Positions 1-64,000 of a stretch of DNA of 64,000 nucleotides are shown piece after piece (position 1 is the first letter of the stretch; each line of letters starts with the position of its first letter). The position numbers and the translations under genes are program-made. The notes below the pieces were generated by a model. It saw only the letters and a program-made list of their open reading frames with translations. It searched no databases and was not told the origin of the DNA. The DNA is from Polyangiaceae bacterium (GTDB lineage: Bacteria; Myxococcota_A; Polyangia; Polyangiales; Polyangiaceae), in assembly GCA_019637295.1 (NCBI GenBank), contig JAHBVX010000002.1, forward strand, positions 558,001 through 622,000. The letters are read 5' to 3'.

Positions 1-87
<87 letters not shown>

Positions 88-92
88 GCGGC

Positions 93-896
93 TCAGCCGT
101 CGTTCAGGAAGAACTGGGTCAGGGCGCGTGCAGTCTCCTCCGGTCGTTCGGTTGGAAAGTCGTGGCCGGCTCCGGGCAAGATGGCGAGCGTGGCGCCGGG
201 GATGCGGCGGACCAAGTCCCGCGAGCACTCTGCGGGGATGAGCCGGTCGGCGTCTCCCGTGATGGCCAGGGTGCGGCAGCGGAGTGACGCTAGCCCGTCG
301 GTCGCGTCGTGCCGGGCGGCCGCGAGCAGCTGGCCGATGACCCCGCGCCGACGCAGGGGCTCGCGGCGCACCAGCTGTTGCCAGTGCTGGACGACCTCCG
401 GGTGCTCGTCGAGGTACTGCGGTGACAGGATCAGGGGCGCGGTCCGCGCGATCGCTTCCTCGGGCGGCAAGCGCAGTGCACCCACCAGCGTGGCGAGTGC
501 GCCGAGGCCCACCCGCGGTGCGCGATGGCCAGCGCGCGTGCAACCCAGCGCCAGCGCACGGACTCGCGCGGGGTGCCGGAGCGCGAGCTGTTGCGCGATC
601 ATGCCGCCCAACGAGACGCCGAACACGAAGGCGCTGCCGACGCCGGTCGCGTCGAGCACTGCGCGCGCGTCCTCGGCCATGGACGACGTACTGTAGGGCG
701 GCAGCGGTACGCTGCTCCTGCCCACCCCGCGGTTGTCGAACACGAGCACCCGGAAGTCCTGCGCCAGCAGGTCCGGCAGACTGCCCCAGTGACGAGCCGT
801 GCGCGACAGTCCGCGCACCATCAGGAGCGGCGGTGCGCCGCGCTCGCCGAGCTCATCGTAGTAGAGTCGAGTGCGTCCACGCGATGCGTAGGCCAT
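93..896 (-). CDS. alpha/beta-hydrolase fold protein
   Basis: A 267-residue single-domain alpha/beta hydrolase. The nucleophile elbow GVSLGG places the catalytic Ser at residue 95. The acid is in ITGDADRLI (about residues 213-220) and the His is in PGAGHDFP (His245), so the triad is complete. An early FDNRGVGRS stretch matches the oxyanion-side loop of this family. Soluble, with no signal peptide. It is the last gene of a minus-strand operon, starting 12 bases after the stop of the ferritin-like gene, with tetR at the head. The substrate cannot be read from sequence; hydrolases, lactonases and haloperoxidase-like enzymes share these motifs. Confidence 0.9.
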   Translation of the reverse strand: MAYASRGRTRLYYDELGERGAPPLLMVRGLSRTARHWGSLPDLLAQDFRVLVFDNRGVGRSSVPLPPYSTSSMAEDARAVLDATGVGSAFVFGVSLGGMIAQQLALRHPARVRALALGCTRAGHRAPRVGLGALATLVGALRLPPEEAIARTAPLILSPQYLDEHPEVVQHWQQLVRREPLRRRGVIGQLLAAARHDATDGLASLRCRTLAITGDADRLIPAECSRDLVRRIPGATLAILPGAGHDFPTERPEETARALTQFFLNDG

Positions 897-908
897 GTCG
901 AGTCGAGC

Positions 909-1874
909 TCAGGCCAGCGCGCGATCCAACCGCCCCAGCGTCCGGGTCACGCCGCGATGCATGCGCTGGTGCCACGGCTTGGCGGCGCCGAGCCCGCCGG
1001 GCGGGTGGATGAAGTCGAGCACCTGGGGGCCGATGCCTCGGCGCGGGTTCATGACGGCGCGCAGCACGCCGTCGCCGTGCTGGGCGATCATCTGACCGAT
1101 CACGTCGTCTTGCATGCGAGTCACTCGGTCGGCCATTAGTCGTTGCTCCAAGCCCAACGCCTCGAAGTCCTCGCGGAACGTGAAGCCGCTGGCCATCAAG
1201 AGCAGGATGCACTCCGCGTGGAAGCGGGCGGTGCTTCGCGCCTCGGACCTGGACATTCGAGCGATCAACTTGGGCAGATACAGCACCCCGAGGCCGACGT
1301 GACGTGACTCGTCTCGCTCGAAGTAGGGCATGAGACCGCTCAGCACGGGGCAGACGCCGCGCTCGCCCAGGCCGCGGAAGATGACCACGGCGTTCGTCTC
1401 GAAGAGCAGCTGCATGCCGACCAGACGCGTGGCCAGCGTCGGGGCCGCGACGACCTTGCGCAGCAGGCGCTGGGGAAAGCCGCCGATCTTCTGGCTGGGG
1501 CCGAGGGCGCGGACGTACTCGCGCAGCACCGTGAAGTGCCGGGCCTCGTCGAAGACCTGCGCCGTGGCGGCCATCTTGGCGTCCACCTCAGGGATCTCGA
1601 GCGCCAGGTCGGCCGAGATGTTCCACGCGGCGAGCTCTCCCCAGAGCAGGACGCTGAGCACCCGCGACAACGGCGCGCGCAACTTGGGCTCCACGCAGCT
1701 GCCAGGCGGGCCGTGCGCGGCGACGAGCTCCGCGTACACAGCGCGACCATCCCAGGCGTGTTCCCGGGTCAGATCATAGAGCCGCTCGAGCCGCTTCGTC
1801 TTGCGGGTGGCATCGTCGATGGTGAGCTCCTCCAGCAGCTCGTACGGGGGGAAGTTCCGGGTCGATGGGCTCAT
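909..1874 (-). CDS. ferritin-like diiron protein (putative oxygenase/desaturase-like)
   Basis: A 321-residue helical protein with two ExxH-type iron-ligand motifs, EARH and DESRH, plus separate Glu residues in GELAAW and FETN. This is the ligand set of ferritin-like/ribonucleotide-reductase-like diiron enzymes. The start chosen is ATG at 1872-1874, preceded 6 bases away by GGAGG; a much longer open frame upstream overlaps tetR and is spurious. It lies 20 bases after tetR and 12 bases before an alpha/beta hydrolase. An oxidation step regulated by the TetR protein is a reasonable inference, but the substrate is unknown. No signal peptide or membrane segment is seen. Confidence 0.8.
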   Translation of the reverse strand: MSPSTRNFPPYELLEELTIDDATRKTKRLERLYDLTREHAWDGRAVYAELVAAHGPPGSCVEPKLRAPLSRVLSVLLWGELAAWNISADLALEIPEVDAKMAATAQVFDEARHFTVLREYVRALGPSQKIGGFPQRLLRKVVAAPTLATRLVGMQLLFETNAVVIFRGLGERGVCPVLSGLMPYFERDESRHVGLGVLYLPKLIARMSRSEARSTARFHAECILLLMASGFTFREDFEALGLEQRLMADRVTRMQDDVIGQMIAQHGDGVLRAVMNPRRGIGPQVLDFIHPPGGLGAAKPWHQRMHRGVTRTLGRLDRALA

Positions 1875-1894
1875 GAATCCTCCAGTCAAACAGT

Positions 1895-2554
1895 TCAATG
1901 CCGCGGCTCGGGCGGCGCGTCGCCCCGAGGGTAGATGCCGCACACTTCCAGAAGCGCTGCTTCCCGCGCGATGGCGTGGACGTCGATGGGCCGCCCTTCT
2001 TCCAGGTAAGACAGCACGATCTTCTCGAAGCCGCCCAGGAAGAAGCGGGCGACGAAGTGCGCGTCGAGGGGGCGGATCGCCTCCGCTTCCATGGCCACCC
2101 GGAGCTCGGCTTCGATGGTGCCGAGGATCGCGCGATCGATGCGCCCCAAGAGGTCGTCTACCACGCCGTCGGCGCCTCGCCCCGCAGTGAGCAGCAAGCG
2201 CGCAGTGGCCGCGTCCTCGAACACGACCTCGAGCACCTCGGCCAGACGCTTCTGCATGAACGCGACCACCTGCGCCTCGGTCGGGCGGTAGCCGGGGGGC
2301 AGCGACCATGGCGTGCGGTGCTGGTAGGCATCGAGCACACGCACGGCGATGCGCTCGGCCAGGCACACCAGCACGTCCCGCTTGTCCCGAAAGTACTGAT
2401 ACAGCGTGGCTCGGCCGATGCCGGCGCGCGCACAGACGTCCGCGATGCTGGCGCCGTGGTAGCCGTGCTCGGCGAAGGCGTGCAGCGCGCAGTCCAGGAT
2501 CTGCGCGCGGCGCTCGTCGGCGGCTTTGTAGGTGCGGGTCTTTGAAACTGACAT
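1895..2554 (-). CDS. TetR-family transcriptional regulator
   Basis: 219 residues. The N-terminal TetR helix-turn-helix covers about residues 10-60, with the typical sequence AFAEHGYHGASIADVCARAG followed by TLYQYFRDK. The C-terminal two thirds is the ligand-binding/dimerisation bundle. The ATG at 2552-2554 is preferred over in-frame TTG or ATG codons further upstream because it gives the usual spacing from Met to helix 1. That start sits inside a 16-bp perfect palindrome, the expected arrangement for autorepression. It heads the operon with the ferritin-like and hydrolase genes. The inducer is unknown; repressors beside fatty-acid or aromatic oxidation genes have this layout. Confidence 0.92.
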   Translation of the reverse strand: MSVSKTRTYKAADERRAQILDCALHAFAEHGYHGASIADVCARAGIGRATLYQYFRDKRDVLVCLAERIAVRVLDAYQHRTPWSLPPGYRPTEAQVVAFMQKRLAEVLEVVFEDAATARLLLTAGRGADGVVDDLLGRIDRAILGTIEAELRVAMEAEAIRPLDAHFVARFFLGGFEKIVLSYLEEGRPIDVHAIAREAALLEVCGIYPRGDAPPEPRH

Positions 2555-2561
2555 GTCAGTT
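2546..2561. promoter_or_regulatory. 16-bp perfect palindrome, probable TetR operator
   Basis: AACTGACATGTCAGTT reads the same on both strands. It covers the start codon of the tetR gene and lies in the 160-base region between the divergent tetR operon and the lipoprotein gene. Size, symmetry and position fit a TetR-dimer operator. Binding by this regulator is inferred. Confidence 0.7.
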
Positions 2562-2718
2562 CTGAGTCCGAACACCATGAGACCTGGATCGGAGCGTGTC
2601 AACGGGGCGACTCGAATCAAACGTGTAAGTGGCTAGAATTGCTTATGAACATACGACGAGCGCGATCATCCCGCCATTGCGAGGCGCGCGGCGCGCGCGG
2701 CTGCGGCAGACTACCGCC

Positions 2719-3870
2719 ATGCGCCGCGCCGGACTGTGCCTGCTCTCGGTCCTGGGCTGGGCCTTCAGCTGCACCACGGATCACGGCATCCTGGCCAAGA
2801 AGCCGGGCAGCGGCGGCGCGGGCGGCACCAGCGCCGCCGGCGGTACGCCGGGGGATGCCCAGGCGGATGAGGCCGGGGACGGCTCGTTCGACGCCGCCGA
2901 TGGATTCGTGGAGCCGACCGGCAGCAGCGTGGTGACGCTCCTGCACGCGGTCGCGGACGCGCCGCGGATCGGGTTCTGCTTCGCGCGTGGTAGCGCCGCG
3001 ACAGCCGAGTTGGTGGATGGACCTCCGCAGCCGAGCGGTGGACTGCAGTACGGCGGCGTGTGGATCACCAGCAGCCTGACCGGGATCGATCTGAAGCTCG
3101 ACGCGCTGCAGCCGATCGTCATTGCGGCGCCCAAGCTCGATCTGGAGACGAAGAGCTGCCAGGTGCTGATCGAGGAAGGGCAACTCGAGGAGCTGCCCGT
3201 GCTCGACGCCGGAGTCGATGGGAGCGACGGCTCGGACGATGCTGGCGGAGTCGACGCGGCCGCGGATGCAGCGGCGCAGCAGCCCCCGCCGGTGCGTGCT
3301 CGCGCGCTGCCCGTCCTGCCTCCGACCACCCTCGACTCCGGGTACAGCACGTTGTTCGCGGTGGCCGGCTGCCTGGGTGGCCCTACCTTCGACGACTCGC
3401 TCGCGACGCTGGTGTGCGGCACCGGCTACACGCCGACCACGCCCACCGTGACGCCCGTGTTGGTGCGCATGTCCCGCGTCACGAAGGCCGACGTGGTGGG
3501 TATCCAGGTCGTGAACGCCCGCGCCGTGAGCGAGGCCGTCACGGTCGTGACTTCGGGCCCGGACGGCACGTCGCTGCCGTCGCTCACGGTGGCGTACGAC
3601 GTGCAGCCCGGACAGATCGCGCCCAAGCCGCCGTACCTGGGCGTGTCCGCAGCGGTGCTCGGCTTTCCCGGCGAGCCCACGCTGGAGCTGTCGGCTGGAG
3701 GCAACGTTGCGCTCGAGGTCTCGTGGGCTCACGCGCTCGCGCCGACTGGCGTGACCAAGGTGGAGAACGGGCGAAACTACAGCGTGGTCGTGCTCGGACC
3801 CCAGCTCAACGTGAGCGTGGTCAAGTGGTGGAATCCCCCCAGCGCCGTGGTGGTTCGTAGCGATCCGTGA
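2719..3870 (+). CDS. secreted lipoprotein-like protein, DUF4397-like repeats possible
   Basis: 383 residues from ATG 2719. The N-terminus MRRAGLCLLSVLGWAFSC is a signal peptide with a Cys in lipobox position, though Phe-Ser before the Cys is not the classic Leu-Ala-Gly. A Gly/Ala/Ser-rich stalk follows (about residues 30-50). The body is extracellular and beta-rich. The phrase TLLHAVADAPRIGFCF resembles the start of DUF4397 domains, which bind surfaces or stabilise secreted enzymes, but this is only a resemblance. Asp/Ala-rich linkers lie at about residues 160-195. It is transcribed away from tetR and converges on the TPR gene, with 19 bases between stops. Possible -10 elements (TAGAAT at 2634, TATGAA at 2644) lack a clear -35. 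Confidence 0.7.
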   Translation: MRRAGLCLLSVLGWAFSCTTDHGILAKKPGSGGAGGTSAAGGTPGDAQADEAGDGSFDAADGFVEPTGSSVVTLLHAVADAPRIGFCFARGSAATAELVDGPPQPSGGLQYGGVWITSSLTGIDLKLDALQPIVIAAPKLDLETKSCQVLIEEGQLEELPVLDAGVDGSDGSDDAGGVDAAADAAAQQPPPVRARALPVLPPTTLDSGYSTLFAVAGCLGGPTFDDSLATLVCGTGYTPTTPTVTPVLVRMSRVTKADVVGIQVVNARAVSEAVTVVTSGPDGTSLPSLTVAYDVQPGQIAPKPPYLGVSAAVLGFPGEPTLELSAGGNVALEVSWAHALAPTGVTKVENGRNYSVVVLGPQLNVSVVKWWNPPSAVVVRSDP

Positions 3871-3889
3871 GGCGCTGCCCGCGCTCAGG

Positions 3890-4744
3890 TCAGTGGCGAA
3901 GCGAGAGATCCGCGAGCTTGAGCTTGACCTCGTTCACGTAGGGGCTCTGCGGGAAGCGACGCAGGAACGAGCGCAGTGTGTTCTTGGCGTCGTTCCAGGC
4001 TTGGATGTCGATCTGACACTCGGCGAGCAGCAGCGTGGCCTCGTCCATCACTTCGCGATCCGCGGACGCCTCCGAGAGCTGAATCAGAGACGGTATCGCC
4101 TCGCGCTGGCGGCCGAGCGCCTTGAGCGCGCGGGCGAGCTGATACTTCGCCTGCGGACCGTGCGCGGCATCGCCCTTGAAGTTCAGCGACTCCTGCAGCG
4201 CCTGACTGGCTTCGTGCCAGCGCTGCGTGCGGATGTGATCGAGGCCGTTTTGATAGGCGATGAGCGATAGCTCGTTCCTCGCGCGGTCCACCGCGTGTTC
4301 GAAGACCGATCGCTCCGTGCGCGTCAGCTGCAGCTTGGCCAACTCGGGGTACTGGTCCACGATCTCGCGGCGCTTGTTGTTGACGATCAGGTCGTAGTAC
4401 TCGGCCGCCTGGCGACTGCTCCGGAGCGCGGCCTCTTCGCGGGCCAGAGCGGTCTTGAGCTCCTTGTCCAGGCTGGACAGTCGCTCGCGGGTGTCCCGAG
4501 TCTCTGCTCGCACCGCGTCGAGTCGCGCGTCCCACGCCAGCTTGAGCGTGAGGAGCAGCACCAAGACGGTGACGACGTAAGCCGTGGCCCCGCTCCAGAC
4601 CATCCGGCGTTCGTAGCCTTGCTGCCGCTTGGCGATGCTCTTCAAGTCCGCAGCGAGGGCGTTGACGAGGTTGTTCGTCTTGATCGTCAGCGCGCGACTC
4701 TCGACGATCTCGCGCTTGATCTCTTCCAGGTCGTACTCGTCCAT
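3890..4744 (-). CDS. single-pass membrane protein with coiled coil and TPR-like C-terminus
   Basis: 284 residues from ATG 4742-4744 (MDEYDLEEI). An acidic, coiled-coil-prone cytoplasmic N-terminus of about 50 residues precedes one transmembrane helix (about 51-71, VVTVLVLLLTLKLAW). A second coiled coil (about 80-115) follows. The C-terminal half is helical repeats of TPR/YbgF type, including AKYQLARALKALGRQREAIP and ending RRFPQSPYVNEVKLKLADL. The organisation resembles YbgF/BamD-like scaffold proteins, but with an internal membrane anchor instead of a signal peptide. It is transcribed divergently from efp. Function is unknown; a cell-envelope scaffold is the simplest guess. Confidence 0.75.
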   Translation of the reverse strand: MDEYDLEEIKREIVESRALTIKTNNLVNALAADLKSIAKRQQGYERRMVWSGATAYVVTVLVLLLTLKLAWDARLDAVRAETRDTRERLSSLDKELKTALAREEAALRSSRQAAEYYDLIVNNKRREIVDQYPELAKLQLTRTERSVFEHAVDRARNELSLIAYQNGLDHIRTQRWHEASQALQESLNFKGDAAHGPQAKYQLARALKALGRQREAIPSLIQLSEASADREVMDEATLLLAECQIDIQAWNDAKNTLRSFLRRFPQSPYVNEVKLKLADLSLRH

Positions 4745-4830
4745 GGCCCGGCTCGGCCCCCACGCAGTATCCCCGTCCCTCGCGCCGGGCAAGCACAACG
4801 CCGGGGATTACCCGGGCCGGATGGTGCCTG

Positions 4831-4854
4831 CCTGCCTCAGGCGGGTCGATTTTT
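4831..4854 (+). terminator. terminator-like hairpin upstream of efp
   Basis: CCTGCC and GGCGGG (one G-T pair) form a 6-bp stem around the 3-base loop TCA. TCGATTTTT follows directly on the plus strand. It sits before the candidate efp promoter, so it may stop read-through into efp. Confidence 0.35.
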
Positions 4855-4865
4855 CGCCGACGCCC

Positions 4866-4894
4866 TTGAACGCTTCCCCCGACCTCGGTAGACC
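4866..4894 (+). promoter_or_regulatory. candidate sigma-70 promoter of efp
   Basis: TTGAAC (4866-4871), a 17-base spacer and TAGACC (4889-4894). Transcription would start near 4901, giving an untranslated leader of about 36 bases before the efp ATG at 4937. Confidence 0.45.
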
Positions 4895-4936
4895 CCCGGT
4901 CCTTCGGGCCGCCGCACTGGCCCGGGCAAGAAGCGC

Positions 4937-5500
4937 ATGGACACGAGCGACATCAAGAAGGGCGTCAAGCTGATGATGGACGGGCAGCCGTACGTCGTCA
5001 CGGATTTTCAGTTCGTCAAGCCGGGGAAGGGGCAGGCCTTCACGCGGACGAAGATGAAGAACCTGCTCACTGGGGGTACCCTCGAGCGCAACATCCGCTC
5101 CGGCGAGAAGCTCGAGCCAGCGGACGTCGAGGAGCGGACGCTGCAGTACATCTTCCCGGATGGCGACACCTACAACTTCATGCACCCGGTGAGCGGCGAG
5201 CAGGTGGCCGTGCACAAGGACGCCGTGGGCGACGCTGCTGACTTCCTGATGGACGGGCTCGAGGTCTCCATCATCATCTACAAGGGCAATCCCGTCAGCG
5301 TGACCCTGCCGCCGCACGTCATCGTGCAGGTGGTCGAGACCGAGCCAGGCGTGAAGGGGGACACGGCGACCAACGTGACCAAGCCGGCCAAGGTGACGAC
5401 GGGCGCGACCGTCCCGGTGCCGCTGTTCATCACCGAGGGCGAGTGGATTCGGGTCGACACCCGCACGTCCCAGTACATCGAGCGGGCCAAGGCGCCGTGA
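4937..5500 (+). CDS. efp: translation elongation factor P
   Basis: 187 residues, the normal EF-P length, with the three-domain tRNA-mimic fold: an N-terminal KOW-like domain followed by two OB folds, the last containing the signature GEWIRVDTRT. EF-P enters stalled ribosomes at the E/P sites and promotes peptide bond formation at proline runs. The domain I tip reads KPGKGQAF with Lys31 at the modified position (Lys34 of E. coli). A lysine in this context is the type beta-lysylated by EpmA/EpmB in enterics, not the rhamnosylated Arg type; the modification enzymes are not in the window. The abundance of Pro-rich linkers and tails in neighbouring proteins fits a need for this factor. Confidence 0.97.
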   Translation: MDTSDIKKGVKLMMDGQPYVVTDFQFVKPGKGQAFTRTKMKNLLTGGTLERNIRSGEKLEPADVEERTLQYIFPDGDTYNFMHPVSGEQVAVHKDAVGDAADFLMDGLEVSIIIYKGNPVSVTLPPHVIVQVVETEPGVKGDTATNVTKPAKVTTGATVPVPLFITEGEWIRVDTRTSQYIERAKAP

Positions 5501-5512
5501 GTCGCGGGGCGA

Positions 5513-7291
5513 TCAGCCCCGCCTGAACAGCTCGACGGCCTTGCCGCGCACGCAGGCGACGCTGCGAGCCGCGTCGTCGATGGTGCAGCTCCCGAGTCCA
5601 GAAGGATCCACCGCGTCCCCGGTCCACAGCTCGGCGCGGTCGAGGCCGACCACCAGCAGTCCGAGGGACGAGACACTGACGAGCCACCGGCCGCTCGGGG
5701 AGCGGGCTGCGCCAGGCAGGTGCGGTCGCAGGGTGGCCTCGGCCAGCGACGTGCGCGCGCCGGCTGGCGTGGTTCCGAGCAGCACCTCCGCGGTTCCATC
5801 TCGCAGTCCAAGAGGCGACCAGGACGGCGGCGCGAAGCTGCGCCCGGGCGCGCAGCTGCCCGGCCGAGGCGCCAGCACGTCGAGCGGGATCGCATCGACG
5901 CGGCCATCGGCGCGTTCCCAGGTGAGCAGCACCTCGGGACGCTCACAGGCGTAGGCGACGCCGGTGAGCGTCCCGGTGGCTAGAGCGAGCGTCCGCGGCC
6001 ACGGCGCCTCGCTGTCCAAGTCCGATGGGGCGGCAGCGCCGTCCTCGCCAATGCGGACGAAGCCACTCACACTCTGCACCCACAGCGTGCCCTGCTCATC
6101 GAACGCCAGGGGCGAGAGGGTCTCGCGGGGGCGTGGCGGGTCGACACGCGCGCTGAGCACCTTCCGTTCGGGCCTCACCGTCTTGACGCGATCGAGGAGC
6201 AGCTTCTGCGCCGCCTTGTCTTGGGCGGGCGTGGGGCTCGCGAGATACCAGCCTCTGCGGTCGTAGGCGCCGAACGCTGCCTGCACGTCCTTCTGGACGA
6301 GGGAGGCATGAAGCTCGGCGAGCAGCAAGCGATCCGCGAGCAGCGCGGGGGAGCACGTGATTGCGCTCCCGTCTTCGAGCATGAGGCGCGGTCTGCCTCC
6401 CTCCCCGCACAACGACGATGCCAACACCCGGATTGCGGCGACCTCGGACAGCGCGGACTGGGCCGTCGCCGCGCGTCGAGCGCGGCTCAGCGCAGCAGCG
6501 GCGAGCACGCCCAGGGATCGCGCGGGTTCGCTCGTATCCCGCGCGGCGCCCTGCGCACGGGCGAGCCAGACGAGCGCCGCCTGAGTCTTCGTGCTGCGCC
6601 AAGACTGCCCGACCCGCAGCCAGATGTCGTCCAACTCGTCGCCGTCGCGATCTCGACCGTCCACCTCGAGCGTCAGCCCGGACTCTCCCGGCAGATCGGC
6701 GATGCGTAGCGCCAAGCGCAGCGGGCGGTCCTCGCTGGGCGCGACGACGGCGAGGACGCGGGTGGGGGCACCCGGCAGGAGACCCACCTTGCAGGTCGCG
6801 CGCACGTCGAGGGTCAGCGAGCGTGAGCCCGTCACGACTAGCGAGGCGTCATGGTGACACTCGGGCCCCGACGGCAGCCAGCCGGGTGTGGTGTACAGCA
6901 CCCGCCCGCGCCCGTCCGACGTCGTGCGCACCAACTGGCCGACGGGGCCTTCGTTCTTGGGCACCGTCCAGAGGACCGCGTCTCGGGTCCCATCGCCCGC
7001 GAAGTCGTGCACGATGACTTGAGCGATGAGTCGGCCTGCGGGTGCCTCGAGCGCGCGCCCCTCCACCATCACCCGCTCGGAGGGCGGCGCCACTAGCCGT
7101 GCGGGCGCTCGGACCGGCGCCGCGGTGTCCGTCGGGGCGTCCGCCGGCCCCGAGTCGGGAGCCACGGCGCTCGAACTCGAAGGGGTCTGCGAGGCGATCC
7201 GAAACGGCGTGTACGGTCGATCCTCACGAGCGCAGCCTTCGCACGCCGGCAGCGACAGGATGAGCAGGAGCAGCCACGGCCTCGATGTCAC
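5513..7291 (-). CDS. large lipoprotein of unknown function
   Basis: 592 residues starting with GTG at 7289-7291, with an AG-rich stretch (AGTAGGG) just upstream. The signal peptide MTSRPWLLLLILSLPAC has a good lipobox ending at Cys17, followed by a disordered Ser/Ala/Pro/Asp-rich stalk to about residue 70. Two loops look like calcium-type Asp-rich turns (DFAGDGTRD and DRDGDELDD), as in FG-GAP or EF-hand-like repeats. The last 250 residues contain short beta-strand repeats suggestive of a propeller. It follows the enoyl-CoA hydratase gene by 5 bases, so it is probably the last gene of the hbd-ech transcript, although no metabolic link is evident. Confidence 0.75.
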   Translation of the reverse strand: MTSRPWLLLLILSLPACEGCAREDRPYTPFRIASQTPSSSSAVAPDSGPADAPTDTAAPVRAPARLVAPPSERVMVEGRALEAPAGRLIAQVIVHDFAGDGTRDAVLWTVPKNEGPVGQLVRTTSDGRGRVLYTTPGWLPSGPECHHDASLVVTGSRSLTLDVRATCKVGLLPGAPTRVLAVVAPSEDRPLRLALRIADLPGESGLTLEVDGRDRDGDELDDIWLRVGQSWRSTKTQAALVWLARAQGAARDTSEPARSLGVLAAAALSRARRAATAQSALSEVAAIRVLASSLCGEGGRPRLMLEDGSAITCSPALLADRLLLAELHASLVQKDVQAAFGAYDRRGWYLASPTPAQDKAAQKLLLDRVKTVRPERKVLSARVDPPRPRETLSPLAFDEQGTLWVQSVSGFVRIGEDGAAAPSDLDSEAPWPRTLALATGTLTGVAYACERPEVLLTWERADGRVDAIPLDVLAPRPGSCAPGRSFAPPSWSPLGLRDGTAEVLLGTTPAGARTSLAEATLRPHLPGAARSPSGRWLVSVSSLGLLVVGLDRAELWTGDAVDPSGLGSCTIDDAARSVACVRGKAVELFRRG

Positions 7292-7296
7292 GAACC

Positions 7297-8073
7297 CTAC
7301 TTGCCGTTGAACGTGGCCTTGCGCTTCTGTACGAACGCTTGCGTCCCTTCGCGCATGTCTTCGCTGTCGAACAACACGCCGAAGGCGGTGGCCTCGAGCT
7401 CGTTGGCCAGCCTGAGATCGGCGTCCGCAGCGCGCGTGATGACTCGCTTCGTCGAGGCCACGGCCAACGGCGCCTTCGATGCAATCTTGACGGCGACGGC
7501 CCGTACACGGTCCATCAGCTCGGCGTGCGGCACGACGCCGTTGACGAGGCCGATGCGCAGCGCGTGCTCCGCGTCGATCATGTCTGCGGTGTAGACCAGC
7601 TCCCGTGCGAGGGCGGTGCCCACTCGTCGCGCCAGTCGTTGCGTGCCGCCGAAGCCAGGCATGAGTCCCAGATTGACCTCGGGTTGACCGAAGCGGGCAC
7701 GGTCCGATGCGTAGATGAAGTCGCAGGCGAGGGCGAGCTCGCAGCCGCCTCCCAGGGCGAAGCCGCCGACGGCCGCGATGACCGGGAACGGCGCGTCCTC
7801 GAGGGCGTAGCCCAGCCGGTGGCCCGCGTCGGCGAAGGCCTTGGCCTCGGCCGCGGACAGCTCGCTCATTTCCGCGATGTCTGCGCCCGCGACGAAGGCC
7901 TTGTCTCCGGCGCCGGTGAGGATGGCGACTCGCACCGACCCTGCCCCGAGCGCCTCGAGCACGGCCGTGAGCTCGGCGATCACCCGGGACGACAGGGCGT
8001 TGAGCTTCTCCGGCCGATTGATGGTGATGGTCGCGATGGCGTCTTGGGTGTCGACCAGCAACGTCTCGTACAT
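7297..8073 (-). CDS. enoyl-CoA hydratase/isomerase (crotonase) family
   Basis: 258 residues, the usual crotonase length. It hydrates trans-2-enoyl-CoA to 3-hydroxyacyl-CoA. Both catalytic glutamates are present: Glu112 in ALGGGCELALACD and Glu132 in FGQPEVNLGLMPGFGGTQRL, so it should be a true hydratase and not just a crotonase-fold relative. The first oxyanion segment AFVAGADI is intact. ATG 8071-8073 is preceded by GAGGAG at good spacing; a longer frame upstream has no support. It starts 10 bases after the stop of the 3-hydroxyacyl-CoA dehydrogenase gene, giving a two-enzyme beta-oxidation or butyryl-CoA module without thiolase. Confidence 0.95.
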   Translation of the reverse strand: MYETLLVDTQDAIATITINRPEKLNALSSRVIAELTAVLEALGAGSVRVAILTGAGDKAFVAGADIAEMSELSAAEAKAFADAGHRLGYALEDAPFPVIAAVGGFALGGGCELALACDFIYASDRARFGQPEVNLGLMPGFGGTQRLARRVGTALARELVYTADMIDAEHALRIGLVNGVVPHAELMDRVRAVAVKIASKAPLAVASTKRVITRAADADLRLANELEATAFGVLFDSEDMREGTQAFVQKRKATFNGK

Positions 8074-8083
8074 CTCGTTCTCC

Positions 8084-8980
8084 TCAACGCTCGAAGGCGC
8101 GTCCGACTTTCTGACCCTTGTCGTCGTACACGTAGAAGCCGCGTCCGACCTTGCGCCCGTACCAGCCGGCCGCCACCAGGTTCCTGAGCAGCGTCGCTGG
8201 CCGGTACTTGTCATCGCCGAACTCGCGGTGCAGCACCTCGGCGATGAACAGTAAGGTGTCGAGGCCGATCAGGTCCGCCAGTTCGAGCGGCCCCATCGGG
8301 TGGTTCAACCCCAGCTTGGCCCCCTGGTCGATGTCCTCGGGGGTACCCAGCCCCTCCTGCAGGGCGAAGCACGCTTCGTTCAGGAACGGGACCAGCATGC
8401 GATTGACCACGAAGCCGGGCTGGTCCTTGCTGGTGATCACGGTCTTGCCGAGCTTCTGGGCTAGCTGTGCCACCGTCTCCGTCGTGGTGTCGCTGGTCTG
8501 CACGCCACGCACGATCTCGACCAGCTTCATGAGCGGGACCGGGTTCATGAAGTGCATGCCGATCACGCGCTCCGGACGGTTGGTCTGTCCGGCGAGCCGG
8601 GTGATCGAAATGCTGGAGGTGTTCGACGCCAAGATGGCGTCGGGCTGCATGCGCGCGTCCGCGTCCTTGAACAACGCGATTTTGACCGTTTGATTCTCGG
8701 TCGCAGCCTCGATCACGAGCTCGGCCTCGCTCATGCCGTCGTTGGAAGCCACGGGGTGGATACGCTCCAGGCAGGCGTCGCGCTCCTCGCTCGCGAGCTT
8801 CCCCTTCTCGACCTGCTTGCTCAGGATGCTGGCGATCTTCGCCTTGCCCCGCTCGGCCAGCTCGATGCTGGCATCGCCCAGCCACACCTCGTAGCCGTGC
8901 TGAGCGGCCACCTGGGCGATCCCGCCGCCCATCTGGCCGGCGCCAATCACGAAGATCCTTCGAATGTCGGTTGCGTCCAT
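8084..8980 (-). CDS. hbd: 3-hydroxybutyryl-CoA (3-hydroxyacyl-CoA) dehydrogenase
   Basis: 298 residues with the full HAD layout: an N-terminal Rossmann domain starting IFVIGAGQMGGGIAQ with Asp36 at the end of strand 2 (NAD preference), and a C-terminal helical dimerisation domain (GFVVNRMLVPFLNEA). The catalytic His-Glu pair lies in MHFMNPVPLMKLVEIV. It oxidises 3-hydroxyacyl-CoA to 3-oxoacyl-CoA, or runs in reverse in butanoate/PHB-type metabolism. The length matches short-chain hydroxybutyryl-CoA dehydrogenases, not fused FadB proteins. It is first in the minus-strand operon with the crotonase. The start is ATG 8978-8980; a frame extending 30 residues upstream lacks Rossmann-type sequence. 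Confidence 0.95.
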   Translation of the reverse strand: MDATDIRRIFVIGAGQMGGGIAQVAAQHGYEVWLGDASIELAERGKAKIASILSKQVEKGKLASEERDACLERIHPVASNDGMSEAELVIEAATENQTVKIALFKDADARMQPDAILASNTSSISITRLAGQTNRPERVIGMHFMNPVPLMKLVEIVRGVQTSDTTTETVAQLAQKLGKTVITSKDQPGFVVNRMLVPFLNEACFALQEGLGTPEDIDQGAKLGLNHPMGPLELADLIGLDTLLFIAEVLHREFGDDKYRPATLLRNLVAAGWYGRKVGRGFYVYDDKGQKVGRAFER

Positions 8981-9080
8981 CGTAGCTGGTCGCGTAACCC
9001 CGGGCGTGGAGGCAGGCAAGCGCCGCGCGACTTCCAGGGTTCGGGGCTGAAAGACGCGGCGCAAGCGCAAGAAGCACGGC

Positions 9081-9110
9081 TTGGTCGCGGCGCGTCGAGT
9101 GCGCTATCAC
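9081..9110 (+). promoter_or_regulatory. candidate promoter giving a leaderless TPR-lipoprotein mRNA
   Basis: TTGGTC (9081-9086), 18 bases, TATCAC (9105-9110). The hexamer ends 6 bases before ATG 9117, so transcription would begin at or next to the start codon. No Shine-Dalgarno sequence is seen. Confidence 0.4.
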
Positions 9111-9116
9111 CAGGCG

Positions 9117-9965
9117 ATGTCGCTCGCGGCTCTGCTCGTCGTGCTCGTCGCGTTGGCGTCGGCGGGTTGCGGCGCGCCCGTTCGGCCGGAGCAGCAGGCG
9201 GCGATGCTCGCCGACAAGGGACGCAGCGAGGATGCAATTGAGCTGCTGCGTGCGCACCTAGCGAAGCATCCGGACGACTTGCCGGCGCGACGACAGCTGG
9301 TGCGGGTGCTGGCGCTCACCGGAAAGCTCGACGAGGTCGAGCGGGCGGTCGCGGAGCTCGCCGAGCGGGCGGGGCCGGGGGATCCGTCGCCGCTGATCGA
9401 GCTCGGGCACGCCTTCGAGCTGTCACACCGCTACGAGGAGGCCCTCGTTGCCTATGATCGCGCCGCGGACGCCGCACCAAAGGATCCGCGTGGCCCGCGG
9501 ACGGGCGGGCTGCGAGCGGCCCGCTGGGGCGCGCCCGAGCTGGCGGAGCCCCGACTGGTCGAGGCGCTGCGGCGCGACGCCACCGACGCGCGCACCTGGC
9601 ATGCGCTGGGCCTGGTTCGCGTCCAACTCGGCGACCTGAGCGCAGCGCGCACCGCCTACTCCCGCGGTCTCGTCGCGAATCCGAGCGCGATCGAGAACCG
9701 CGTCGGGCTCGCGACGGTGGCGCTCGTCGAGGGTGACGCCGCCGCGGCGCTGGTGGAATACGACGCCCTGGCGGCGGCCCGCCCGCGCCTGGGAGACGTG
9801 CAGCTCGGCCGCGCGCTCTGCCTGCTGAAGCTCGGACGCCTGACGGAGGCGGAGCAGGCCATCGCGCGGGCCGAGTCGCTCGGCGCGAGCCGCCGCGTCG
9901 TGGCCCGCCAGCGAGCGCTTCTGGGGCGCCTGAGAATGGCCTCGGAAGAGCAAAAAAATCGCTGA
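9117..9965 (+). CDS. TPR-containing lipoprotein
   Basis: 282 residues. Signal peptide MSLAALLVVLVALASAGC with a canonical lipobox (Ala-Gly-Cys). The remainder is five or six tetratricopeptide repeats, for example SEDAIELLRAHLAKHPDDL and EEALVAYDRAADAAPKD, so it is a periplasm-facing scaffold probably anchored to a membrane. The C-terminus is basic and Gln/Asn rich. It sits immediately upstream of the giant TPR gene in the same direction, but 89 bases and a separate candidate promoter intervene. ATG 9117 is preferred to an upstream GTG because it places the signal peptide at the N-terminus. The binding partner is unknown. Confidence 0.85.
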   Translation: MSLAALLVVLVALASAGCGAPVRPEQQAAMLADKGRSEDAIELLRAHLAKHPDDLPARRQLVRVLALTGKLDEVERAVAELAERAGPGDPSPLIELGHAFELSHRYEEALVAYDRAADAAPKDPRGPRTGGLRAARWGAPELAEPRLVEALRRDATDARTWHALGLVRVQLGDLSAARTAYSRGLVANPSAIENRVGLATVALVEGDAAAALVEYDALAAARPRLGDVQLGRALCLLKLGRLTEAEQAIARAESLGASRRVVARQRALLGRLRMASEEQKNR

Positions 9966-9975
9966 TTTGCAAGGC

Positions 9976-10004
9976 TTGTCACCCCTAGCCACGCGGCGTA
10001 CTGT
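9976..10004 (+). promoter_or_regulatory. candidate sigma-70 promoter of the giant TPR gene
   Basis: TTGTCA (9976-9981), 17 bases, TACTGT (9999-10004). The -35 matches TTGACA at 5 of 6 positions. The leader to ATG 10055 would be about 44 bases. Confidence 0.5.
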
Positions 10005-10054
10005 GCGGGTCCCTTGGCGCCGGCGGGGCTGTCGCTTCAGCCGGCGGACATCCG

Positions 10055-13000
10055 ATGCACGCTGAGACGATCCGCACCGCCCTCGGGCAGCTCCAGGAAG
10101 ACCCAGACACCACCCAGCCCTGGGAGGCCCTTGCTGCCTCCTTGCAGGCGGAAGATCGAGCCGAGTCGGCCGAGGAATTGCTTCCTCTGCTGCACGCGGC
10201 GCGGCACAAGCACGTCGAGCGCGGCGAGTCCGACGCCGTCGCGCGCTTGCTGGCGCTCGAGATCGACCTAGCCCGGGGTAGCGACGCCGAGGTCCCGCTG
10301 CTCCGGGAGCGAGCTCGCGTGCTGCGCGACGAGCTGCTCGACGATGAGGGCGCGGCGGCCGAGCTCGAGCGCCTGCTCGAGCGGGCGCCGGGCGACTCGA
10401 GCGCGACCGAGGCGCTCGAGGACGCCCGCTCGAAGCGAAGCAAGTGGCGCGAGCTGGTCACGACCTACACGGCCGAGGCCGAGCAAGCACCGGACGATGT
10501 GTACAAGAGTTCCATGCTCATGCGCGCCTCCGAGATGGAGTTGCGCTTCGCCGGACCGGACGCCGATCCCGATGGGGTCTTGGGGCGCCTCGAGCAGGCG
10601 GTGCGGCTCGACCCCACCAACGTTCGTGCCGGGCGAATCCTCGAGCACGTGTACCGCCGAGCCGAGCGCTGGCAGGACGTGGCCTCGGCGCTCGAGCGCA
10701 TGGCGGACCGGGGGGAGTCCCCTGTGGATCGCTTCGCCGCGCGCGTTCGGCTGGCCCGTGTCTGGCGCTACCGCCTACAGGACGAAGCACGGGCCTCGCG
10801 CGCCTACGACCTGCTCCAGCGCGAGCGGCCGGATTTCCCCGAGGCCATGGCGTTTCTCGCCGAGTTCTACGAGCGCGCCGAGCGCTGGGACGACCTGGTG
10901 GGCTTGTACGAGAGGGACCTGGCCAGCAAGGGACACTCGAGCGCCGAGCGGCTGGGGGACATGCTGCAGATCGCGATGCTCTTCTGGAAGAAGGCGGCGC
11001 GTCCGAAGGAGGCAGAGGTCTGGTTCGATCGCATCGCCAAGGTCGAGCCCTTGCACCCTGGGATGATCGCGTTCTACCGCGAACACGCGGTGGAGCTCGG
11101 GCAGGAAGGGCGCCTGATCGAGATCCTGACCAACGCGCAGCGCGCGATGAAGGATGGCCCCGAGAAGTCGCAAATCTCGGCCGAGATCGCCCGGCTTGCC
11201 GAAGGTCAGGCCAACGCCCAGAAGGCCATCGAGCAGTACAAGGGGATTCTGCGCCAGGACCCGGACAACGCCGAAGCCCGCGATGCCCTGAAGCGCCTGT
11301 ATCGCCAGACCCAGGGCTACAACGCGTTGGTGGAGTTGCTCCGTCAGCACCTCGAGCGCGTGGGCGCCGATGACTACGAAACCCGTCTGCGGATCCTGCG
11401 CGAGGTCGCCACGGTCTATCGGCAGTTCATCAAGAGCGACACGGCGCTCGTCAGCGTACTCAACCAGATCGTCCAGCTGGACGAGAAGTTGGACGAAAAT
11501 GACGTCGACGAAGTACGCGAGCTCGTGGGCCTGTACGAGAAGCTCGGCCGCTGGCGGGACCTGCTCACGAACCAGCTCCGCCTCGCGGAGATCACCTCTG
11601 ACACCGAGGAGAAGAAGGATCTGTATCGCGCGGCGGCGCGCCGCTGGTTGGAGCAGTTCTCGAACGTGCAGAACGCCACGGAGGCCTACGAATCACTGCT
11701 GGCGCTAGAGCCAACGGATCGCGAGGCGCGCGAGCGGCTGCACGAGCTGTATCGCAAGCGCCGCGCCTGGCCGTCGCTGTTCGAGCTGTTCGAGAAGGAG
11801 CTGGCGTCTGCGCAGGGTACGGCGCAAGTGCCACTGCTCCAGGAGATGGCGCAGCTGGCTGCCGAGCGGCTCGGCAAGCCCGCCGAGGCCGTGGCGCTCT
11901 ACCGGCGGATCCTCGAGCTCGACCCGTCCCGCAGCGAGGTGCTCGACGCTCTCGAGCGGCATGCCGAGCGCAGCCGTGACTTTGCGACGCTCGCGGACGT
12001 GCTGGAGCGACGCGTCGACCTGGCGGTCGATGACGAAGCACGACTGGCCTCTCTAGTCCGGTTGGGCGGCGTGTACGCGGACCAACTGAAGGACGCCGAG
12101 CGCGCTACCAGCGCCTGGCGTCGGGTGCTCGAGCTCTCCCCGGGGCATCACCGTGCGCTCCGAGTATTGCGCGAGGCGTACCTCGAGACGGGGGACTACG
12201 ACGGGCTCGAGCAACTCTACGGCTCACAGGACGACTGGGAGGGGCTGGCTGAGGTGCTCAGCAACGCGGCGGACCGCGCCAAGGACGACGCCTCGAAGGT
12301 GGAGCTGTCCAATCGCGCAGCGCGTGTGTACGAGGACCGGCTGAACCAGCCGGATCGCGCATTCCGTTCCTACGAGCGGATTTTGGCGACGCAGCCGTCG
12401 AATGTGGCCGCCGCGCAGAAGCTCATCCCCCTGTACGAACGCGACGACAAGTGGGCCCGGCTTCCCGCGCTGTACGAGCTCGTGGCATCGCAGTCGGACG
12501 CGGATGCTCAGGTGGAGGTCTACAAGAAGATCGTCGACATCACGGCGAACCGGCTGTCGGATCGCAAGGCCGCCGCGGCGTATGCCCGCAAAGCCTACGA
12601 GATCGCGCCAGCTCGGGCGGATGTGCTGGCATCTTTCGAGCAAGCGTCTCGCGACGCCGGCGCGTTCGAGCCCTTCGTGCAAGCGCTCGAAGGAAGACTC
12701 GCGTCATTGGACGACGCTCCCTCCGCGGTCGATGACGGAGCCAGTAAGAAGAAGAAGAAGGGAAAGAAGAAGGGCGAGGCGCCGACGGCAGGCTCCGGGG
12801 AGTCCTCCGAGGAGCGGCGCGGCCTCGAGTTGCTCCTGGCGCGCGTCTACACGGACGACTTGGGCCGCAGCGACGACGCCGTCAGCGTCTACAAGCGACT
12901 GCTCGAGCGAACGCCGTCGGATGCGGAAGCTGCATCTCTGCTGGAGGTGCTGCTGCGTCGCAGCGACCAACGCGACGACTTGCGTTGGCTACTCGACCTT

Positions 13001-16000
13001 CAGATCAGCCACCAGGAGGATGTAGCCGAGCGTGCTCGGCGGCTGGCCGAGTGGGCCGCCCTCGAGGAGGACGTGTTTCAGGACCCGGAGCGCGCCATCG
13101 CGCTGCATCGCCGAGTGCTCGAGCTCGACCCGGACCACCTCCCCACGCTCACCGCGCTCAGCCGACTACTGCTCGCGCTCGGTGACGCGAGCGCGGCGGC
13201 GACGGTCATCGAGCATCACCGCGACCTGCTCACGGGGGAGGAGCGCGCGGTGCGCGAAGCGCAACTCGCGCAGCTGTATCTGGCGCGGCAGGAAGATCAC
13301 TCGCGCGCGCTGGACGCAGCGGTGCGCGCGCTGGAGCTGATGCCGGCGCACGGTCCAGCGGTCACGGTCCTCGAGAAGCTGATGGAGGACCCCGCCATGC
13401 GCGCGCGGGCGGCGGAGGTGTTGGCCGAACAATACGCAGCCGGTGGCGAAGCGCGCCGCGAGGCAGAGGCGCTGGCGGTCATGCTCGCGCAAGCCACGGA
13501 CGCCGAGGAGCGCCGGGCGCTGATCACACGCCTGGCGGACGTTCACGAAGACAAGCTCGACTCCCACGCTAGCGCCCTCGACGTCTTGCTGCGGGGCGTG
13601 CGCGAGTTCCCTGCGGACTTGTCGTTCTGGGAGCGCGCCAACTCGCTGTCCGTGCTCGCATCGCGACCGACGGAGCTGGCGGAAGCGTTCCGCGAGGTCC
13701 TCGCCTCACCCCTCGACGCGGAGCTCGAAGCGGAGCTGTGCGAGCGGGCGGCGCGCTTCCACGAGGAGCGACTCGGGGATCCCATCGGCGCGACGCCTTA
13801 TCTCGAGCGCGTGCTCGAGCGGCAGCCGGGCAACGAACAGGCCTTCAGTCGCCTGAAGGACATTCTCACGGCAGCGGAGCGCTGGACCGAGCTCGAGTCA
13901 CTGTATGACAAGGCGACGGCGGCGACCGAGGACGTCTCCCGGCGGATCGAGATGCTGGTCGAGGTCGCGCTGATCTGCGAGGAGATCATCGAAGATGCCG
14001 CCAAGGCGACGGCCTACTACGAGCGCATCGTGGAGCTCGATTCGCTGCATGAAGCCAGCATGCGCGCGCTAGACCGCCTGTATGCCCAGCAGGAGCGTTT
14101 CGCCGACCTGGCCGTGTTGATCGAGCGCAGGCTCGAAGCTGCCGCCGGGGACGACCTGCTCGAGTTGAAGCTGCGGTTGTCGCGCCTCTTTCTCGAGCGG
14201 CTGCACCAGCCGGAGAAGGCAGCGTTGCACGTCGAAGACGTGCTTCGTGAGCGCATCAACGACTACGAAGGCAGGGAGCTAGCGGAGCGCATGCTGGACA
14301 TCGGCAGCTTGCGCAATCAGGCCGCACGCATGCTGGAGGCGGTCTACGAGGCGCGCAACGAGACGCGGGATTTGGTGCGGGTGCTCGCCATTCGTCTCAC
14401 CGAGCTCGACAAGGAAGCTGCAGCCAAGGGCGAGACGGAGCTGAGTGACGACCGGCGCGACATCCTACGTCGCATCGCCGCAGCGAGTGACGAACGCTTG
14501 CATGATGACGAAGGCGCACTCGACGCGTTGGCGCGGTTGGTGCCGAGCGACCCCCTGGACTCGGACGCGCGCGCGCGCCTGCTGGACATCGGCCGTCGGC
14601 TCGGCGCCCACGCCCGGGTGGCTCAGGTGCTCACCGAGTCGGCCGCCCGCGCGGACACTCCCGGGCTGCAGGGTGAGGTGCTGATGCAGGTCGCTCGGCT
14701 CTACGAGGACCAGCTGAACAGCCCCGCGCAGGCTGAGGAGACCTACCGCAGGGTGCTCTCCCTCGACGAGACGGACGCGGATCTCGTGCTTCCCGCCGCG
14801 CGTGCGCTCGAACGCAACTACGTGGCGTCGAGCAAGCCGCGCGAACTGGCCGAGGTGCTCCGCGTACAGGTCAAGCTGGAGCAAGACGGCGACACGCGAA
14901 AGCAGCTGCTGGGGCGGCTCGGCGAGCTGTGCCAGTCCGTGCTCGACGACGTGCCCGGCGCGATTGAGGCCTGGCGCATGCGCACTGAGGAGGTGGCGGC
15001 GGACGAAGAGGCGCTCGCCGCGCTGGACGCGCTGTACGAGAAGTCCGAGCAGTGGCGCGAGTTGGTCGAGACGCTCGCGCGACGGCGTGAGGCCACTGAG
15101 GACCAGAACCAGCGGCGCCAGCTCTTGGTGCGCACGGCGGAGGTGCTCTCTGCGCGGCTGGATAACGTCTCGGAAGCCATCGATGCTTGGCGCGCGGTCA
15201 TCGACGAGTACGGTCCCGATGACGAGTCCTTGCGCGCGCTCGAAGGCCTCCTGGCCCGAGCCGAGGAGTGGCAGGAGCTCGGCGACACCTACGAGCGGCA
15301 CCTGGAGCTGGTCGAATCCGACGCCGACCGCCTCACGCTGCTGTCCAAGCTGGGCGAGTTGCGCAGCGAGCACCTGCACGACCTCGAAGGGGCGCTCGAG
15401 GTCTACCGGCGGTCGCTGACCCTCGAGCCGTCGCATGCCCCGTCCCGACAAGCCCTGGAGCGCATGCTTGGACTGGAGGACCGCCCAGCCAAGCGTGAAG
15501 CGGCTGAGATCCTTCACCCCATCTACGAGGCGGACGGCGAACACGAGCGACTCCTGCGGGTAGTCGAGATCGAGGTCGAGACCAGCGAGGATCTGGACGA
15601 GAAGCTCGAGAGTCTGCAGAAGGCCATCACCATCGCGGAAGACGCGCTCTCGGACGCTTCACGGGCGTTCGTCCACGCGGAGGCTGGCGTGCGCGCGGCC
15701 GCTGGGCACGCTGACTTGGGCCCATGGCTGGCCCACGTCGAGCGCCTGGCCAACAAGACCGAGCGGCAAGCAGACTTCGTGAAGCTGCTCTGCCAGGTAG
15801 CGCCGGACATCTTCGACGGCGACATCCAGCTCGACGTGTTGCTCAAGATCGCCGACACCGCGCGGCACCGGCTGGCGGACCGAGAGCTGGCGCGGGAGTA
15901 CTACCAGAAGGGCCTGGAGCTCCGGCCGGACGACAGCCGCGCGTTGACGGCTCTCGAGTCACTCTACGAGGAAGCTGGCGACGCGCCTCACCTACTCGAG

Positions 16001-19000
16001 ATCCTCGAGCGTCGCGCGGACGTCGTGGAGTCCGAGGCGGAGAAAAAGCAGCTCATGTTCCGGCGTGCCCGGCTGCTGTCGGACGTGCTCGAGGACAACG
16101 CTCGCGCCATCGAGGTGTATCAGAACGTGCTCGACTTGGGTCTCGAGCCGGACGCCATCGACGCACTCGAGTCGCTCTTCACCCTCGAGGAGCGATGGGC
16201 AGACTTGGTGGAGCTCTACGAGCGACAGGTCGACGCTGGTCCCAGCGACGTGGCCGAGCTGCGGGTGAAGATGGCTCAGGTCCTCGCTCACCGTCTGGGG
16301 GACATGGCGCGAGCCTTCGACGAGCTCGAGGCAGCCTTGGAGCAGGATCGCAACCACTCGGCAGCCATCGCGGAGCTGGAGAAGCTGCTCGAGAAGGCCC
16401 CCGAGCCGGAGCATCGAGCCCGCGCTGCGGCGATGCTGGAACCCGTGTACCTGACTCGGGCCGACTTCGATCGCGTGATGGCCGCCATCAGCGCGCGGCT
16501 CGACTTCGAGCAGGAGCCGGAGGAGCGGCGTGAACTCCTGAGTCGCCTCGCCCAGCTGTACGAGGAGCAGAAGGAAGACTACGTAGCCGCGCTCGAAACG
16601 ACGGCGAAGCTGCTCGCGGAAGACGCATCGAGCAAGGAGACCCTGGCCGAGCTCGAGCGGTTGGCCAAGGTTGCCGGTGCCGAGAAGCGGCTGGCGGAGA
16701 TCTACGCCGATCGCCTCGGTGATGGTGTGCTGGACGACGAAGACACCGCCCGGCTCGCTCGCCGCACCGGGGAGCTGTTCGCGCAGCTCGGCGATCTGGA
16801 TCGCGCGCTCGGGTTCTATCGGCGAGCGCTGGCCTTCGAGCCCGAGAGCCGCGAGCTCTTCGACGCTGCCGACGACATCCTGCGTCGCACGAATCGACAC
16901 GAGGAGCGCGTCGAGCACTACCGGAAGGGCTTGGATCACCGCTACGAGCCCGCAGAGAGGCTCGCTGCCCTACATACCATCGCGGAGCTGCTGCGCGGCG
17001 AGCTGGGCCGCCCGGAGGAAGCCATCGAGGTGTATCGGTCTGCGCTGGAGGTGGAGGAGCGCGACCCGCGAGCGCTCGACGCGCTTACCGAGCTGTACCG
17101 AGCCGCGGCGCGCCACTCGGACCTAGCCGAGCACTACTCGATGCGCGCGGAGCTGGCCGAGGCGCCGTCCGAAGCAGCGGCGCACCGTCTCGAGTTGGCG
17201 CGACTGCTGCGCGACCAGCTCGGGGATCACGATCGCGCCATCGATCAGCTCGAGGAAATCGTGCGCTCGGTCCCCGCCAACGCCGACGCCATCAAGGAGC
17301 TGGAGAACCTGCTCGACGACGAGCGCTTCAAGGAGCGCGTCGTCGAGATCCTTCGACCTCTCTACGAAGGTGCCGACGACTGGCGACGCCTGATCAAGCT
17401 GAACGAGGAGCGCTACGCCCTCGCCGAGGTGCCGTCCGAGCGAGTGCAGGTGCTGCGCGAGACCGCGGAGTTGTGGGAGCAGCGCGGCGGCGATCTGGAG
17501 CGCGCACGGCGCGCGCTTGGGGCTGCGTTCGGGATCGACCCCGACGACGCAGACGTCCGCGCGGAGCTCGAGCGTCTCGTGCAGGCCACGGGTCAATGGG
17601 ACAGCCTGGCCACGGCGTTCACGAATGCGCTACAGAGCCACCCAGGCCTGGCGTCAGAGCGCGAGATCCTGGCCCGCTTGGCCGAGGTTCACGACCGGCA
17701 CCGGGACGATCCCCGAGCCGCGCTAGCCGCTTACGCTCGCCTGCGAGAGATCGACGAGTCGGATCCCGCGCCGCTGGCCAAGATGGAGGAGCTGGCCACG
17801 CTCTTGAGCGATTGGACCGTGCTGGTGAAGGTGCTGCACGCCAAGGCCGAGATTGCGCTCGAAGACGAGGAGCGCGCCAGCTTGTGGCGCCGCGTCGCGG
17901 AGGCCAAGCGCGACATGCTCGAGGATCCCGCGGGCGCCATGGAGGCCTACGAGCGCGCGTTGGAGTTCGAGCCCGATAGCGCTTTCACCGTCGATTGCCT
18001 GATCGCGCTGCGTGAGGAGCATGGCGAGCCGGAGGCGCTCGCCGACTTGCTGCAGCGCCGCGTCGAGCTGACGACGGACTCCGAGGACGCAGACCTGCGC
18101 TACGAGCTGCTGGTGCAAGCGGCCAAGGTCCACGAGCAGAAGCTCTCCGACCGGGGTCGCGCCATCGAGGCACTCGTGCAGGCGCTCGCCGCACGACCGG
18201 ACGATGCGACGGTCATCGCGGAGCTGGGCCGGCTGTACCGTGCCGAGCAGCTGTGGCCGGAGCTACTGGAGAATCTGCGGCTGGTCGCGAGTCGGGCGAC
18301 GGATGTCACGGAGCGAGCCACCATTCGGCGCGAGATCGGCGACATTCTGGCGGCTCAGCTCTCGGCCTGGGACGACGCGCTCGAGGCCTACCGGCTCGTG
18401 CTCGAGGACGTTCCGACGGACACCGCTGCCACCGAGCAGGTGTTGATCATTGGCCGAGAGCACGAGGACTTGCGCGACGCGGTCGCGGAGGTCCTGGTTC
18501 CGGCCCTGCAGAGAGCGGAAAATTGGGCTGCCTTGGTCGAGGTCCTCGAGCTGAGGCTCAGCATCGAGACCGAGCCCACGACGCGCGCGGCGACCCTGGT
18601 TCGCATTGCAGAGGTGCAGGAGTCCCAGCTCTCGAACCACGAGCAAGCACTTGGCGCTGTGTTGCGCGCGCTCGCAGAGCGACCGGATGCAGACGACATC
18701 CACCAGCTTGCCGAGAAGCTCGCCGCCTCGAGCCGCGGGTTCGGGCGCTACGCAGACACGCTGGCGGAGCGGGCGGGGTCGACCTTCGACCCGGACGTCG
18801 CCAAGGAGCTATTCTTCCGCCTCGGGCGGATCGCCGAAGAGAGGCTCGAGGATCCGGCGCGGGCGATCGAGGCGTACTCGCGCGCCATCGAGCAAGCCGG
18901 GGATCAGCCCGAGCTGCTCGCCGCCCTCGACCGGCTGTACCTATCCACCCGGGACTTCTCGGCTCTGGCAGACATCCTGGAGCGGCGAGCCATCGCCGAG

Positions 19001-21391
19001 ACGTCGGAGGCAGACCAAGCCGACCTCCATCACCGCTTGGGAGAGCTCCAGGCGCGTGAGTTCAACGAGCCCTCGCGGGCGCTGGCCTCGTTCCGGAGCG
19101 CCATCGAGCGCAAGGCGGACCATGAAGGAGCCATCGAGGAGCTGGAGAAGCTGACGAGTATTCGAGATCTCTTCGAGGAGGTGGTGGAGATCCTCGAGGG
19201 GGTGTATCGCGCTCGCGGAGCAACGGATCGCCTGGCTCGACTGTACGAGAAGCGCGTCGGCTTCGCGGAGAGCCCGGCGGAGCGCATCGACATGCGCAAG
19301 AGCCTGGCCAAGGTTCTGGAGAACGACTGCTCCGACGCTCAGTCGGCGCAGCGGGTCCTGCAGCAGGGCTTGTCCGACGACCCGAGCGATGCTGCCTTGG
19401 TGGACGAAATCGAGCGCCTCGCTCAGCTCACCGGTAACTGGGAGGGAGCGGCTGCCGCGCTGCGCTCGGCGCTCGAGGAGCGAAGCGAGTTGCCTGGCGA
19501 AACCGCGCGGGATCTGGCCGTGCGGCTAGCGACCTGGCAACGAGACAAGATCGAGGATCCGGCGGCCGCGGAGGGGTCGTTGCTCAAGGCGCTCGGCTTC
19601 GATCCAGGCAACGACGAAGTACTGGTGTTGCTCGAGTCCATCCAGCGCGCACCCGGTCGAGCTCGCGATTTGGTCAGCACCTTGCGCAAGCGCGCGGCCA
19701 TCAGCCTGGATGAGCAGCGCCGAGAGGACTTCTACCGTGAAGCCAAGCAGCTCGCGGACGACCTAAACGATCAAGCTCTGGCGGAGGAGGTCCTTCGAGA
19801 GCTCATCGGTCATGACGACACCAACCTCTGGGCCCTCGGCCAGCTCACGGAGCTGCGTCGCGCCGCCGGAGACTGGCAGGAAACCTTCGCCTTGTTGGTG
19901 CGGCGCAGCGACGTCCGGGCCGACGGCGGTGTGCTCAAGGATCTGCGACACCAGGCGGCCCGTATCGCTCGGGAGCAATTGGCCAAACCGGGAGCGGCGA
20001 TCGACCTCTATCAGCAGTTGTTCGAAGACGACCCCGACGACAAGGACGCCTCGTCAGCGCTCAGAGAGCTGTACGCTGCCGAGTCTCGGTGGGACGAGCT
20101 GAGTCGCCTGATCGAGCGCCTGGTCGAGCTGACCGACCGCCCCGAGGAGCGCACTGCCTTGCGCATCGCGCTCGCGCGGCTGCAGGTCGAGCAGTTCAAG
20201 GCGACCGACTCGGCGATCGAGTCGCTCAAGACGGTCCTGGAAGAGAGCCCCGGCGAGAACGACGCCGTGGTGCTGCTCTCGGAGCTGTACGAGTCCACCC
20301 AGCGCGACGAAGAACTCGCCGAGCTGCTCTCGGAGCAGATCACCCGCGCTCGCGAGCGCGGCGACTTGGACGCGGAGCTGACCTTCCAGGTGCGTCTGGG
20401 CGAGATCTTCGAGTCCCGCCTGAACGATCGCGAGAAGGCAGTACAGACCTACCGCGCCGTACTCGAGCGCAGCCCCGAGCATCGCGGTGCGCTCGGCTCC
20501 CTGGCGCGTCTGCTCGCCGCGCTCGGCCAACACTCCGACTCCGGTGATGTCCTCGAGAAGTTGCTAGCCATGAGCGAGGGCGAGGAGGCGCTGAGGCTCG
20601 CGCTCGAGCTCGCTGACACGCGACAGGGCGCCGGGGACGCGGCGGGCGTGGTCCGTGCGCTCGAGCGTGGGCTCGATGTGGACCGCCGCAGCGGTGACCT
20701 GCGCACCCGACTAGCGGCGCTGTACGAGAAGGCCGGCGACTTCGACAAGCTTGCCGAGTTCGTGGCGGAAGACGCGACCCTGGCCGAGGATGCTGCCATC
20801 CAGGTCACCCTGCTGCGCAAGGCGGCTGCCATCCACACGCGTTCGAGAAAGGACCCGAGTCGGGCGGCTGAGGTCTTGCAACGCGCGCTTGAGCTCCGGT
20901 CCGATGATCGCGAGCTGATGCTCGAGCTGTGTGACGCGCTCTCTGCGTCCGGTCGCGGCAAGGAGGCGGCGGAAGTGCTGGAGAAGATCGTGGAGAGTTA
21001 TGGCGGCAAGCGCTCAAAGGAGCTGGGCGAGATCCACCGACGCCTCGCCGACGCCTACCTCGCCGACGGTCAGACCGAGCGGGCTCTGGAGGAGCTCGAC
21101 AAGGCCTTCCGCATCGAGCCGGGAAACATCAGCGTACTTCACAAGCTGGGCACGGTGGCCCTCGCTGCGGGGGACATGAAGAAGGCGCAACAAATGTTCC
21201 GCGCTCTGCTGCTGCAGAAGTTGGAGGCCGACAGTCCCATCACCAAGGCCGAGGTGTTCCTCCACTTGGGAGAGGTCCACGAGGGTCTAGGCGAGAAGAG
21301 CAAGGCAGTTCAGATGTACGAGCGAGCTGTCCAGAGCGATGACAACCTGGCTCGCGCCAAGGAGAAGCTGGCTGCGCTCAAGGGGAGCTGA
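10055..21391 (+). CDS. giant cytoplasmic TPR-repeat protein (3778 residues)
   Basis: One uninterrupted frame of 11.3 kb built almost wholly of helical TPR-like repeats. A composite unit of about 100-110 residues recurs throughout: a helix pair ending in LYE or LLERR, a stretch like LRxxIAxIYEExLxDxxxAIxAYRRVLELDP, then ALxxLYxxxxRWxDL. No signal peptide, transmembrane segment or enzymatic domain was recognised, so it is expected in the cytosol as a large superhelical scaffold. A Lys-rich linker (KKKKKGKKKG, about residues 897-907) interrupts the array after the first quarter. The protein is very acidic elsewhere. The last repeats (about 3640 onward) match canonical 34-residue TPRs more closely. 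It is followed 7 bases later by a DUF374 acyltransferase. A related repeat style occurs in the kinase-TPR protein at 47289-52616. The role is unknown. Confidence 0.9.
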   Translation: MHAETIRTALGQLQEDPDTTQPWEALAASLQAEDRAESAEELLPLLHAARHKHVERGESDAVARLLALEIDLARGSDAEVPLLRERARVLRDELLDDEGAAAELERLLERAPGDSSATEALEDARSKRSKWRELVTTYTAEAEQAPDDVYKSSMLMRASEMELRFAGPDADPDGVLGRLEQAVRLDPTNVRAGRILEHVYRRAERWQDVASALERMADRGESPVDRFAARVRLARVWRYRLQDEARASRAYDLLQRERPDFPEAMAFLAEFYERAERWDDLVGLYERDLASKGHSSAERLGDMLQIAMLFWKKAARPKEAEVWFDRIAKVEPLHPGMIAFYREHAVELGQEGRLIEILTNAQRAMKDGPEKSQISAEIARLAEGQANAQKAIEQYKGILRQDPDNAEARDALKRLYRQTQGYNALVELLRQHLERVGADDYETRLRILREVATVYRQFIKSDTALVSVLNQIVQLDEKLDENDVDEVRELVGLYEKLGRWRDLLTNQLRLAEITSDTEEKKDLYRAAARRWLEQFSNVQNATEAYESLLALEPTDREARERLHELYRKRRAWPSLFELFEKELASAQGTAQVPLLQEMAQLAAERLGKPAEAVALYRRILELDPSRSEVLDALERHAERSRDFATLADVLERRVDLAVDDEARLASLVRLGGVYADQLKDAERATSAWRRVLELSPGHHRALRVLREAYLETGDYDGLEQLYGSQDDWEGLAEVLSNAADRAKDDASKVELSNRAARVYEDRLNQPDRAFRSYERILATQPSNVAAAQKLIPLYERDDKWARLPALYELVASQSDADAQVEVYKKIVDITANRLSDRKAAAAYARKAYEIAPARADVLASFEQASRDAGAFEPFVQALEGRLASLDDAPSAVDDGASKKKKKGKKKGEAPTAGSGESSEERRGLELLLARVYTDDLGRSDDAVSVYKRLLERTPSDAEAASLLEVLLRRSDQRDDLRWLLDLQISHQEDVAERARRLAEWAALEEDVFQDPERAIALHRRVLELDPDHLPTLTALSRLLLALGDASAAATVIEHHRDLLTGEERAVREAQLAQLYLARQEDHSRALDAAVRALELMPAHGPAVTVLEKLMEDPAMRARAAEVLAEQYAAGGEARREAEALAVMLAQATDAEERRALITRLADVHEDKLDSHASALDVLLRGVREFPADLSFWERANSLSVLASRPTELAEAFREVLASPLDAELEAELCERAARFHEERLGDPIGATPYLERVLERQPGNEQAFSRLKDILTAAERWTELESLYDKATAATEDVSRRIEMLVEVALICEEIIEDAAKATAYYERIVELDSLHEASMRALDRLYAQQERFADLAVLIERRLEAAAGDDLLELKLRLSRLFLERLHQPEKAALHVEDVLRERINDYEGRELAERMLDIGSLRNQAARMLEAVYEARNETRDLVRVLAIRLTELDKEAAAKGETELSDDRRDILRRIAAASDERLHDDEGALDALARLVPSDPLDSDARARLLDIGRRLGAHARVAQVLTESAARADTPGLQGEVLMQVARLYEDQLNSPAQAEETYRRVLSLDETDADLVLPAARALERNYVASSKPRELAEVLRVQVKLEQDGDTRKQLLGRLGELCQSVLDDVPGAIEAWRMRTEEVAADEEALAALDALYEKSEQWRELVETLARRREATEDQNQRRQLLVRTAEVLSARLDNVSEAIDAWRAVIDEYGPDDESLRALEGLLARAEEWQELGDTYERHLELVESDADRLTLLSKLGELRSEHLHDLEGALEVYRRSLTLEPSHAPSRQALERMLGLEDRPAKREAAEILHPIYEADGEHERLLRVVEIEVETSEDLDEKLESLQKAITIAEDALSDASRAFVHAEAGVRAAAGHADLGPWLAHVERLANKTERQADFVKLLCQVAPDIFDGDIQLDVLLKIADTARHRLADRELAREYYQKGLELRPDDSRALTALESLYEEAGDAPHLLEILERRADVVESEAEKKQLMFRRARLLSDVLEDNARAIEVYQNVLDLGLEPDAIDALESLFTLEERWADLVELYERQVDAGPSDVAELRVKMAQVLAHRLGDMARAFDELEAALEQDRNHSAAIAELEKLLEKAPEPEHRARAAAMLEPVYLTRADFDRVMAAISARLDFEQEPEERRELLSRLAQLYEEQKEDYVAALETTAKLLAEDASSKETLAELERLAKVAGAEKRLAEIYADRLGDGVLDDEDTARLARRTGELFAQLGDLDRALGFYRRALAFEPESRELFDAADDILRRTNRHEERVEHYRKGLDHRYEPAERLAALHTIAELLRGELGRPEEAIEVYRSALEVEERDPRALDALTELYRAAARHSDLAEHYSMRAELAEAPSEAAAHRLELARLLRDQLGDHDRAIDQLEEIVRSVPANADAIKELENLLDDERFKERVVEILRPLYEGADDWRRLIKLNEERYALAEVPSERVQVLRETAELWEQRGGDLERARRALGAAFGIDPDDADVRAELERLVQATGQWDSLATAFTNALQSHPGLASEREILARLAEVHDRHRDDPRAALAAYARLREIDESDPAPLAKMEELATLLSDWTVLVKVLHAKAEIALEDEERASLWRRVAEAKRDMLEDPAGAMEAYERALEFEPDSAFTVDCLIALREEHGEPEALADLLQRRVELTTDSEDADLRYELLVQAAKVHEQKLSDRGRAIEALVQALAARPDDATVIAELGRLYRAEQLWPELLENLRLVASRATDVTERATIRREIGDILAAQLSAWDDALEAYRLVLEDVPTDTAATEQVLIIGREHEDLRDAVAEVLVPALQRAENWAALVEVLELRLSIETEPTTRAATLVRIAEVQESQLSNHEQALGAVLRALAERPDADDIHQLAEKLAASSRGFGRYADTLAERAGSTFDPDVAKELFFRLGRIAEERLEDPARAIEAYSRAIEQAGDQPELLAALDRLYLSTRDFSALADILERRAIAETSEADQADLHHRLGELQAREFNEPSRALASFRSAIERKADHEGAIEELEKLTSIRDLFEEVVEILEGVYRARGATDRLARLYEKRVGFAESPAERIDMRKSLAKVLENDCSDAQSAQRVLQQGLSDDPSDAALVDEIERLAQLTGNWEGAAAALRSALEERSELPGETARDLAVRLATWQRDKIEDPAAAEGSLLKALGFDPGNDEVLVLLESIQRAPGRARDLVSTLRKRAAISLDEQRREDFYREAKQLADDLNDQALAEEVLRELIGHDDTNLWALGQLTELRRAAGDWQETFALLVRRSDVRADGGVLKDLRHQAARIAREQLAKPGAAIDLYQQLFEDDPDDKDASSALRELYAAESRWDELSRLIERLVELTDRPEERTALRIALARLQVEQFKATDSAIESLKTVLEESPGENDAVVLLSELYESTQRDEELAELLSEQITRARERGDLDAELTFQVRLGEIFESRLNDREKAVQTYRAVLERSPEHRGALGSLARLLAALGQHSDSGDVLEKLLAMSEGEEALRLALELADTRQGAGDAAGVVRALERGLDVDRRSGDLRTRLAALYEKAGDFDKLAEFVAEDATLAEDAAIQVTLLRKAAAIHTRSRKDPSRAAEVLQRALELRSDDRELMLELCDALSASGRGKEAAEVLEKIVESYGGKRSKELGEIHRRLADAYLADGQTERALEELDKAFRIEPGNISVLHKLGTVALAAGDMKKAQQMFRALLLQKLEADSPITKAEVFLHLGEVHEGLGEKSKAVQMYERAVQSDDNLARAKEKLAALKGS

Positions 21392-21398
21392 GGTGCGC

Positions 21399-22037
21399 AT
21401 GCGTCACCTCCTGGGCCAAGTGTTGGGCTGGGTGGTGCGCTTGTGGGTACTCACCTGGCGCGTTCGCGTCATCGCTCCGCGGGAGCTACGGGTCGCGAGT
21501 TCAGGTCGGGTGGTGGCGTTCTGGCACGGTCTGCAGATGGGCTTGCTCGCGCTCGAGCGGTCTCGTCCCGTCACTGCCCTGGTGAGCCACTCTCCCGACG
21601 GCGAGCTGCAGTCCGGCGTGATGACGGCGTTGGGGCTGACCGTGGTGCGGGGCTCGAGCTCTCGGGGTGGAGCCCGGGGCTACCGCGCGCTGCTCGCGGC
21701 GCTTGCGAACGGCCACGACGTTGCCATGGCCGTCGACGGGCCGCGCGGACCGCGCGGCGTGGTCAAGCCCGGTGCACTCGGCGCTGCGATTCACGCGCGC
21801 GCTCCGCTCATCCCGGCCGCGGCCTGGTCCCGTCACGCCATCGTGCTCGGGCGCTCCTGGGACCACTTTCGAATCCCGCTACCGTTCGCCCGCGTCGTGC
21901 TTTGTCTCGGCGCGCCGATCGCCCCGACGCGGGCACGAAGCGAGCCTGCGCTCGTGGCCCGCGCCATCGATCGCTGTGTAGCGCGGGCGAAGCGGCGCTT
22001 CGCGCTGGCGAGTCGCTCCCCGAGGAGCGCCGCATGA
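21399..22037 (+). CDS. DUF374 lysophospholipid acyltransferase-family protein
   Basis: 212 residues. The DUF374 hallmarks are present in order: FWHGLQMG, SHSPDGELQSG, RGSSSRGGARGYRALL, then AMAVDGPRGPRGVVKPGA. DUF374 proteins belong to the glycerolipid/LPLAT acyltransferase superfamily and are predicted to acylate a lipid or lipid A-like acceptor at the inner membrane; a hydrophobic N-terminal helix (about residues 4-18) fits that location. ATG 21399 is preceded by GAGG at about 6 bases; an in-frame GTG at 21393 is an alternative. It follows the giant TPR gene by 7 bases and overlaps the aminotransferase start by 4 bases, so the three are probably co-transcribed. Confidence 0.85.
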   Translation: MRHLLGQVLGWVVRLWVLTWRVRVIAPRELRVASSGRVVAFWHGLQMGLLALERSRPVTALVSHSPDGELQSGVMTALGLTVVRGSSSRGGARGYRALLAALANGHDVAMAVDGPRGPRGVVKPGALGAAIHARAPLIPAAAWSRHAIVLGRSWDHFRIPLPFARVVLCLGAPIAPTRARSEPALVARAIDRCVARAKRRFALASRSPRSAA

Positions 22038-22903
22038 GTACCGTCGTGTCGATCGACGGGGAGGTGTTCGCGCCCGAGGATGCCAAGGTGAGCGTGTTCG
22101 ATCGCGGGTTCTTGTACGGGGACTCCGTGTTCGAGACGATACGCACCTACGGTGCGCGGCCGTTCCGCCTCGCTGAGCACCTCGCGCGCCTCGCCGACAG
22201 CGCCGAGCGAGTCTTCATCGAGCTGCCCGTGGGGCTCGAGCAACTGGCCGAGGAAGTGCAGGGCACCATCGCGCTCGCTGGCAATCCAGAGAGCTACGTT
22301 CGGTTGATGGTCACGCGAGGCAGCGGGCCACTCGGTCTCGACAGCGGGTTTCGAGCCCACCCGACTCGGGTGATCATCACGGGGCCGCTAGCGCCGCCGC
22401 CCCCAGAGGCGTACACCGACGGCATTGGCGTGATCACCTTTCAGACTCAGCGCGTGATCGAGTCGACGGATGCTGCGGGTGCCAAGGTTGGGAACTACTT
22501 GGTCGTCGTGCTCGCGCTGCGCAAGGCGCGAGAGCAAGGCGCGGCCGAGGCGCTGATCGTTGACGGCAGCGGCTCGGTGGCGGAGGGCGGTAGCTCCAAC
22601 GTCTTCGCCCACTTGGACGGCTCGTGGGTGACTCCGCCACTCGACATCGGCATCTTGGCCGGCATCACCCGCGCGACAATCCTCGCTGCCTGCTCGGCGC
22701 ACGCCGTGCCGGTCCGAGAGGAGCGACTGAGCGTGAGCGACCTCCACCGCGCGGCCGAGGTGTTCATTTGTTCGAGCATTCGCGAGGTCATCCCGGTGGT
22801 CCGGGTGGACGGCCAGGCGGTGGGCGACGGCCGTCCGGGCCCTCGGACGCGGCTCGTCTCCGAGCTATTCTCGCAGGCGGTCGCGGAGAGCATGGGCGGT
22901 TGA
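22034..22903 (+). CDS. PLP-dependent class IV aminotransferase (IlvE/DAT/PabC family)
   Basis: 289 residues with fold-type IV features: DRGFLYGDSVFETIR near the N-terminus, the PLP lysine Lys151 in AKVGNYL, and the late motif EGGSSNVFA ... PPLDIGILAGITRATIL. The family transfers amino groups on branched-chain amino acids or D-amino acids, or acts as aminodeoxychorismate lyase. The motifs fit a branched-chain aminotransferase-like enzyme best but do not settle the substrate. ATG 22034 overlaps the upstream stop (ATGA) and has GAGGAG before it. It converges with bioA, with 3 bases between stops. Two PLP aminotransferases tail to tail is probably coincidental. Confidence 0.9.
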   Translation: MSTVVSIDGEVFAPEDAKVSVFDRGFLYGDSVFETIRTYGARPFRLAEHLARLADSAERVFIELPVGLEQLAEEVQGTIALAGNPESYVRLMVTRGSGPLGLDSGFRAHPTRVIITGPLAPPPPEAYTDGIGVITFQTQRVIESTDAAGAKVGNYLVVVLALRKAREQGAAEALIVDGSGSVAEGGSSNVFAHLDGSWVTPPLDIGILAGITRATILAACSAHAVPVREERLSVSDLHRAAEVFICSSIREVIPVVRVDGQAVGDGRPGPRTRLVSELFSQAVAESMGG

Positions 22904-22906
22904 CGT

Positions 22907-24202
22907 TCACAGGACCTCTCGAATGCTCTCGGCGAGGATGTGCAGCAGTTCATCGAGGTCGGTGTCGGGGATGTTGAGCGGCGGCGTCACGTAGACCACG
23001 TTGCCCAGGGGTCTCAGGTACGCGCCCCGGCGCCGGGCTGCTTCGCACACCAGCGCGCCCGCACGCGAGAGATATCCTGCGGGCCCGGCCAGGTCGAGGG
23101 CGCCGATCATCCCGAGCGTGCGCACGTGCTCGACGCCCCGGAGCTCACGAAGCCCCTCGAAGCCGCGAGCCAGTCTCACGGCCTTGTCCCGCGCGCGGGC
23201 GAGGATGTCCTCGTCGTGATAGACGCGCAGCACTTCGCAAGCGACGGCCGCGCCCAGTGGATTACCGCAGAAGGTGTGCCCGTAGTAGAACGCCCGCTCG
23301 GGGGCACCGAGAAAACCCTGGAAGATCCGCTCGGACACCAGCGTGGCCGCCATCGGCAGCATGCCTCCGGAGAACCCCTTGGCGGTGCAGCAGAGATCGG
23401 GGGTCACGCCCGCGTGCTCCGAAGCCCAGAACGGGCCGGTGCGTCCGTAGCCGGTGAACACCTCGTCCAGCACGAGCAGTACGTCATGTCGTGTGGTCAC
23501 CTCCCGCGCCCTTGCGAGCAGGGAGGGGTCGTACAGGCGCATTCCAGCAGCGCCCTGGACCACGGGCTCGAGCACGACCGCCGCGAGCGTGTCCGCCTCG
23601 CGCTCCACGATCTGTGAGAGCGAAGCGAATGCGTGCTCGTGAGCTGCGGCGTTCCGGGGGACGTGGACGCAGTCCAGCACGACCGAAGCGAACGGTCGCC
23701 GAAAGACCTCCACGCCCCCCAGTGCCGTTGCGCCCAGGGTCTCGCCGTGGAACGCGCCTTCGAGGGCGACGAAGCGCGTGCGCTCTGGGCGTCCGTTCTG
23801 CGACCAGAACTGCAGCGCCAGCTTCAGCGCTACCTCCACGGCGGTAGACCCGTTGTCGCTCAGGAACACGCGGCTCAGACCCGCAGGGGCCACCCGAGCG
23901 AGCAGCTGCGCGAGGCGCACCGCCGGCTCGTGCGTGATGCCAGCGAGCGCGACGTGCTCCATGCGTCCCACCTGGTCGATGAGGGCCTGAACCAAGCGCG
24001 GGTGGCGATGACCGAGCAGCGCGGTCCACCAGGAAGCGTTGCCGTCGACATAGCTGCGGCCCTCCGCGTCGTACAGGCGCGAGCCCTCGGCGCGCACCAC
24101 CACCAGCGGAGACTCCTGCTCGATGTAGCGTTGCATCGGCGTGTAGGGGTGCCACAAGTGGCGCTTATCGAGCGCGATGAGCTCCCGTGCGCGTGTCGTC
24201 AT
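22907..24202 (-). CDS. bioA: adenosylmethionine-8-amino-7-oxononanoate aminotransferase
   Basis: 431 residues. A fold-type I, class III PLP aminotransferase of biotin synthesis, converting 7-keto-8-aminopelargonate to 7,8-diaminopelargonate with S-adenosylmethionine as amino donor. BioA-type features are HLWHPYTPM near the N-terminus, DGNASWWTALLGH at the substrate side, LDEVFTGYGRTG, the PLP lysine in CTAKGFSGGMLPMA, and GHTFCGNPLGAAVA. The length is normal. ATG 24200-24202 overlaps the histidine-kinase stop by 4 bases, so it is translated last in a lipoprotein > kinase > bioA operon. No other biotin gene is in the window. Confidence 0.95.
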   Translation of the reverse strand: MTTRARELIALDKRHLWHPYTPMQRYIEQESPLVVVRAEGSRLYDAEGRSYVDGNASWWTALLGHRHPRLVQALIDQVGRMEHVALAGITHEPAVRLAQLLARVAPAGLSRVFLSDNGSTAVEVALKLALQFWSQNGRPERTRFVALEGAFHGETLGATALGGVEVFRRPFASVVLDCVHVPRNAAAHEHAFASLSQIVEREADTLAAVVLEPVVQGAAGMRLYDPSLLARAREVTTRHDVLLVLDEVFTGYGRTGPFWASEHAGVTPDLCCTAKGFSGGMLPMAATLVSERIFQGFLGAPERAFYYGHTFCGNPLGAAVACEVLRVYHDEDILARARDKAVRLARGFEGLRELRGVEHVRTLGMIGALDLAGPAGYLSRAGALVCEAARRRGAYLRPLGNVVYVTPPLNIPDTDLDELLHILAESIREVL

Positions 24203-25698
24203 GAGCGACGCTCCGGCTGCGCTCCCGGCTCGACCGGCAGGTGCAGGGTCGCCGTCGTCCCCTCGCCCGGGGTCGTCTCGATGGTGAACTTGCCGCTGTG
24301 GGCCTCGGCGATGCGTTGCACGATGGGCAGCCCCAGCCCCGTCCCGCTGGGCCTGGTGGTGAAGAACGGATCCAGCGCGCGGCTCAGCACGTCGTCGCTC
24401 ATCCCCTGTCCCGTGTCGGAGACCTGGATCCGAACCATGTCCGATCCCTGGGGATCGCGGTCGATCACGATGTGGACGTCCCCGCCCGTGGGCATGGCCT
24501 GGCAGGCGTTCTCCACGAGGTTGTCGATGGCGAGGCGGAGCAGGGCTGGATCCGCCAGTACGTGGCTCGGCGCACCTTCGCGGGCGCTGACCACTACGCG
24601 GTGCTCCGTGGCGAGGGATTGGGTTCGCTGGGCGAGGTCGAGGAGCGACGCCGTCGTGCACTCCACATGGACTGGCCGGGCGAAGCGCAACAGGTCCGTC
24701 ACCAGCCGGTTGAGCCTCGCGGTCTCTTCGTCCACGATGTCCAGCAGTGTGGCGCGATCGCTGTCGCCAAGGCCGTTGCGGCGCAGTCCAGCGACCGCGT
24801 TCATGATGATCGCCAGCGGGTTGCGCACCTCGTGCGCGATGGCGGCTGCCAGCTCGCCAACGGTCGCCAGGTCACGCTTGTGCTCGAGTTCGCCCTGGAC
24901 GACGACCAACTCCGCGTGCGAGTGGCGCAGCTCTTCGGTGGTGCGCTCGAGATCCGTGGCTGCTTGCTCGAGCGCTCCAGCAGCGCGCCCGTAGCGGAAG
25001 AGGAGCGTGGACGCGAAGCCGAACGCGTAGATCATGAAGGCGTGCGGCAGGAGATAGAACATGAGCGTGTTCTTGCCCAGCAGCACGAGGGAGTCGTTGA
25101 TGACGGCCAGTCCGAGCACAATGAGACCCACGCACGGAGTGAGCGCTTCGCGTCGACCGGCCCAAAAGGCCCGCAGCACGAGCACGGCGCAGGCGAATAC
25201 GCTTGCACCCGCCACGAGGTAGAACGATGACGCCACGAGGGAGGGAGTTGCGCGCATGTGCACGACGGAGACGCCGAAGCGCGTGATCTCGGTGGGCGTG
25301 ACGCTGCCCGGGAGCCACCAATCGCCGAGCACGAGGAACGCGAGGTAGCAGAGGGACATGAGGTAGCCGGCGGCGATCACCTGGTTCGAACGCGGGATAC
25401 TCACGAAGCGGAGCACGAAGTGCAGGTTGAAGGCCGCGGCGCTGATGGTGCCTGCGTGAGCCACCGTGGAAGGTCTGAGCCAGGCGCCTGGGGTAGCTAC
25501 CCCGTAGCCCCAGGCGATGGCGGCCGTGGCCACCGCGAGCGCCAGGCACAGCGCCGAGAACGAGAGGTAGTCCCGCTCGCGCCGGCCGAGCGCCCAGGCC
25601 AAGGCAAAGAAGGCCGCGTTGGCCACCTGGGCCGTGGCCCAGGCGGCGAGCACGCCGATCAGGAGCAGGGCGCCTGGACTCGCCTGTGGCGGGATCAC
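24199..25698 (-). CDS. membrane sensor histidine kinase with seven-helix N-terminus
   Basis: 499 residues from GTG 25696-25698, which overlaps the lipoprotein stop by 4 bases. Residues 1-235 form about seven hydrophobic segments, a coiled coil covers about 240-280, then HisKA with phospho-acceptor His289 in AHEVRNPL, and HATPase with N box NLVENACQAM, DTGQGM and GTGLGL. There is no receiver or PAS domain. The catalytic core resembles NtrB-type kinases that partner NtrC-family regulators. No response regulator gene adjoins it; the nearest is the sigma-54 activator at 31679, about 6 kb away and in a different unit, so pairing is only a possibility. The signal may be membrane-borne or detected with the upstream lipoprotein. 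Confidence 0.93.
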   Translation of the reverse strand: MIPPQASPGALLLIGVLAAWATAQVANAAFFALAWALGRRERDYLSFSALCLALAVATAAIAWGYGVATPGAWLRPSTVAHAGTISAAAFNLHFVLRFVSIPRSNQVIAAGYLMSLCYLAFLVLGDWWLPGSVTPTEITRFGVSVVHMRATPSLVASSFYLVAGASVFACAVLVLRAFWAGRREALTPCVGLIVLGLAVINDSLVLLGKNTLMFYLLPHAFMIYAFGFASTLLFRYGRAAGALEQAATDLERTTEELRHSHAELVVVQGELEHKRDLATVGELAAAIAHEVRNPLAIIMNAVAGLRRNGLGDSDRATLLDIVDEETARLNRLVTDLLRFARPVHVECTTASLLDLAQRTQSLATEHRVVVSAREGAPSHVLADPALLRLAIDNLVENACQAMPTGGDVHIVIDRDPQGSDMVRIQVSDTGQGMSDDVLSRALDPFFTTRPSGTGLGLPIVQRIAEAHSGKFTIETTPGEGTTATLHLPVEPGAQPERRS

Positions 25699-26513
25699 GG
25701 CGAGCCTGGCGTGGGCGCATCGCGATTGACGGTGATCACTCGCTGCTGTTGAACGCTGCCGCCGTCGACGAAGCGCGCCTGGACCGTCACGCGAAAGTCG
25801 CCGCTCGTCAAATTCGTGGCGCGAACCGGGGTCAGCTCGGACAACGCGAGCTCGCCAGTTCGGCCTTCGCCTTCGATGGTGACGCGGTAGCCATCAGGCG
25901 CAAGGCGCCGCTCACGTGCAAACGACAGGACCGAGTCAATCCAGACCTCGGCAGCTGGGCCGTTGTACGTACCACCGGGAGCGAGCAGGTAGAGCGCCGT
26001 CGGCGGCTCCCCGCGCTGCTCACGCGACTCGACCCAGAAGCGGACCGCCGCGAAGGTCGTGCGGGACGCGCTGCGGTCCGTGGCGAGTCGGCGGCCGTGC
26101 TCGTCCACCACGGCGGCGATGACCCAATGCACGCCAGGTGACAGCTCGCGCTCCGCCGGCAAGAGTTCGGCGAGGGCGACCGAGTCGGCGTCGACGGGCC
26201 TCGGGCGCTCGTCGTCGAGCGCGACGACCAAACGCCCGACCGGGGCGGCGTCCTCGCGCTTGAATCGGATGCGGTAGGCGGCCGCCTTGCCGGCGGGGAT
26301 GCGCTGCTCCGCATAGGGGAAGCGGATCTCCACGAACCCGCCGGCAGCCCCGCGCGGCGCTGCTTCGAGGGCCCAGGGCTCCCGCGCCGGGCTCACCTCG
26401 GTCGGCTCGGAGGTCGGCGTGGGCGCGGGCCGGGTCGCTGCGGCGGGCGCCGGAGCCGGGCCCGCAGCACTGCCGGTCGCGCAGCCGACCAGCAGAGTGA
26501 GCGAGGCCGCCAT
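25695..26513 (-). CDS. lipoprotein of unknown function, first gene of the kinase-bioA operon
   Basis: 272 residues. Signal peptide MAASLTLLVGC with a short lipobox (Val-Gly-Cys11), followed by an Ala/Pro/Thr-rich stalk to about residue 45. The rest is beta-rich and soluble with no recognised family; several strands of the form WVIAAVVDEHGRRL suggest immunoglobulin-like folds. ATG 26511-26513 was chosen because an open frame extending 15 residues further would start inside the candidate promoter. It overlaps the sensor kinase by 4 bases, so it could be a periplasmic input module for that kinase (inference from gene order only). Confidence 0.75.
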   Translation of the reverse strand: MAASLTLLVGCATGSAAGPAPAPAAATRPAPTPTSEPTEVSPAREPWALEAAPRGAAGGFVEIRFPYAEQRIPAGKAAAYRIRFKREDAAPVGRLVVALDDERPRPVDADSVALAELLPAERELSPGVHWVIAAVVDEHGRRLATDRSASRTTFAAVRFWVESREQRGEPPTALYLLAPGGTYNGPAAEVWIDSVLSFARERRLAPDGYRVTIEGEGRTGELALSELTPVRATNLTSGDFRVTVQARFVDGGSVQQQRVITVNRDAPTPGSP

Positions 26514-26528
26514 CCGGTGCACCGCCTG

Positions 26529-26558
26529 ACCGTAGAGCAACTCTCGGTGCGCTGACAA
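26529..26558 (-). promoter_or_regulatory. candidate sigma-70 promoter of the lipoprotein-kinase-bioA operon
   Basis: On the minus strand: TTGTCA (26558-26553), 18 bases, TACGGT (26534-26529). The -35 matches consensus at 5 of 6 positions and equals that of the giant TPR gene. The predicted leader is only about 8 bases. Confidence 0.5.
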
Positions 26559-26691
26559 CCGTGACCCGCCCCAAGGGAGTAGCTGGCCAGCCGCTGCAGC
26601 CGGTGGCCGCCCGGGGGAGGTGGCGCGGCGGTCTCGATCGGGCGTCGTCCGCGACCGCGAACCGCCGCGGCTGGAGGCGCGCCCCCCGATC

Positions 26692-26700
26692 TGTTAGCGA
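26692..26700 (+). promoter_or_regulatory. possible extended -10 of dnaX
   Basis: TGTTAGCGA carries TG one base before a TAxxxx hexamer and ends 7 bases before ATG 26708. No Shine-Dalgarno sequence lies between. A leaderless dnaX mRNA is possible. Confidence 0.3.
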
Positions 26701-26707
26701 CAAACCG

Positions 26708-28513
26708 ATGAGCTACGTCGTCCTGGCGCGCAAGTGGCGTCCGATGAAGTTTCGAGATCTGGTGGGGCAAGACCACGTCTGCCGCACGCTCGAGAACGCG
26801 ATCAAGACCGGACGCGTAGCGCACGCGTTTCTGTTCACGGGAGTACGCGGCGTCGGTAAGACGACGAGCGCGCGCATCCTAGCCAAGGCGCTGTGCTGCA
26901 TGCGCCCGGCCGGCACGATTGCCGCGGGAGAAGACCCCGGCCCGACGCTCGATCCCTGTCTGGAGTGCCCCGCCTGCCTGGAGATCGGCGCAGGGACCGA
27001 CGTGGACGTGCGCGAGATCGACGGCGCGAGCTACAACGGTGTGGACGAAGTCCGCAAGCTGCAGGAACAGCTGCCGTATCGACCGTCGCGGGATCGGTAC
27101 AAGATCTACATCGTGGACGAGGTCCACATGCTCTCCACTCAGGCGTGGAACGCGTTCCTGAAGACGCTCGAGGAGCCACCGCCCCACGTGAAGTTCATCT
27201 TCGCCACGACGGAGGTGCACAAGGTCCCCATCACCATCTTGAGCCGGGTGCAGCGCTTCGACTTCAAGCTCATCTCAACGGCCGCGATTGCGGCGCAGAT
27301 TCGCCATATCCTGAGCGAGGAGCGGCTGGCGGCGGATGACGGCGCCATCACGATCATTGCTCGGGAGGCAGCGGGCAGCATGCGGGACGCGCTGAGCCTT
27401 CTCGACCAGGTCATCGCCTGGGGTGGCGACCAGCTCACGGGCGTGGAAGTGGCACGAGTGCTCGGCGTCGCGAGCCATCAGGTGCTGCACGACATCGCTC
27501 GCGCGCTCGTCGACGGGGACGCCGAGCACGCCCTGGGCGTGCTCAGCGCGCTGGCGCAGCAGGGGTACGACATGGCACACGTCGCGCGAGACCTGCTCGC
27601 GCTGCTCCGGGATCTCGTGGTCGCCAAGGTCTGCCGGGAGCCAGCGGGCCTGCTGGATCTCGCTGACGTCGAGAAGAAGGACGTCATCGAGCTGGCGGCC
27701 AGCCGCGATGCCGACGATCTGCTCCGACTCCATCAGGGGTTCTCCGCCGGCTTCGACGACGTGGTCCGCGCCGGTCAGCCGCGCGCGGCGCTCGAGATGC
27801 TGCTCGTCCGGTTGGCCCGCAGGCCACCCCTGGTGCCGCTCGACGAGTTGGTCGGTCGGCTCGGGTCCCTCGAACGGCGGCTGGCTGCCGGCGGGGGCGC
27901 CTCGCGTGGCGTGGTCGGCAACGGCGGCGTGATGGATCGGCAGCGGCCCCGGGCTCGCGAGGCGCGGCCCTCGCCGCTGCCGCGGGCCGAGAGCACGGAA
28001 GAGCCTCCAGCTGCGTCGGTGCGCCCGAGCGCTGCGCCGGCTGCACCGACCTCCCCCGCTCCGCGACCCCACGCGGCAAGCGAGCCAACGCCCGAGCCGG
28101 AGCCGCCGCTCGATCCGGCGCTCTGTTGGGCCCGCATCCTTGACGAGATTGGCGCCACGCAGCTGGAGTTGGCGGTCGTACTCGAGCATGCGTCGCTGCT
28201 CGAGCTCGATCGCTCGCAGCTCGTACTTGGCTACGCTCCCGGCGCTGTGCTCGGCAAGCAAGCCTCGCAGAAGGAGGCGCTCACCGCCCTCGAGCGCGCG
28301 GCGGCGAACGTGCTCGGTCAGTCCGTGCACGTGGTCATCGAGCTGGAGTCCTCTCGGGCCAACGAGCAGGATACCCGCGCTGCCGAACTCGAGCGCGCCC
28401 GGCGCGCCCGGCTTCGGCAAGAGCTCGCCGACGCTCGGAGCCACCCGGCGGTCATCAGCGCCGTCGAGATCCTCGGCGCTCGAATCAAGGAGCTGAAGCT
28501 GGGCAGCCGCTGA
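26708..28513 (+). CDS. dnaX: DNA polymerase III subunit gamma/tau
   Basis: 601 residues, starting MSYVVLARKWRPMKF as DnaX proteins do. The AAA+ clamp-loader ATPase loads the sliding clamp on DNA. Walker A is GVRGVGKT (residues 45-52), Walker B IVDEVHML (about 135-142), and the zinc-knuckle cysteines are Cys63/64, Cys84, Cys87 and Cys90. The first and second zinc cysteines are about 20 residues apart, with a Gly/Pro/Asp-rich insertion, longer than the usual 8 or 9. Domain III is followed by a Pro/Ala-rich linker (about 430-475) and a C-terminal domain, so the product is tau-like but short. The frame before ATG 26708 shows no DnaX sequence. recR follows after 34 bases. Confidence 0.96.
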   Translation: MSYVVLARKWRPMKFRDLVGQDHVCRTLENAIKTGRVAHAFLFTGVRGVGKTTSARILAKALCCMRPAGTIAAGEDPGPTLDPCLECPACLEIGAGTDVDVREIDGASYNGVDEVRKLQEQLPYRPSRDRYKIYIVDEVHMLSTQAWNAFLKTLEEPPPHVKFIFATTEVHKVPITILSRVQRFDFKLISTAAIAAQIRHILSEERLAADDGAITIIAREAAGSMRDALSLLDQVIAWGGDQLTGVEVARVLGVASHQVLHDIARALVDGDAEHALGVLSALAQQGYDMAHVARDLLALLRDLVVAKVCREPAGLLDLADVEKKDVIELAASRDADDLLRLHQGFSAGFDDVVRAGQPRAALEMLLVRLARRPPLVPLDELVGRLGSLERRLAAGGGASRGVVGNGGVMDRQRPRAREARPSPLPRAESTEEPPAASVRPSAAPAAPTSPAPRPHAASEPTPEPEPPLDPALCWARILDEIGATQLELAVVLEHASLLELDRSQLVLGYAPGAVLGKQASQKEALTALERAAANVLGQSVHVVIELESSRANEQDTRAAELERARRARLRQELADARSHPAVISAVEILGARIKELKLGSR

Positions 28514-28531
28514 GGGGCTCGCTCCGGCTGG

Positions 28532-28540
28532 TGCTATAGG
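28532..28540 (+). promoter_or_regulatory. extended -10 promoter element before recR
   Basis: TGCTATAGG: a TGn extension plus TATAGG, ending 7 bases before the recR GTG at 28548. Without a Shine-Dalgarno sequence this predicts a leaderless transcript initiated within the dnaX-recR gap. Confidence 0.4.
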
Positions 28541-28547
28541 TTCGCCC

Positions 28548-29159
28548 GTGTCTTCCCCCGAGCCCCTGACCCGACTCGTCCGTCTGCTCGCGCGCCTGCC
28601 TGGCGTCGGCGAGAAGACGGCTGCGCGGTTCGCGCTACATTTCTGCCTCGAGAACGCCGAGCTGGCGGGCGCGCTCGCCGCCGAGCTCGAACACCTCCAC
28701 GAGCGGGTTGGCCCCTGCGCGCGCTGCAACAACCTGGCCGAGCGGGACCAGGACGGCGCGCTGCTGTGCGGTGTGTGCAGGGACTCACGACGGGACGCCG
28801 CGCTGCTGTGCATCGTCGCCAAGGTACAGGATCTGGTCGCCGTAGAGCGCAGTGGCGCCATGCGAGGACGCTACTTCGTGCTGGGCAAGCTGCTGTCCCC
28901 GCTCGACGGGATCGGTCCCGAGGCCTTGCCGCTAGCGGCGCTCGCCGCCCGCATCGAGCAAGACCGGGTCTCCGAGGTCATCATCGCGACCCCGCCGTCA
29001 GTGGACGGAGAAGCGACCGCGCTGCTGCTCGCTCGGGAGCTCACGGCACAGGGGGTACGCGTCACCCGAATCGCCAGTGGTGTTCCGCACGGAGGCGATC
29101 TGGAGTTCGCGGACCAGATCACGCTTGGCCGGGCCATCGATGGGCGGCGCTCGCTGTGA
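28548..29159 (+). CDS. recR: recombination mediator RecR
   Basis: 203 residues, standard RecR length. An N-terminal helix-hairpin-helix (LARLPGVGEKTAARFALH) binds DNA. The C4 zinc finger has Cys57, Cys60, Cys74 and Cys77. The Toprim domain follows (CIVAKVQDLVAVER onward), and the C-terminus ASGVPHGGDLEFADQITLGRAI is the conserved RecR tail. With RecO and RecF it loads RecA on SSB-coated DNA at gaps. GTG start. It sits directly after dnaX without the usual intervening ybaB gene. Confidence 0.96.
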   Translation: MSSPEPLTRLVRLLARLPGVGEKTAARFALHFCLENAELAGALAAELEHLHERVGPCARCNNLAERDQDGALLCGVCRDSRRDAALLCIVAKVQDLVAVERSGAMRGRYFVLGKLLSPLDGIGPEALPLAALAARIEQDRVSEVIIATPPSVDGEATALLLARELTAQGVRVTRIASGVPHGGDLEFADQITLGRAIDGRRSL

Positions 29160-29197
29160 GGCGCGGCGGCCCGGTGCCGGCCTGGTACTCCCGCGGC

Positions 29198-29226
29198 TTG
29201 CGCCGCGTCGTCCACCCTGGGATAAG
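29198..29226 (+). promoter_or_regulatory. candidate promoter of ridA (leaderless)
   Basis: TTGCGC (29198-29203), 17 bases, GATAAG (29221-29226), then 7 bases to ATG 29234. No Shine-Dalgarno sequence; the start codon would be at or next to the 5' end. Confidence 0.4.
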
Positions 29227-29233
29227 GCGCGCC

Positions 29234-29620
29234 ATGCGACGCGCTGTTCGTACGGAAGCGGCCCCGCCGGCCATCGGACCCTACTCCCAAGCCGTGGCGG
29301 CCCAAGACTGGGTCTTCCTCAGTGGGCAGATCCCGCTCGACCCCAAGACCGGTGAGCTCGTCGCCGGATCCATCGAGCGTGAGACCGAGCAGGTCATGCA
29401 CAACCTCGGCGCCGTGCTGGCGGCCGCCGGGGCGGACTTTGACGCTGTCGTGAAGACGACCATCTATCTGACGGATCTGCAGGACTTCTCGGCCGTGAAC
29501 GCGGTGTACGAGAGACACTTCGGCGCGGAGCCACCGGCTCGCGCCACGGTGCAAGTCAGCGCGCTACCCCGCGGCGCTCGCGTCGAGATCGACGCGATTG
29601 CCCGCGTGAATCAGACCTGA
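29234..29620 (+). CDS. ridA: RidA family reactive intermediate deaminase
   Basis: 128 residues, the normal length of the trimeric RidA/YjgF fold. It hydrolyses reactive enamine/imine intermediates released by PLP enzymes such as threonine dehydratase. The active-site residues are present: Tyr17 in AIGPYSQA, Arg103 in PPARATVQV and Glu118 in ARVEIDAIA. Cytosolic. It lies 74 bases after recR with its own candidate promoter and 15 bases before an unknown gene. Confidence 0.95.
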   Translation: MRRAVRTEAAPPAIGPYSQAVAAQDWVFLSGQIPLDPKTGELVAGSIERETEQVMHNLGAVLAAAGADFDAVVKTTIYLTDLQDFSAVNAVYERHFGAEPPARATVQVSALPRGARVEIDAIARVNQT

Positions 29621-29635
29621 ACGAAGGAAGTCTCG

Positions 29636-30814
29636 ATGTCAGCCGAGTCCCCCACATTCGATCCGAAGCAGCTCTCCGCCGACGCCGACCAGGCGCTCGG
29701 TGCGCTCACCACTGCCGCAGGTCGCGCAGTCGCCCTGGTGGAGGCCTGGGTGAAGGCAGGCAACGTCGCCGCCGTTGCCGAGGCCGCGGACCGCGCCCAG
29801 GGTCCTGCTCGCAAGGCAGCGCGCCGAGGGCTGAGCGTGCTCAAGTCACGAGGCCTGACGCCGCCGCGACGCACTCGCGTCGCCAAGCTCGAGGCGGCGG
29901 AGCCCGACGCGGTCGAGGAGGCCTGGATGCTCGCGCCGGATTCGGGCGGGAGCGTGCTGCTCGTCTTGACGGCGCGCACCCGGGCCAGTCGGTATCGCGC
30001 GGCGTTCGTCTTCGTGAACGACGCGATTGGCATTCTGCGCGTGGAATCCGGCGAGATGAGCCCCGCTGCGCTGAAGAAGTCCATGGCGCGGGCGCTGCCC
30101 GGTGCGCGTTACAAGCCGGTCGCCGTGCCGGTCGAGTGGGCTCGTCACCGCATCGCTCTGGCGCGTGCCAAGCACGGCGAGGGTCGCCCGTTGCCGCTGG
30201 GCATGACCACCGCCGCTTCGCTGCTCGAGCCGCCTCCGGACTCCGCACCGCCGCATCCCTTCGACGAGGAGGGCCTGGTGGTGGATGAGGCGGACGCGCG
30301 GATGCTCGCTCGAGACTCCATCGAGCTGCACCGCCTCCCGGAGTTCGGTGGCTGGTTTCCGCCCGCGCATGCCGTGGACGAGCTGCTCATGAAGCTAGGC
30401 GAGAACGTCCACGTGGAGCCGGGCTCGGAGCCGGACCCGGAGGAGATGAAGCACGCTCTCGAGGCGGAGATCCGGGCGGCGACGGACCGCTTCTTCGCGC
30501 CGCAGGTGCGCGAGGCGGTCATCGCGGCCATGAAGGACTCCGCGCTGTCGGTGCTGGCGCGCGACGGCGAAGCGCGGGCCCTCGAAGTGGTCGCCACCAT
30601 GAAGTGCATCGAGCAGTGTGGGCTCATCACCGATCCCCCGTGTGAGGTCGGCTTCCTGCGGGGCTACTTCGACAAGGCCGTGAGCTACCTGCTCGCCCGC
30701 GGCGGTGGCAGCCTGCGCATTCCCGTGCCCAACCGGGCGCCCGTCGGCGAGGATGCCCAGCCGGCCACGCTCGACACGTCGTCCGCCGTCGGGGGCGACG
30801 GGGACGAGAGCTGA
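29636..30814 (+). CDS. hypothetical protein, soluble, 392 residues
   Basis: No family was recognised. The N-terminal third is Ala-rich and helical (coiled-coil-like, about residues 10-70), with a basic patch (GLTPPRRTRVAKLEAAE). A middle alpha/beta region contains VLLVLTARTRASRYRAAFVFVNDAIGILRVESGEMS. The C-terminal half is acidic and helical, with a conserved-looking MKCIEQCGLITDPPCE segment containing three cysteines. There is no signal peptide or membrane segment. The ATG has a good GAAGGAAG sequence upstream. It lies 15 bases after ridA and 9 bases before the ferredoxin gene, so it is part of the ridA transcript or its own short operon. Confidence 0.75.
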   Translation: MSAESPTFDPKQLSADADQALGALTTAAGRAVALVEAWVKAGNVAAVAEAADRAQGPARKAARRGLSVLKSRGLTPPRRTRVAKLEAAEPDAVEEAWMLAPDSGGSVLLVLTARTRASRYRAAFVFVNDAIGILRVESGEMSPAALKKSMARALPGARYKPVAVPVEWARHRIALARAKHGEGRPLPLGMTTAASLLEPPPDSAPPHPFDEEGLVVDEADARMLARDSIELHRLPEFGGWFPPAHAVDELLMKLGENVHVEPGSEPDPEEMKHALEAEIRAATDRFFAPQVREAVIAAMKDSALSVLARDGEARALEVVATMKCIEQCGLITDPPCEVGFLRGYFDKAVSYLLARGGGSLRIPVPNRAPVGEDAQPATLDTSSAVGGDGDES

Positions 30815-30823
30815 GCGTCCAGC

Positions 30824-31177
30824 ATGGCACGGCGCCGGCGTTACCTGTTCGTGTGCGTGAATCGGCGGCCCGACGGACAGCCGCGGGGCTCGTGCGCAGC
30901 CCGCGGCTCGGTCGAGTTGCATGCCGCGCTGAAGGCGGAGCTCGCTGCCCGTCAGCTGGATCGGTTCGAGGTACGGGCGTGCACGTCGAGCTGCCTGGAC
31001 GCCTGTTGGGTTGGCCCGTGCATCGCGGTCACGCCGGACGACGTGTTCTATGGTCGTGTGACGGTGGAGGACGTGCCCGAGCTCGTGGACGCGCTCGAGC
31101 GCGACCAGCGCCTCGACCGACTCTTGCTCGCCCCAGAAGACTTCCTCGACCCAAAGGAGCGAAGGAGCGGAGGGTGA
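30824..31177 (+). CDS. thioredoxin-like [2Fe-2S] ferredoxin
   Basis: 117 residues. Begins RRRYLFVCVNRRPDGQPRGSC, as in thioredoxin-fold ferredoxins. The predicted cluster ligands are Cys11, Cys24, Cys57 and Cys61 (CxxxC in SSCLDACWVGP), matching the spacing of Aquifex-type ferredoxin. Cys53 and Cys66 are additional. The PDDVFYGRVTVEDVPELVDA segment is the usual C-terminal half. It is a one-electron carrier for an unknown partner. The stop overlaps the next gene's GTG by 4 bases, so the two are translationally coupled. Confidence 0.88.
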   Translation: MARRRRYLFVCVNRRPDGQPRGSCAARGSVELHAALKAELAARQLDRFEVRACTSSCLDACWVGPCIAVTPDDVFYGRVTVEDVPELVDALERDQRLDRLLLAPEDFLDPKERRSGG

Positions 31178-31599
31178 TCGTCCTACCGCGCTTCGAGCAG
31201 GAGCTCGTCGGTCGCTTCGAGCTGGATGGAGTCGCTCGCGCGCTCGATCTGACCCTCGAGTCGGACGAGCCCGCGCTGACCTTGGCGGCGCAGGCAAAGC
31301 GCATCCCCGTAGAAGGCACCATCAGCGCGCAGGGCGTCGCCACCCGCCGTCGGGTGTGGGGCAGCGTGGACGTCAGCCGGCTGTCCACCGCGCGCGAGGC
31401 CTACCAGCTCCTGTTCGACGGCGATGACGGCTCACGCTGCGAGCTCGTGGCGGCGCGAGCCCGCTCGACGCGGTTGCCAGCGTTTGCGGTCAGTCGCCTG
31501 ACGGGGGTGCTCCGCTTACCCGGACGCGCTGACGCGCCCGTGGAGCTACGCCAGGATCTGCGCCGGGCGCTGGGGCGCTGGCTGCGCCTGGGCCACTGA
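31174..31599 (+). CDS. hypothetical protein coupled to the ferredoxin gene
   Basis: 141 residues from GTG 31174, which overlaps the ferredoxin stop and has AGGAGCGGAGG upstream. It is a beta-rich small protein with repeats of the form ARALDLTLESDEPALTL and VWGSVDVSRLSTAREAY. Basic C-terminus. No family was recognised. Tight coupling suggests it works with the 2Fe-2S protein. A longer frame entering from the left is antisense-like to the ferredoxin sequence and is not coding. Confidence 0.65.
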   Translation: MIVLPRFEQELVGRFELDGVARALDLTLESDEPALTLAAQAKRIPVEGTISAQGVATRRRVWGSVDVSRLSTAREAYQLLFDGDDGSRCELVAARARSTRLPAFAVSRLTGVLRLPGRADAPVELRQDLRRALGRWLRLGH

Positions 31600-31624
31600 C
31601 AGGTCTGCAAGTGGCTAATATGAA
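31596..31624 (+). promoter_or_regulatory. candidate sigma-70 promoter of the NtrC-family regulator
   Basis: CTGACA (31596-31601), 17 bases, TATGAA (31619-31624). The -35 overlaps the stop codon of the preceding gene. The region from 31609 to 31645 is notably AT-rich for this genome. The leader to ATG 31679 would be about 48 bases. Confidence 0.5.
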
Positions 31625-31678
31625 AAGGAATTACAGATGAAAATTGCCGAACTGTCCACCTTGTGACATCGTGGCTTG

Positions 31679-33112
31679 ATGAGTGACACATTGGCTGAGG
31701 TGGCGGATGGCGCCACCAACTCGACCTCCACTCCGCCTCCCGCGAGCGACCCGGCGCCCGACGCCGACGCCGTGACCGTGCTCGTGGTCGACGACGAGCC
31801 GAGCAACGTCGAGTCCTTGCGCAAGATCTTCTCTCGTGAAGGGCTGCGGGTGCTCACCGCCATTGGGGCCAAGCCAGCGCTCGATGTCGTCCGTCGCCAC
31901 CGAATCCACGTCGTGCTGACGGACCTGATGATGCCTGGGATCAATGGCGTCGAACTGCTGCGAGCCATCAAGGAGCTCTCTCCCGATACGGAGGTGGTGC
32001 TCATGACCGCGTACGGTACCGTCGAGAGCGCGGTTCAAGCCATGCGCGAGGGGGCATACGACTTCGTGGAGAAGCCACTCAAGCGCATGACCATCGTGAA
32101 GACGGTTCGCAAGGCGGCAGAGCGACAGTCGCTGCTAGCAGAGAATCGTTCGCTCCGCGAAGAGCTGAAGCTGCTGACGTCACGAGACATCGTCGGCCAG
32201 AGCACGGCGCTTCGCCGGGTGCTCGACGTCGCTACCCAGGCCGCTCCGTCGTCGGCGACGGTGCTCGTGCTTGGGGAGAGCGGAACCGGCAAGGAGTTGA
32301 TTGCTCGCTACATCCACAGCAAGAGCGGCCGAGCGGCGGGCCCTTTCGTGGCCGTCAACTGCGCCGCCATTCCCGAGAGCATCCTGGAAGCGGAGCTGTT
32401 CGGCCACGAGCGCGGCGCGTTCACCGGAGCCGTCGCGCGGCGCGAGGGTCGGTTCGCGAAGGCCCGGGGCGGCACGTTGTTCCTCGACGAGATTGGGGAG
32501 CTCGCGCCGGCGGTGCAGGTCAAGATTCTGCGCGTGCTGCAAGAAGGGGAGTACGAGCCCGTGGGCGGGAACACCGTGAAGGCCGACGTGCGCGTCGTCG
32601 CCGCGACCAATCGCGAGCTGGCGCGAGAGGTGGAAGCGGGCCGGTTCCGCGAGGACCTGTACTACCGGCTCAACGTGATCGCGGTGACGGCTCCACCGCT
32701 GCGCAACCGTCGGGAAGACATCCCGCTACTCGTCGATCACTTCCTCGGGGTGTACTGCAAGAAGAACGGTCGTGCGCGTCTCGCCGTCTCGCCGGACGCG
32801 CTCCGGAAGCTGATGGAGTACTCCTGGCCCGGCAACGTGAGGGAGCTCGAGAACGTGGTCGAGCGGGCGGCGGTGCTGTGCCGCTCGGACAGCTTGCGGC
32901 TCGAGGATCTGCCCGACGCGGTGGCCCAGGCCACGCCCCCGACGCCGAGCGCGCTGACCTTCGCGATCGGCACACCGCTGGCGGACGTGGAGAGCCGGAT
33001 GATCCGGGAGACGCTCGCCTACACCGACGGGGACAAGTCGCTGGCCTCGCAGCTGCTCGGGATTTCGACCCGGACCATCTACCGCAAGCTCGGCGAAGAG
33101 ACCTCGCCGTGA
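31679..33112 (+). CDS. NtrC-family sigma-54-dependent response regulator
   Basis: 477 residues in three domains. Receiver (about 30-150): acidic pair Asp38/Asp39, phospho-acceptor Asp82 in LTDLMMPG, and the Lys in EKPLKR. AAA+ activator (about 165-400): Walker A GESGTGKE and the sigma-54 contact loop GAFTGA at residues 246-251, both intact. C-terminal Fis-type helix-turn-helix: LASQLLGISTRTIYRKL. Upon phosphorylation such proteins oligomerise at distant sites and remodel sigma-54 polymerase. ATG 31679 is used; the codon before it is TTG. It sits immediately upstream of the type II secretion operon, which has a near-consensus sigma-54 promoter, so that operon is the likely target. The cognate kinase is not adjacent. 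Confidence 0.95.
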   Translation: MSDTLAEVADGATNSTSTPPPASDPAPDADAVTVLVVDDEPSNVESLRKIFSREGLRVLTAIGAKPALDVVRRHRIHVVLTDLMMPGINGVELLRAIKELSPDTEVVLMTAYGTVESAVQAMREGAYDFVEKPLKRMTIVKTVRKAAERQSLLAENRSLREELKLLTSRDIVGQSTALRRVLDVATQAAPSSATVLVLGESGTGKELIARYIHSKSGRAAGPFVAVNCAAIPESILEAELFGHERGAFTGAVARREGRFAKARGGTLFLDEIGELAPAVQVKILRVLQEGEYEPVGGNTVKADVRVVAATNRELAREVEAGRFREDLYYRLNVIAVTAPPLRNRREDIPLLVDHFLGVYCKKNGRARLAVSPDALRKLMEYSWPGNVRELENVVERAAVLCRSDSLRLEDLPDAVAQATPPTPSALTFAIGTPLADVESRMIRETLAYTDGDKSLASQLLGISTRTIYRKLGEETSP

Positions 33113-33122
33113 CAAATTGTCA
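33110..33122. promoter_or_regulatory. palindrome, candidate enhancer for the sigma-54 activator
   Basis: TGACAAATTGTCA: 6-bp perfect arms around a single central base. It begins in the stop codon of the activator gene and is centred about 125 bases upstream of the predicted gspC transcription start, the typical distance for an NtrC-type upstream activating sequence. Binding is inferred. Confidence 0.45.
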
Positions 33123-33214
33123 TGCTGGACAGGCGTTAAGGGGTGATCTTGCCAGGTTGGCGGCGCGTGTGGATAGAACCCCAACGATTTCCGTACCTTT
33201 TCACCATTGACCGC

Positions 33215-33230
33215 TGGCACGGGTCTCGCT
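33215..33230 (+). promoter_or_regulatory. sigma-54 (-24/-12) promoter of the type II secretion operon
   Basis: TGGCACGGGTCTCGCT matches TGGCAC-N5-TTGCW with one mismatch (C for T before the -12 GC). The invariant GG (33216-33217) and GC (33228-33229) are exactly 10 bases apart. The transcription start would be at about 33241, two bases before the gspC GTG. Confidence 0.65.
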
Positions 33231-33242
33231 TTAACGCGAGGC

Positions 33243-34232
33243 GTGGCATTCGACGCCCTGCTCAAGAAGTACTTCACCGTCGTGGTGCTCGGCCTGGTGG
33301 CCGTCATGGCGTACTTCCAGGCGTCGGGCACGATGGAGTTGTTCGGTGCGGCGCTGGGCGCCGACGAGAAGCTCCTGACCGCCACCGCGCCGGCCAAGCC
33401 CGACTACGCCGCCCTGGTGGCCCAGCAGCGGGTCGAGCCCAAGAGCGCCGAGCCGATCCTGTCGCGTAACCCCTTCGATTCGGTGACCGGCCCCCTGAAC
33501 GCCAAGCCCTTCGAAGCTCCGGTGGCCGCGGCGCAGGCGCCGGATCTGTCCAACCCCCTCGCGGCCCCTCGCTGCGACGACGTACGGGTGAGCATCGTCA
33601 CCGAGTCGCTGGATCCGACCTGGAGTATCGCTGCTTTGCAGGGTCCCGGCGAGTCCAAGCCGGCCATCCGACGCGTCGGCGATCAGGTCGGCCCGAGTCA
33701 GGTCGCGTACATTGGCTTCAACCCAACCGAAGCCACGCCTGCGGTGTGGATGAGCCAAGGGGCGTCGCTGTGTCAGGCGCTCTTGTTCGCCACCCAGCCG
33801 GCGCCCAAGCCCGTCGCGGCGGTCGCACCCCCCGCCCCCGCGGGGCAACCCGCCGCCGGCGGCCCGTCCGCCGTTCCCGCGGACATCGCCAACAAGATCC
33901 AGAAGGTCAGCGAGACCGAGTTCAACGTGGACCGTTCGGTCGTGGACAAGATCCTCGAGAATCAAGCCGAGCTCATGCGCTCGGCGCGCATCGTCCCCGA
34001 GCAACAGGCGGGGAAGGTGGTTGGCATTCGGCTGTTCGGCATCCGCCCGGACACCCTGCTCGGCACGCTCGGCTTTCAGAACGGCGACCGACTCGAGACC
34101 ATCAACGGCTTCAACATGGCCAGCCCCGAGAAGGCCTTGGAGGCATACGCGCGCCTGAGGACGGCGAGCAACCTCAACATCAAGGTGAATCGCCGGGGTC
34201 AACCCATGAGCATCGACTACCGCATCAAATGA
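33243..34232 (+). CDS. gspC: type II secretion inner-membrane protein GspC
   Basis: 329 residues from GTG 33243. A short cytoplasmic tail leads into one transmembrane helix (about 10-28, FTVVVLGLVAVMAYF), then the periplasmic homology region (ILSRNPFD ... VGDQVGPSQVAYIGF), a Pro/Ala linker, and a C-terminal PDZ-like domain (GIRLFGIRPDTLLGTLGFQNGDRLETINGF). GspC links the secretin GspD to the inner-membrane platform. A TTG at 33207 would add 12 residues but lies upstream of the predicted sigma-54 start site, so GTG is preferred; neither has a convincing Shine-Dalgarno sequence. First gene of the gsp operon; the stop overlaps gspD by 4 bases. Confidence 0.9.
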   Translation: MAFDALLKKYFTVVVLGLVAVMAYFQASGTMELFGAALGADEKLLTATAPAKPDYAALVAQQRVEPKSAEPILSRNPFDSVTGPLNAKPFEAPVAAAQAPDLSNPLAAPRCDDVRVSIVTESLDPTWSIAALQGPGESKPAIRRVGDQVGPSQVAYIGFNPTEATPAVWMSQGASLCQALLFATQPAPKPVAAVAPPAPAGQPAAGGPSAVPADIANKIQKVSETEFNVDRSVVDKILENQAELMRSARIVPEQQAGKVVGIRLFGIRPDTLLGTLGFQNGDRLETINGFNMASPEKALEAYARLRTASNLNIKVNRRGQPMSIDYRIK

Positions 34233-36727
34233 CTCCGATGAGCCCGACCCTTCGAACGTGGTCCCTCGCGACCGCAGTCAGTCTGAGCGCCGCCTGGGCG
34301 CAGGCCCAGCAGGCCCCACCCATTCGGTCGCGTCCGGGCGTTCCGGCCGCGCCGGCGCCCGCGCCTGCGCCTGCGGCCGGCGCCGCGGATCGAGATCCCC
34401 CCGGGGCAAACCCGGCGCCGCTGCCTGGCAACATGGACGCGATCGCGCGGGCCGCGGACGTGCCGTTCAAGCCCAAGCCCATGGGCCATCAGGTGAAGTT
34501 CAACCTGCAGGACGCGGACCTGGCGGAGCTCGTCAATCACATCAGCGGCATGACGGGCAAGCGCTTCATCTACGGGCCCAAGGTGCGGCAGATCAAGGCC
34601 ACCGTCGTGTCCCCAGCGCCAGTCTCGTTGGCGGAGGCCTATCAGGCGTTCCTGTCGATCCTGGAGGCGAACGGCATGACCGTCGTGCCGCAGGGCCGCT
34701 TCCTCAAGATCGTCGACAGTGGCGGCGTGGTCAACCAGACCACGCCAGTCTACTCGCGGGGTGCTCCCGTTCCGGACGAGGACCGCTTCGTGACGCGCCT
34801 GTACCGGCTCAAGTACGTGGGCGCCGAAGAGGCGAGCCAGCTGCTCACCAAGTTCAAGAGCAAGGACGGCGACATCAGCGTCTATGCACCGGGTCAGCTG
34901 CTGATCATCACGGACACGGGCGCGAACGTGCGACGCATGATCCGTCTGGTCGAGGAGGTGGACGTCGGCGGCGCGGGCAGCCGCATGTGGATCGAGCCGG
35001 TGCACTACGGCTCCGCGTCGGAGATGGCCAAGCGCATCAACGAGCTGTTCGAGCTCGGGCAAGGAGGCCAGGGCGGCGGGGCCTCCGGCGGCCTCGGCAA
35101 GGTCGTCGCCGACGAGCAGACCAACTCGCTGATCGTGGTGGGCACCGAGGACTCGTACACGAAGTTGCTCGAGCTGATGAAGCGGCTCGACACGCAGCCT
35201 GCTGCCGAGGGCCGAGTGCGCGTGCTGCCGCTGCAGAACGCGACGGCGGAGGAGCTGGCGAACGTGCTCACCCAGATGCTCTCCGGTCAGGGGCAGCCCG
35301 GGGGACAGCCGGGACAGCCCGGGGCCGGCCGCGGCATGTTCGAGGGCGAGGTGCGGGTGATCGCGGACAAGGCGACCAACTCGCTGATCATCACCTCCTC
35401 CGGCCGGGACTACGCGAACATGCGCATGGTGGTGGACAAGCTCGACGCGGCGAGGCGCCAGGTGTTCATCGAGGCGGTGATCATGGATGTCTCGGTCGAT
35501 CACTCGCTGCGCATGGGCGTCTCGTTCCACGGCGGTTACACCGCGGACATCGGCGGCGGCAGCGACACGCTGTTCCTGGGCGGGTTCGAGGCCGGGAAGT
35601 CACTCTCGTTCCCCGCCAACCCCGAGCTGCTACAGGGCGTCGCGCTGGGCGCCCGGGGACCGGACTTGGCTGGAACGAGCACCCTGCTGGGCACCGGTCT
35701 CAGCATTCCGGCGTTCGGCATCGTGCTCAACGCGCTAGCGCGCAGCGGAGACGCCAACGTGCTGGCGACGCCTCACATCCTGGCCACGAACAACACGCCC
35801 GCCGAGATCAGCGTCGGCGAGAACATCCCCCTGCAGGAGAACCTCGGCGGCGGCTCGGGGCTGCCGACACTCCCGGGACAGCTCGGTCAGCAGAACCTAG
35901 GTTCACTCCTGCCCGGGCTCGGCTTCGGCGGCTTCAACACGCCGCGACAGGACGTTGGCACGAAGATCAAGGTGACCCCGCACATCAACGAGACCAACCA
36001 GGTGCGGCTCGAGATCGAGCAGGAAATCAGCGAGCGCGGTGCCACGAGCGGTGCGCTCGGCGCGGTGTCGATCACGAAGCGCACGGCCAACACCACCGTC
36101 GTCGTCGACGACCAGCAGACCATCGTCATTGGCGGGCTGATGCGCGACGCGGTGATCAAGAGCCGGACGAAGATCCCCGTGCTGGGCGACTTGCCCGTGC
36201 TCGGCTTCCTGTTTCGTCACTCGGAGGAGGCGACTCGCAAGACGAACCTGCTGCTCATCCTCACGCCCACGGTGATCAACAACCAGACGGACCTGCGCCG
36301 AATCTTCGAGCGCAAGATGCAGGAGCGTCAGGAGTTCTTGGATCGCTACTTCGTGTTCTCGGGCCAGGACTGGAAGCCCCCGCGCGATTACACGCGCGCC
36401 AAGGGCCTGGTCGAGGACATACGGCAAGCCTACATGCAGCTGGAAGAGCGCGACCGGCTCGAGAAGGAGAGCGCGCCCAAGGACAAGCTCGAGCACACGC
36501 CGACCGAGCCGATCGACCTGCCTCACGTCGTCAAACCTGGCGGCGGCGGTGCCGCGCCGGCGGGAGCGCCGCAGACGAACCCGGGCACGCAACGGCGCCC
36601 GCGCCTGCGGCCACCCACCACCGCTCCGGCTCCCAACGTCAACCCGGATCAGCCGCCGCGGACGCAGGCGCCCGCCATCAACATCAACCCCGTCGCGCGC
36701 AACGTGAACGTGGAGCGCGTGGAGTGA
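34229..36727 (+). CDS. gspD: type II secretion secretin GspD
   Basis: 832 residues. Signal peptide LATAVSLSAAWAQAQ, a Pro/Ala-rich spacer (about 30-60), N0 domain (VKFNLQDADLAELVNHISGMTG), repeated N1-N3 domains (for example VIADKATNSLIITSS), then the secretin beta-barrel domain containing TTVVVDDQQTIVIGGLMRD and IPVLGDLPVLGFLFRH. It multimerises as the outer-membrane channel. A C-terminal tail of about 130 residues is Pro/Asn-rich and could be the pilotin-interacting S-domain region; no recognisable gspS gene lies nearby. ATG 34229 overlaps the gspC stop; ATG 34238 is an alternative. gspE begins 4 bases after the stop. Confidence 0.96.
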   Translation: MTPMSPTLRTWSLATAVSLSAAWAQAQQAPPIRSRPGVPAAPAPAPAPAAGAADRDPPGANPAPLPGNMDAIARAADVPFKPKPMGHQVKFNLQDADLAELVNHISGMTGKRFIYGPKVRQIKATVVSPAPVSLAEAYQAFLSILEANGMTVVPQGRFLKIVDSGGVVNQTTPVYSRGAPVPDEDRFVTRLYRLKYVGAEEASQLLTKFKSKDGDISVYAPGQLLIITDTGANVRRMIRLVEEVDVGGAGSRMWIEPVHYGSASEMAKRINELFELGQGGQGGGASGGLGKVVADEQTNSLIVVGTEDSYTKLLELMKRLDTQPAAEGRVRVLPLQNATAEELANVLTQMLSGQGQPGGQPGQPGAGRGMFEGEVRVIADKATNSLIITSSGRDYANMRMVVDKLDAARRQVFIEAVIMDVSVDHSLRMGVSFHGGYTADIGGGSDTLFLGGFEAGKSLSFPANPELLQGVALGARGPDLAGTSTLLGTGLSIPAFGIVLNALARSGDANVLATPHILATNNTPAEISVGENIPLQENLGGGSGLPTLPGQLGQQNLGSLLPGLGFGGFNTPRQDVGTKIKVTPHINETNQVRLEIEQEISERGATSGALGAVSITKRTANTTVVVDDQQTIVIGGLMRDAVIKSRTKIPVLGDLPVLGFLFRHSEEATRKTNLLLILTPTVINNQTDLRRIFERKMQERQEFLDRYFVFSGQDWKPPRDYTRAKGLVEDIRQAYMQLEERDRLEKESAPKDKLEHTPTEPIDLPHVVKPGGGGAAPAGAPQTNPGTQRRPRLRPPTTAPAPNVNPDQPPRTQAPAININPVARNVNVERVE

Positions 36728-36731
36728 CGAT

Positions 36732-38504
36732 ATGCCCGAGCAGCGAGCGCTGGGGAACATCCTCGTCCGCCATGGCGTAGTTCTGGCCGACGCCCTCGAG
36801 CCGCTCTACCTTCAGCAGCGGGAGAAGGGCACGCCGCTGCTCGAGCTCCTCATCCAGACCAAGGTGACGTCCGAGGCGGACGTCGCCCGAGCGCTCGCTC
36901 AGGAGTGTGGGCTCGAGTTCATCGCCCGCATCGACGTGGACTCCGTCGCCACGGGCGTCGCCACTCGCTTGCCCATCGGCTACTGCAAGAACCATCGCCT
37001 ACTGGTCACGGAGGAGGGGGACGAGCACGTCGACGTGGTGTGCGGCGATCCGCTGGACACGGACGCCCTCGACGACGTCCGCGCGACCTTCGGCAAGACC
37101 GTAATCGCCAAGGTGGCCGCCCCGGCGGACGTGGTGGACGCGATCAATCGCGTATTCGAGAAGCAAGACACCTCCAGCGAGCTGACGTCGGAGGAGGGTC
37201 AGGCCGTCCACGAAGAGGTCGACATCCTCGAGTCGGACGAGGATGCGCCCATCATCCGCTGGGTCAACGGCTTGTTCTTCAGCGCGGTGAAGGAGCGTGC
37301 CAGCGACATTCACATCGAGCCCGAAGAGAAGGAGGTCCTCGTTCGCTACCGCATCGATGGCCAGCTCTATGTGGCGCGTCGAGCCAGCCGGCAGTTCATG
37401 TCCAGCGTGGTGGCCCGCGTGAAGATCATGGCCGGCCTGAACATCGCCGAGAAGCGGCTTCCGCAGGATGGTCGCATCTCGCTGCGCATCGCGGGGCGGA
37501 GCATCGACGTTCGCGTCTCCACCATCCCTACCAGTCGCGACTCCGAGCGCATCGTGATGCGGCTCCTGCACAAGACGAACGTGCTGCTCGACCTGAACGA
37601 GCTCGGCTTCTCCTCGCGGGACTACCATCTGATGGGCTCGCTCATCCGGCGTCCGAACGGCATCATCTTGGTGACCGGTCCTACCGGCAGCGGCAAGACG
37701 ACCACGCTGTACGCGTGTCTGAACAAGATCAATCGCCCCAACATCAACATCCTGACCGCCGAGGACCCGGTCGAGTACGAGATCGCCGGCATCCATCAGC
37801 TGCCGGTACAGCCCAAGATCGGGCTCACCTTCGCCAGCGCCTTGCGCGCCTTCTTGCGCCAAGATCCGGACGTGATCATGGTCGGCGAGATTCGCGACAA
37901 AGAGACGGCCGAGATCGCGATCCACGCGTCGATGACGGGTCACCTGGTGCTCTCCACGATCCACACCAACGACGCGGCGGGCGCCGTCACACGCCTGGTG
38001 GAGATGGAGATAGAGCCATTCTTGGTGCGCTCGACCGTGATCGGCATCTTGGCGCAGCGCCTGGTTCGGTTGCTCTGCCCGCACTGCAAAGAGCCATACG
38101 AGGCGAGTGATTTCGAGCTCAGCCAGATCGGGATCGACCCGGAGCGGACTCGGCAGCGCGACGCCCGGCTGCTCTCGCCGCGCTACCAAGTGCACGGCAC
38201 CGAGTACGTGCCCATCGGCTGGCGGGGTCCGGGGATGCCCACCGTGTACCGAGCGAAGGGCTGCGATCGCTGCGAAGGCAAGGGGTTCTCCGGTCGCCTC
38301 GGCATCTACGAGCTGCTGGTCATGGACGACGCGGTCGGCTCGCTCGTGCTCAAGAACGCCGATGCGCAGACCATCAAGCGCGCCGCGCAGTTGCAGGGGA
38401 TGGACTCGCTGCGCGACGACGGAGCGCGCAAGGTGCTCGAAGGCTCGACCACCGTCGAAGAGGTCGTGGCCGCCACTCAGGAGGACGTCGTCGTCGACGA
38501 GTGA
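36732..38504 (+). CDS. gspE: type II secretion ATPase GspE
   Basis: 590 residues. An N-terminal MshEN/GspE-N domain (LGNILVRHGVVLADALEPLY ... LPIGYCKNHRLLV) precedes the ATPase core. Walker A is GPTGSGKTT (about 315-323), the Asp box VEYEIAGIHQ, Walker B PDVIMVGEIRD and the His box GHLVLSTIHTNDA. The tetracysteine zinc motif is complete (CPHC and CDRC). The hexameric cytoplasmic ATPase drives pseudopilus assembly through GspL and GspF. SD-like GGAG lies 7-8 bases before ATG 36732. The stop overlaps the GTG that precedes the gspF ATG. Confidence 0.97.
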   Translation: MPEQRALGNILVRHGVVLADALEPLYLQQREKGTPLLELLIQTKVTSEADVARALAQECGLEFIARIDVDSVATGVATRLPIGYCKNHRLLVTEEGDEHVDVVCGDPLDTDALDDVRATFGKTVIAKVAAPADVVDAINRVFEKQDTSSELTSEEGQAVHEEVDILESDEDAPIIRWVNGLFFSAVKERASDIHIEPEEKEVLVRYRIDGQLYVARRASRQFMSSVVARVKIMAGLNIAEKRLPQDGRISLRIAGRSIDVRVSTIPTSRDSERIVMRLLHKTNVLLDLNELGFSSRDYHLMGSLIRRPNGIILVTGPTGSGKTTTLYACLNKINRPNINILTAEDPVEYEIAGIHQLPVQPKIGLTFASALRAFLRQDPDVIMVGEIRDKETAEIAIHASMTGHLVLSTIHTNDAAGAVTRLVEMEIEPFLVRSTVIGILAQRLVRLLCPHCKEPYEASDFELSQIGIDPERTRQRDARLLSPRYQVHGTEYVPIGWRGPGMPTVYRAKGCDRCEGKGFSGRLGIYELLVMDDAVGSLVLKNADAQTIKRAAQLQGMDSLRDDGARKVLEGSTTVEEVVAATQEDVVVDE

Positions 38505-38509
38505 GCGCC

Positions 38510-39736
38510 ATGGCGGTCTACGAGTACAAGGGCATCCAGATCGACAGCGGCAAGCCCGTGAAGGGCTACCGGGATGCCGACAACGCCAAGGCGCTTCGCG
38601 CCGCCCTGCGGCGCGAGGGCGTGCTCCTGACGCTGGCGACGGAGGAGAGCCGTCGCAAGGTGAAGGCCAAGAAGGACGTCGATCTGCTGGCGTTCCTGCG
38701 CCGTCCGAGCACGGCGGACATCGCCGTGATGACGCGTCAGCTCGCGACCTTGGTTCGGGCGGGCGTGCCGCTGGTCGACTCGATCGCGGCGCTGACCGAG
38801 CAGGTCGAGAAGGAGCAGCTGGTTCGCATCCTCACGGCCGTGCGGGAGAGCCTCAACTCGGGGACCAGCTTCTCGAGGAGCCTCGAGGTGCACTCCAAGG
38901 TGTTCCCGCCTCTGTACGTGAACATGGTCGCCGCCGGTGAGGCCTCTGGCACCCTGGAGGCGGTGCTCGAGCGGCTGGCGGACTTCATGGAGGGACAAGC
39001 GCGCCTGAAGGGCAAGGTCGTCAGTGCGCTGGCTTACCCGGTGCTGATGCTCATCATCGGCACCGTGCTGGTCAGCTTCTTGATGGTCGCCGTCGTGCCC
39101 AAGGTGACCAGCATCTTCGAGAATCTGGGGCAGGCGCTGCCTTGGTACACCAGCGTGCTCATCTTCGTGTCCGATGCGATCGCGGGCTACTGGTGGCTCA
39201 TCTTGTCGCTTGGCGCGTTGGCCTTCTACTTGTTCCGTCGCTGGCGGCGCACCCCCGCGGGCACGCTGAAGTGGGACACCCTCAGCCTCAAGTGGCCGAT
39301 CTTCGGCCGCCTGAACCTGCTCGTCGCGGTCGCACGCTTCTCGCGTACGCTCGCGACGTTGCTGTCGAGCGGTGTGCCGCTGCTCAAGGCCATGGAGATT
39401 GGCCGCAACGTGCTGGAGAACGCCCGACTCTCCGGGGTCGTCGAGGAGGCAATCGGCTCCATTCGAGAGGGCGAGAGCATCGCCGAGCCGCTCAAGCGCA
39501 GCGGCTACTTTCCGCCCATGGTCACCCACATGATCGCAGTCGGCGAGAAGAGCGGGCAGCTCGAGTCCATGCTCGAGAACGTCAGCCGCGCTTATGAAGC
39601 AGACGTCGAGACCCGGGTCTCCACTCTCAGCAGCTTGCTGGAACCGTTGATGATCGTGGTGCTCGGTGGAGTGGTCGGGTTCATCGCCATGGCCATCCTG
39701 ATGCCCCTCATCCAAATGAACCAACTCGTACAGTGA
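38510..39736 (+). CDS. gspF: type II secretion platform protein GspF
   Basis: 408 residues. Begins MAVYEYKGIQIDSGK, the typical GspF opening, which supports ATG 38510 over GTG 38501. Two repeats of the T2SSF domain (about 70-190 and 275-395) each carry a transmembrane region: PVLMLIIGTVLVSFLMVAVV, a segment near WWLILSLGALAFYLF, and a C-terminal helix (LMIVVLGGVVGFIAMAIL). It is the polytopic inner-membrane core of the secretion motor. Confidence 0.96.
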   Translation: MAVYEYKGIQIDSGKPVKGYRDADNAKALRAALRREGVLLTLATEESRRKVKAKKDVDLLAFLRRPSTADIAVMTRQLATLVRAGVPLVDSIAALTEQVEKEQLVRILTAVRESLNSGTSFSRSLEVHSKVFPPLYVNMVAAGEASGTLEAVLERLADFMEGQARLKGKVVSALAYPVLMLIIGTVLVSFLMVAVVPKVTSIFENLGQALPWYTSVLIFVSDAIAGYWWLILSLGALAFYLFRRWRRTPAGTLKWDTLSLKWPIFGRLNLLVAVARFSRTLATLLSSGVPLLKAMEIGRNVLENARLSGVVEEAIGSIREGESIAEPLKRSGYFPPMVTHMIAVGEKSGQLESMLENVSRAYEADVETRVSTLSSLLEPLMIVVLGGVVGFIAMAILMPLIQMNQLVQ

Positions 39737-39739
39737 GCC

Positions 39740-40150
39740 ATGGCCCGCGGAAGCAACGACAAGCGCATCTTCTTCCCTTGGGAGGGACGGGGAGGCTTCT
39801 TCGCGGCGATCGGTCGGGGCAGGGTACGGCCGCTGCTGCTCGGCGCCTTGGTCGTGGGCTTCGTCGTGTTGGTGGGGGTTCGCGAACGGAATCGTGCCGG
39901 GTTGCGCCAGACCCGGGCCACCTTGCTCGACGCCCGCGCCGCCGTGGACGCCTTCATGGCACAAAACGACGGAGGGTGTCCGCCGAGCCTGGAGTCCGTT
40001 GGTGCGCTAGGACCCTTTCAAGGCGTGCCCCGGGATGCTTGGGGCAGGCCCCTGCGTTTGATCTGCCCGGGGCGAGACGACACCTCGCCCTACGACCTGA
40101 TGAGTGATGGCCCGGATGGCAAGCCCGGCGGGCTGGATCGAATCCGATGA
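39740..40150 (+). CDS. GspG-like membrane protein lacking a prepilin cleavage motif
   Basis: 136 residues, in the operon 3 bases after gspF and 10 bases before the true gspG. One transmembrane helix (about 32-46, LLLGALVVGFVVLVGV) is preceded by a 30-residue basic/aromatic cytoplasmic tail with no Gly-Phe-Thr-Leu-x-Glu processing site. The C-terminal domain resembles the end of major pseudopilins: VPRDAWGRPLRLICPG, then DLMSDGPDGKPGGLDRI, including the calcium-loop-like region. It therefore looks like a pseudopilin headpiece on a permanent membrane anchor. No frameshift or repeat is needed to explain it. A role in seeding or regulating the pseudopilus is inference. Confidence 0.7.
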   Translation: MARGSNDKRIFFPWEGRGGFFAAIGRGRVRPLLLGALVVGFVVLVGVRERNRAGLRQTRATLLDARAAVDAFMAQNDGGCPPSLESVGALGPFQGVPRDAWGRPLRLICPGRDDTSPYDLMSDGPDGKPGGLDRIR

Positions 40151-40160
40151 AGAGGACGAC

Positions 40161-40601
40161 ATGAACCACCAAACCACCACCCTTGACTCGGTGCGGCCGC
40201 TGCGCCGCACCCGCCGCGCGCTCGAGCGCGGCGCGACCCTCGTGGAAGTGCTGATCGTCGTGGCGATCATCGCGATGATCGCCGGTGGCGTCACCGTCTT
40301 CGCACTGCCGAAGTACCGCGACGCACAGAAGACCACGGCGGAGACCGGAGCGCGAGTGATCCGTCAAGCCGCACAGGCCTGGCAGGCTGGCAACAACGAG
40401 GTGTCGTGCCCGACCATGAGCCAGCTCGTGCAAGAGAAGCAGCTGGACCCTGGCGCCAACACGAACGACCCCTGGGGCACCGCCTATAGCCTGAACTGCA
40501 CGGAGGACGACGTGACCGTGATCTCCGCTGGACCCGACAAGAAGAAGGGGACTGCGGACGACATCCGCGTGCCCAAGGGTGCGGCCGGCGCCGAGGAGTG
40601 A
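40161..40601 (+). CDS. gspG: type II secretion major pseudopilin GspG
   Basis: 146 residues from ATG 40161. A long basic leader (about 30 residues) ends at the processing site RGATLVEV, with Gly at -1 and Glu at +5, followed by the hydrophobic helix VLIVVAIIAMIAGGVTVFAL. The C-terminal headpiece has the GspG signature NDPWGTAYSLNC and SAGPDKKKGTADDI, the calcium-binding loop. It forms the shaft of the pseudopilus after cleavage by a GspO/PilD peptidase encoded elsewhere. The leader is longer than usual, as often seen in myxobacterial prepilins. Confidence 0.9.
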   Translation: MNHQTTTLDSVRPLRRTRRALERGATLVEVLIVVAIIAMIAGGVTVFALPKYRDAQKTTAETGARVIRQAAQAWQAGNNEVSCPTMSQLVQEKQLDPGANTNDPWGTAYSLNCTEDDVTVISAGPDKKKGTADDIRVPKGAAGAEE

Positions 40602-40603
40602 CC

Positions 40604-41320
40604 ATGAGCGGGCCCCACCTCCGATCCGCCACGAGCCGCGCGGCCGCGCGCGGTCTCACGCTGGTGGAGGTGTTGGTCGTCGCCGCGCTGATCGCGGTCA
40701 TGTCCGCGGGTGTGATCACGGGCTCAGGTGCATTGTCCAGCAGCCGCGAGCGCGCCGCCGCTACCTTGATCCTCAGCGGCGTGCGGCTGGGCGTGACGCG
40801 TGCCAACGCCACCGGCAAGCCCGTGCGCATGGTGTTCGACCTCGAGGAAGGTCGGGTATCGCTGGAAGAGAGCGCCGGTCGCGTGATGCTGCGCGAGCGG
40901 GAAGAAGCGAACACGGGTGGCGGTGCCGAGGCGATGACCGAGGCCGAGGTGCAGGCGCGCGCCGAAGCCGATCGCATCCTCAAGGGCCCCCGCGCGCCGC
41001 GGGCGAAGTTCTCGCCAGTGGCTCAGTTTGGCTTCGACGGCGAGGCGGGCGCCGGCCGCGAGCTCGGTTCCGGGATCGAGTTCTTGCAGGTGCAGACCGA
41101 GCACGACGAGGTGCCGCGCAAGGAAGGTCGCGCGTATCTGTACTTCTTCCCCGGCGGCCGCACGGAGCGCGCGGCGATTCAGGTCCGGCGCAAGGGCGAG
41201 CGAGACGGGCTGACGATTCTGGTCAGTCCGTTGACCGGTCGTGCGGTGATCCGAAAGGGCGCCATCGACCTGGAAGCACCTCGCATGGACGAGGAGTTCG
41301 GAGTGCGCGATGACGAGTAG
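40604..41320 (+). CDS. gspH: type II secretion minor pseudopilin GspH
   Basis: 238 residues. Leader then RGLTLVEVLVVAALIAVMSAGVI, a standard class 3 signal with Gly -1 and Glu +5. The headpiece is larger than the usual 150-170 residue GspH and contains an acidic insertion (about 105-130, EREEANTGGGAEAMTEAEVQ). Later strands such as AYLYFFPGGRTERAAIQV match GspH/FimT beta-sheets. GAGGAG lies 6 bases before ATG 40604; GTG 40598, overlapping the gspG stop, is the alternative. It overlaps gspI by 11 bases. Confidence 0.85.
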   Translation: MSGPHLRSATSRAAARGLTLVEVLVVAALIAVMSAGVITGSGALSSSRERAAATLILSGVRLGVTRANATGKPVRMVFDLEEGRVSLEESAGRVMLREREEANTGGGAEAMTEAEVQARAEADRILKGPRAPRAKFSPVAQFGFDGEAGAGRELGSGIEFLQVQTEHDEVPRKEGRAYLYFFPGGRTERAAIQVRRKGERDGLTILVSPLTGRAVIRKGAIDLEAPRMDEEFGVRDDE

Positions 41321-42023
41321 CACCTCGCCACGCGGGATTCGACGCCGGGCACGGCGGGGCTTCACGCTGCTCGAGGTGTTGGTGGCGATCTCCATCCTGG
41401 GGCTAGGGCTGACGGTGATCCTGTCGTCCCAGGTGGGTCTGTTCTCCAGCTCACAGCGCGCCCAAAGCCTCACCCTGGCCGGCACCCTCGCTCGCTGCAA
41501 GATGAGCGAAACCGAGCTGGAGCTGCTCACGAAAGGGTTCCCGCTGATCGACCAGCGGGACGATGGCGTGTGCTGCGAGGGCGAGGAGCGCGGACGCTTC
41601 AGCTGTCGCTGGACGGTCCAGACGGTGAAACTGCCCGAGCCGCAGGATCTCGCGACCATGTCCGGGGACGGCGGGCTCGGCGATCCGGGCGGACTCGGCG
41701 CCCTCGGCGCGCTCGCGTCCGTGCAGCAGGGTGGTCCCTCCGCGCTGCCCGGGGAGGGCGGCCTCGCGGGCCTGGCCGGGCTAATGGGGAGCGCCGCCGG
41801 GGCGGGTACGCAGGGTATGGCGCCGATGTTGATGAGCATGGTGTACCCCGACCTGAAGCCGATGCTCGAGGCCAGCATCCGCAAGGTCACCGTCACGGTC
41901 GTGTGGAAGGAGGGCTCTCGTGAGCAGACCCTCGACGTCACCCAGTATGTCACCAATCCCCAGCAAGGCGGCCTGAGCTCCGCGGCCGCGCAAGGGCTCG
42001 ACAAGCTCGAGGGGGTCGAGTGA
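41310..42023 (+). CDS. gspI: type II secretion minor pseudopilin GspI with Gly-rich insertion
   Basis: 237 residues, nearly twice the usual 120-130. The class 3 signal RRGFTLLEVLVAISILGLGL is canonical. The headpiece starts with the GspI-like ARCKMSETELELL. A Gly/Leu/Ala/Met-rich stretch of about 65 residues (about 115-180) is inserted before the final beta strands (VTVTVVWKEGSREQTLDVTQYV). GspI starts the pseudopilus tip with J and K. Overlaps gspH by 11 bases and gspJ by 4. Confidence 0.87.
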   Translation: MTSSTSPRGIRRRARRGFTLLEVLVAISILGLGLTVILSSQVGLFSSSQRAQSLTLAGTLARCKMSETELELLTKGFPLIDQRDDGVCCEGEERGRFSCRWTVQTVKLPEPQDLATMSGDGGLGDPGGLGALGALASVQQGGPSALPGEGGLAGLAGLMGSAAGAGTQGMAPMLMSMVYPDLKPMLEASIRKVTVTVVWKEGSREQTLDVTQYVTNPQQGGLSSAAAQGLDKLEGVE

Positions 42024-42733
42024 TCAGCAGGCACCGCCGCCGTGTCCGCGCCTTCACCTTGGTGGAGTTGCTCGTCGCGATCGCCGTCTTGTCGATGATC
42101 AGTGTGCTGATCTACTCCACCTTCGCCGGTATGAAGCGCAGCAAGGAGGGTGTGCAGCGGGTCAGCGACCGGTACCGCGAGGGGCGCCTGGCGATGGCGC
42201 GCATCAGCCGCGAGCTGCAGAGCGCGTTCATTTCCGCGCACGCGCCGATTGACCAGTCGCTCGGGGCGCGCAAGACGGCATTCATCGGCAGCCGTGGTAC
42301 TCCGGCGGATCGTGTGGACTTCACGGCGTTCGCGCACTTGCGCCTGGACCGCGACACGCACGAGTCGGATCAAGCCGAGATTTCGTACTTCGGCTCGGTG
42401 AACCCGAGTCGGAATGGCACCACGGATCTGGTGCGGCGCTACAGTCCACACATCGACTCGGAGCCCAAGCGTGGCGGCCGCGTGGAAGTGCTCGCCACGG
42501 ACATCGATCTGTTCGACCTCGAGTACCTCGATCCACTCACCGGCCAGTGGACCGAGACTTGGGACACGACACAAGCCATCGGGCAGGGAGGGCGGCTGCC
42601 GGTGCAGGTTCGCGTCATCCTCGTGCTCAACGGAGGCCGGCGCACCGCCGCCGACCGCGGGCGACAGACCATCCGGGTGGTCAGCAAGGTCGCCCTCCCC
42701 ATCTCCCGCCCGCTCACCTTCGCCGTTCAATGA
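42020..42733 (+). CDS. gspJ: type II secretion minor pseudopilin GspJ
   Basis: 237 residues from GTG 42020. The prepilin site reads VRAFTLVELLVAIAVLSMIS, with Ala at -1 where nearly all prepilins have Gly; Phe +1 and Glu +5 are kept. The body matches GspJ: MARISRELQSAFIS, then a long beta domain ending VVSKVALPISRP. It forms the pseudopilus tip with I and K. The start overlaps the gspI stop and the stop overlaps gspK, both by 4 bases. Confidence 0.88.
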   Translation: MISRHRRRVRAFTLVELLVAIAVLSMISVLIYSTFAGMKRSKEGVQRVSDRYREGRLAMARISRELQSAFISAHAPIDQSLGARKTAFIGSRGTPADRVDFTAFAHLRLDRDTHESDQAEISYFGSVNPSRNGTTDLVRRYSPHIDSEPKRGGRVEVLATDIDLFDLEYLDPLTGQWTETWDTTQAIGQGGRLPVQVRVILVLNGGRRTAADRGRQTIRVVSKVALPISRPLTFAVQ

Positions 42734-44178
42734 TCATGCGCCTCTCGCTCCCTCGCCTCTTGCGCCGTCGAGTCCTCGGCGGGCGTCGTCGTACACGCAG
42801 CAAGCGGCGTGGTGTGGCGCTGATCATGGTGCTCGGAGCGCTCACCATCCTCACGGTCATGCTGGCGGAGTTCCAGGACGAGACCAGCGCTGAGTTCGGT
42901 AGCGCCCTGAGCCAGCGGGACGCGATCAAGGCGGAGTATGCGGCGAGGAGTGCGGTCAATCTGTCCCGCCTACTGATCGCATCCGAGCCCACCATTCGGC
43001 GTGGCCTGGCGCCGCTGTTCTTGCTGATGAAGCAGGCCCCTCCGCAGATCCCCGTGTGGGAGTTCGCCAGTCAAGTGCTCGGAGCCTTCAATGACGCCGA
43101 CGGTGCCGAGTCGTTCAAGTTGCTCGCGGGCGTGGACATCGGGGAAGGCGAGAATCTGGGCCTCGAGGGCGCGTCCTTCGAGGTGAAGGTGGTGGATGAG
43201 GACTCCAAGATCAACCTGAACGTGGCGGCGCGCGGTGACGCATTCAGTCAGGCGCGACTCGCGCAGCAGCTGATCGGACTCTTGGCGGGGCCACAGTACG
43301 ACCCGTTGTTCGAAGGTCGGGACAGGGACGGACAGTTCTCCGATCGCCAGACGATTTGTTCCGCGCTCATCGACTGGGTCGATCCGGACCAGGACGCGTA
43401 CGTCTGCGATCCCCACTCCGGCTCTGCTCAGCAGGCCGGTGCCGAAGATTCCTTCTATCAGCTGCTCAAGACGCCGTACGTGCGCAAGAACGCCGCCTTC
43501 GACAGCCTCGAAGAGGTTCGTCTGGTGCGCGGTGTTGGTGATGACTTCTGGTCGACCTTCATCGATCCGGATCCGGACAACCCAGACAAGCGGGTCGTGA
43601 CGGTGTGGGGGCAGGGCCAGATCAACGTCAACACGGCCAACGGCCAGACCATCTTGGCCGTGGTCTGCGGCGCCGCCGTGCCTGGCTCTCCGCTGTGCAC
43701 GGATCCCGCCGAGGCCGCGAAGTTCCTCGGCGCCATGACCATGGTGAAGGGCTTCACCGCCGGCGCGCCGCTGTTCGGCACGCCCAAGGCGTTTCTGAGC
43801 GCCATCAAGGGTCGGGGCATGTTCGGCTCCGTCCTGGCGGCCTTGGAGATGAAGCCGGTGGCGCTGCTGAGCGAGTCCGAGCTGCTCAAGGCCGTCACCA
43901 CCCAGAGCAAGGTGTTCTCGGTCTACGCTACGGGGGTCGTCAAGGCGGGCAAGCGCGAGACTCGGGTTCGGGTTCACGCGGTGGTGGACTACCGGGGCGT
44001 CCCCACCATCGAGAGCACGGGTCTCGGCGCGCTGCTCAGCCAAGGGGCCGGCCCGACCGGCGCGGTCAGCAGCACGCCGCCCGAGCAAAATCTGCCGGAC
44101 GGTGCTACGGAGGGAGCCATCGGTGCGGCCCTCACACCCGGTCCGGGCGGCAACGTGATCTACTATCGGATCGACTGA
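42730..44178 (+). CDS. gspK: type II secretion minor pseudopilin GspK
   Basis: 482 residues. The basic leader ends RRGVALIMVLGALTILTVML: Gly -1 and no Glu at +5, as is normal for GspK. The large tip domain includes SKINLNVAARGD and a helix-hairpin-helix-like SAM-fold half (VNTANGQTILAVVC), and a Cys pair in the acidic calcium-binding region (VDPDQDAYVCDPHSG). It caps the pseudopilus. It is longer than the 300-330 residues of enteric GspK. ATGA overlap with gspJ; its stop shares one base with the gspL start. Confidence 0.9.
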   Translation: MIMRLSLPRLLRRRVLGGRRRTRSKRRGVALIMVLGALTILTVMLAEFQDETSAEFGSALSQRDAIKAEYAARSAVNLSRLLIASEPTIRRGLAPLFLLMKQAPPQIPVWEFASQVLGAFNDADGAESFKLLAGVDIGEGENLGLEGASFEVKVVDEDSKINLNVAARGDAFSQARLAQQLIGLLAGPQYDPLFEGRDRDGQFSDRQTICSALIDWVDPDQDAYVCDPHSGSAQQAGAEDSFYQLLKTPYVRKNAAFDSLEEVRLVRGVGDDFWSTFIDPDPDNPDKRVVTVWGQGQINVNTANGQTILAVVCGAAVPGSPLCTDPAEAAKFLGAMTMVKGFTAGAPLFGTPKAFLSAIKGRGMFGSVLAALEMKPVALLSESELLKAVTTQSKVFSVYATGVVKAGKRETRVRVHAVVDYRGVPTIESTGLGALLSQGAGPTGAVSSTPPEQNLPDGATEGAIGAALTPGPGGNVIYYRID

Positions 44179-45662
44179 TGGCACGTTGGGTAGGCATAGA
44201 CATTCGAGCGTCGCACGTCCGGGCGGTGCTGCTCAGCACCAGCTATCGCCGCGTGGCCATCGAGCAGATGGTCGAGGTCGAGACGGATCGGGTCGGGAGC
44301 GTGGACGACGCGCTGCGCGCGGTGGGCGTCCCGACCACCCAACACGGCGAGGGTTTCGCCATCGCGCTGGAGGGCGAGCAGGCCTTCATCCATCGCCTGA
44401 CCCTGCCCGCCACCGCGACCAAACAGATCGAGGAGATCCTGCCCTACGAGGTCGAGGCGAACATCCCGGTCGATCTGGACGAGCTGGTCTACGATCACCG
44501 GCTCCTCCGGCGCGCCGCGCCCACTTCACCGCTCGCGGTGATGACCGCGGCGGCTCGCATCGAACTCGTGCGCGACCGCATCGAACGGGTCAAGAGCGTG
44601 CTCGGGCGGGAGCCGGATCGAGTCGGCGTCGGCCCGCTCTCGCTCGCGAACTTGGCCTCCCTCTCGCCGGAGCTGTCCGGACCCGGCCCCATCGCCCTCG
44701 TCGACCTCGGCGGTACGCGCACCGAGGTCGTGCTGCTGGCGTACGGCGAGCCGGTCTTCGCGCGCACCCTCAGCCGCGGCGTCGCCGGCCTGCCCGCGAG
44801 CGCGCCCGCCCTGGCCGCGGAGCTGCGCCAGACGTTCGCGTCCTGGGTGGCGCACGACGGGGAGCCCGTCGAGGTCGTCCACCTGGTTGGCGCCGGGGCC
44901 GACGCACCGGGCGCGGAGAACTACCTCTCGCACGAGCTCGGCCTGCTCATTCGCCCGCTGCCCTCCCTCGGCCTCGAGGGTCTCACCCTCGACAAGCTCG
45001 ACGTGCTGCCGCGCTTCGTCAAAGCCCTGTCGCTGGCGCTGGGCGCCGCCGGGCGCGGGCGGGATCTGGATCTGCGTCAGGGGCCGCTGGCGTTCCAGCG
45101 CGGCTACGGCTTCTTGAAGGAGAAGGTGCCGTTGCTCGTGGGTCTCGGCGCAGCAATCCTGATTAGCTTCTCGTTCGCGACCTGGGCAGAGATGAAGGCG
45201 CTAGGCAGGGATCACGAGACCCTCACCCGCTCCCTCGCGGCGCTGAGCAAAGAGGTGCTCGGTCAGCCCGCCGAGACCGCCGAGGAGGCGGCGACCCTAC
45301 TCCAGAAGGCGAAGGCCCAAGACGAGAAGGATCCCATGCCCAAGTTGGACGCCTTCGACGTGATCGTCGAGCTGTCCAACGCGATCCCGATGAGCATCAC
45401 GCACGACATCGAGGAGTTCGACATGCAGCGCGGGCACGTGAAGCTCAACGGCGTGGTGAGCTCCGCGCAAGACGCCCAACAGATCGCGGCGGCGTTGGGC
45501 GAGGTGAAGTGCTTCGACGCGGTCAAAATCGCGAAGGTCAGCCAGGTGGTCAACAGTGACCGCCAGAAATACGTGCTCGAGTTCGACGTGAAGTGTCCCG
45601 AGGATACGCCCAAGAAGAAGAAGGCCGAAGAGCCGGCTGCCGAGCCGGGAGGTGAGCCGTGA
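44178..45662 (+). CDS. gspL: type II secretion protein GspL
   Basis: 494 residues. The N-terminal two thirds is an actin/PilM-like cytoplasmic fold (WVGIDIRASHVRAVLLS, LPYEVEANIPVDLDELVYD, IALVDLGGTRTEVVLLAYG) that binds GspE. One transmembrane helix (about 320-340, VPLLVGLGAAILISFSFATW) leads to a periplasmic coiled coil and a ferredoxin-like domain, then a Lys/Glu/Pro tail. Longer than enteric GspL (about 400). Overlaps gspK by one base and gspM by 4. Confidence 0.9.
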   Translation: MARWVGIDIRASHVRAVLLSTSYRRVAIEQMVEVETDRVGSVDDALRAVGVPTTQHGEGFAIALEGEQAFIHRLTLPATATKQIEEILPYEVEANIPVDLDELVYDHRLLRRAAPTSPLAVMTAAARIELVRDRIERVKSVLGREPDRVGVGPLSLANLASLSPELSGPGPIALVDLGGTRTEVVLLAYGEPVFARTLSRGVAGLPASAPALAAELRQTFASWVAHDGEPVEVVHLVGAGADAPGAENYLSHELGLLIRPLPSLGLEGLTLDKLDVLPRFVKALSLALGAAGRGRDLDLRQGPLAFQRGYGFLKEKVPLLVGLGAAILISFSFATWAEMKALGRDHETLTRSLAALSKEVLGQPAETAEEAATLLQKAKAQDEKDPMPKLDAFDVIVELSNAIPMSITHDIEEFDMQRGHVKLNGVVSSAQDAQQIAAALGEVKCFDAVKIAKVSQVVNSDRQKYVLEFDVKCPEDTPKKKKAEEPAAEPGGEP

Positions 45663-46237
45663 GCCTGCGAGAGCGACTAGAGCGCATGGAGCCGCGAGAG
45701 CGCCAGTTGCTGGGCATCTTCGGGGTGCTGTTCGTGGTCTTCGTCTTGGTGCTCGTGCCGGTGGCCATCACGGCGTTCGTGGGCAGCAAGCGCTCCGAGG
45801 TAGCCGAACTCCGCGCCGCCATCGAAGAGATCCAGTCGGGCCGCGCGCAAGTGGAGCGGAGGGACGCCGAGCGTCGTGCGGTTCTGGCGCGCTATCAAAG
45901 CCCCGCTCCGCCCCTCGCGGGCTTCCTGGAGACTCGGGCGCAGAGCGCGCAGCTCGAGATCCCCGAGAGCCAGGACCGCGCGCTGGTGCCCCACGGCAAG
46001 CGCTACGAGGAGCGGTCCACCAAGATCGTGCTGCGCAAGGTCGGCATGCTGAACCTCTCCAAGTTCATGGAGGGTATCGAGCAGAGCGGGCACCCGGTCA
46101 GCATCAGTCGCCTGAACATACGCAAGCGCGGCACCGAGCAAGACAGCTACGACGTCGAGATGTTCGTCAGCGCGTACGACCGCAAGGCCGAGGAGCGCAG
46201 GAAGCCGGCCCAGACGGACGAGGAGGCGGCGCAGTGA
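45659..46237 (+). CDS. gspM: type II secretion protein GspM
   Basis: 192 residues from GTG 45659, with GGGAGG upstream. A short N-terminal cytoplasmic segment is followed by a transmembrane helix (about 20-40, IFGVLFVVFVLVLVPVAITAF), a coiled coil (about 45-75) and a ferredoxin-like periplasmic domain. Position between gspL and gspN and topology identify it; sequence conservation in GspM is low. It partners GspL in the inner-membrane platform. Confidence 0.85.
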   Translation: MSLRERLERMEPRERQLLGIFGVLFVVFVLVLVPVAITAFVGSKRSEVAELRAAIEEIQSGRAQVERRDAERRAVLARYQSPAPPLAGFLETRAQSAQLEIPESQDRALVPHGKRYEERSTKIVLRKVGMLNLSKFMEGIEQSGHPVSISRLNIRKRGTEQDSYDVEMFVSAYDRKAEERRKPAQTDEEAAQ

Positions 46238-47262
46238 GGCCGGCCCTCAAGCGTGTCCTCAAGGTGGCGGCGTTCCCCGTCTTCCACTTGACGGTGTTCA
46301 CTCTGTTCGCGGTCGCCACGTTCCCCTTCGAGCGGCTGAAGGAGCGCCTCGTCGCGGAGTTCAACGCGAGGCAGCCCGCAGGCAGCGGTACGCGCATCGC
46401 CATCGAGGATCTCTCGGGCTATTGGCTGAGCGGGATCGAGGCCAAGGGAGTCACGCTCACCACCCCTCGCCCCGCGGCGGAGGACGGCAAGCCGCAAGAC
46501 CCCACGGTGGTGACGCTGGAGCACGTGTATGCCCGCGTCAGCATCCTGCGCATGATGTTTGGAACCACCGCGGTGAGCTTCGGGGCCAAGGCGTTCGGTG
46601 GCGAGATCTCCGGCAAGACTTCGGACGCTCGCGGCGATCGGACGGTGAACCTCGAGCTCGAGGGGGTGGACGTCTCTGGACTGCCGCTGCTCGCGGCGGC
46701 GGTGGGGCTGCCCATGCAGGGGTCGCTCACGGGCACTGTCGATCTCATCCTTCCGGAGCAGAAGCTATCCAAGGCGGAGGGCAAGATCGAACTCTCCATC
46801 ACGGAGCTCACCATCGGCGACGGCAAGGCGAAGGTCCAGAACACCATCGCGCTGCCGCGGCTGAGCGCTGGGGACTTCGAGCTGTCCGCGGAGGCCGAGG
46901 ATGGTCGGCTCAAGATCGCCAAGTTTGGCACCCAGGGCCAGGACATCGTGGTGGCGTCCGACGGGAGCATTCGCCTACGCGAGCCCTTCGATCAGAGCGT
47001 CGCCGAACTGACCCTGCGGTTTCAGTTCACCGACGCCTACAAGAACAAGAACGACATCACCCGGGGACTGTTCGGCGCCCCAGGTTCGACCATGCCCGGG
47101 CTGTTCGATCTCGACGGCAAGAACCGGCGGGCGAAGCGGCCCGACGGCTTCTATGCCTGGCGCGTGACGGGCCCGCTCGCTCAGCTGGACGCCCAGCCGG
47201 CGCCGCTCGGCTCGACGGGAGCGGCGGAGTCCCTCCGAGGCTCGCGCGGATTCATCCGCTGA
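46234..47262 (+). CDS. gspN: type II secretion protein GspN
   Basis: 342 residues from GTG 46234, overlapping the gspM stop. An N-terminal membrane anchor (about 8-28, VAAFPVFHLTVFTLFAVATF) precedes a long beta-rich periplasmic domain of AsmA/GspN type: IEDLSGYWLSGIEAKGVTL, LEHVYARVSILRMMFG and a middle VDVSGLPLLAAAVGLPMQGSL. This matches the GspN family of delta-proteobacteria and spirochaetes. The C-terminus is Pro/Gly/Ala-rich. Last gene of the operon; it converges with the kinase-TPR gene, with 26 bases between stops. Confidence 0.85.
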   Translation: MRPALKRVLKVAAFPVFHLTVFTLFAVATFPFERLKERLVAEFNARQPAGSGTRIAIEDLSGYWLSGIEAKGVTLTTPRPAAEDGKPQDPTVVTLEHVYARVSILRMMFGTTAVSFGAKAFGGEISGKTSDARGDRTVNLELEGVDVSGLPLLAAAVGLPMQGSLTGTVDLILPEQKLSKAEGKIELSITELTIGDGKAKVQNTIALPRLSAGDFELSAEAEDGRLKIAKFGTQGQDIVVASDGSIRLREPFDQSVAELTLRFQFTDAYKNKNDITRGLFGAPGSTMPGLFDLDGKNRRAKRPDGFYAWRVTGPLAQLDAQPAPLGSTGAAESLRGSRGFIR

Positions 47263-47288
47263 CCGTGCGCGGCGACGAGTGAAGCCTC

Positions 47289-50200
47289 TCAGGTATCCAC
47301 GGAGATGCCGAGCTTCTTTCGCAGGCGGAAGTACGGATCGCTGACCGCGAACAACACCAGCTCCTTGAGACGCTCCTGGCTGGGCAGCGGGCTCGCGCCT
47401 TCATCGCTGGCCTTGATGATCTCGACCGCTGTCTCGAGGTCGTGAGCCAGTAGGAATCCGGCGCGGTCGGTGGTCAAATCCACGCCGCCGATCCAGCGCT
47501 TCAGATCGAGGGCTGCTCCGGACTGAACCAGCTTGGACACGATGCGGGCCAGGGCGTCTCGGGCCTGACCCTGGAGGTGATGCTCGAGTGCGGCTCGAGC
47601 CTCGTTGACCGGGCCTTCGAGCTCGGCCGCCACCGGGAACTGCGGCGCGATCATCTTGATGGCAGCGAAGAGCCACGACTTGAGCCCAGTGCCCGAGGGA
47701 ATGATCTGGCGGACGTAGAAGCCCGGGCGGTAATAGGCCAGGTGGCGTCCCGCGATGAAGGCTCCCGCCTGGACCGGGACGTCCACGCTGAGCGCCGCCA
47801 GGCCGAGGACGAGCCCGGGGGTGTACGCGTGGAGGAACGACAGGCCGCCCGGGTCGTTCGTGTTCTGGAAGGTGATGGGAAGATTGAGCCCCAGCACCCC
47901 CGCCGCGTAGTACAGGTTCTGGCTCATGGGGTAGGGGTGGCGGGTCAGATCCACCGCGTAGCGCGGGTCGTAGCCGAGCTGCTCGACCGCCTGACAGCGC
48001 GCGGCAATGATGGCGGGTTCGATCAGCGCGAAGACGCTGGTCAGGAGCGGGTCCGCGCTCGGATGGTTGAGCCCAGTCAGCCAATCCTCGTCGCCGAGGG
48101 CAGTCTTGGCGGCGGCGGCGGACTCGGAGCGCATGCGCTTGAAGAAGCGCTCCTCGTCGGGCTCGGCCAGATTGAGGACGTACAGGGCTTGGCACAGGCT
48201 CCACGCAGCGTCCGCGTTCTTGACCTCGGTGTACAGGCGCCGGAGCAGCTTGTAGGACTCCGCGCGATACGGGTTCTGGCGCAACAGCGCGTGCTGCGAC
48301 GCGACGGCCTTCTCGAGGTACCGCTCCGGATCCCCGGCGTACAGCTCGGAGAGGTGCTCGACGCGGGCGCGGTTGTCCGGATCCAGCGTCTGCGCAGCCT
48401 CGAGAGCGTCGATGGCGCGATCCATCGTACCCAGGTTCTTCTCGTACAGGTCGGCCAGGTCCACGAAGGTGTCCAGCATGACCTTGCGATCTTTGGCGGC
48501 CGTGGCCTGCTCCAACCGTCGCTGCAGCAGCCGCTCGACGCCCAAGTAGTCGCCCTTCTCGCGCCGCAGCTCGATGGCCTCGGTGAGCGCCTTCTCCAGC
48601 GTGGGATCGAGATCCATCACCATCTGGTAGAGCTCGAGGGCGCGATCCGCGTCGCCCATCTGGCGGGCGCAGACGATGGCAGCCGTGTGCAAGTACTTCA
48701 CGCGCTGCTTCGTGTCCTGCACGAAGTCGGCCAGGCGGAGCACGACCTCGACCAGCTTGCCCCAGTCCTTCTCCTCGCTGTAGAGCTGCATCAGCTTGGT
48801 GAGCAGCCGGCGATCCTCCGGCTTCTCCTCCAGCGCGGTCACGTAGCTCTTGGTCGCGCGGGTGCGGTCGTTCAGCTTCTCGGACGCGATGTCGCCGATC
48901 TCGATCAACAGCTCGCCGCGCTTGTCGCCGTCGGCGATGTCCAGATGGCGAGTCTTGATCTTGATCGCGCCCTCCCAGTCCTGTTTGGCCTCGTACACGG
49001 CGCACAAAGCGTCGAGCGGAGCCGCTGCCTCCGGATCGAGGTCAATCGCGTCCTGGAGCACCTCGAGCGCCTGGTCGAGTCTGTCCGAGTTACGCAGCGC
49101 GTCGCCATAGCGACTCAGGCTCGCGGCACGTTCAGCGGAATTCAGCTGCTTGCCGAAGCGCTCGAGGTAGTCGCGATACAGCTCGGCCGCGCGAGTGGCG
49201 GAGCCATGCTCATGGGTCACCAGCGCGACCCGCCCAATGGCGTCCATGTCGTCCGGCGCGATGCGCAAGAGCGTGTCCATGGGTGCGAGTGCCTGCTCGG
49301 TGGAGCCCGTCTTGCTGAGGGCGTCCACGTAGCGAACGAGCACGCGCGTGGCGTCCTTCTTGTCGAGCGAGTCCGCCCGGCCGGCGAGTACGCCGTAGTG
49401 CTTGGCGGCCTCGAGGAAGCGCTGCGCCTCGAACGCCAGATCGCCCAGCACCATCAGGGCAGACGCGCCCGTAGGGTCGTAGCTCAGGGCGCGCTTGGCT
49501 GCTTCCTCGGCGCGCTTGCTGTCCTGGAGCTTGTCCCGGTAGAGCAGCGAGAGCTCGCCGGCCAGCTTGGCTTTCGCGCGATCGCCTTCAGTTCGCTCGA
49601 GTTCCCGCTCCAGCAGCTGAATGGCTGCGTTGACGTCGCCGCGGGCTAGGTAAGCAGAACGCAACGACGCAGCGGCGCCGGCGTCCGCGGGGTTGGCGTC
49701 CAGCGCTGCCTTGTAGCGCTCGATTGCCCCGTCGCGATCGCCGCGGCCTTCGAGCAGCTTGGCGGCGCGCACGTACTGCTCCGCCTTCGCTTCCGGGCTG
49801 CCCGCCTTCTCCGCCAGCGCCTCGATGGCGCTCAGCGCCGCGTCCGCGTCGCCCGCGGTCTCTCGCAAACGGGCGAGCGCTTCGAGCGCGCCAGCGTGCT
49901 CCGGGTTGATCTCGAGCGCCTTCTCGTAGGCCTTGGTCGCGCGCTCGGAGGAGCCGATCTGCTCGACCAGGACGCGCGCGAGGGCCAGCGTCAGCTCGAG
50001 CTGGTGGTCCGGTTCGGTAGCGAGCTTGAGCTGCCGCTCGTACAAGCTGGCCACGTCTTCCCAGCGATCCAGCGATCGATAGTGGCGCACCAGGACCGTG
50101 AGGGAGGTGGCGTGCGCTGGGTCGATCTCCAAGATGGCCTCGAGCGCCTGGGCCGCCCGCTGGTGGTCGAGGAACTCCTCGTCGAAAATGCCTGCGATGC

Positions 50201-52616
50201 GCTCCCAGAGCGTGATCTTCTGTCGCGGTGTGGCGGCCAGCTGGACCTGCTTCTCCAGGTTCTCCACCAAGTCTTGGAATCGACCGAGCTTGGCGTAGAC
50301 CCGATCGAGGCCGCGTAGAGCGTCGAGGGAGTTCTCGTCCTCGGCGAGCACGGCTCGATAGCGCTGCAGCGCCTCCGTGTCGTCCTTCAGGTTGTTCTCG
50401 TATACCTCGGCGAGGCGACACAGCACTCGTAGCTTCTCCTCGCCGCGCAGCGCGCTGGCGCTGCCCTCGAGCAGCTTGGTGTACTCCTGGAAGTCACCGG
50501 CTTTCTCGTAGATCTTCGCGAGCGCTTCGCTCGCTCGCCCATGACCGGGATCCTCGGCCAAGACCTGCTCGTACAGATCCCGCGCGCGGCCCACGTCATT
50601 CAGCTGCACTTCGAGGATCTCGGCGGCGTCGGTGCGGAAGTCGCGGGCTCGGCTCGGGGTGGCCGACGCGTCCGCGCGGCGGGTGAGCACGAGCACGAGC
50701 TCGGGCCACTGCTGCGCCTTGCGATAGATCTGGGTCATGCCCTCGAGGGCCTCGTCGTTGGCCGGATCGGTCCCGATCACCGCTTGGTAGCAGGGCAGCG
50801 CCAGGTCGAGGCGTGTGACCTCCTCGGCGTACCAGCGACCCATGCGGTTGAGCACGAGGTTCTTGGGCTCGGTCGCCAGCTCTGGGTTCTGCGCGGCCTC
50901 CGCGCACGCGGCCAGCACCTCCGCCCAGTTCTCCGGCGTCGTGGCCAGGCGCTCCACCTCGTCTGCGAACTGGGTCTGGGTCGGCTCCTCGCAGAAGGCC
51001 TGGGTGTAGGCAATGATGGCTTGTTCCCGGTCATCGAGCTCGTTGACGTAGAGGCGTCCAATCTCGCCCAGCGCGCGGGCGCGCTCGGCGCGACTCTCGG
51101 CCTTCTCGCTGCGAGCCAGCAGCATCTCGACCAGCTCCTCGTACTTGCCCAGGCTCTTGCGCACGTCTTCGAGTGCGGTGAGCGCGATGTCGTCGTTGGG
51201 ATCGAGCTCCGTCAGCCAGCCGTAGATCTGCTCGGCCTTCTCGAGATCCTTGGCGGCGTGCTCGTACAGGCGCGCGGCGCGGAAAAGAAGGCCCTTCTTG
51301 GCCTCCTTCTTCTCTCGACCCTCACTGATGTCGATGCTGTCCGCCGCCATGCTGAACGCATCCGCGACCGCCGAAGCGTCGGCGCCCTCCTCCACGGCCG
51401 CCTCGAGCGCGACTGCCGCGTCGTCGTCCTCCGCATCCGCGACGAGCGCGCCGACCCGCGCGTCGAGCTCCGCGTCGGAGATCTTCTTCTCCTTCTTCTG
51501 GACCGTCGCCCGACCCATGATCTCGAGAGCCTCGAGCAACGCGCCGGCGTGCTTCGGGCGCTTCTCGGCGTCCTTCTCGAGCATGGACAGCACCCAGTCG
51601 TCGATGTCCTTGGTGACCCAACCCCGAGGGGCCACGGCGCTGGGCGGTTGCGGCTTCTCCGTGAGGTGTCCGATCGCCGCGCGGATGGCGGAGCCATCTT
51701 CGCCGAACGCCGGCTTGCCCGTGAGCACCTCGTACAGCAGGGCGCCGAAGGAGTACACGTCGCTCTGCGGCGTGGACGGGAGGCCACGGATCTGCTCCGG
51801 CGCCACGCTCTTGGGGGAGCCGACGGTGGAGAACAGCTCGCCCTGTCCGCTCGGGACGACGCGTGCCCGGGCGCGCAGGCGATCGCTACCGGCGTCCACG
51901 GCGACCAGCGCCTGTGCGCCGTCGGCCGAGCGCACCAAGATCACGTTCTCGAGCCGCAGATCGCCGTGGCTGAGCCGGCGGTCGTGGATCACGCCCAGCC
52001 CCTCGAGCAAGGACTTGAGCAGCGGTCGGGCCTCATTGATGTGCATCGGTCCGGTGCGCGCGATGCGCACCGCGAGCGGCTGCCCGTCGACGAAGACGTG
52101 GCTGACGACGTGGCGATCGTCGACCACGCGCGCGTCGAGCTGCCGCGGCAGTCCTGGATGGTCGATCGCGGCGATCAAGCGGCTGACCGTCAGGAAGCGG
52201 TGCAAGCCGCGGCGATCGCGGGTCGCCTCTCGACGCAGCACCTTGAGCCGAAAGTCGGCGTCGTCACGTCGCGCCAGATACGAGATGCCTAGCCGGCCTT
52301 CGCCCAGCTTGCGCACGATCGTGAAGTCACCCAAGGTCGAGCCGACCTTGAGCTCCTCGTCGAAGGGCAGCCCGCCGGTGCGGATCTGACCCACCTTGGG
52401 ATTGACGTCGGCCTTCGACGCGAGCAGCGCGTCGCACAGCGCTTCGATCGCGTCGACCTCGTAGCAGTAGTCGGTCAGCGCCTTCACGAACGAGCCCTTG
52501 GCCGCCGTGCCGCCGATGCTGTCCGGCTCGAAGCCGAGCACGTTGCGACTCAGCGCCAAGAGCTCCTCGAGCTCGAAAAGCCGCTCGAGGTCGGCGCGCA
52601 AGATATCGATGGACAT
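47289..52616 (-). CDS. atypical Hanks-type kinase with N-terminal helical domain and long TPR array
   Basis: 1775 residues from ATG 52614-52616. Residues 1-75 form a compact helical domain (LERLFELEELLALSRNVLG, KGSFVKALTDYC) resembling effector-associated/death-like domains. The kinase domain covers about 95-365: Gly loop LGEGRLG (104-110), Lys125, HGDLRLEN (217-224, HGD for HRD and Arg for the usual Lys), DAG for DFG (241-243) and APEQ. The alpha-C Glu expected in the FLTVSRLIAAIDHPG segment is missing. A charged linker leads to roughly 25 TPRs (about 420-1450), then a distinct C-terminal domain of about 300 residues (GRHLAYYRPGFYVRQII). The downstream partner is unknown. A frame extending to 53108 runs over ftsB and is not used. 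Confidence 0.88.
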   Translation of the reverse strand: MSIDILRADLERLFELEELLALSRNVLGFEPDSIGGTAAKGSFVKALTDYCYEVDAIEALCDALLASKADVNPKVGQIRTGGLPFDEELKVGSTLGDFTIVRKLGEGRLGISYLARRDDADFRLKVLRREATRDRRGLHRFLTVSRLIAAIDHPGLPRQLDARVVDDRHVVSHVFVDGQPLAVRIARTGPMHINEARPLLKSLLEGLGVIHDRRLSHGDLRLENVILVRSADGAQALVAVDAGSDRLRARARVVPSGQGELFSTVGSPKSVAPEQIRGLPSTPQSDVYSFGALLYEVLTGKPAFGEDGSAIRAAIGHLTEKPQPPSAVAPRGWVTKDIDDWVLSMLEKDAEKRPKHAGALLEALEIMGRATVQKKEKKISDAELDARVGALVADAEDDDAAVALEAAVEEGADASAVADAFSMAADSIDISEGREKKEAKKGLLFRAARLYEHAAKDLEKAEQIYGWLTELDPNDDIALTALEDVRKSLGKYEELVEMLLARSEKAESRAERARALGEIGRLYVNELDDREQAIIAYTQAFCEEPTQTQFADEVERLATTPENWAEVLAACAEAAQNPELATEPKNLVLNRMGRWYAEEVTRLDLALPCYQAVIGTDPANDEALEGMTQIYRKAQQWPELVLVLTRRADASATPSRARDFRTDAAEILEVQLNDVGRARDLYEQVLAEDPGHGRASEALAKIYEKAGDFQEYTKLLEGSASALRGEEKLRVLCRLAEVYENNLKDDTEALQRYRAVLAEDENSLDALRGLDRVYAKLGRFQDLVENLEKQVQLAATPRQKITLWERIAGIFDEEFLDHQRAAQALEAILEIDPAHATSLTVLVRHYRSLDRWEDVASLYERQLKLATEPDHQLELTLALARVLVEQIGSSERATKAYEKALEINPEHAGALEALARLRETAGDADAALSAIEALAEKAGSPEAKAEQYVRAAKLLEGRGDRDGAIERYKAALDANPADAGAAASLRSAYLARGDVNAAIQLLERELERTEGDRAKAKLAGELSLLYRDKLQDSKRAEEAAKRALSYDPTGASALMVLGDLAFEAQRFLEAAKHYGVLAGRADSLDKKDATRVLVRYVDALSKTGSTEQALAPMDTLLRIAPDDMDAIGRVALVTHEHGSATRAAELYRDYLERFGKQLNSAERAASLSRYGDALRNSDRLDQALEVLQDAIDLDPEAAAPLDALCAVYEAKQDWEGAIKIKTRHLDIADGDKRGELLIEIGDIASEKLNDRTRATKSYVTALEEKPEDRRLLTKLMQLYSEEKDWGKLVEVVLRLADFVQDTKQRVKYLHTAAIVCARQMGDADRALELYQMVMDLDPTLEKALTEAIELRREKGDYLGVERLLQRRLEQATAAKDRKVMLDTFVDLADLYEKNLGTMDRAIDALEAAQTLDPDNRARVEHLSELYAGDPERYLEKAVASQHALLRQNPYRAESYKLLRRLYTEVKNADAAWSLCQALYVLNLAEPDEERFFKRMRSESAAAAKTALGDEDWLTGLNHPSADPLLTSVFALIEPAIIAARCQAVEQLGYDPRYAVDLTRHPYPMSQNLYYAAGVLGLNLPITFQNTNDPGGLSFLHAYTPGLVLGLAALSVDVPVQAGAFIAGRHLAYYRPGFYVRQIIPSGTGLKSWLFAAIKMIAPQFPVAAELEGPVNEARAALEHHLQGQARDALARIVSKLVQSGAALDLKRWIGGVDLTTDRAGFLLAHDLETAVEIIKASDEGASPLPSQERLKELVLFAVSDPYFRLRKKLGISVDT

Positions 52617-52701
52617 GTCGTGTTCCCGGTGATGCTCGTGAGAAGGTGGTCTCGATCGCCCGGCCGGCTCGGCTGGACGCCCGATCGTCGGGCGGGGGGG
52701 C

Positions 52702-52707
52702 ATGATA
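52702..52707 (-). promoter_or_regulatory. possible -10 element of the kinase-TPR gene
   Basis: Minus-strand TATCAT (5 of 6 to consensus) preceded by GC. No good -35 at 17 bases. The leader to ATG 52616 would be about 78 bases. It lies in the 226-base gap shared with ftsB. Confidence 0.35.
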
Positions 52708-52842
52708 GCGAAAGCGCCGCCTCTGGAATACCCGTTCCACCGCCCCCTCGGGACGGCCATCTCCTGAGAAATAGCCCGGTTTTCTGAGCCGAGGGCGCCA
52801 GGAACTGGCCCCCGCGGCCGCGGGCGTGAGACGGTCCGGCGC

Positions 52843-53136
52843 ATGTCGGCTCGCCGCCTGCTGCTCGAGAGAGCCCTGCCGCTGTCCATCCTCGGGCTGT
52901 CGTTGGTCTCCGTGCCGCTCCTGATGTTCTCGCCGCAGGGGCTGGCCCGGCTCGAGGGGCTGACGGAAGAGCGCGCGCGCACGGAGCAAGAGATCTCGCG
53001 GATGTCGAAGGAAATCGAAGCCCTGCGCGCCGAGGTCCAACGCATCAAGGACGATCCGACGGCGGTGGAGCGGGTCGCACGCGACGAGCTCGGGCTCGTC
53101 CGCCGCACGGAGCTCGTGTTTCAGTTTCGCGACTGA
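52843..53136 (+). CDS. ftsB: septum formation initiator / FtsB-DivIC-like cell division protein
   Basis: 97 residues: a short cytoplasmic N-terminus, one transmembrane helix (about 12-30, LPLSILGLSLVSVPLLMF), then a periplasmic coiled coil (TEERARTEQEISRMSKEIEA) and the family tail DDPTAVERVARDELGLVRRTELVFQF. FtsB forms a complex with FtsL and FtsQ at the divisome. Length and pattern are typical. It is divergent from the kinase-TPR gene and followed after about 57 bases by the MshEN/GAF-like gene. Confidence 0.88.
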   Translation: MSARRLLLERALPLSILGLSLVSVPLLMFSPQGLARLEGLTEERARTEQEISRMSKEIEALRAEVQRIKDDPTAVERVARDELGLVRRTELVFQFRD

Positions 53137-53193
53137 CCTCGGGCGTCGCGACAGCCATTGCCATCGTGCGGCCGCCGGCTCAGGCTCAGGCCC

Positions 53194-54447
53194 GTGACGG
53201 TCGAGCTCGCGCGGCGATTGCTGTCCTCGGCGCTGATCCCGGCCGAAGACGTGGAGGACGCGCTGCTCGAGACCGTGGAGCGCCGCACGGCGTTCGTCTC
53301 CGCGCTCGCGTCGCGGGTGCCGCGGGTTACCGAGCTCCTCGCTCAGGAGCTGGCGCACTCGGGAGTTGCCGCGCTCAGTTCGGCGGACGTGGACGCGACG
53401 CTGGCGGAGCGACTGCCGGCGGGGCTCTGCCAGCGACTGCTCGCCTTCCCGAGCAGCCAACACGCCAGCGGCATCGTAGCGGTCGCCTGCGTGGACCCGT
53501 CGAGCAAGCACGTCGCTCGCGAGTTGTCGCATCACCTCGACGCTCCGGTACGTCTTCTCCGCGTCTCGCTCGCCACCTTTCAGTCCGCCGTGGAGCGCTG
53601 GCTCGACGCGGAGGAAGCTCGCTTGGGGCTCGGCGGCCACACGCCCGCGTTCGGCACTCATGTGGCGGAGCAGCGCTCCACGACGCCCATCCGACTGACG
53701 CTGCCGCCGGTTGCCGTGCGCATCGCGGGTACGGACGTGACCGAGCTGGACGACGAACCCCCCGCGTCTGCGCCCATCCCGCTGGTGAGCGTAGCGCCGG
53801 CCGCGCCGCGGCGCCGTAGCGGCACGAGCCCGGGCGTGGGCGAGGCGCGTCGCGCCGAGCTCGTCACCGTCGAGGACGACGCCGGGGAGCCGGTGATCGG
53901 GCTGTTCCGATCCAAGCCGCCGCCACCGGTCCGCGCCGCGCCGCCCCGGGCGGAGCTCGAGATCCTGGGGGCCCCCGAAGAGATCGTCGACGCCGCGCTG
54001 GGCGCACTGCTCGCGGCGTCCAACCTCCAGCAGGTGGCAGAGGTTCTCGCCGAGGGCTGCACGAGCGCTGCAGAGCGGACCCTCGTGCTCGCAGTTCGGG
54101 ACGGCCGCTTCGAGGGACGAGCGTCGAGCCAGAGCGTGGACGCCGAGCGCGCGCGGCGCCTGTCCGTGCCGGCTCGCATGGCGGGAGTGCTCGACGCCGC
54201 CCTCGGCAGCGGACAGTACCTCGGTCCCCTGCCCGCGGACGCGGTGCACGGTCCGGTCGCGGCGTTACTCGGTGACGGCGAGGTCTACCTGTGCGTGGTC
54301 CGAGTCTTCGAGCGTCCCACCCTGCTGCTCGTCCTAGCGGGGCTCCGGGCGACCTTCGCTGCGACGCAGCGGGCCGATCGTCTCGCGCTGGCGGCCGCCC
54401 GCCGGCTCGAAGAGATCGTGACTCGCAACAAGCGTTCGAGGCGGTGA
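53194..54447 (+). CDS. stand-alone MshEN (GspE N-terminal) domain protein with C-terminal GAF-like domain
   Basis: 417 residues from GTG 53194. Residues 1-137 match the MshEN/T2SSE-N fold: LARRLLSSALIPAEDVEDALLE, VDATLAERLPAGLCQRLLAFP and the signature IVAVACVDPSSKHVARELSHH. MshEN domains can bind cyclic-di-GMP. A Pro/Ala linker (about 140-265) joins a C-terminal domain with GAF-like features (ERTLVLAVRDGRFEG, GQYLGPLPADAVHGPVAALLG). No ATPase motifs, so it is not a secretion ATPase. It lies about 6 kb from the gsp operon. A regulatory, possibly nucleotide-sensing role is inference. An in-frame TTG at 53158 is a less likely start. Confidence 0.75.
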   Translation: MTVELARRLLSSALIPAEDVEDALLETVERRTAFVSALASRVPRVTELLAQELAHSGVAALSSADVDATLAERLPAGLCQRLLAFPSSQHASGIVAVACVDPSSKHVARELSHHLDAPVRLLRVSLATFQSAVERWLDAEEARLGLGGHTPAFGTHVAEQRSTTPIRLTLPPVAVRIAGTDVTELDDEPPASAPIPLVSVAPAAPRRRSGTSPGVGEARRAELVTVEDDAGEPVIGLFRSKPPPPVRAAPPRAELEILGAPEEIVDAALGALLAASNLQQVAEVLAEGCTSAAERTLVLAVRDGRFEGRASSQSVDAERARRLSVPARMAGVLDAALGSGQYLGPLPADAVHGPVAALLGDGEVYLCVVRVFERPTLLLVLAGLRATFAATQRADRLALAAARRLEEIVTRNKRSRR

Positions 54448-54524
54448 CACGGCAGAACCGGCGTCTGCGCACGCAATCCTTGCCCTAGCTTGGAAACTTC
54501 GATAGCGAGGACCGCCAGGGAGCC

Positions 54525-56984
<2,460 letters not shown>

Positions 56985-57025
56985 GCCCGCACCGGATGTC
57001 GGTGCATCGCGGAAGCGGCGCGGAG

Positions 57026-57034
57026 TGCTATGGT
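57026..57034 (+). promoter_or_regulatory. extended -10 element before the small gene at 57042
   Basis: TGCTATGGT (TGn plus TATGGT), ending 7 bases before GTG 57042. It overlaps an upstream in-frame ATG at 57030, arguing that GTG is the real start and the mRNA leaderless. Confidence 0.4.
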
Positions 57035-57041
57035 TCTCGTC

Positions 57042-57323
57042 GTGTCGGAACCTCCGGAGTTCTCGCGCATCGTGGGCCGTCGCCGACCGCCGCCGGTGGC
57101 CGTGGTGCCGTCCCCGGAGGTGCGCGCGGCCCTGACGCGCATGGCGTCGTATCGTACGGCCGCTCCCAAAGGGGTGTTTCGCTACGCCAGCCACGAGGCG
57201 GCGAACCAGGATCGGGAAGCGTGGACCATCGCCAAGGCGCTCGAGCTTCGGGGCGATGCTCGGGCGTGCGGAGCCGCAGGTGCGTGCGCCGCGGACGCCG
57301 CCGAGACGGAAGACGCACCGTGA
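57042..57323 (+). CDS. small protein paired with a nucleotidyltransferase (possible antitoxin)
   Basis: 93 residues from GTG 57042 (97 if ATG 57030 is used). The central part APKGVFRYASHEAANQDREAW is recognisable as a motif often found in small proteins encoded just upstream of stand-alone nucleotidyltransferases. The N-terminus is Pro/Arg-rich and the C-terminus Cys/Ala-rich and acidic (DARACGAAGACAADAAE). The stop overlaps the nucleotidyltransferase GTG by 4 bases. The pairing suggests a toxin-antitoxin or regulatory couple; which partner would be toxic is not shown by sequence. Confidence 0.65.
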   Translation: MSEPPEFSRIVGRRRPPPVAVVPSPEVRAALTRMASYRTAAPKGVFRYASHEAANQDREAWTIAKALELRGDARACGAAGACAADAAETEDAP

Positions 57324-57817
57324 CGGAGACGACGCGGCCTGCCACCTGGGAAGACGTCCAGCAGGTTGCCCGCTTGCTCGCGAAACACGGGGTCAAGTAC
57401 GCCTTGATCGGCGGCTACGCGCTAGCGGCGCACGGTATCGTCCGCTTCTCGGACGACATCGACATTCTCGTCGCCCCCGATCCGGAGAACACCAGACGCT
57501 GGGTCCGCGCGCTCGCAGAGCTGCCGGACGGCGCGGCGGCGGAGCTCTCGGGAGAAGAAGCTAACTTGTGGGAGGGCGACGGGCCGTTGGCGATTCGGAT
57601 CAACGACGAGTTCACCGTGGATGTGATGGCGGCGGCGTGTGGTCACGGTTGGACCGAGCTCGCTCCGTTCGTCGAGCGGAAGCTAGTCGACGACGCCACC
57701 GTCTTCGTCCTTGGCCTCGAGGGCCTCTTGCTCACCAAGCAGGGGATGCGTGACCGAGACCGCGCCGACGCTGCCATCCTGCGCCGGCTGCTCGACGCCG
57801 ACGCCACGTCTCAGTGA
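57320..57817 (+). CDS. MNT/AbiEii-type nucleotidyltransferase-fold protein
   Basis: 165 residues from GTG 57320. The nucleotidyltransferase core shows GGYALAAHG (31-39) followed by the metal motif SDDIDILV with Asp46 and Asp48 spaced as DxD. A third acidic residue lies in DEFTVDVM. This layout (DUF6036/AbiEii-like) occurs in toxin-antitoxin and phage-defence modules and in small-molecule-modifying enzymes. It is translationally coupled to the small upstream gene. About 240 bases follow before the OPT gene, holding only a weak hairpin at 57859-57874. Confidence 0.78.
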   Translation: MTETTRPATWEDVQQVARLLAKHGVKYALIGGYALAAHGIVRFSDDIDILVAPDPENTRRWVRALAELPDGAAAELSGEEANLWEGDGPLAIRINDEFTVDVMAAACGHGWTELAPFVERKLVDDATVFVLGLEGLLLTKQGMRDRDRADAAILRRLLDADATSQ

Positions 57818-58060
57818 GTCACGACCGCCTGAGGCAGTGGGGTGCACAGGAAGCGCGGAAGTCCGGAAGGACTTGGGTGCAGCCGACGGGATCGACGACG
57901 CGACGGGGAGCGTGAGCATCGGGGGCTTCTCCGTGAAGGCTGGCGTCGGGCGCCAGTAGCTTCCCGCGCTGGCCAACGCGCACTTTCGAGCGAGAAGCGC
58001 CCTGAAGGTGCGCATCTTGCTGCCCATCCGGGGCCGGGTCGGGTTATGGGTCAGCTGGCC

Positions 58061-59791
<1,731 letters not shown>

Positions 59792-59793
59792 CC

Positions 59794-60384
59794 ATGCGCA
59801 CGATCGGGATTGTTCTGCTCGTCGCGGGCACGATCATCGGCTCCCTCGGCGGAGCCAAGCTACCGCAGGCGGACTGGACCGTGGCCGGCGCGGGTTTCGC
59901 GCTGCTCGTCGTGGCGCTGCTGCTGCTCCGCTGGCCAGCCAAGGGCGGCGCCGGCGCCCGCGAACGCGGCGCCCAGGACGTGCTATCGCTGCTCCGCTCC
60001 ATGCCCGACGAGCTGGACGCCATCTCGGCGCGGGCCGCCGGGCTCGAGCTGCCGGCGCTGCTCGAGGAGCTCTCCGCCCTCGACCGCAAGTACCTGCAGC
60101 CCATCGCGGACGGCTCGCCCGCGCTGCTCGGTCAGCTCGGCGCGCAGCGCTTCGCCGACGTGTTCGGCCAGTACGCTAGCGGCGAGCGCCAGCTCGCGCG
60201 CGCCTGGTCGGCGGCGGCGGATCAGCATGGCCCCGAAGCCATCGCCTCGCTTCAGCGCAGCGCGGAGAGGATCCGAGAGGCGGTCGAGCTGCTCGGTGCG
60301 CAACCGCCCGCCGACGCTGACGTGCCGAGCGCCCAAGCCCCGTCGCCCGAGCCCGGCGCGGCGTCCGAGACGGACCCAAGCTAA
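59794..60384 (+). CDS. small two-helix membrane protein linked to the OPT transporter
   Basis: 196 residues. Two N-terminal transmembrane helices (about 4-22 and 30-46) and a soluble helical C-terminus (about 55-175) ending in a Pro/Ala/Glu tail. No family was recognised. It begins 2 bases after the transporter stop, so they are co-transcribed. It may be an accessory or regulatory subunit. The stop overlaps the stop of the convergent lipoprotein gene (4 shared bases). Confidence 0.75.
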   Translation: MRTIGIVLLVAGTIIGSLGGAKLPQADWTVAGAGFALLVVALLLLRWPAKGGAGARERGAQDVLSLLRSMPDELDAISARAAGLELPALLEELSALDRKYLQPIADGSPALLGQLGAQRFADVFGQYASGERQLARAWSAAADQHGPEAIASLQRSAERIREAVELLGAQPPADADVPSAQAPSPEPGAASETDPS

Positions 60385-61016
60385 CCGCGCGAGCCCGCGT
60401 CGAACTGCATGCACTGAGTGGACTTACTCACGCCCACGCCTGCGGCGTTCGCCAGGCATGCGTTGCAGTAGAACTTGCCGTCACAGCCGCACACGCCGGG
60501 GCAGTCGCTGAAGCAGCCCTGGGGCTTGTCGCGACAGAGTCCGAAGGAGTCGTCGAAGTCGCAGCCGCCCATGTCACACCATTGGTCCGCCGGACACATC
60601 AGCCCCGCGAGTCCGCCGCAGTAGGTGTCGTCGGGTTCGTCGCAGTTCGGAGCCGGGTGTGCCTCCACCCGCTGCCACTTGCCGCCGCTGCACAGCAGCG
60701 AGTTGCCGAAGCTGCACGGCGCGGGCACTCCGTAGCTGCACCACTGGCCTTCGTTCGCGCAGGGCTGCCCCTCGGCGCCCGCCGGATCGGTGGGACAGCT
60801 CGCGCCGGCGTCGCCCATCGTCCCGCCGCTCGCGCTGCTACCCCCGGTGCCCCCGCCGGTCACGCCGCCCGACGCGCTTCCGCCGCTGCCGCCGCCCGTG
60901 CCTCCTGCCGGATCGCTCGTGGCGCTGCCGCCGCAGGCGGCGAGCATTCCGCCCGCCGCCGCGACTGCGATCAGGGTCCCAAGCCACGCTCTCTTGCCGC
61001 TGCGCGTCAGGTTCAT
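60381..61016 (-). CDS. Cys-rich lipoprotein with Gly/Ser/Ala stalk and Kazal-like segment
   Basis: 211 residues. Signal peptide ends LAAC (lipobox), followed by a Gly/Ser/Ala/Thr low-complexity stalk (about residues 30-70) typical of myxobacterial surface lipoproteins. The globular part has about 18 cysteines in short loops, including CPGVCGCDGKFYCNACLANAAG, which resembles Kazal-type protease-inhibitor domains. It probably acts at the cell surface; inhibitor function is only a resemblance. It is a single gene, convergent with the OPT operon. Confidence 0.8.
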   Translation of the reverse strand: MNLTRSGKRAWLGTLIAVAAAGGMLAACGGSATSDPAGGTGGGSGGSASGGVTGGGTGGSSASGGTMGDAGASCPTDPAGAEGQPCANEGQWCSYGVPAPCSFGNSLLCSGGKWQRVEAHPAPNCDEPDDTYCGGLAGLMCPADQWCDMGGCDFDDSFGLCRDKPQGCFSDCPGVCGCDGKFYCNACLANAAGVGVSKSTQCMQFDAGSRG

Positions 61017-61176
61017 GCCCAGGTGCAGAGCAAGTCATGTGCCCGAGCGCGGGGCCCAAATTGCTCGGTGCCGCGCTCGGCGTGGCACAGATTGGCGCGC
61101 GTGACCGGACACGCGGGCCCGGTTTCGGGGCTTTCGTCGCAGAAAGAACGCAGTATGGTGCCGTCTTTCCGAATCC

Positions 61177-61191
61177 CGCCCGCTTCGGGCG
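61177..61191 (+). other. short hairpin in the leader of the nitrilase gene
   Basis: CGCCCG and CGGGCG pair perfectly (6 bp) around the loop CTT, ending 4 bases before the AGGAGG ribosome-binding site (61196-61201). A possible -10 (TATGGT) is at 61154-61159. A role in translation control is speculative. Confidence 0.3.
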
Positions 61192-61207
61192 CTTCAGGAG
61201 GGAGCTC

Positions 61208-62074
61208 ATGAGCCAAATCGTCCGCTGCGCGCTGATCCAGTCCAGCAACCCCATCAACGACGAGAGCGTCTCCGTCGCCGACATTCAGAAGGCCATGCTC
61301 GACAAGCACCTGCCGATGATCGACGACGCGGGCAAGCAGGGCGTTCAAATCCTGGGGCTGCAGGAGATCTTCAACGGCCCGTACTTCTGTCCGAGCCAAG
61401 ACCGCCGCTGGTACGAGGCCGCGGAGACGATCCCCGGCCCGACGACGGAGATCATGCAGGCGTACGCCAAGAAGTACAACATGGTCATCGTCGTGCCGCT
61501 GTACGAGAAGGAGATGCGCGGCGTGTACTACAACAGCGCCGCGGTCGTGGACGCGGACGGGACCTACCTCGGAAAGTACCGCAAGCAGCACATCCCGCAG
61601 GTCGCGGGTTTTTGGGAGAAGTACTTCTTCAAGCCCGGCAACGGCGGCTACCCGGTGTTTCAGACCAAGTATGCCAAGGTCGGCGTGTACATCTGCTACG
61701 ACCGACACTTTCCCGAGGGCGCACGCTGCCTCGGCCTCAACGGCGCCGAGATCGTGTTCAATCCGAGCGCGACCGTCGCGGGTCTCTCGGAGTACCTCTG
61801 GAAGATCGAGCAGCCCGCCCACGCCGTGGCCAACGGCTACTACGTCGCCGCCAGCAACCGCGTCGGCAAAGAGGGACCCTGGAACATCGGCGAGTTCTAC
61901 GGCACGAGCTACTTCGTCAATCCGCGCGGGCAGTTCGTGGCCGAAGCCAGCCGCGACAAGGACGAGCTCTTGATCGCCGATCTGGATCTGGCGCTGATCG
62001 ACGAGGTGCGCCAGACCTGGCAGTTCTTCCGGGATCGGCGCCCGGACGCCTACGACGAGCTGGTCCGGCCCTGA
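61208..62074 (+). CDS. nitrilase-superfamily amidohydrolase, probable beta-ureidopropionase
   Basis: 288 residues. The nitrilase catalytic triad is complete: Glu53 in LGLQEIFNGPYFCP, Lys126 in GKYRKQHIP and Cys163 in VYICYDRHFPEG. The motif surroundings fit N-carbamoyl-beta-alanine amidohydrolase (beta-ureidopropionase), which releases beta-alanine, CO2 and ammonia in reductive pyrimidine catabolism; N-carbamoylputrescine amidase is the main alternative. ATG 61208 has AGGAGG 6 bases upstream. The next genes, a nucleobase permease 15 bases later and methylmalonate-semialdehyde dehydrogenase, support the pyrimidine role. Confidence 0.9.
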   Translation: MSQIVRCALIQSSNPINDESVSVADIQKAMLDKHLPMIDDAGKQGVQILGLQEIFNGPYFCPSQDRRWYEAAETIPGPTTEIMQAYAKKYNMVIVVPLYEKEMRGVYYNSAAVVDADGTYLGKYRKQHIPQVAGFWEKYFFKPGNGGYPVFQTKYAKVGVYICYDRHFPEGARCLGLNGAEIVFNPSATVAGLSEYLWKIEQPAHAVANGYYVAASNRVGKEGPWNIGEFYGTSYFVNPRGQFVAEASRDKDELLIADLDLALIDEVRQTWQFFRDRRPDAYDELVRP

Positions 62075-62089
62075 TCGGGGCGAGGGACC

Positions 62090-63496
62090 ATGCCGCAGAA
62101 GACGCTGCTGTACGGCATCGATGACGTGCCGCCGCGGCGCGAGACGTTGTTTCTCGGGCTGCAGCACTACCTCACGATGTTCGGCTCGACCATCGCGATC
62201 CCGCTGATCATGGCCGAGCCCCTCGGGCTGTCGGACGAGCCCGCGGCGCTCGGCTGGCTGATCGGCACGATGTTCTTCGTCAGCGGCATCACGACGCTCT
62301 TGCAGACCACCTGGGGCAACCGCCTGCCCATCGTGCAGGGGGGTACGTTCTCGTTTCTCGCGCCGGCCATCGCCATCTGTGGCATGGCGGGGGTCAGCGG
62401 CGCGGGCTACGAGGTGCGGCTGCAGCACATCCAAGGCGCGGTGATCATCGGCGCCTTGTTCGAGATCCTGGTGGGCGCGAGCGGCCTGGTGGGCAAGCTG
62501 CTGCGCTTCGTGGGACCGGTCACCATCGCGCCCACCATCGCGCTCATCGGCCTGAGCTTGTTCAAGTTCGGCGCGCCCATCGCCGGCAAGCACTGGGGCA
62601 TCGGCGGGCTGACCATCGGCCTCATCATCTTGTTCTCTCAGATCCTGCGCCATCGTCACCGCGCGTTCGCGCTGTATCCGGTGCTGCTGGGCATCGTCGG
62701 CGCCTGGGGTACGGCGGCCGTGCTGACGGCGGCGGGTGTGTTCGGCCCCGGGCACCCGGCCTTCTGCAGCCTCGACAAAGTGCACGCCGCGCCGTGGGTG
62801 CGCATCCCGTACCCCTTGCAGTGGGGTCTGCCCGCCTTCGGCGTCGCGGCCACCGTCGGCATGCTGGCCGGCTACATCGCGTCGGTGGTCGAGTCCATCG
62901 GCGACTACTTCGCGGCGGCGCGCCTGTCGGGCGCGCCCACGCCGACGGCCAAGGTCGTCAATCGGGGCATCACCTTCGAGGGCATCGGCTGCCTGGTGGC
63001 GGGTCTGTTCGGCACCGGCAACGGCACCACCAGCTACAGCGAGAACATCGGCGCCATCGGGCTGACCCGGGTCGGCAGTCGGCGGGTGGTGCAGACGGGC
63101 GCGTGCCTGATGCTCGTGCTAGGAGGCGTCGCCAAGTTCGGAGCGCTGTTCACCACCATTCCCCAGCCCATCGTGGGCGGCATGTACTGCGTGCTGTTCG
63201 GCATGATCGCCGCCGTGGGGCTATCCAATCTGCAACTCATCGATCTGAACTCGGCGCGCAATCTGTTCATCATCGGATTCTCGTTTTTCATGGGGCTCAG
63301 CATTCCCGAGTACGTGAACGCTCACCCCTTCGCCTTCGAGCCCAAATGGCTCGCGGACATCACGAACACGCTAGGCAAGACGGGCATGGCCGTCGGCGCG
63401 TTCTTGGCTCTGTTTCTGGACAACATCATCCCCGGTACGACCGAGGAGCGGGGGCTCCATCATGTCGGCACCGCTCTGAAGGAGAACGCATCATGA
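62090..63496 (+). CDS. NCS2-family uracil/xanthine permease
   Basis: 468 residues with about 14 transmembrane segments. NCS2 signatures: an N-terminal LGLQHYLTMFGSTIAIPLIM, the substrate-side QGGTFSFLAP in segment 3, ESIGDYFAAARLSG in segment 8 (conserved Glu) and GTGNGTTSYSENIGAIGLTRVGSRRV in segment 10. It imports a nucleobase by proton or sodium symport. Genomic context (beta-ureidopropionase before, mmsA after) suggests uracil/thymine, not xanthine. ATG 62090 is 15 bases after the nitrilase; the stop overlaps mmsA by 4 bases. Confidence 0.93.
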   Translation: MPQKTLLYGIDDVPPRRETLFLGLQHYLTMFGSTIAIPLIMAEPLGLSDEPAALGWLIGTMFFVSGITTLLQTTWGNRLPIVQGGTFSFLAPAIAICGMAGVSGAGYEVRLQHIQGAVIIGALFEILVGASGLVGKLLRFVGPVTIAPTIALIGLSLFKFGAPIAGKHWGIGGLTIGLIILFSQILRHRHRAFALYPVLLGIVGAWGTAAVLTAAGVFGPGHPAFCSLDKVHAAPWVRIPYPLQWGLPAFGVAATVGMLAGYIASVVESIGDYFAAARLSGAPTPTAKVVNRGITFEGIGCLVAGLFGTGNGTTSYSENIGAIGLTRVGSRRVVQTGACLMLVLGGVAKFGALFTTIPQPIVGGMYCVLFGMIAAVGLSNLQLIDLNSARNLFIIGFSFFMGLSIPEYVNAHPFAFEPKWLADITNTLGKTGMAVGAFLALFLDNIIPGTTEERGLHHVGTALKENAS

Positions 63497-64000
63497 CTCA
63501 GTCGCAAACCCTGCCCGCCTTCCCCGCGCGAAGCTACGACTTCGTGGAGTACGTCCCGGCCAAGAACTGGATCGACGGTCAGTGGGTCGACGCCGCGAGC
63601 GGCCAGACCATCCCCGTCGAGAACCCGCGGCACGGCAAGGCGCTGAGCAAGGTCGTGCTGAGCGGCGCGGAAGACGTCGACCGCGCCGCGAAGGCAGCAA
63701 AGAAGGCCTTCGAGTCCTGGCGCCGGGTGCCGATCAAGGAGCGCGCGCAGGTGTTCTTCAAGCTCAAGGAGCTGATGGAGCGGGATCTGGAGGAGCTGAG
63801 CTGGCTCGTTACCCACGAGAACGGCAAGATCATCGAAGAAGCGCGGGCCAGCGTGCTCAAGGGCATCGAGTGCGTCGAGTTCGGCGCCTCGCTGCCCAAC
63901 GCCGCCGCGGGGGAGCGCCTCGAGGTCAGCCGCGGCGTGACTTGCACGCAGGATCACGAGCCCCTCGGCGTGGTCGCGGGCATCACGCCCTTCAACTTCC
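63493..64000 (+). CDS. mmsA: CoA-acylating methylmalonate-semialdehyde dehydrogenase (partial, N-terminal)
   Basis: The first 169 residues are present; the gene runs off the right edge. The aldehyde dehydrogenase N-terminal domain includes WIDGQWVDAASGQTIPVENP and HENGKIIEEARASVLKGIE. The end PLGVVAGITPFNF is characteristic of MmsA-type enzymes, which convert methylmalonate or malonate semialdehyde to propionyl- or acetyl-CoA. This is the last step of thymine/uracil and valine breakdown. The catalytic Cys and CoA-specific regions lie outside the window. ATG overlaps the permease stop, so the three genes form an operon. Confidence 0.88.
   Translation, partial: MTQSQTLPAFPARSYDFVEYVPAKNWIDGQWVDAASGQTIPVENPRHGKALSKVVLSGAEDVDRAAKAAKKAFESWRRVPIKERAQVFFKLKELMERDLEELSWLVTHENGKIIEEARASVLKGIECVEFGASLPNAAAGERLEVSRGVTCTQDHEPLGVVAGITPFNF

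Follow-up and report, generated by a model that had tools for sequence, protein, structure and literature searches.

A conserved GspG paralogue predicted to stay anchored in the membrane is encoded between gspF and gspG in Polyangiales

The type II secretion operon of a Polyangiaceae bacterium encodes, between gspF and gspG, a further GspG-like protein that is almost certainly a membrane-anchored paralogue of the major pseudopilin. We refer to this protein as X, and to the whole 64,000-nucleotide stretch of DNA that was analysed as the window. Judged from its sequence, X is an old and conserved GspG paralogue that has lost the prepilin peptidase site and the residue Glu5, and whose polymer-forming helix is no longer under constraint. 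Sequence comparison and a structural model predict that X keeps a GspG-type periplasmic head together with a conserved cytoplasmic Pro-Trp-Glu (PWE) motif. An initial annotation of this DNA had described a permanently anchored GspG-like protein. Conservation, purifying selection and the predicted topology all bear out that description, but the specific function attached to it is left unsupported.

The X gene (39740..40150 with the stop included, + strand, ATG start) encodes a signal-anchored GspG paralogue of 136 amino acids. An ORF at this place with a pseudopilin-like C-terminal domain had been reported in the initial annotation; it is real, and both sequences quoted for it, DAWGRPLRLICPG and DGPDGKPGGLDRI, were found. 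Directly 5' lies the gene for the platform protein GspF (38501..39736, + strand; PF00482 T2SSF, E 8e-65). On the other side, 10 nt separate the X stop from the ATG at 40161 of gspG, which encodes the true major pseudopilin with the prepilin site RG^ATLVE (40161..40601, + strand). The ORF order gives the operon gspC-D-E-F-X-G-H-I-J-K-L-M-N, in which F, E and the PilM-like domain of L were labelled by Pfam, and G, H, I and J by prepilin motifs together with Pfam/NCBIfam. A missed 5' start carrying a prepilin leader was considered for X and ruled out. The gspF stop (39734-39736) ends 3 nt before the X start and lies in the X frame, 6 nt 5' of the ATG; therefore, no N-terminal extension of X is possible.

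Residues 94-133 of X match PF08334 (T2SSG) with an E-value of 3.4e-7 and 30.7 bits against a Pfam gathering cut-off of 21, and no other Pfam domain matches X at E up to 1. X aligned with the adjacent GspG at 35% over 74 residues by BLASTP (E 5e-6), and the best match by sequence among solved GspG structures was 2kep (E 3.8e-5, phmmer). These matches are too strong to be due to chance. X falls below the equivalog cut-off of TIGR01710 (29.4 versus 88.85 bits), a weak test given that the true GspG of the operon also falls below it (33.2). An AF2 model of X made from three sequences was of moderate confidence (pLDDT 68, pTM 0.50), with the helix and head mostly at pLDDT 70-90 and the first 23 residues mostly below 50. 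The model has one helix from residue 29 to 75, followed by short strands. When it was used as a Foldseek query, the top matches were all GspG or other pseudopilins, with GspG structures first. Aligned with VIA-align, the model superposed on V. vulnificus GspG with Z 8.8 and an rmsd of 2.0 Å over 84 residues, and on calcium-bound PulG with Z 8.6, while non-pilin proteins appeared only from Z 3.4 down. The GspG-like structure foreseen in the initial annotation is thus the one that was predicted. The periplasmic headpiece (residues 49-136; 39884..40147, + strand) contains a Cys80/Cys109 pair, a D-x-W-G signature loop and a partly degenerate calcium loop.

X has a single predicted transmembrane helix at about residues 29-48 (39824..39883, + strand), with no acidic residue and no prepilin cleavage site. 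The Pfam N_methyl profile did not match X, whereas it matched the neighbouring GspG, GspH, GspI and GspJ. Additionally, none of 51 distinct X orthologues has a prepilin motif near the membrane segment, in keeping with the earlier statement that the N-terminus lacks a prepilin peptidase site. The helix is clearly hydrophobic and is free of acidic residues in 50 of the 51. At 29 further loci the motif was found in none of the X proteins, while the motif pattern was present in 28/29 of the adjacent GspG proteins. Because two genes for prepilin peptidases are present elsewhere in the genome, the loss of the site is specific to X and not organism-wide. The N-terminal tail comprises 17-33 residues among the 51 orthologues and is basic in all but a few; since this basic tail precedes a hydrophobic helix, an N-in, C-out topology is predicted. 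In the window the tail is basic, cytoplasmic and about 28 residues in length, and the leader of the GspG in this operon is itself 24 residues long. The cytoplasmic tail first reported as long is thus present, but of moderate length. Prepilins must be processed before assembly, and in the filament Glu5 forms a salt bridge with the N-terminus of a neighbouring subunit (PMC10191384). With both features absent, X would not be expected to polymerise.

The distribution of constraint differs between the two proteins. Across the same 49 genomes the N-terminal helix is the most conserved part of GspG (3.25 bits), while the membrane helix of X (1.94 bits) is among its least conserved parts. The head loops of X reach 3.11-3.15 bits and its cytoplasmic motif 2.98 bits. 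Conservation of the GspG helix is as expected of a polymerising pilin, and the pattern in X, as read from these alignments, runs opposite. Nine residues are invariant in 26 diverse X proteins (T58, C80, P81, D99, W101, C109, S122, G124 and P125) and P13, W14 and E15 are nearly so; a surface loop at residues 82-97 is variable. These last three conserved residues lie within the cytoplasmic tail motif RIFFPWEGRGG (residues 9-19; 39764..39796, + strand), whose consensus is [IV]-x-[FL]-P-W-E-R-R. A P-W-E/Q core is recognisable in 58 of 62 distinct X proteins. Two of the other four have FSWE and FTWE, locus L050 has lost the motif, and in locus L026 a fused ORF was cut in the count although its X part has PWE. 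The motif had gone unmentioned in the earlier reading of the sequence.

The initial annotation had also seen mimicry of the calcium loop of GspG in X, which holds only in part. Some of the loop is kept, but the full fingerprint G-x-D...D-D occurs in 3/62 X proteins versus 53/58 neighbouring GspG proteins, and full mimicry is rejected for most members. In its place the C-terminal loop reads GPD...D-R/A in 39 X proteins and has GPSG...D-D-N-like endings in 15. Because the Asp fingerprint is mostly broken, calcium binding by X is doubtful.

X was found between gspF and gspG in 51 of the 52 loci inspected. The exception, locus L053, is a stretch without gspF and gspG, and the gspG of that genome lies on another contig (L101). 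Among Polyangiales genomes of at least 90% completeness, X is present in 127/132; a profile match at E 1e-12 was obtained in 128/132, from which genome G125 was removed, its match being GspG only. In G125 gspG follows directly after gspF and there is no X (locus L095). Uncleaved relatives without PWE occupy the same place in L094, from the same order, and in L083, L085 and L087, from other families of the class. In the remaining class families examined (L084, L088-L093 and L102) only a motif-bearing gspG was found at or after gspF, as it was in 19 of 20 loci from other classes. At L122, the remaining locus, an isolated uncleaved protein resembling GspG was found in another class (L122:1984-2457, + strand); the 4-kb stretch contained no match to GspF. 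This survey covered Myxococcota, and beyond the phylum a single contig scan reached only close relatives. Type II secretion does not generally require X, given that at least one Polyangiales genome that keeps gspF-gspG (G125) and most of the other Myxococcota families inspected do without it.

Selection on X was compared with that on GspG in same-genus pairs, where dN/dS was 0.09-0.17 for X, close to the 0.07-0.15 for GspG. Between the window and a congener, identity was 67% for X and 89% for GspG, and X diverges faster in several pairs. At locus L026 (L026:1486-2352, + strand) X and gspG share one open frame of 289 amino acids with no stop between them, which could represent a fusion, an internal start or an assembly error.

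In a phylogenetic tree the X proteins grouped together, separate from true GspG, in one clade (65 sequences; SH-like support 0.81), and the uncleaved copy of L087 fell outside it. The cysteine pair of X is common to GspG of the class Polyangia (89/89) and occurs in 0/21 GspG proteins from other classes of the phylum. Because the pair is found only in Polyangia GspG, a gspG duplication within this class is the most likely origin of X. In GspG itself (40161-40601 in the window) the pair is probably a class-specific disulfide. Recent tandem gspG copies that have lost the prepilin motif or Glu5 were found in L086 and L097, each sister to the gspG of its own locus (support 0.99 and 0.98). The first (L086:2672-3106, + strand) is a second GspG-like copy directly after gspG, without a prepilin motif, in another class-level genome, and its tree position indicates an independent origin. 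The second (L097:2226-2669, + strand) also follows gspG; it keeps Gly(-1) and has Gly in place of Glu5 (RGLTAVG). Locus L096 carries, on the - strand and clustered in a locus without gspF, two motif-less GspG-like proteins and a third with GCTLIE, all related to the GspG of the same genome.

Taken as a mechanism, X would be neither cleaved nor polymerised and would stay within the assembly platform of type II secretion as a membrane protein of N-in/C-out topology. Through its tail motif it would dock onto a cytoplasmic or platform partner, for which GspE, GspF and the PilM-like cytoplasmic domain of GspL are candidates (gspL, 44178..45662, + strand; PF11104 PilM_2, E 2.6e-11). The head may meet GspG where the pseudopilus has its base and so load, seed or limit filament growth. 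This function as a whole, in which a GspG paralogue is bound to the platform through PWE and offers its head at the pseudopilus base, has in our view an approximately even chance of being correct. The initial annotation had offered X as a cap, seed or regulator of pseudopilus assembly, roles that are inseparable from sequence. A more specific version is tentative and falls well short of that: X would be an extra core platform subunit of Polyangiales type II secretion, docked by PWE, whose permanent GspG head gives the base of the pseudopilus a fixed template or gate, and the tandem copies elsewhere in Myxococcota would be convergent. To our knowledge, no dedicated subunit at the pseudopilus base has been described.

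The same anatomy would also suit a brake or terminal cap, in which X is a rival of GspG for the platform, or takes the last subunit position, and by being anchored stops or limits pseudopilus growth, in effect a dominant-negative GspG retained as a regulator. Encoding X and GspG in one operon could set their stoichiometry, and the independent tandem copies of L086 and L097 fit repeated selection for a non-polymerising GspG. However, a dispensable regulator would be expected to be gained and lost among genomes, and no sign of this is seen in Polyangiales, where X persists in 127/132 genomes. We regard the brake as unlikely, and a positive adaptor or loading role is weakly favoured over it.

Less likely still is a role on the sensor or substrate side, in which the head binds exoproteins or detects a cue in the periplasm, with GspE or GspL receiving a signal through the tail and the pseudopilus left untouched. 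The changed calcium fingerprint (3/62 against 53/58) and the variable surface loop 82-97 would fit such a head, but the parts that X has retained are the D-x-W-G signature loop and the C-terminal loop of GspG, and by gene order X belongs with gspF and gspG.

Platform docking also has a special form, to which we assign a similarly small probability, in which the tail imitates the PilN peptide that binds the PilM groove, with the PilM-like domain of GspL as the docking site of the tail. The tail motif consists of a hydrophobic pair followed by Pro-Trp-charged-charged, the GspL of the operon has a PilM_2 domain, and the genome's own PilN begins with MIRINLLPQRKR before its membrane helix, a layout like that of X. 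Yet MIRINLLPQRKR has neither the Trp nor the Glu, the motif is too short for statistics, and GspL already has a PilN part of its own as a fusion. The N-terminal peptide of PilN is known to bind a groove of PilM (PMC6325625); the resemblance of the X tail to it is a lead only.

Finally, a decaying, functionless gspG duplicate, as the missing prepilin motif and faster divergence of X might suggest, is very improbable and is refuted by a reading frame open in 127/132 genomes, purifying selection (dN/dS 0.09-0.17), invariant residues and a near-invariant PWE; the initial annotation had allowed for a merely degraded copy beside orthologues with intact motifs, and the orthologues at the gspF-gspG position are likewise without them.

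Comparison with known systems places X closest to GspG/PulG/EpsG/XcpT (PF08334, TIGR01710), with which it shares the head fold, the D-x-W-G loop, the S-x-G-P C-terminal loop and the operon position. It differs from them in having no prepilin peptidase site or Glu5, an unconstrained membrane helix, the PWE motif in its tail and a mostly broken calcium fingerprint. Thus X, by sequence, is GspG-derived yet fails the defining N-terminal features of GspG.

X belongs to the pseudopilin superfamily, as do GspK and the minor pseudopilins of the tip, and it lacks Glu5 as the subunit capping the tip does. GspK keeps a cleavable class III signal and is located at the tip, whereas X has no cleavage site and has a GspG head. 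The cleavable class III signal of GspH, GspI, GspJ and GspK was absent from X both by N_methyl and among the 51 orthologues. The tip complex of the pseudopilus is capped by a subunit without Glu5 (PMC10191384).

PilN of type IVa pili resembles X in its short, Pro-containing cytoplasmic tail, one membrane helix and periplasmic domain. In X, however, the periplasmic domain is GspG-like, and the likeness of the motifs is weak. The PilN domain PF05137 is absent from X; its only matches in the genome are the pilus PilN and the region of gspL.

The nearest comparable case is mitochondrial GspG. The GspG1 and GspG2 proteins of some protists are, like X, GspG homologues, and they are extended at the N-terminus and belong to a system in which no prepilin peptidase is known (PMC8134430). 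The mitochondrial proteins keep maturation features including Glu5 (PMC8134430), while X does not. Searches of open-access literature on uncleaved GspG-like proteins and on myxobacterial type II secretion yielded no description of a protein like X. With its PF08334 match, X may be called GspG by automated annotation and so be hidden from view.

How the membrane delivers pseudopilus subunits to the base where the filament grows, and what starts and stops that growth, has yet to be settled for type II secretion and type IV pili. A natural, conserved GspG that is apparently uncleavable and non-polymerising is what one would engineer in order to trap the step of subunit handover, and X gives crosslinking, deletion and structural studies a defined target.
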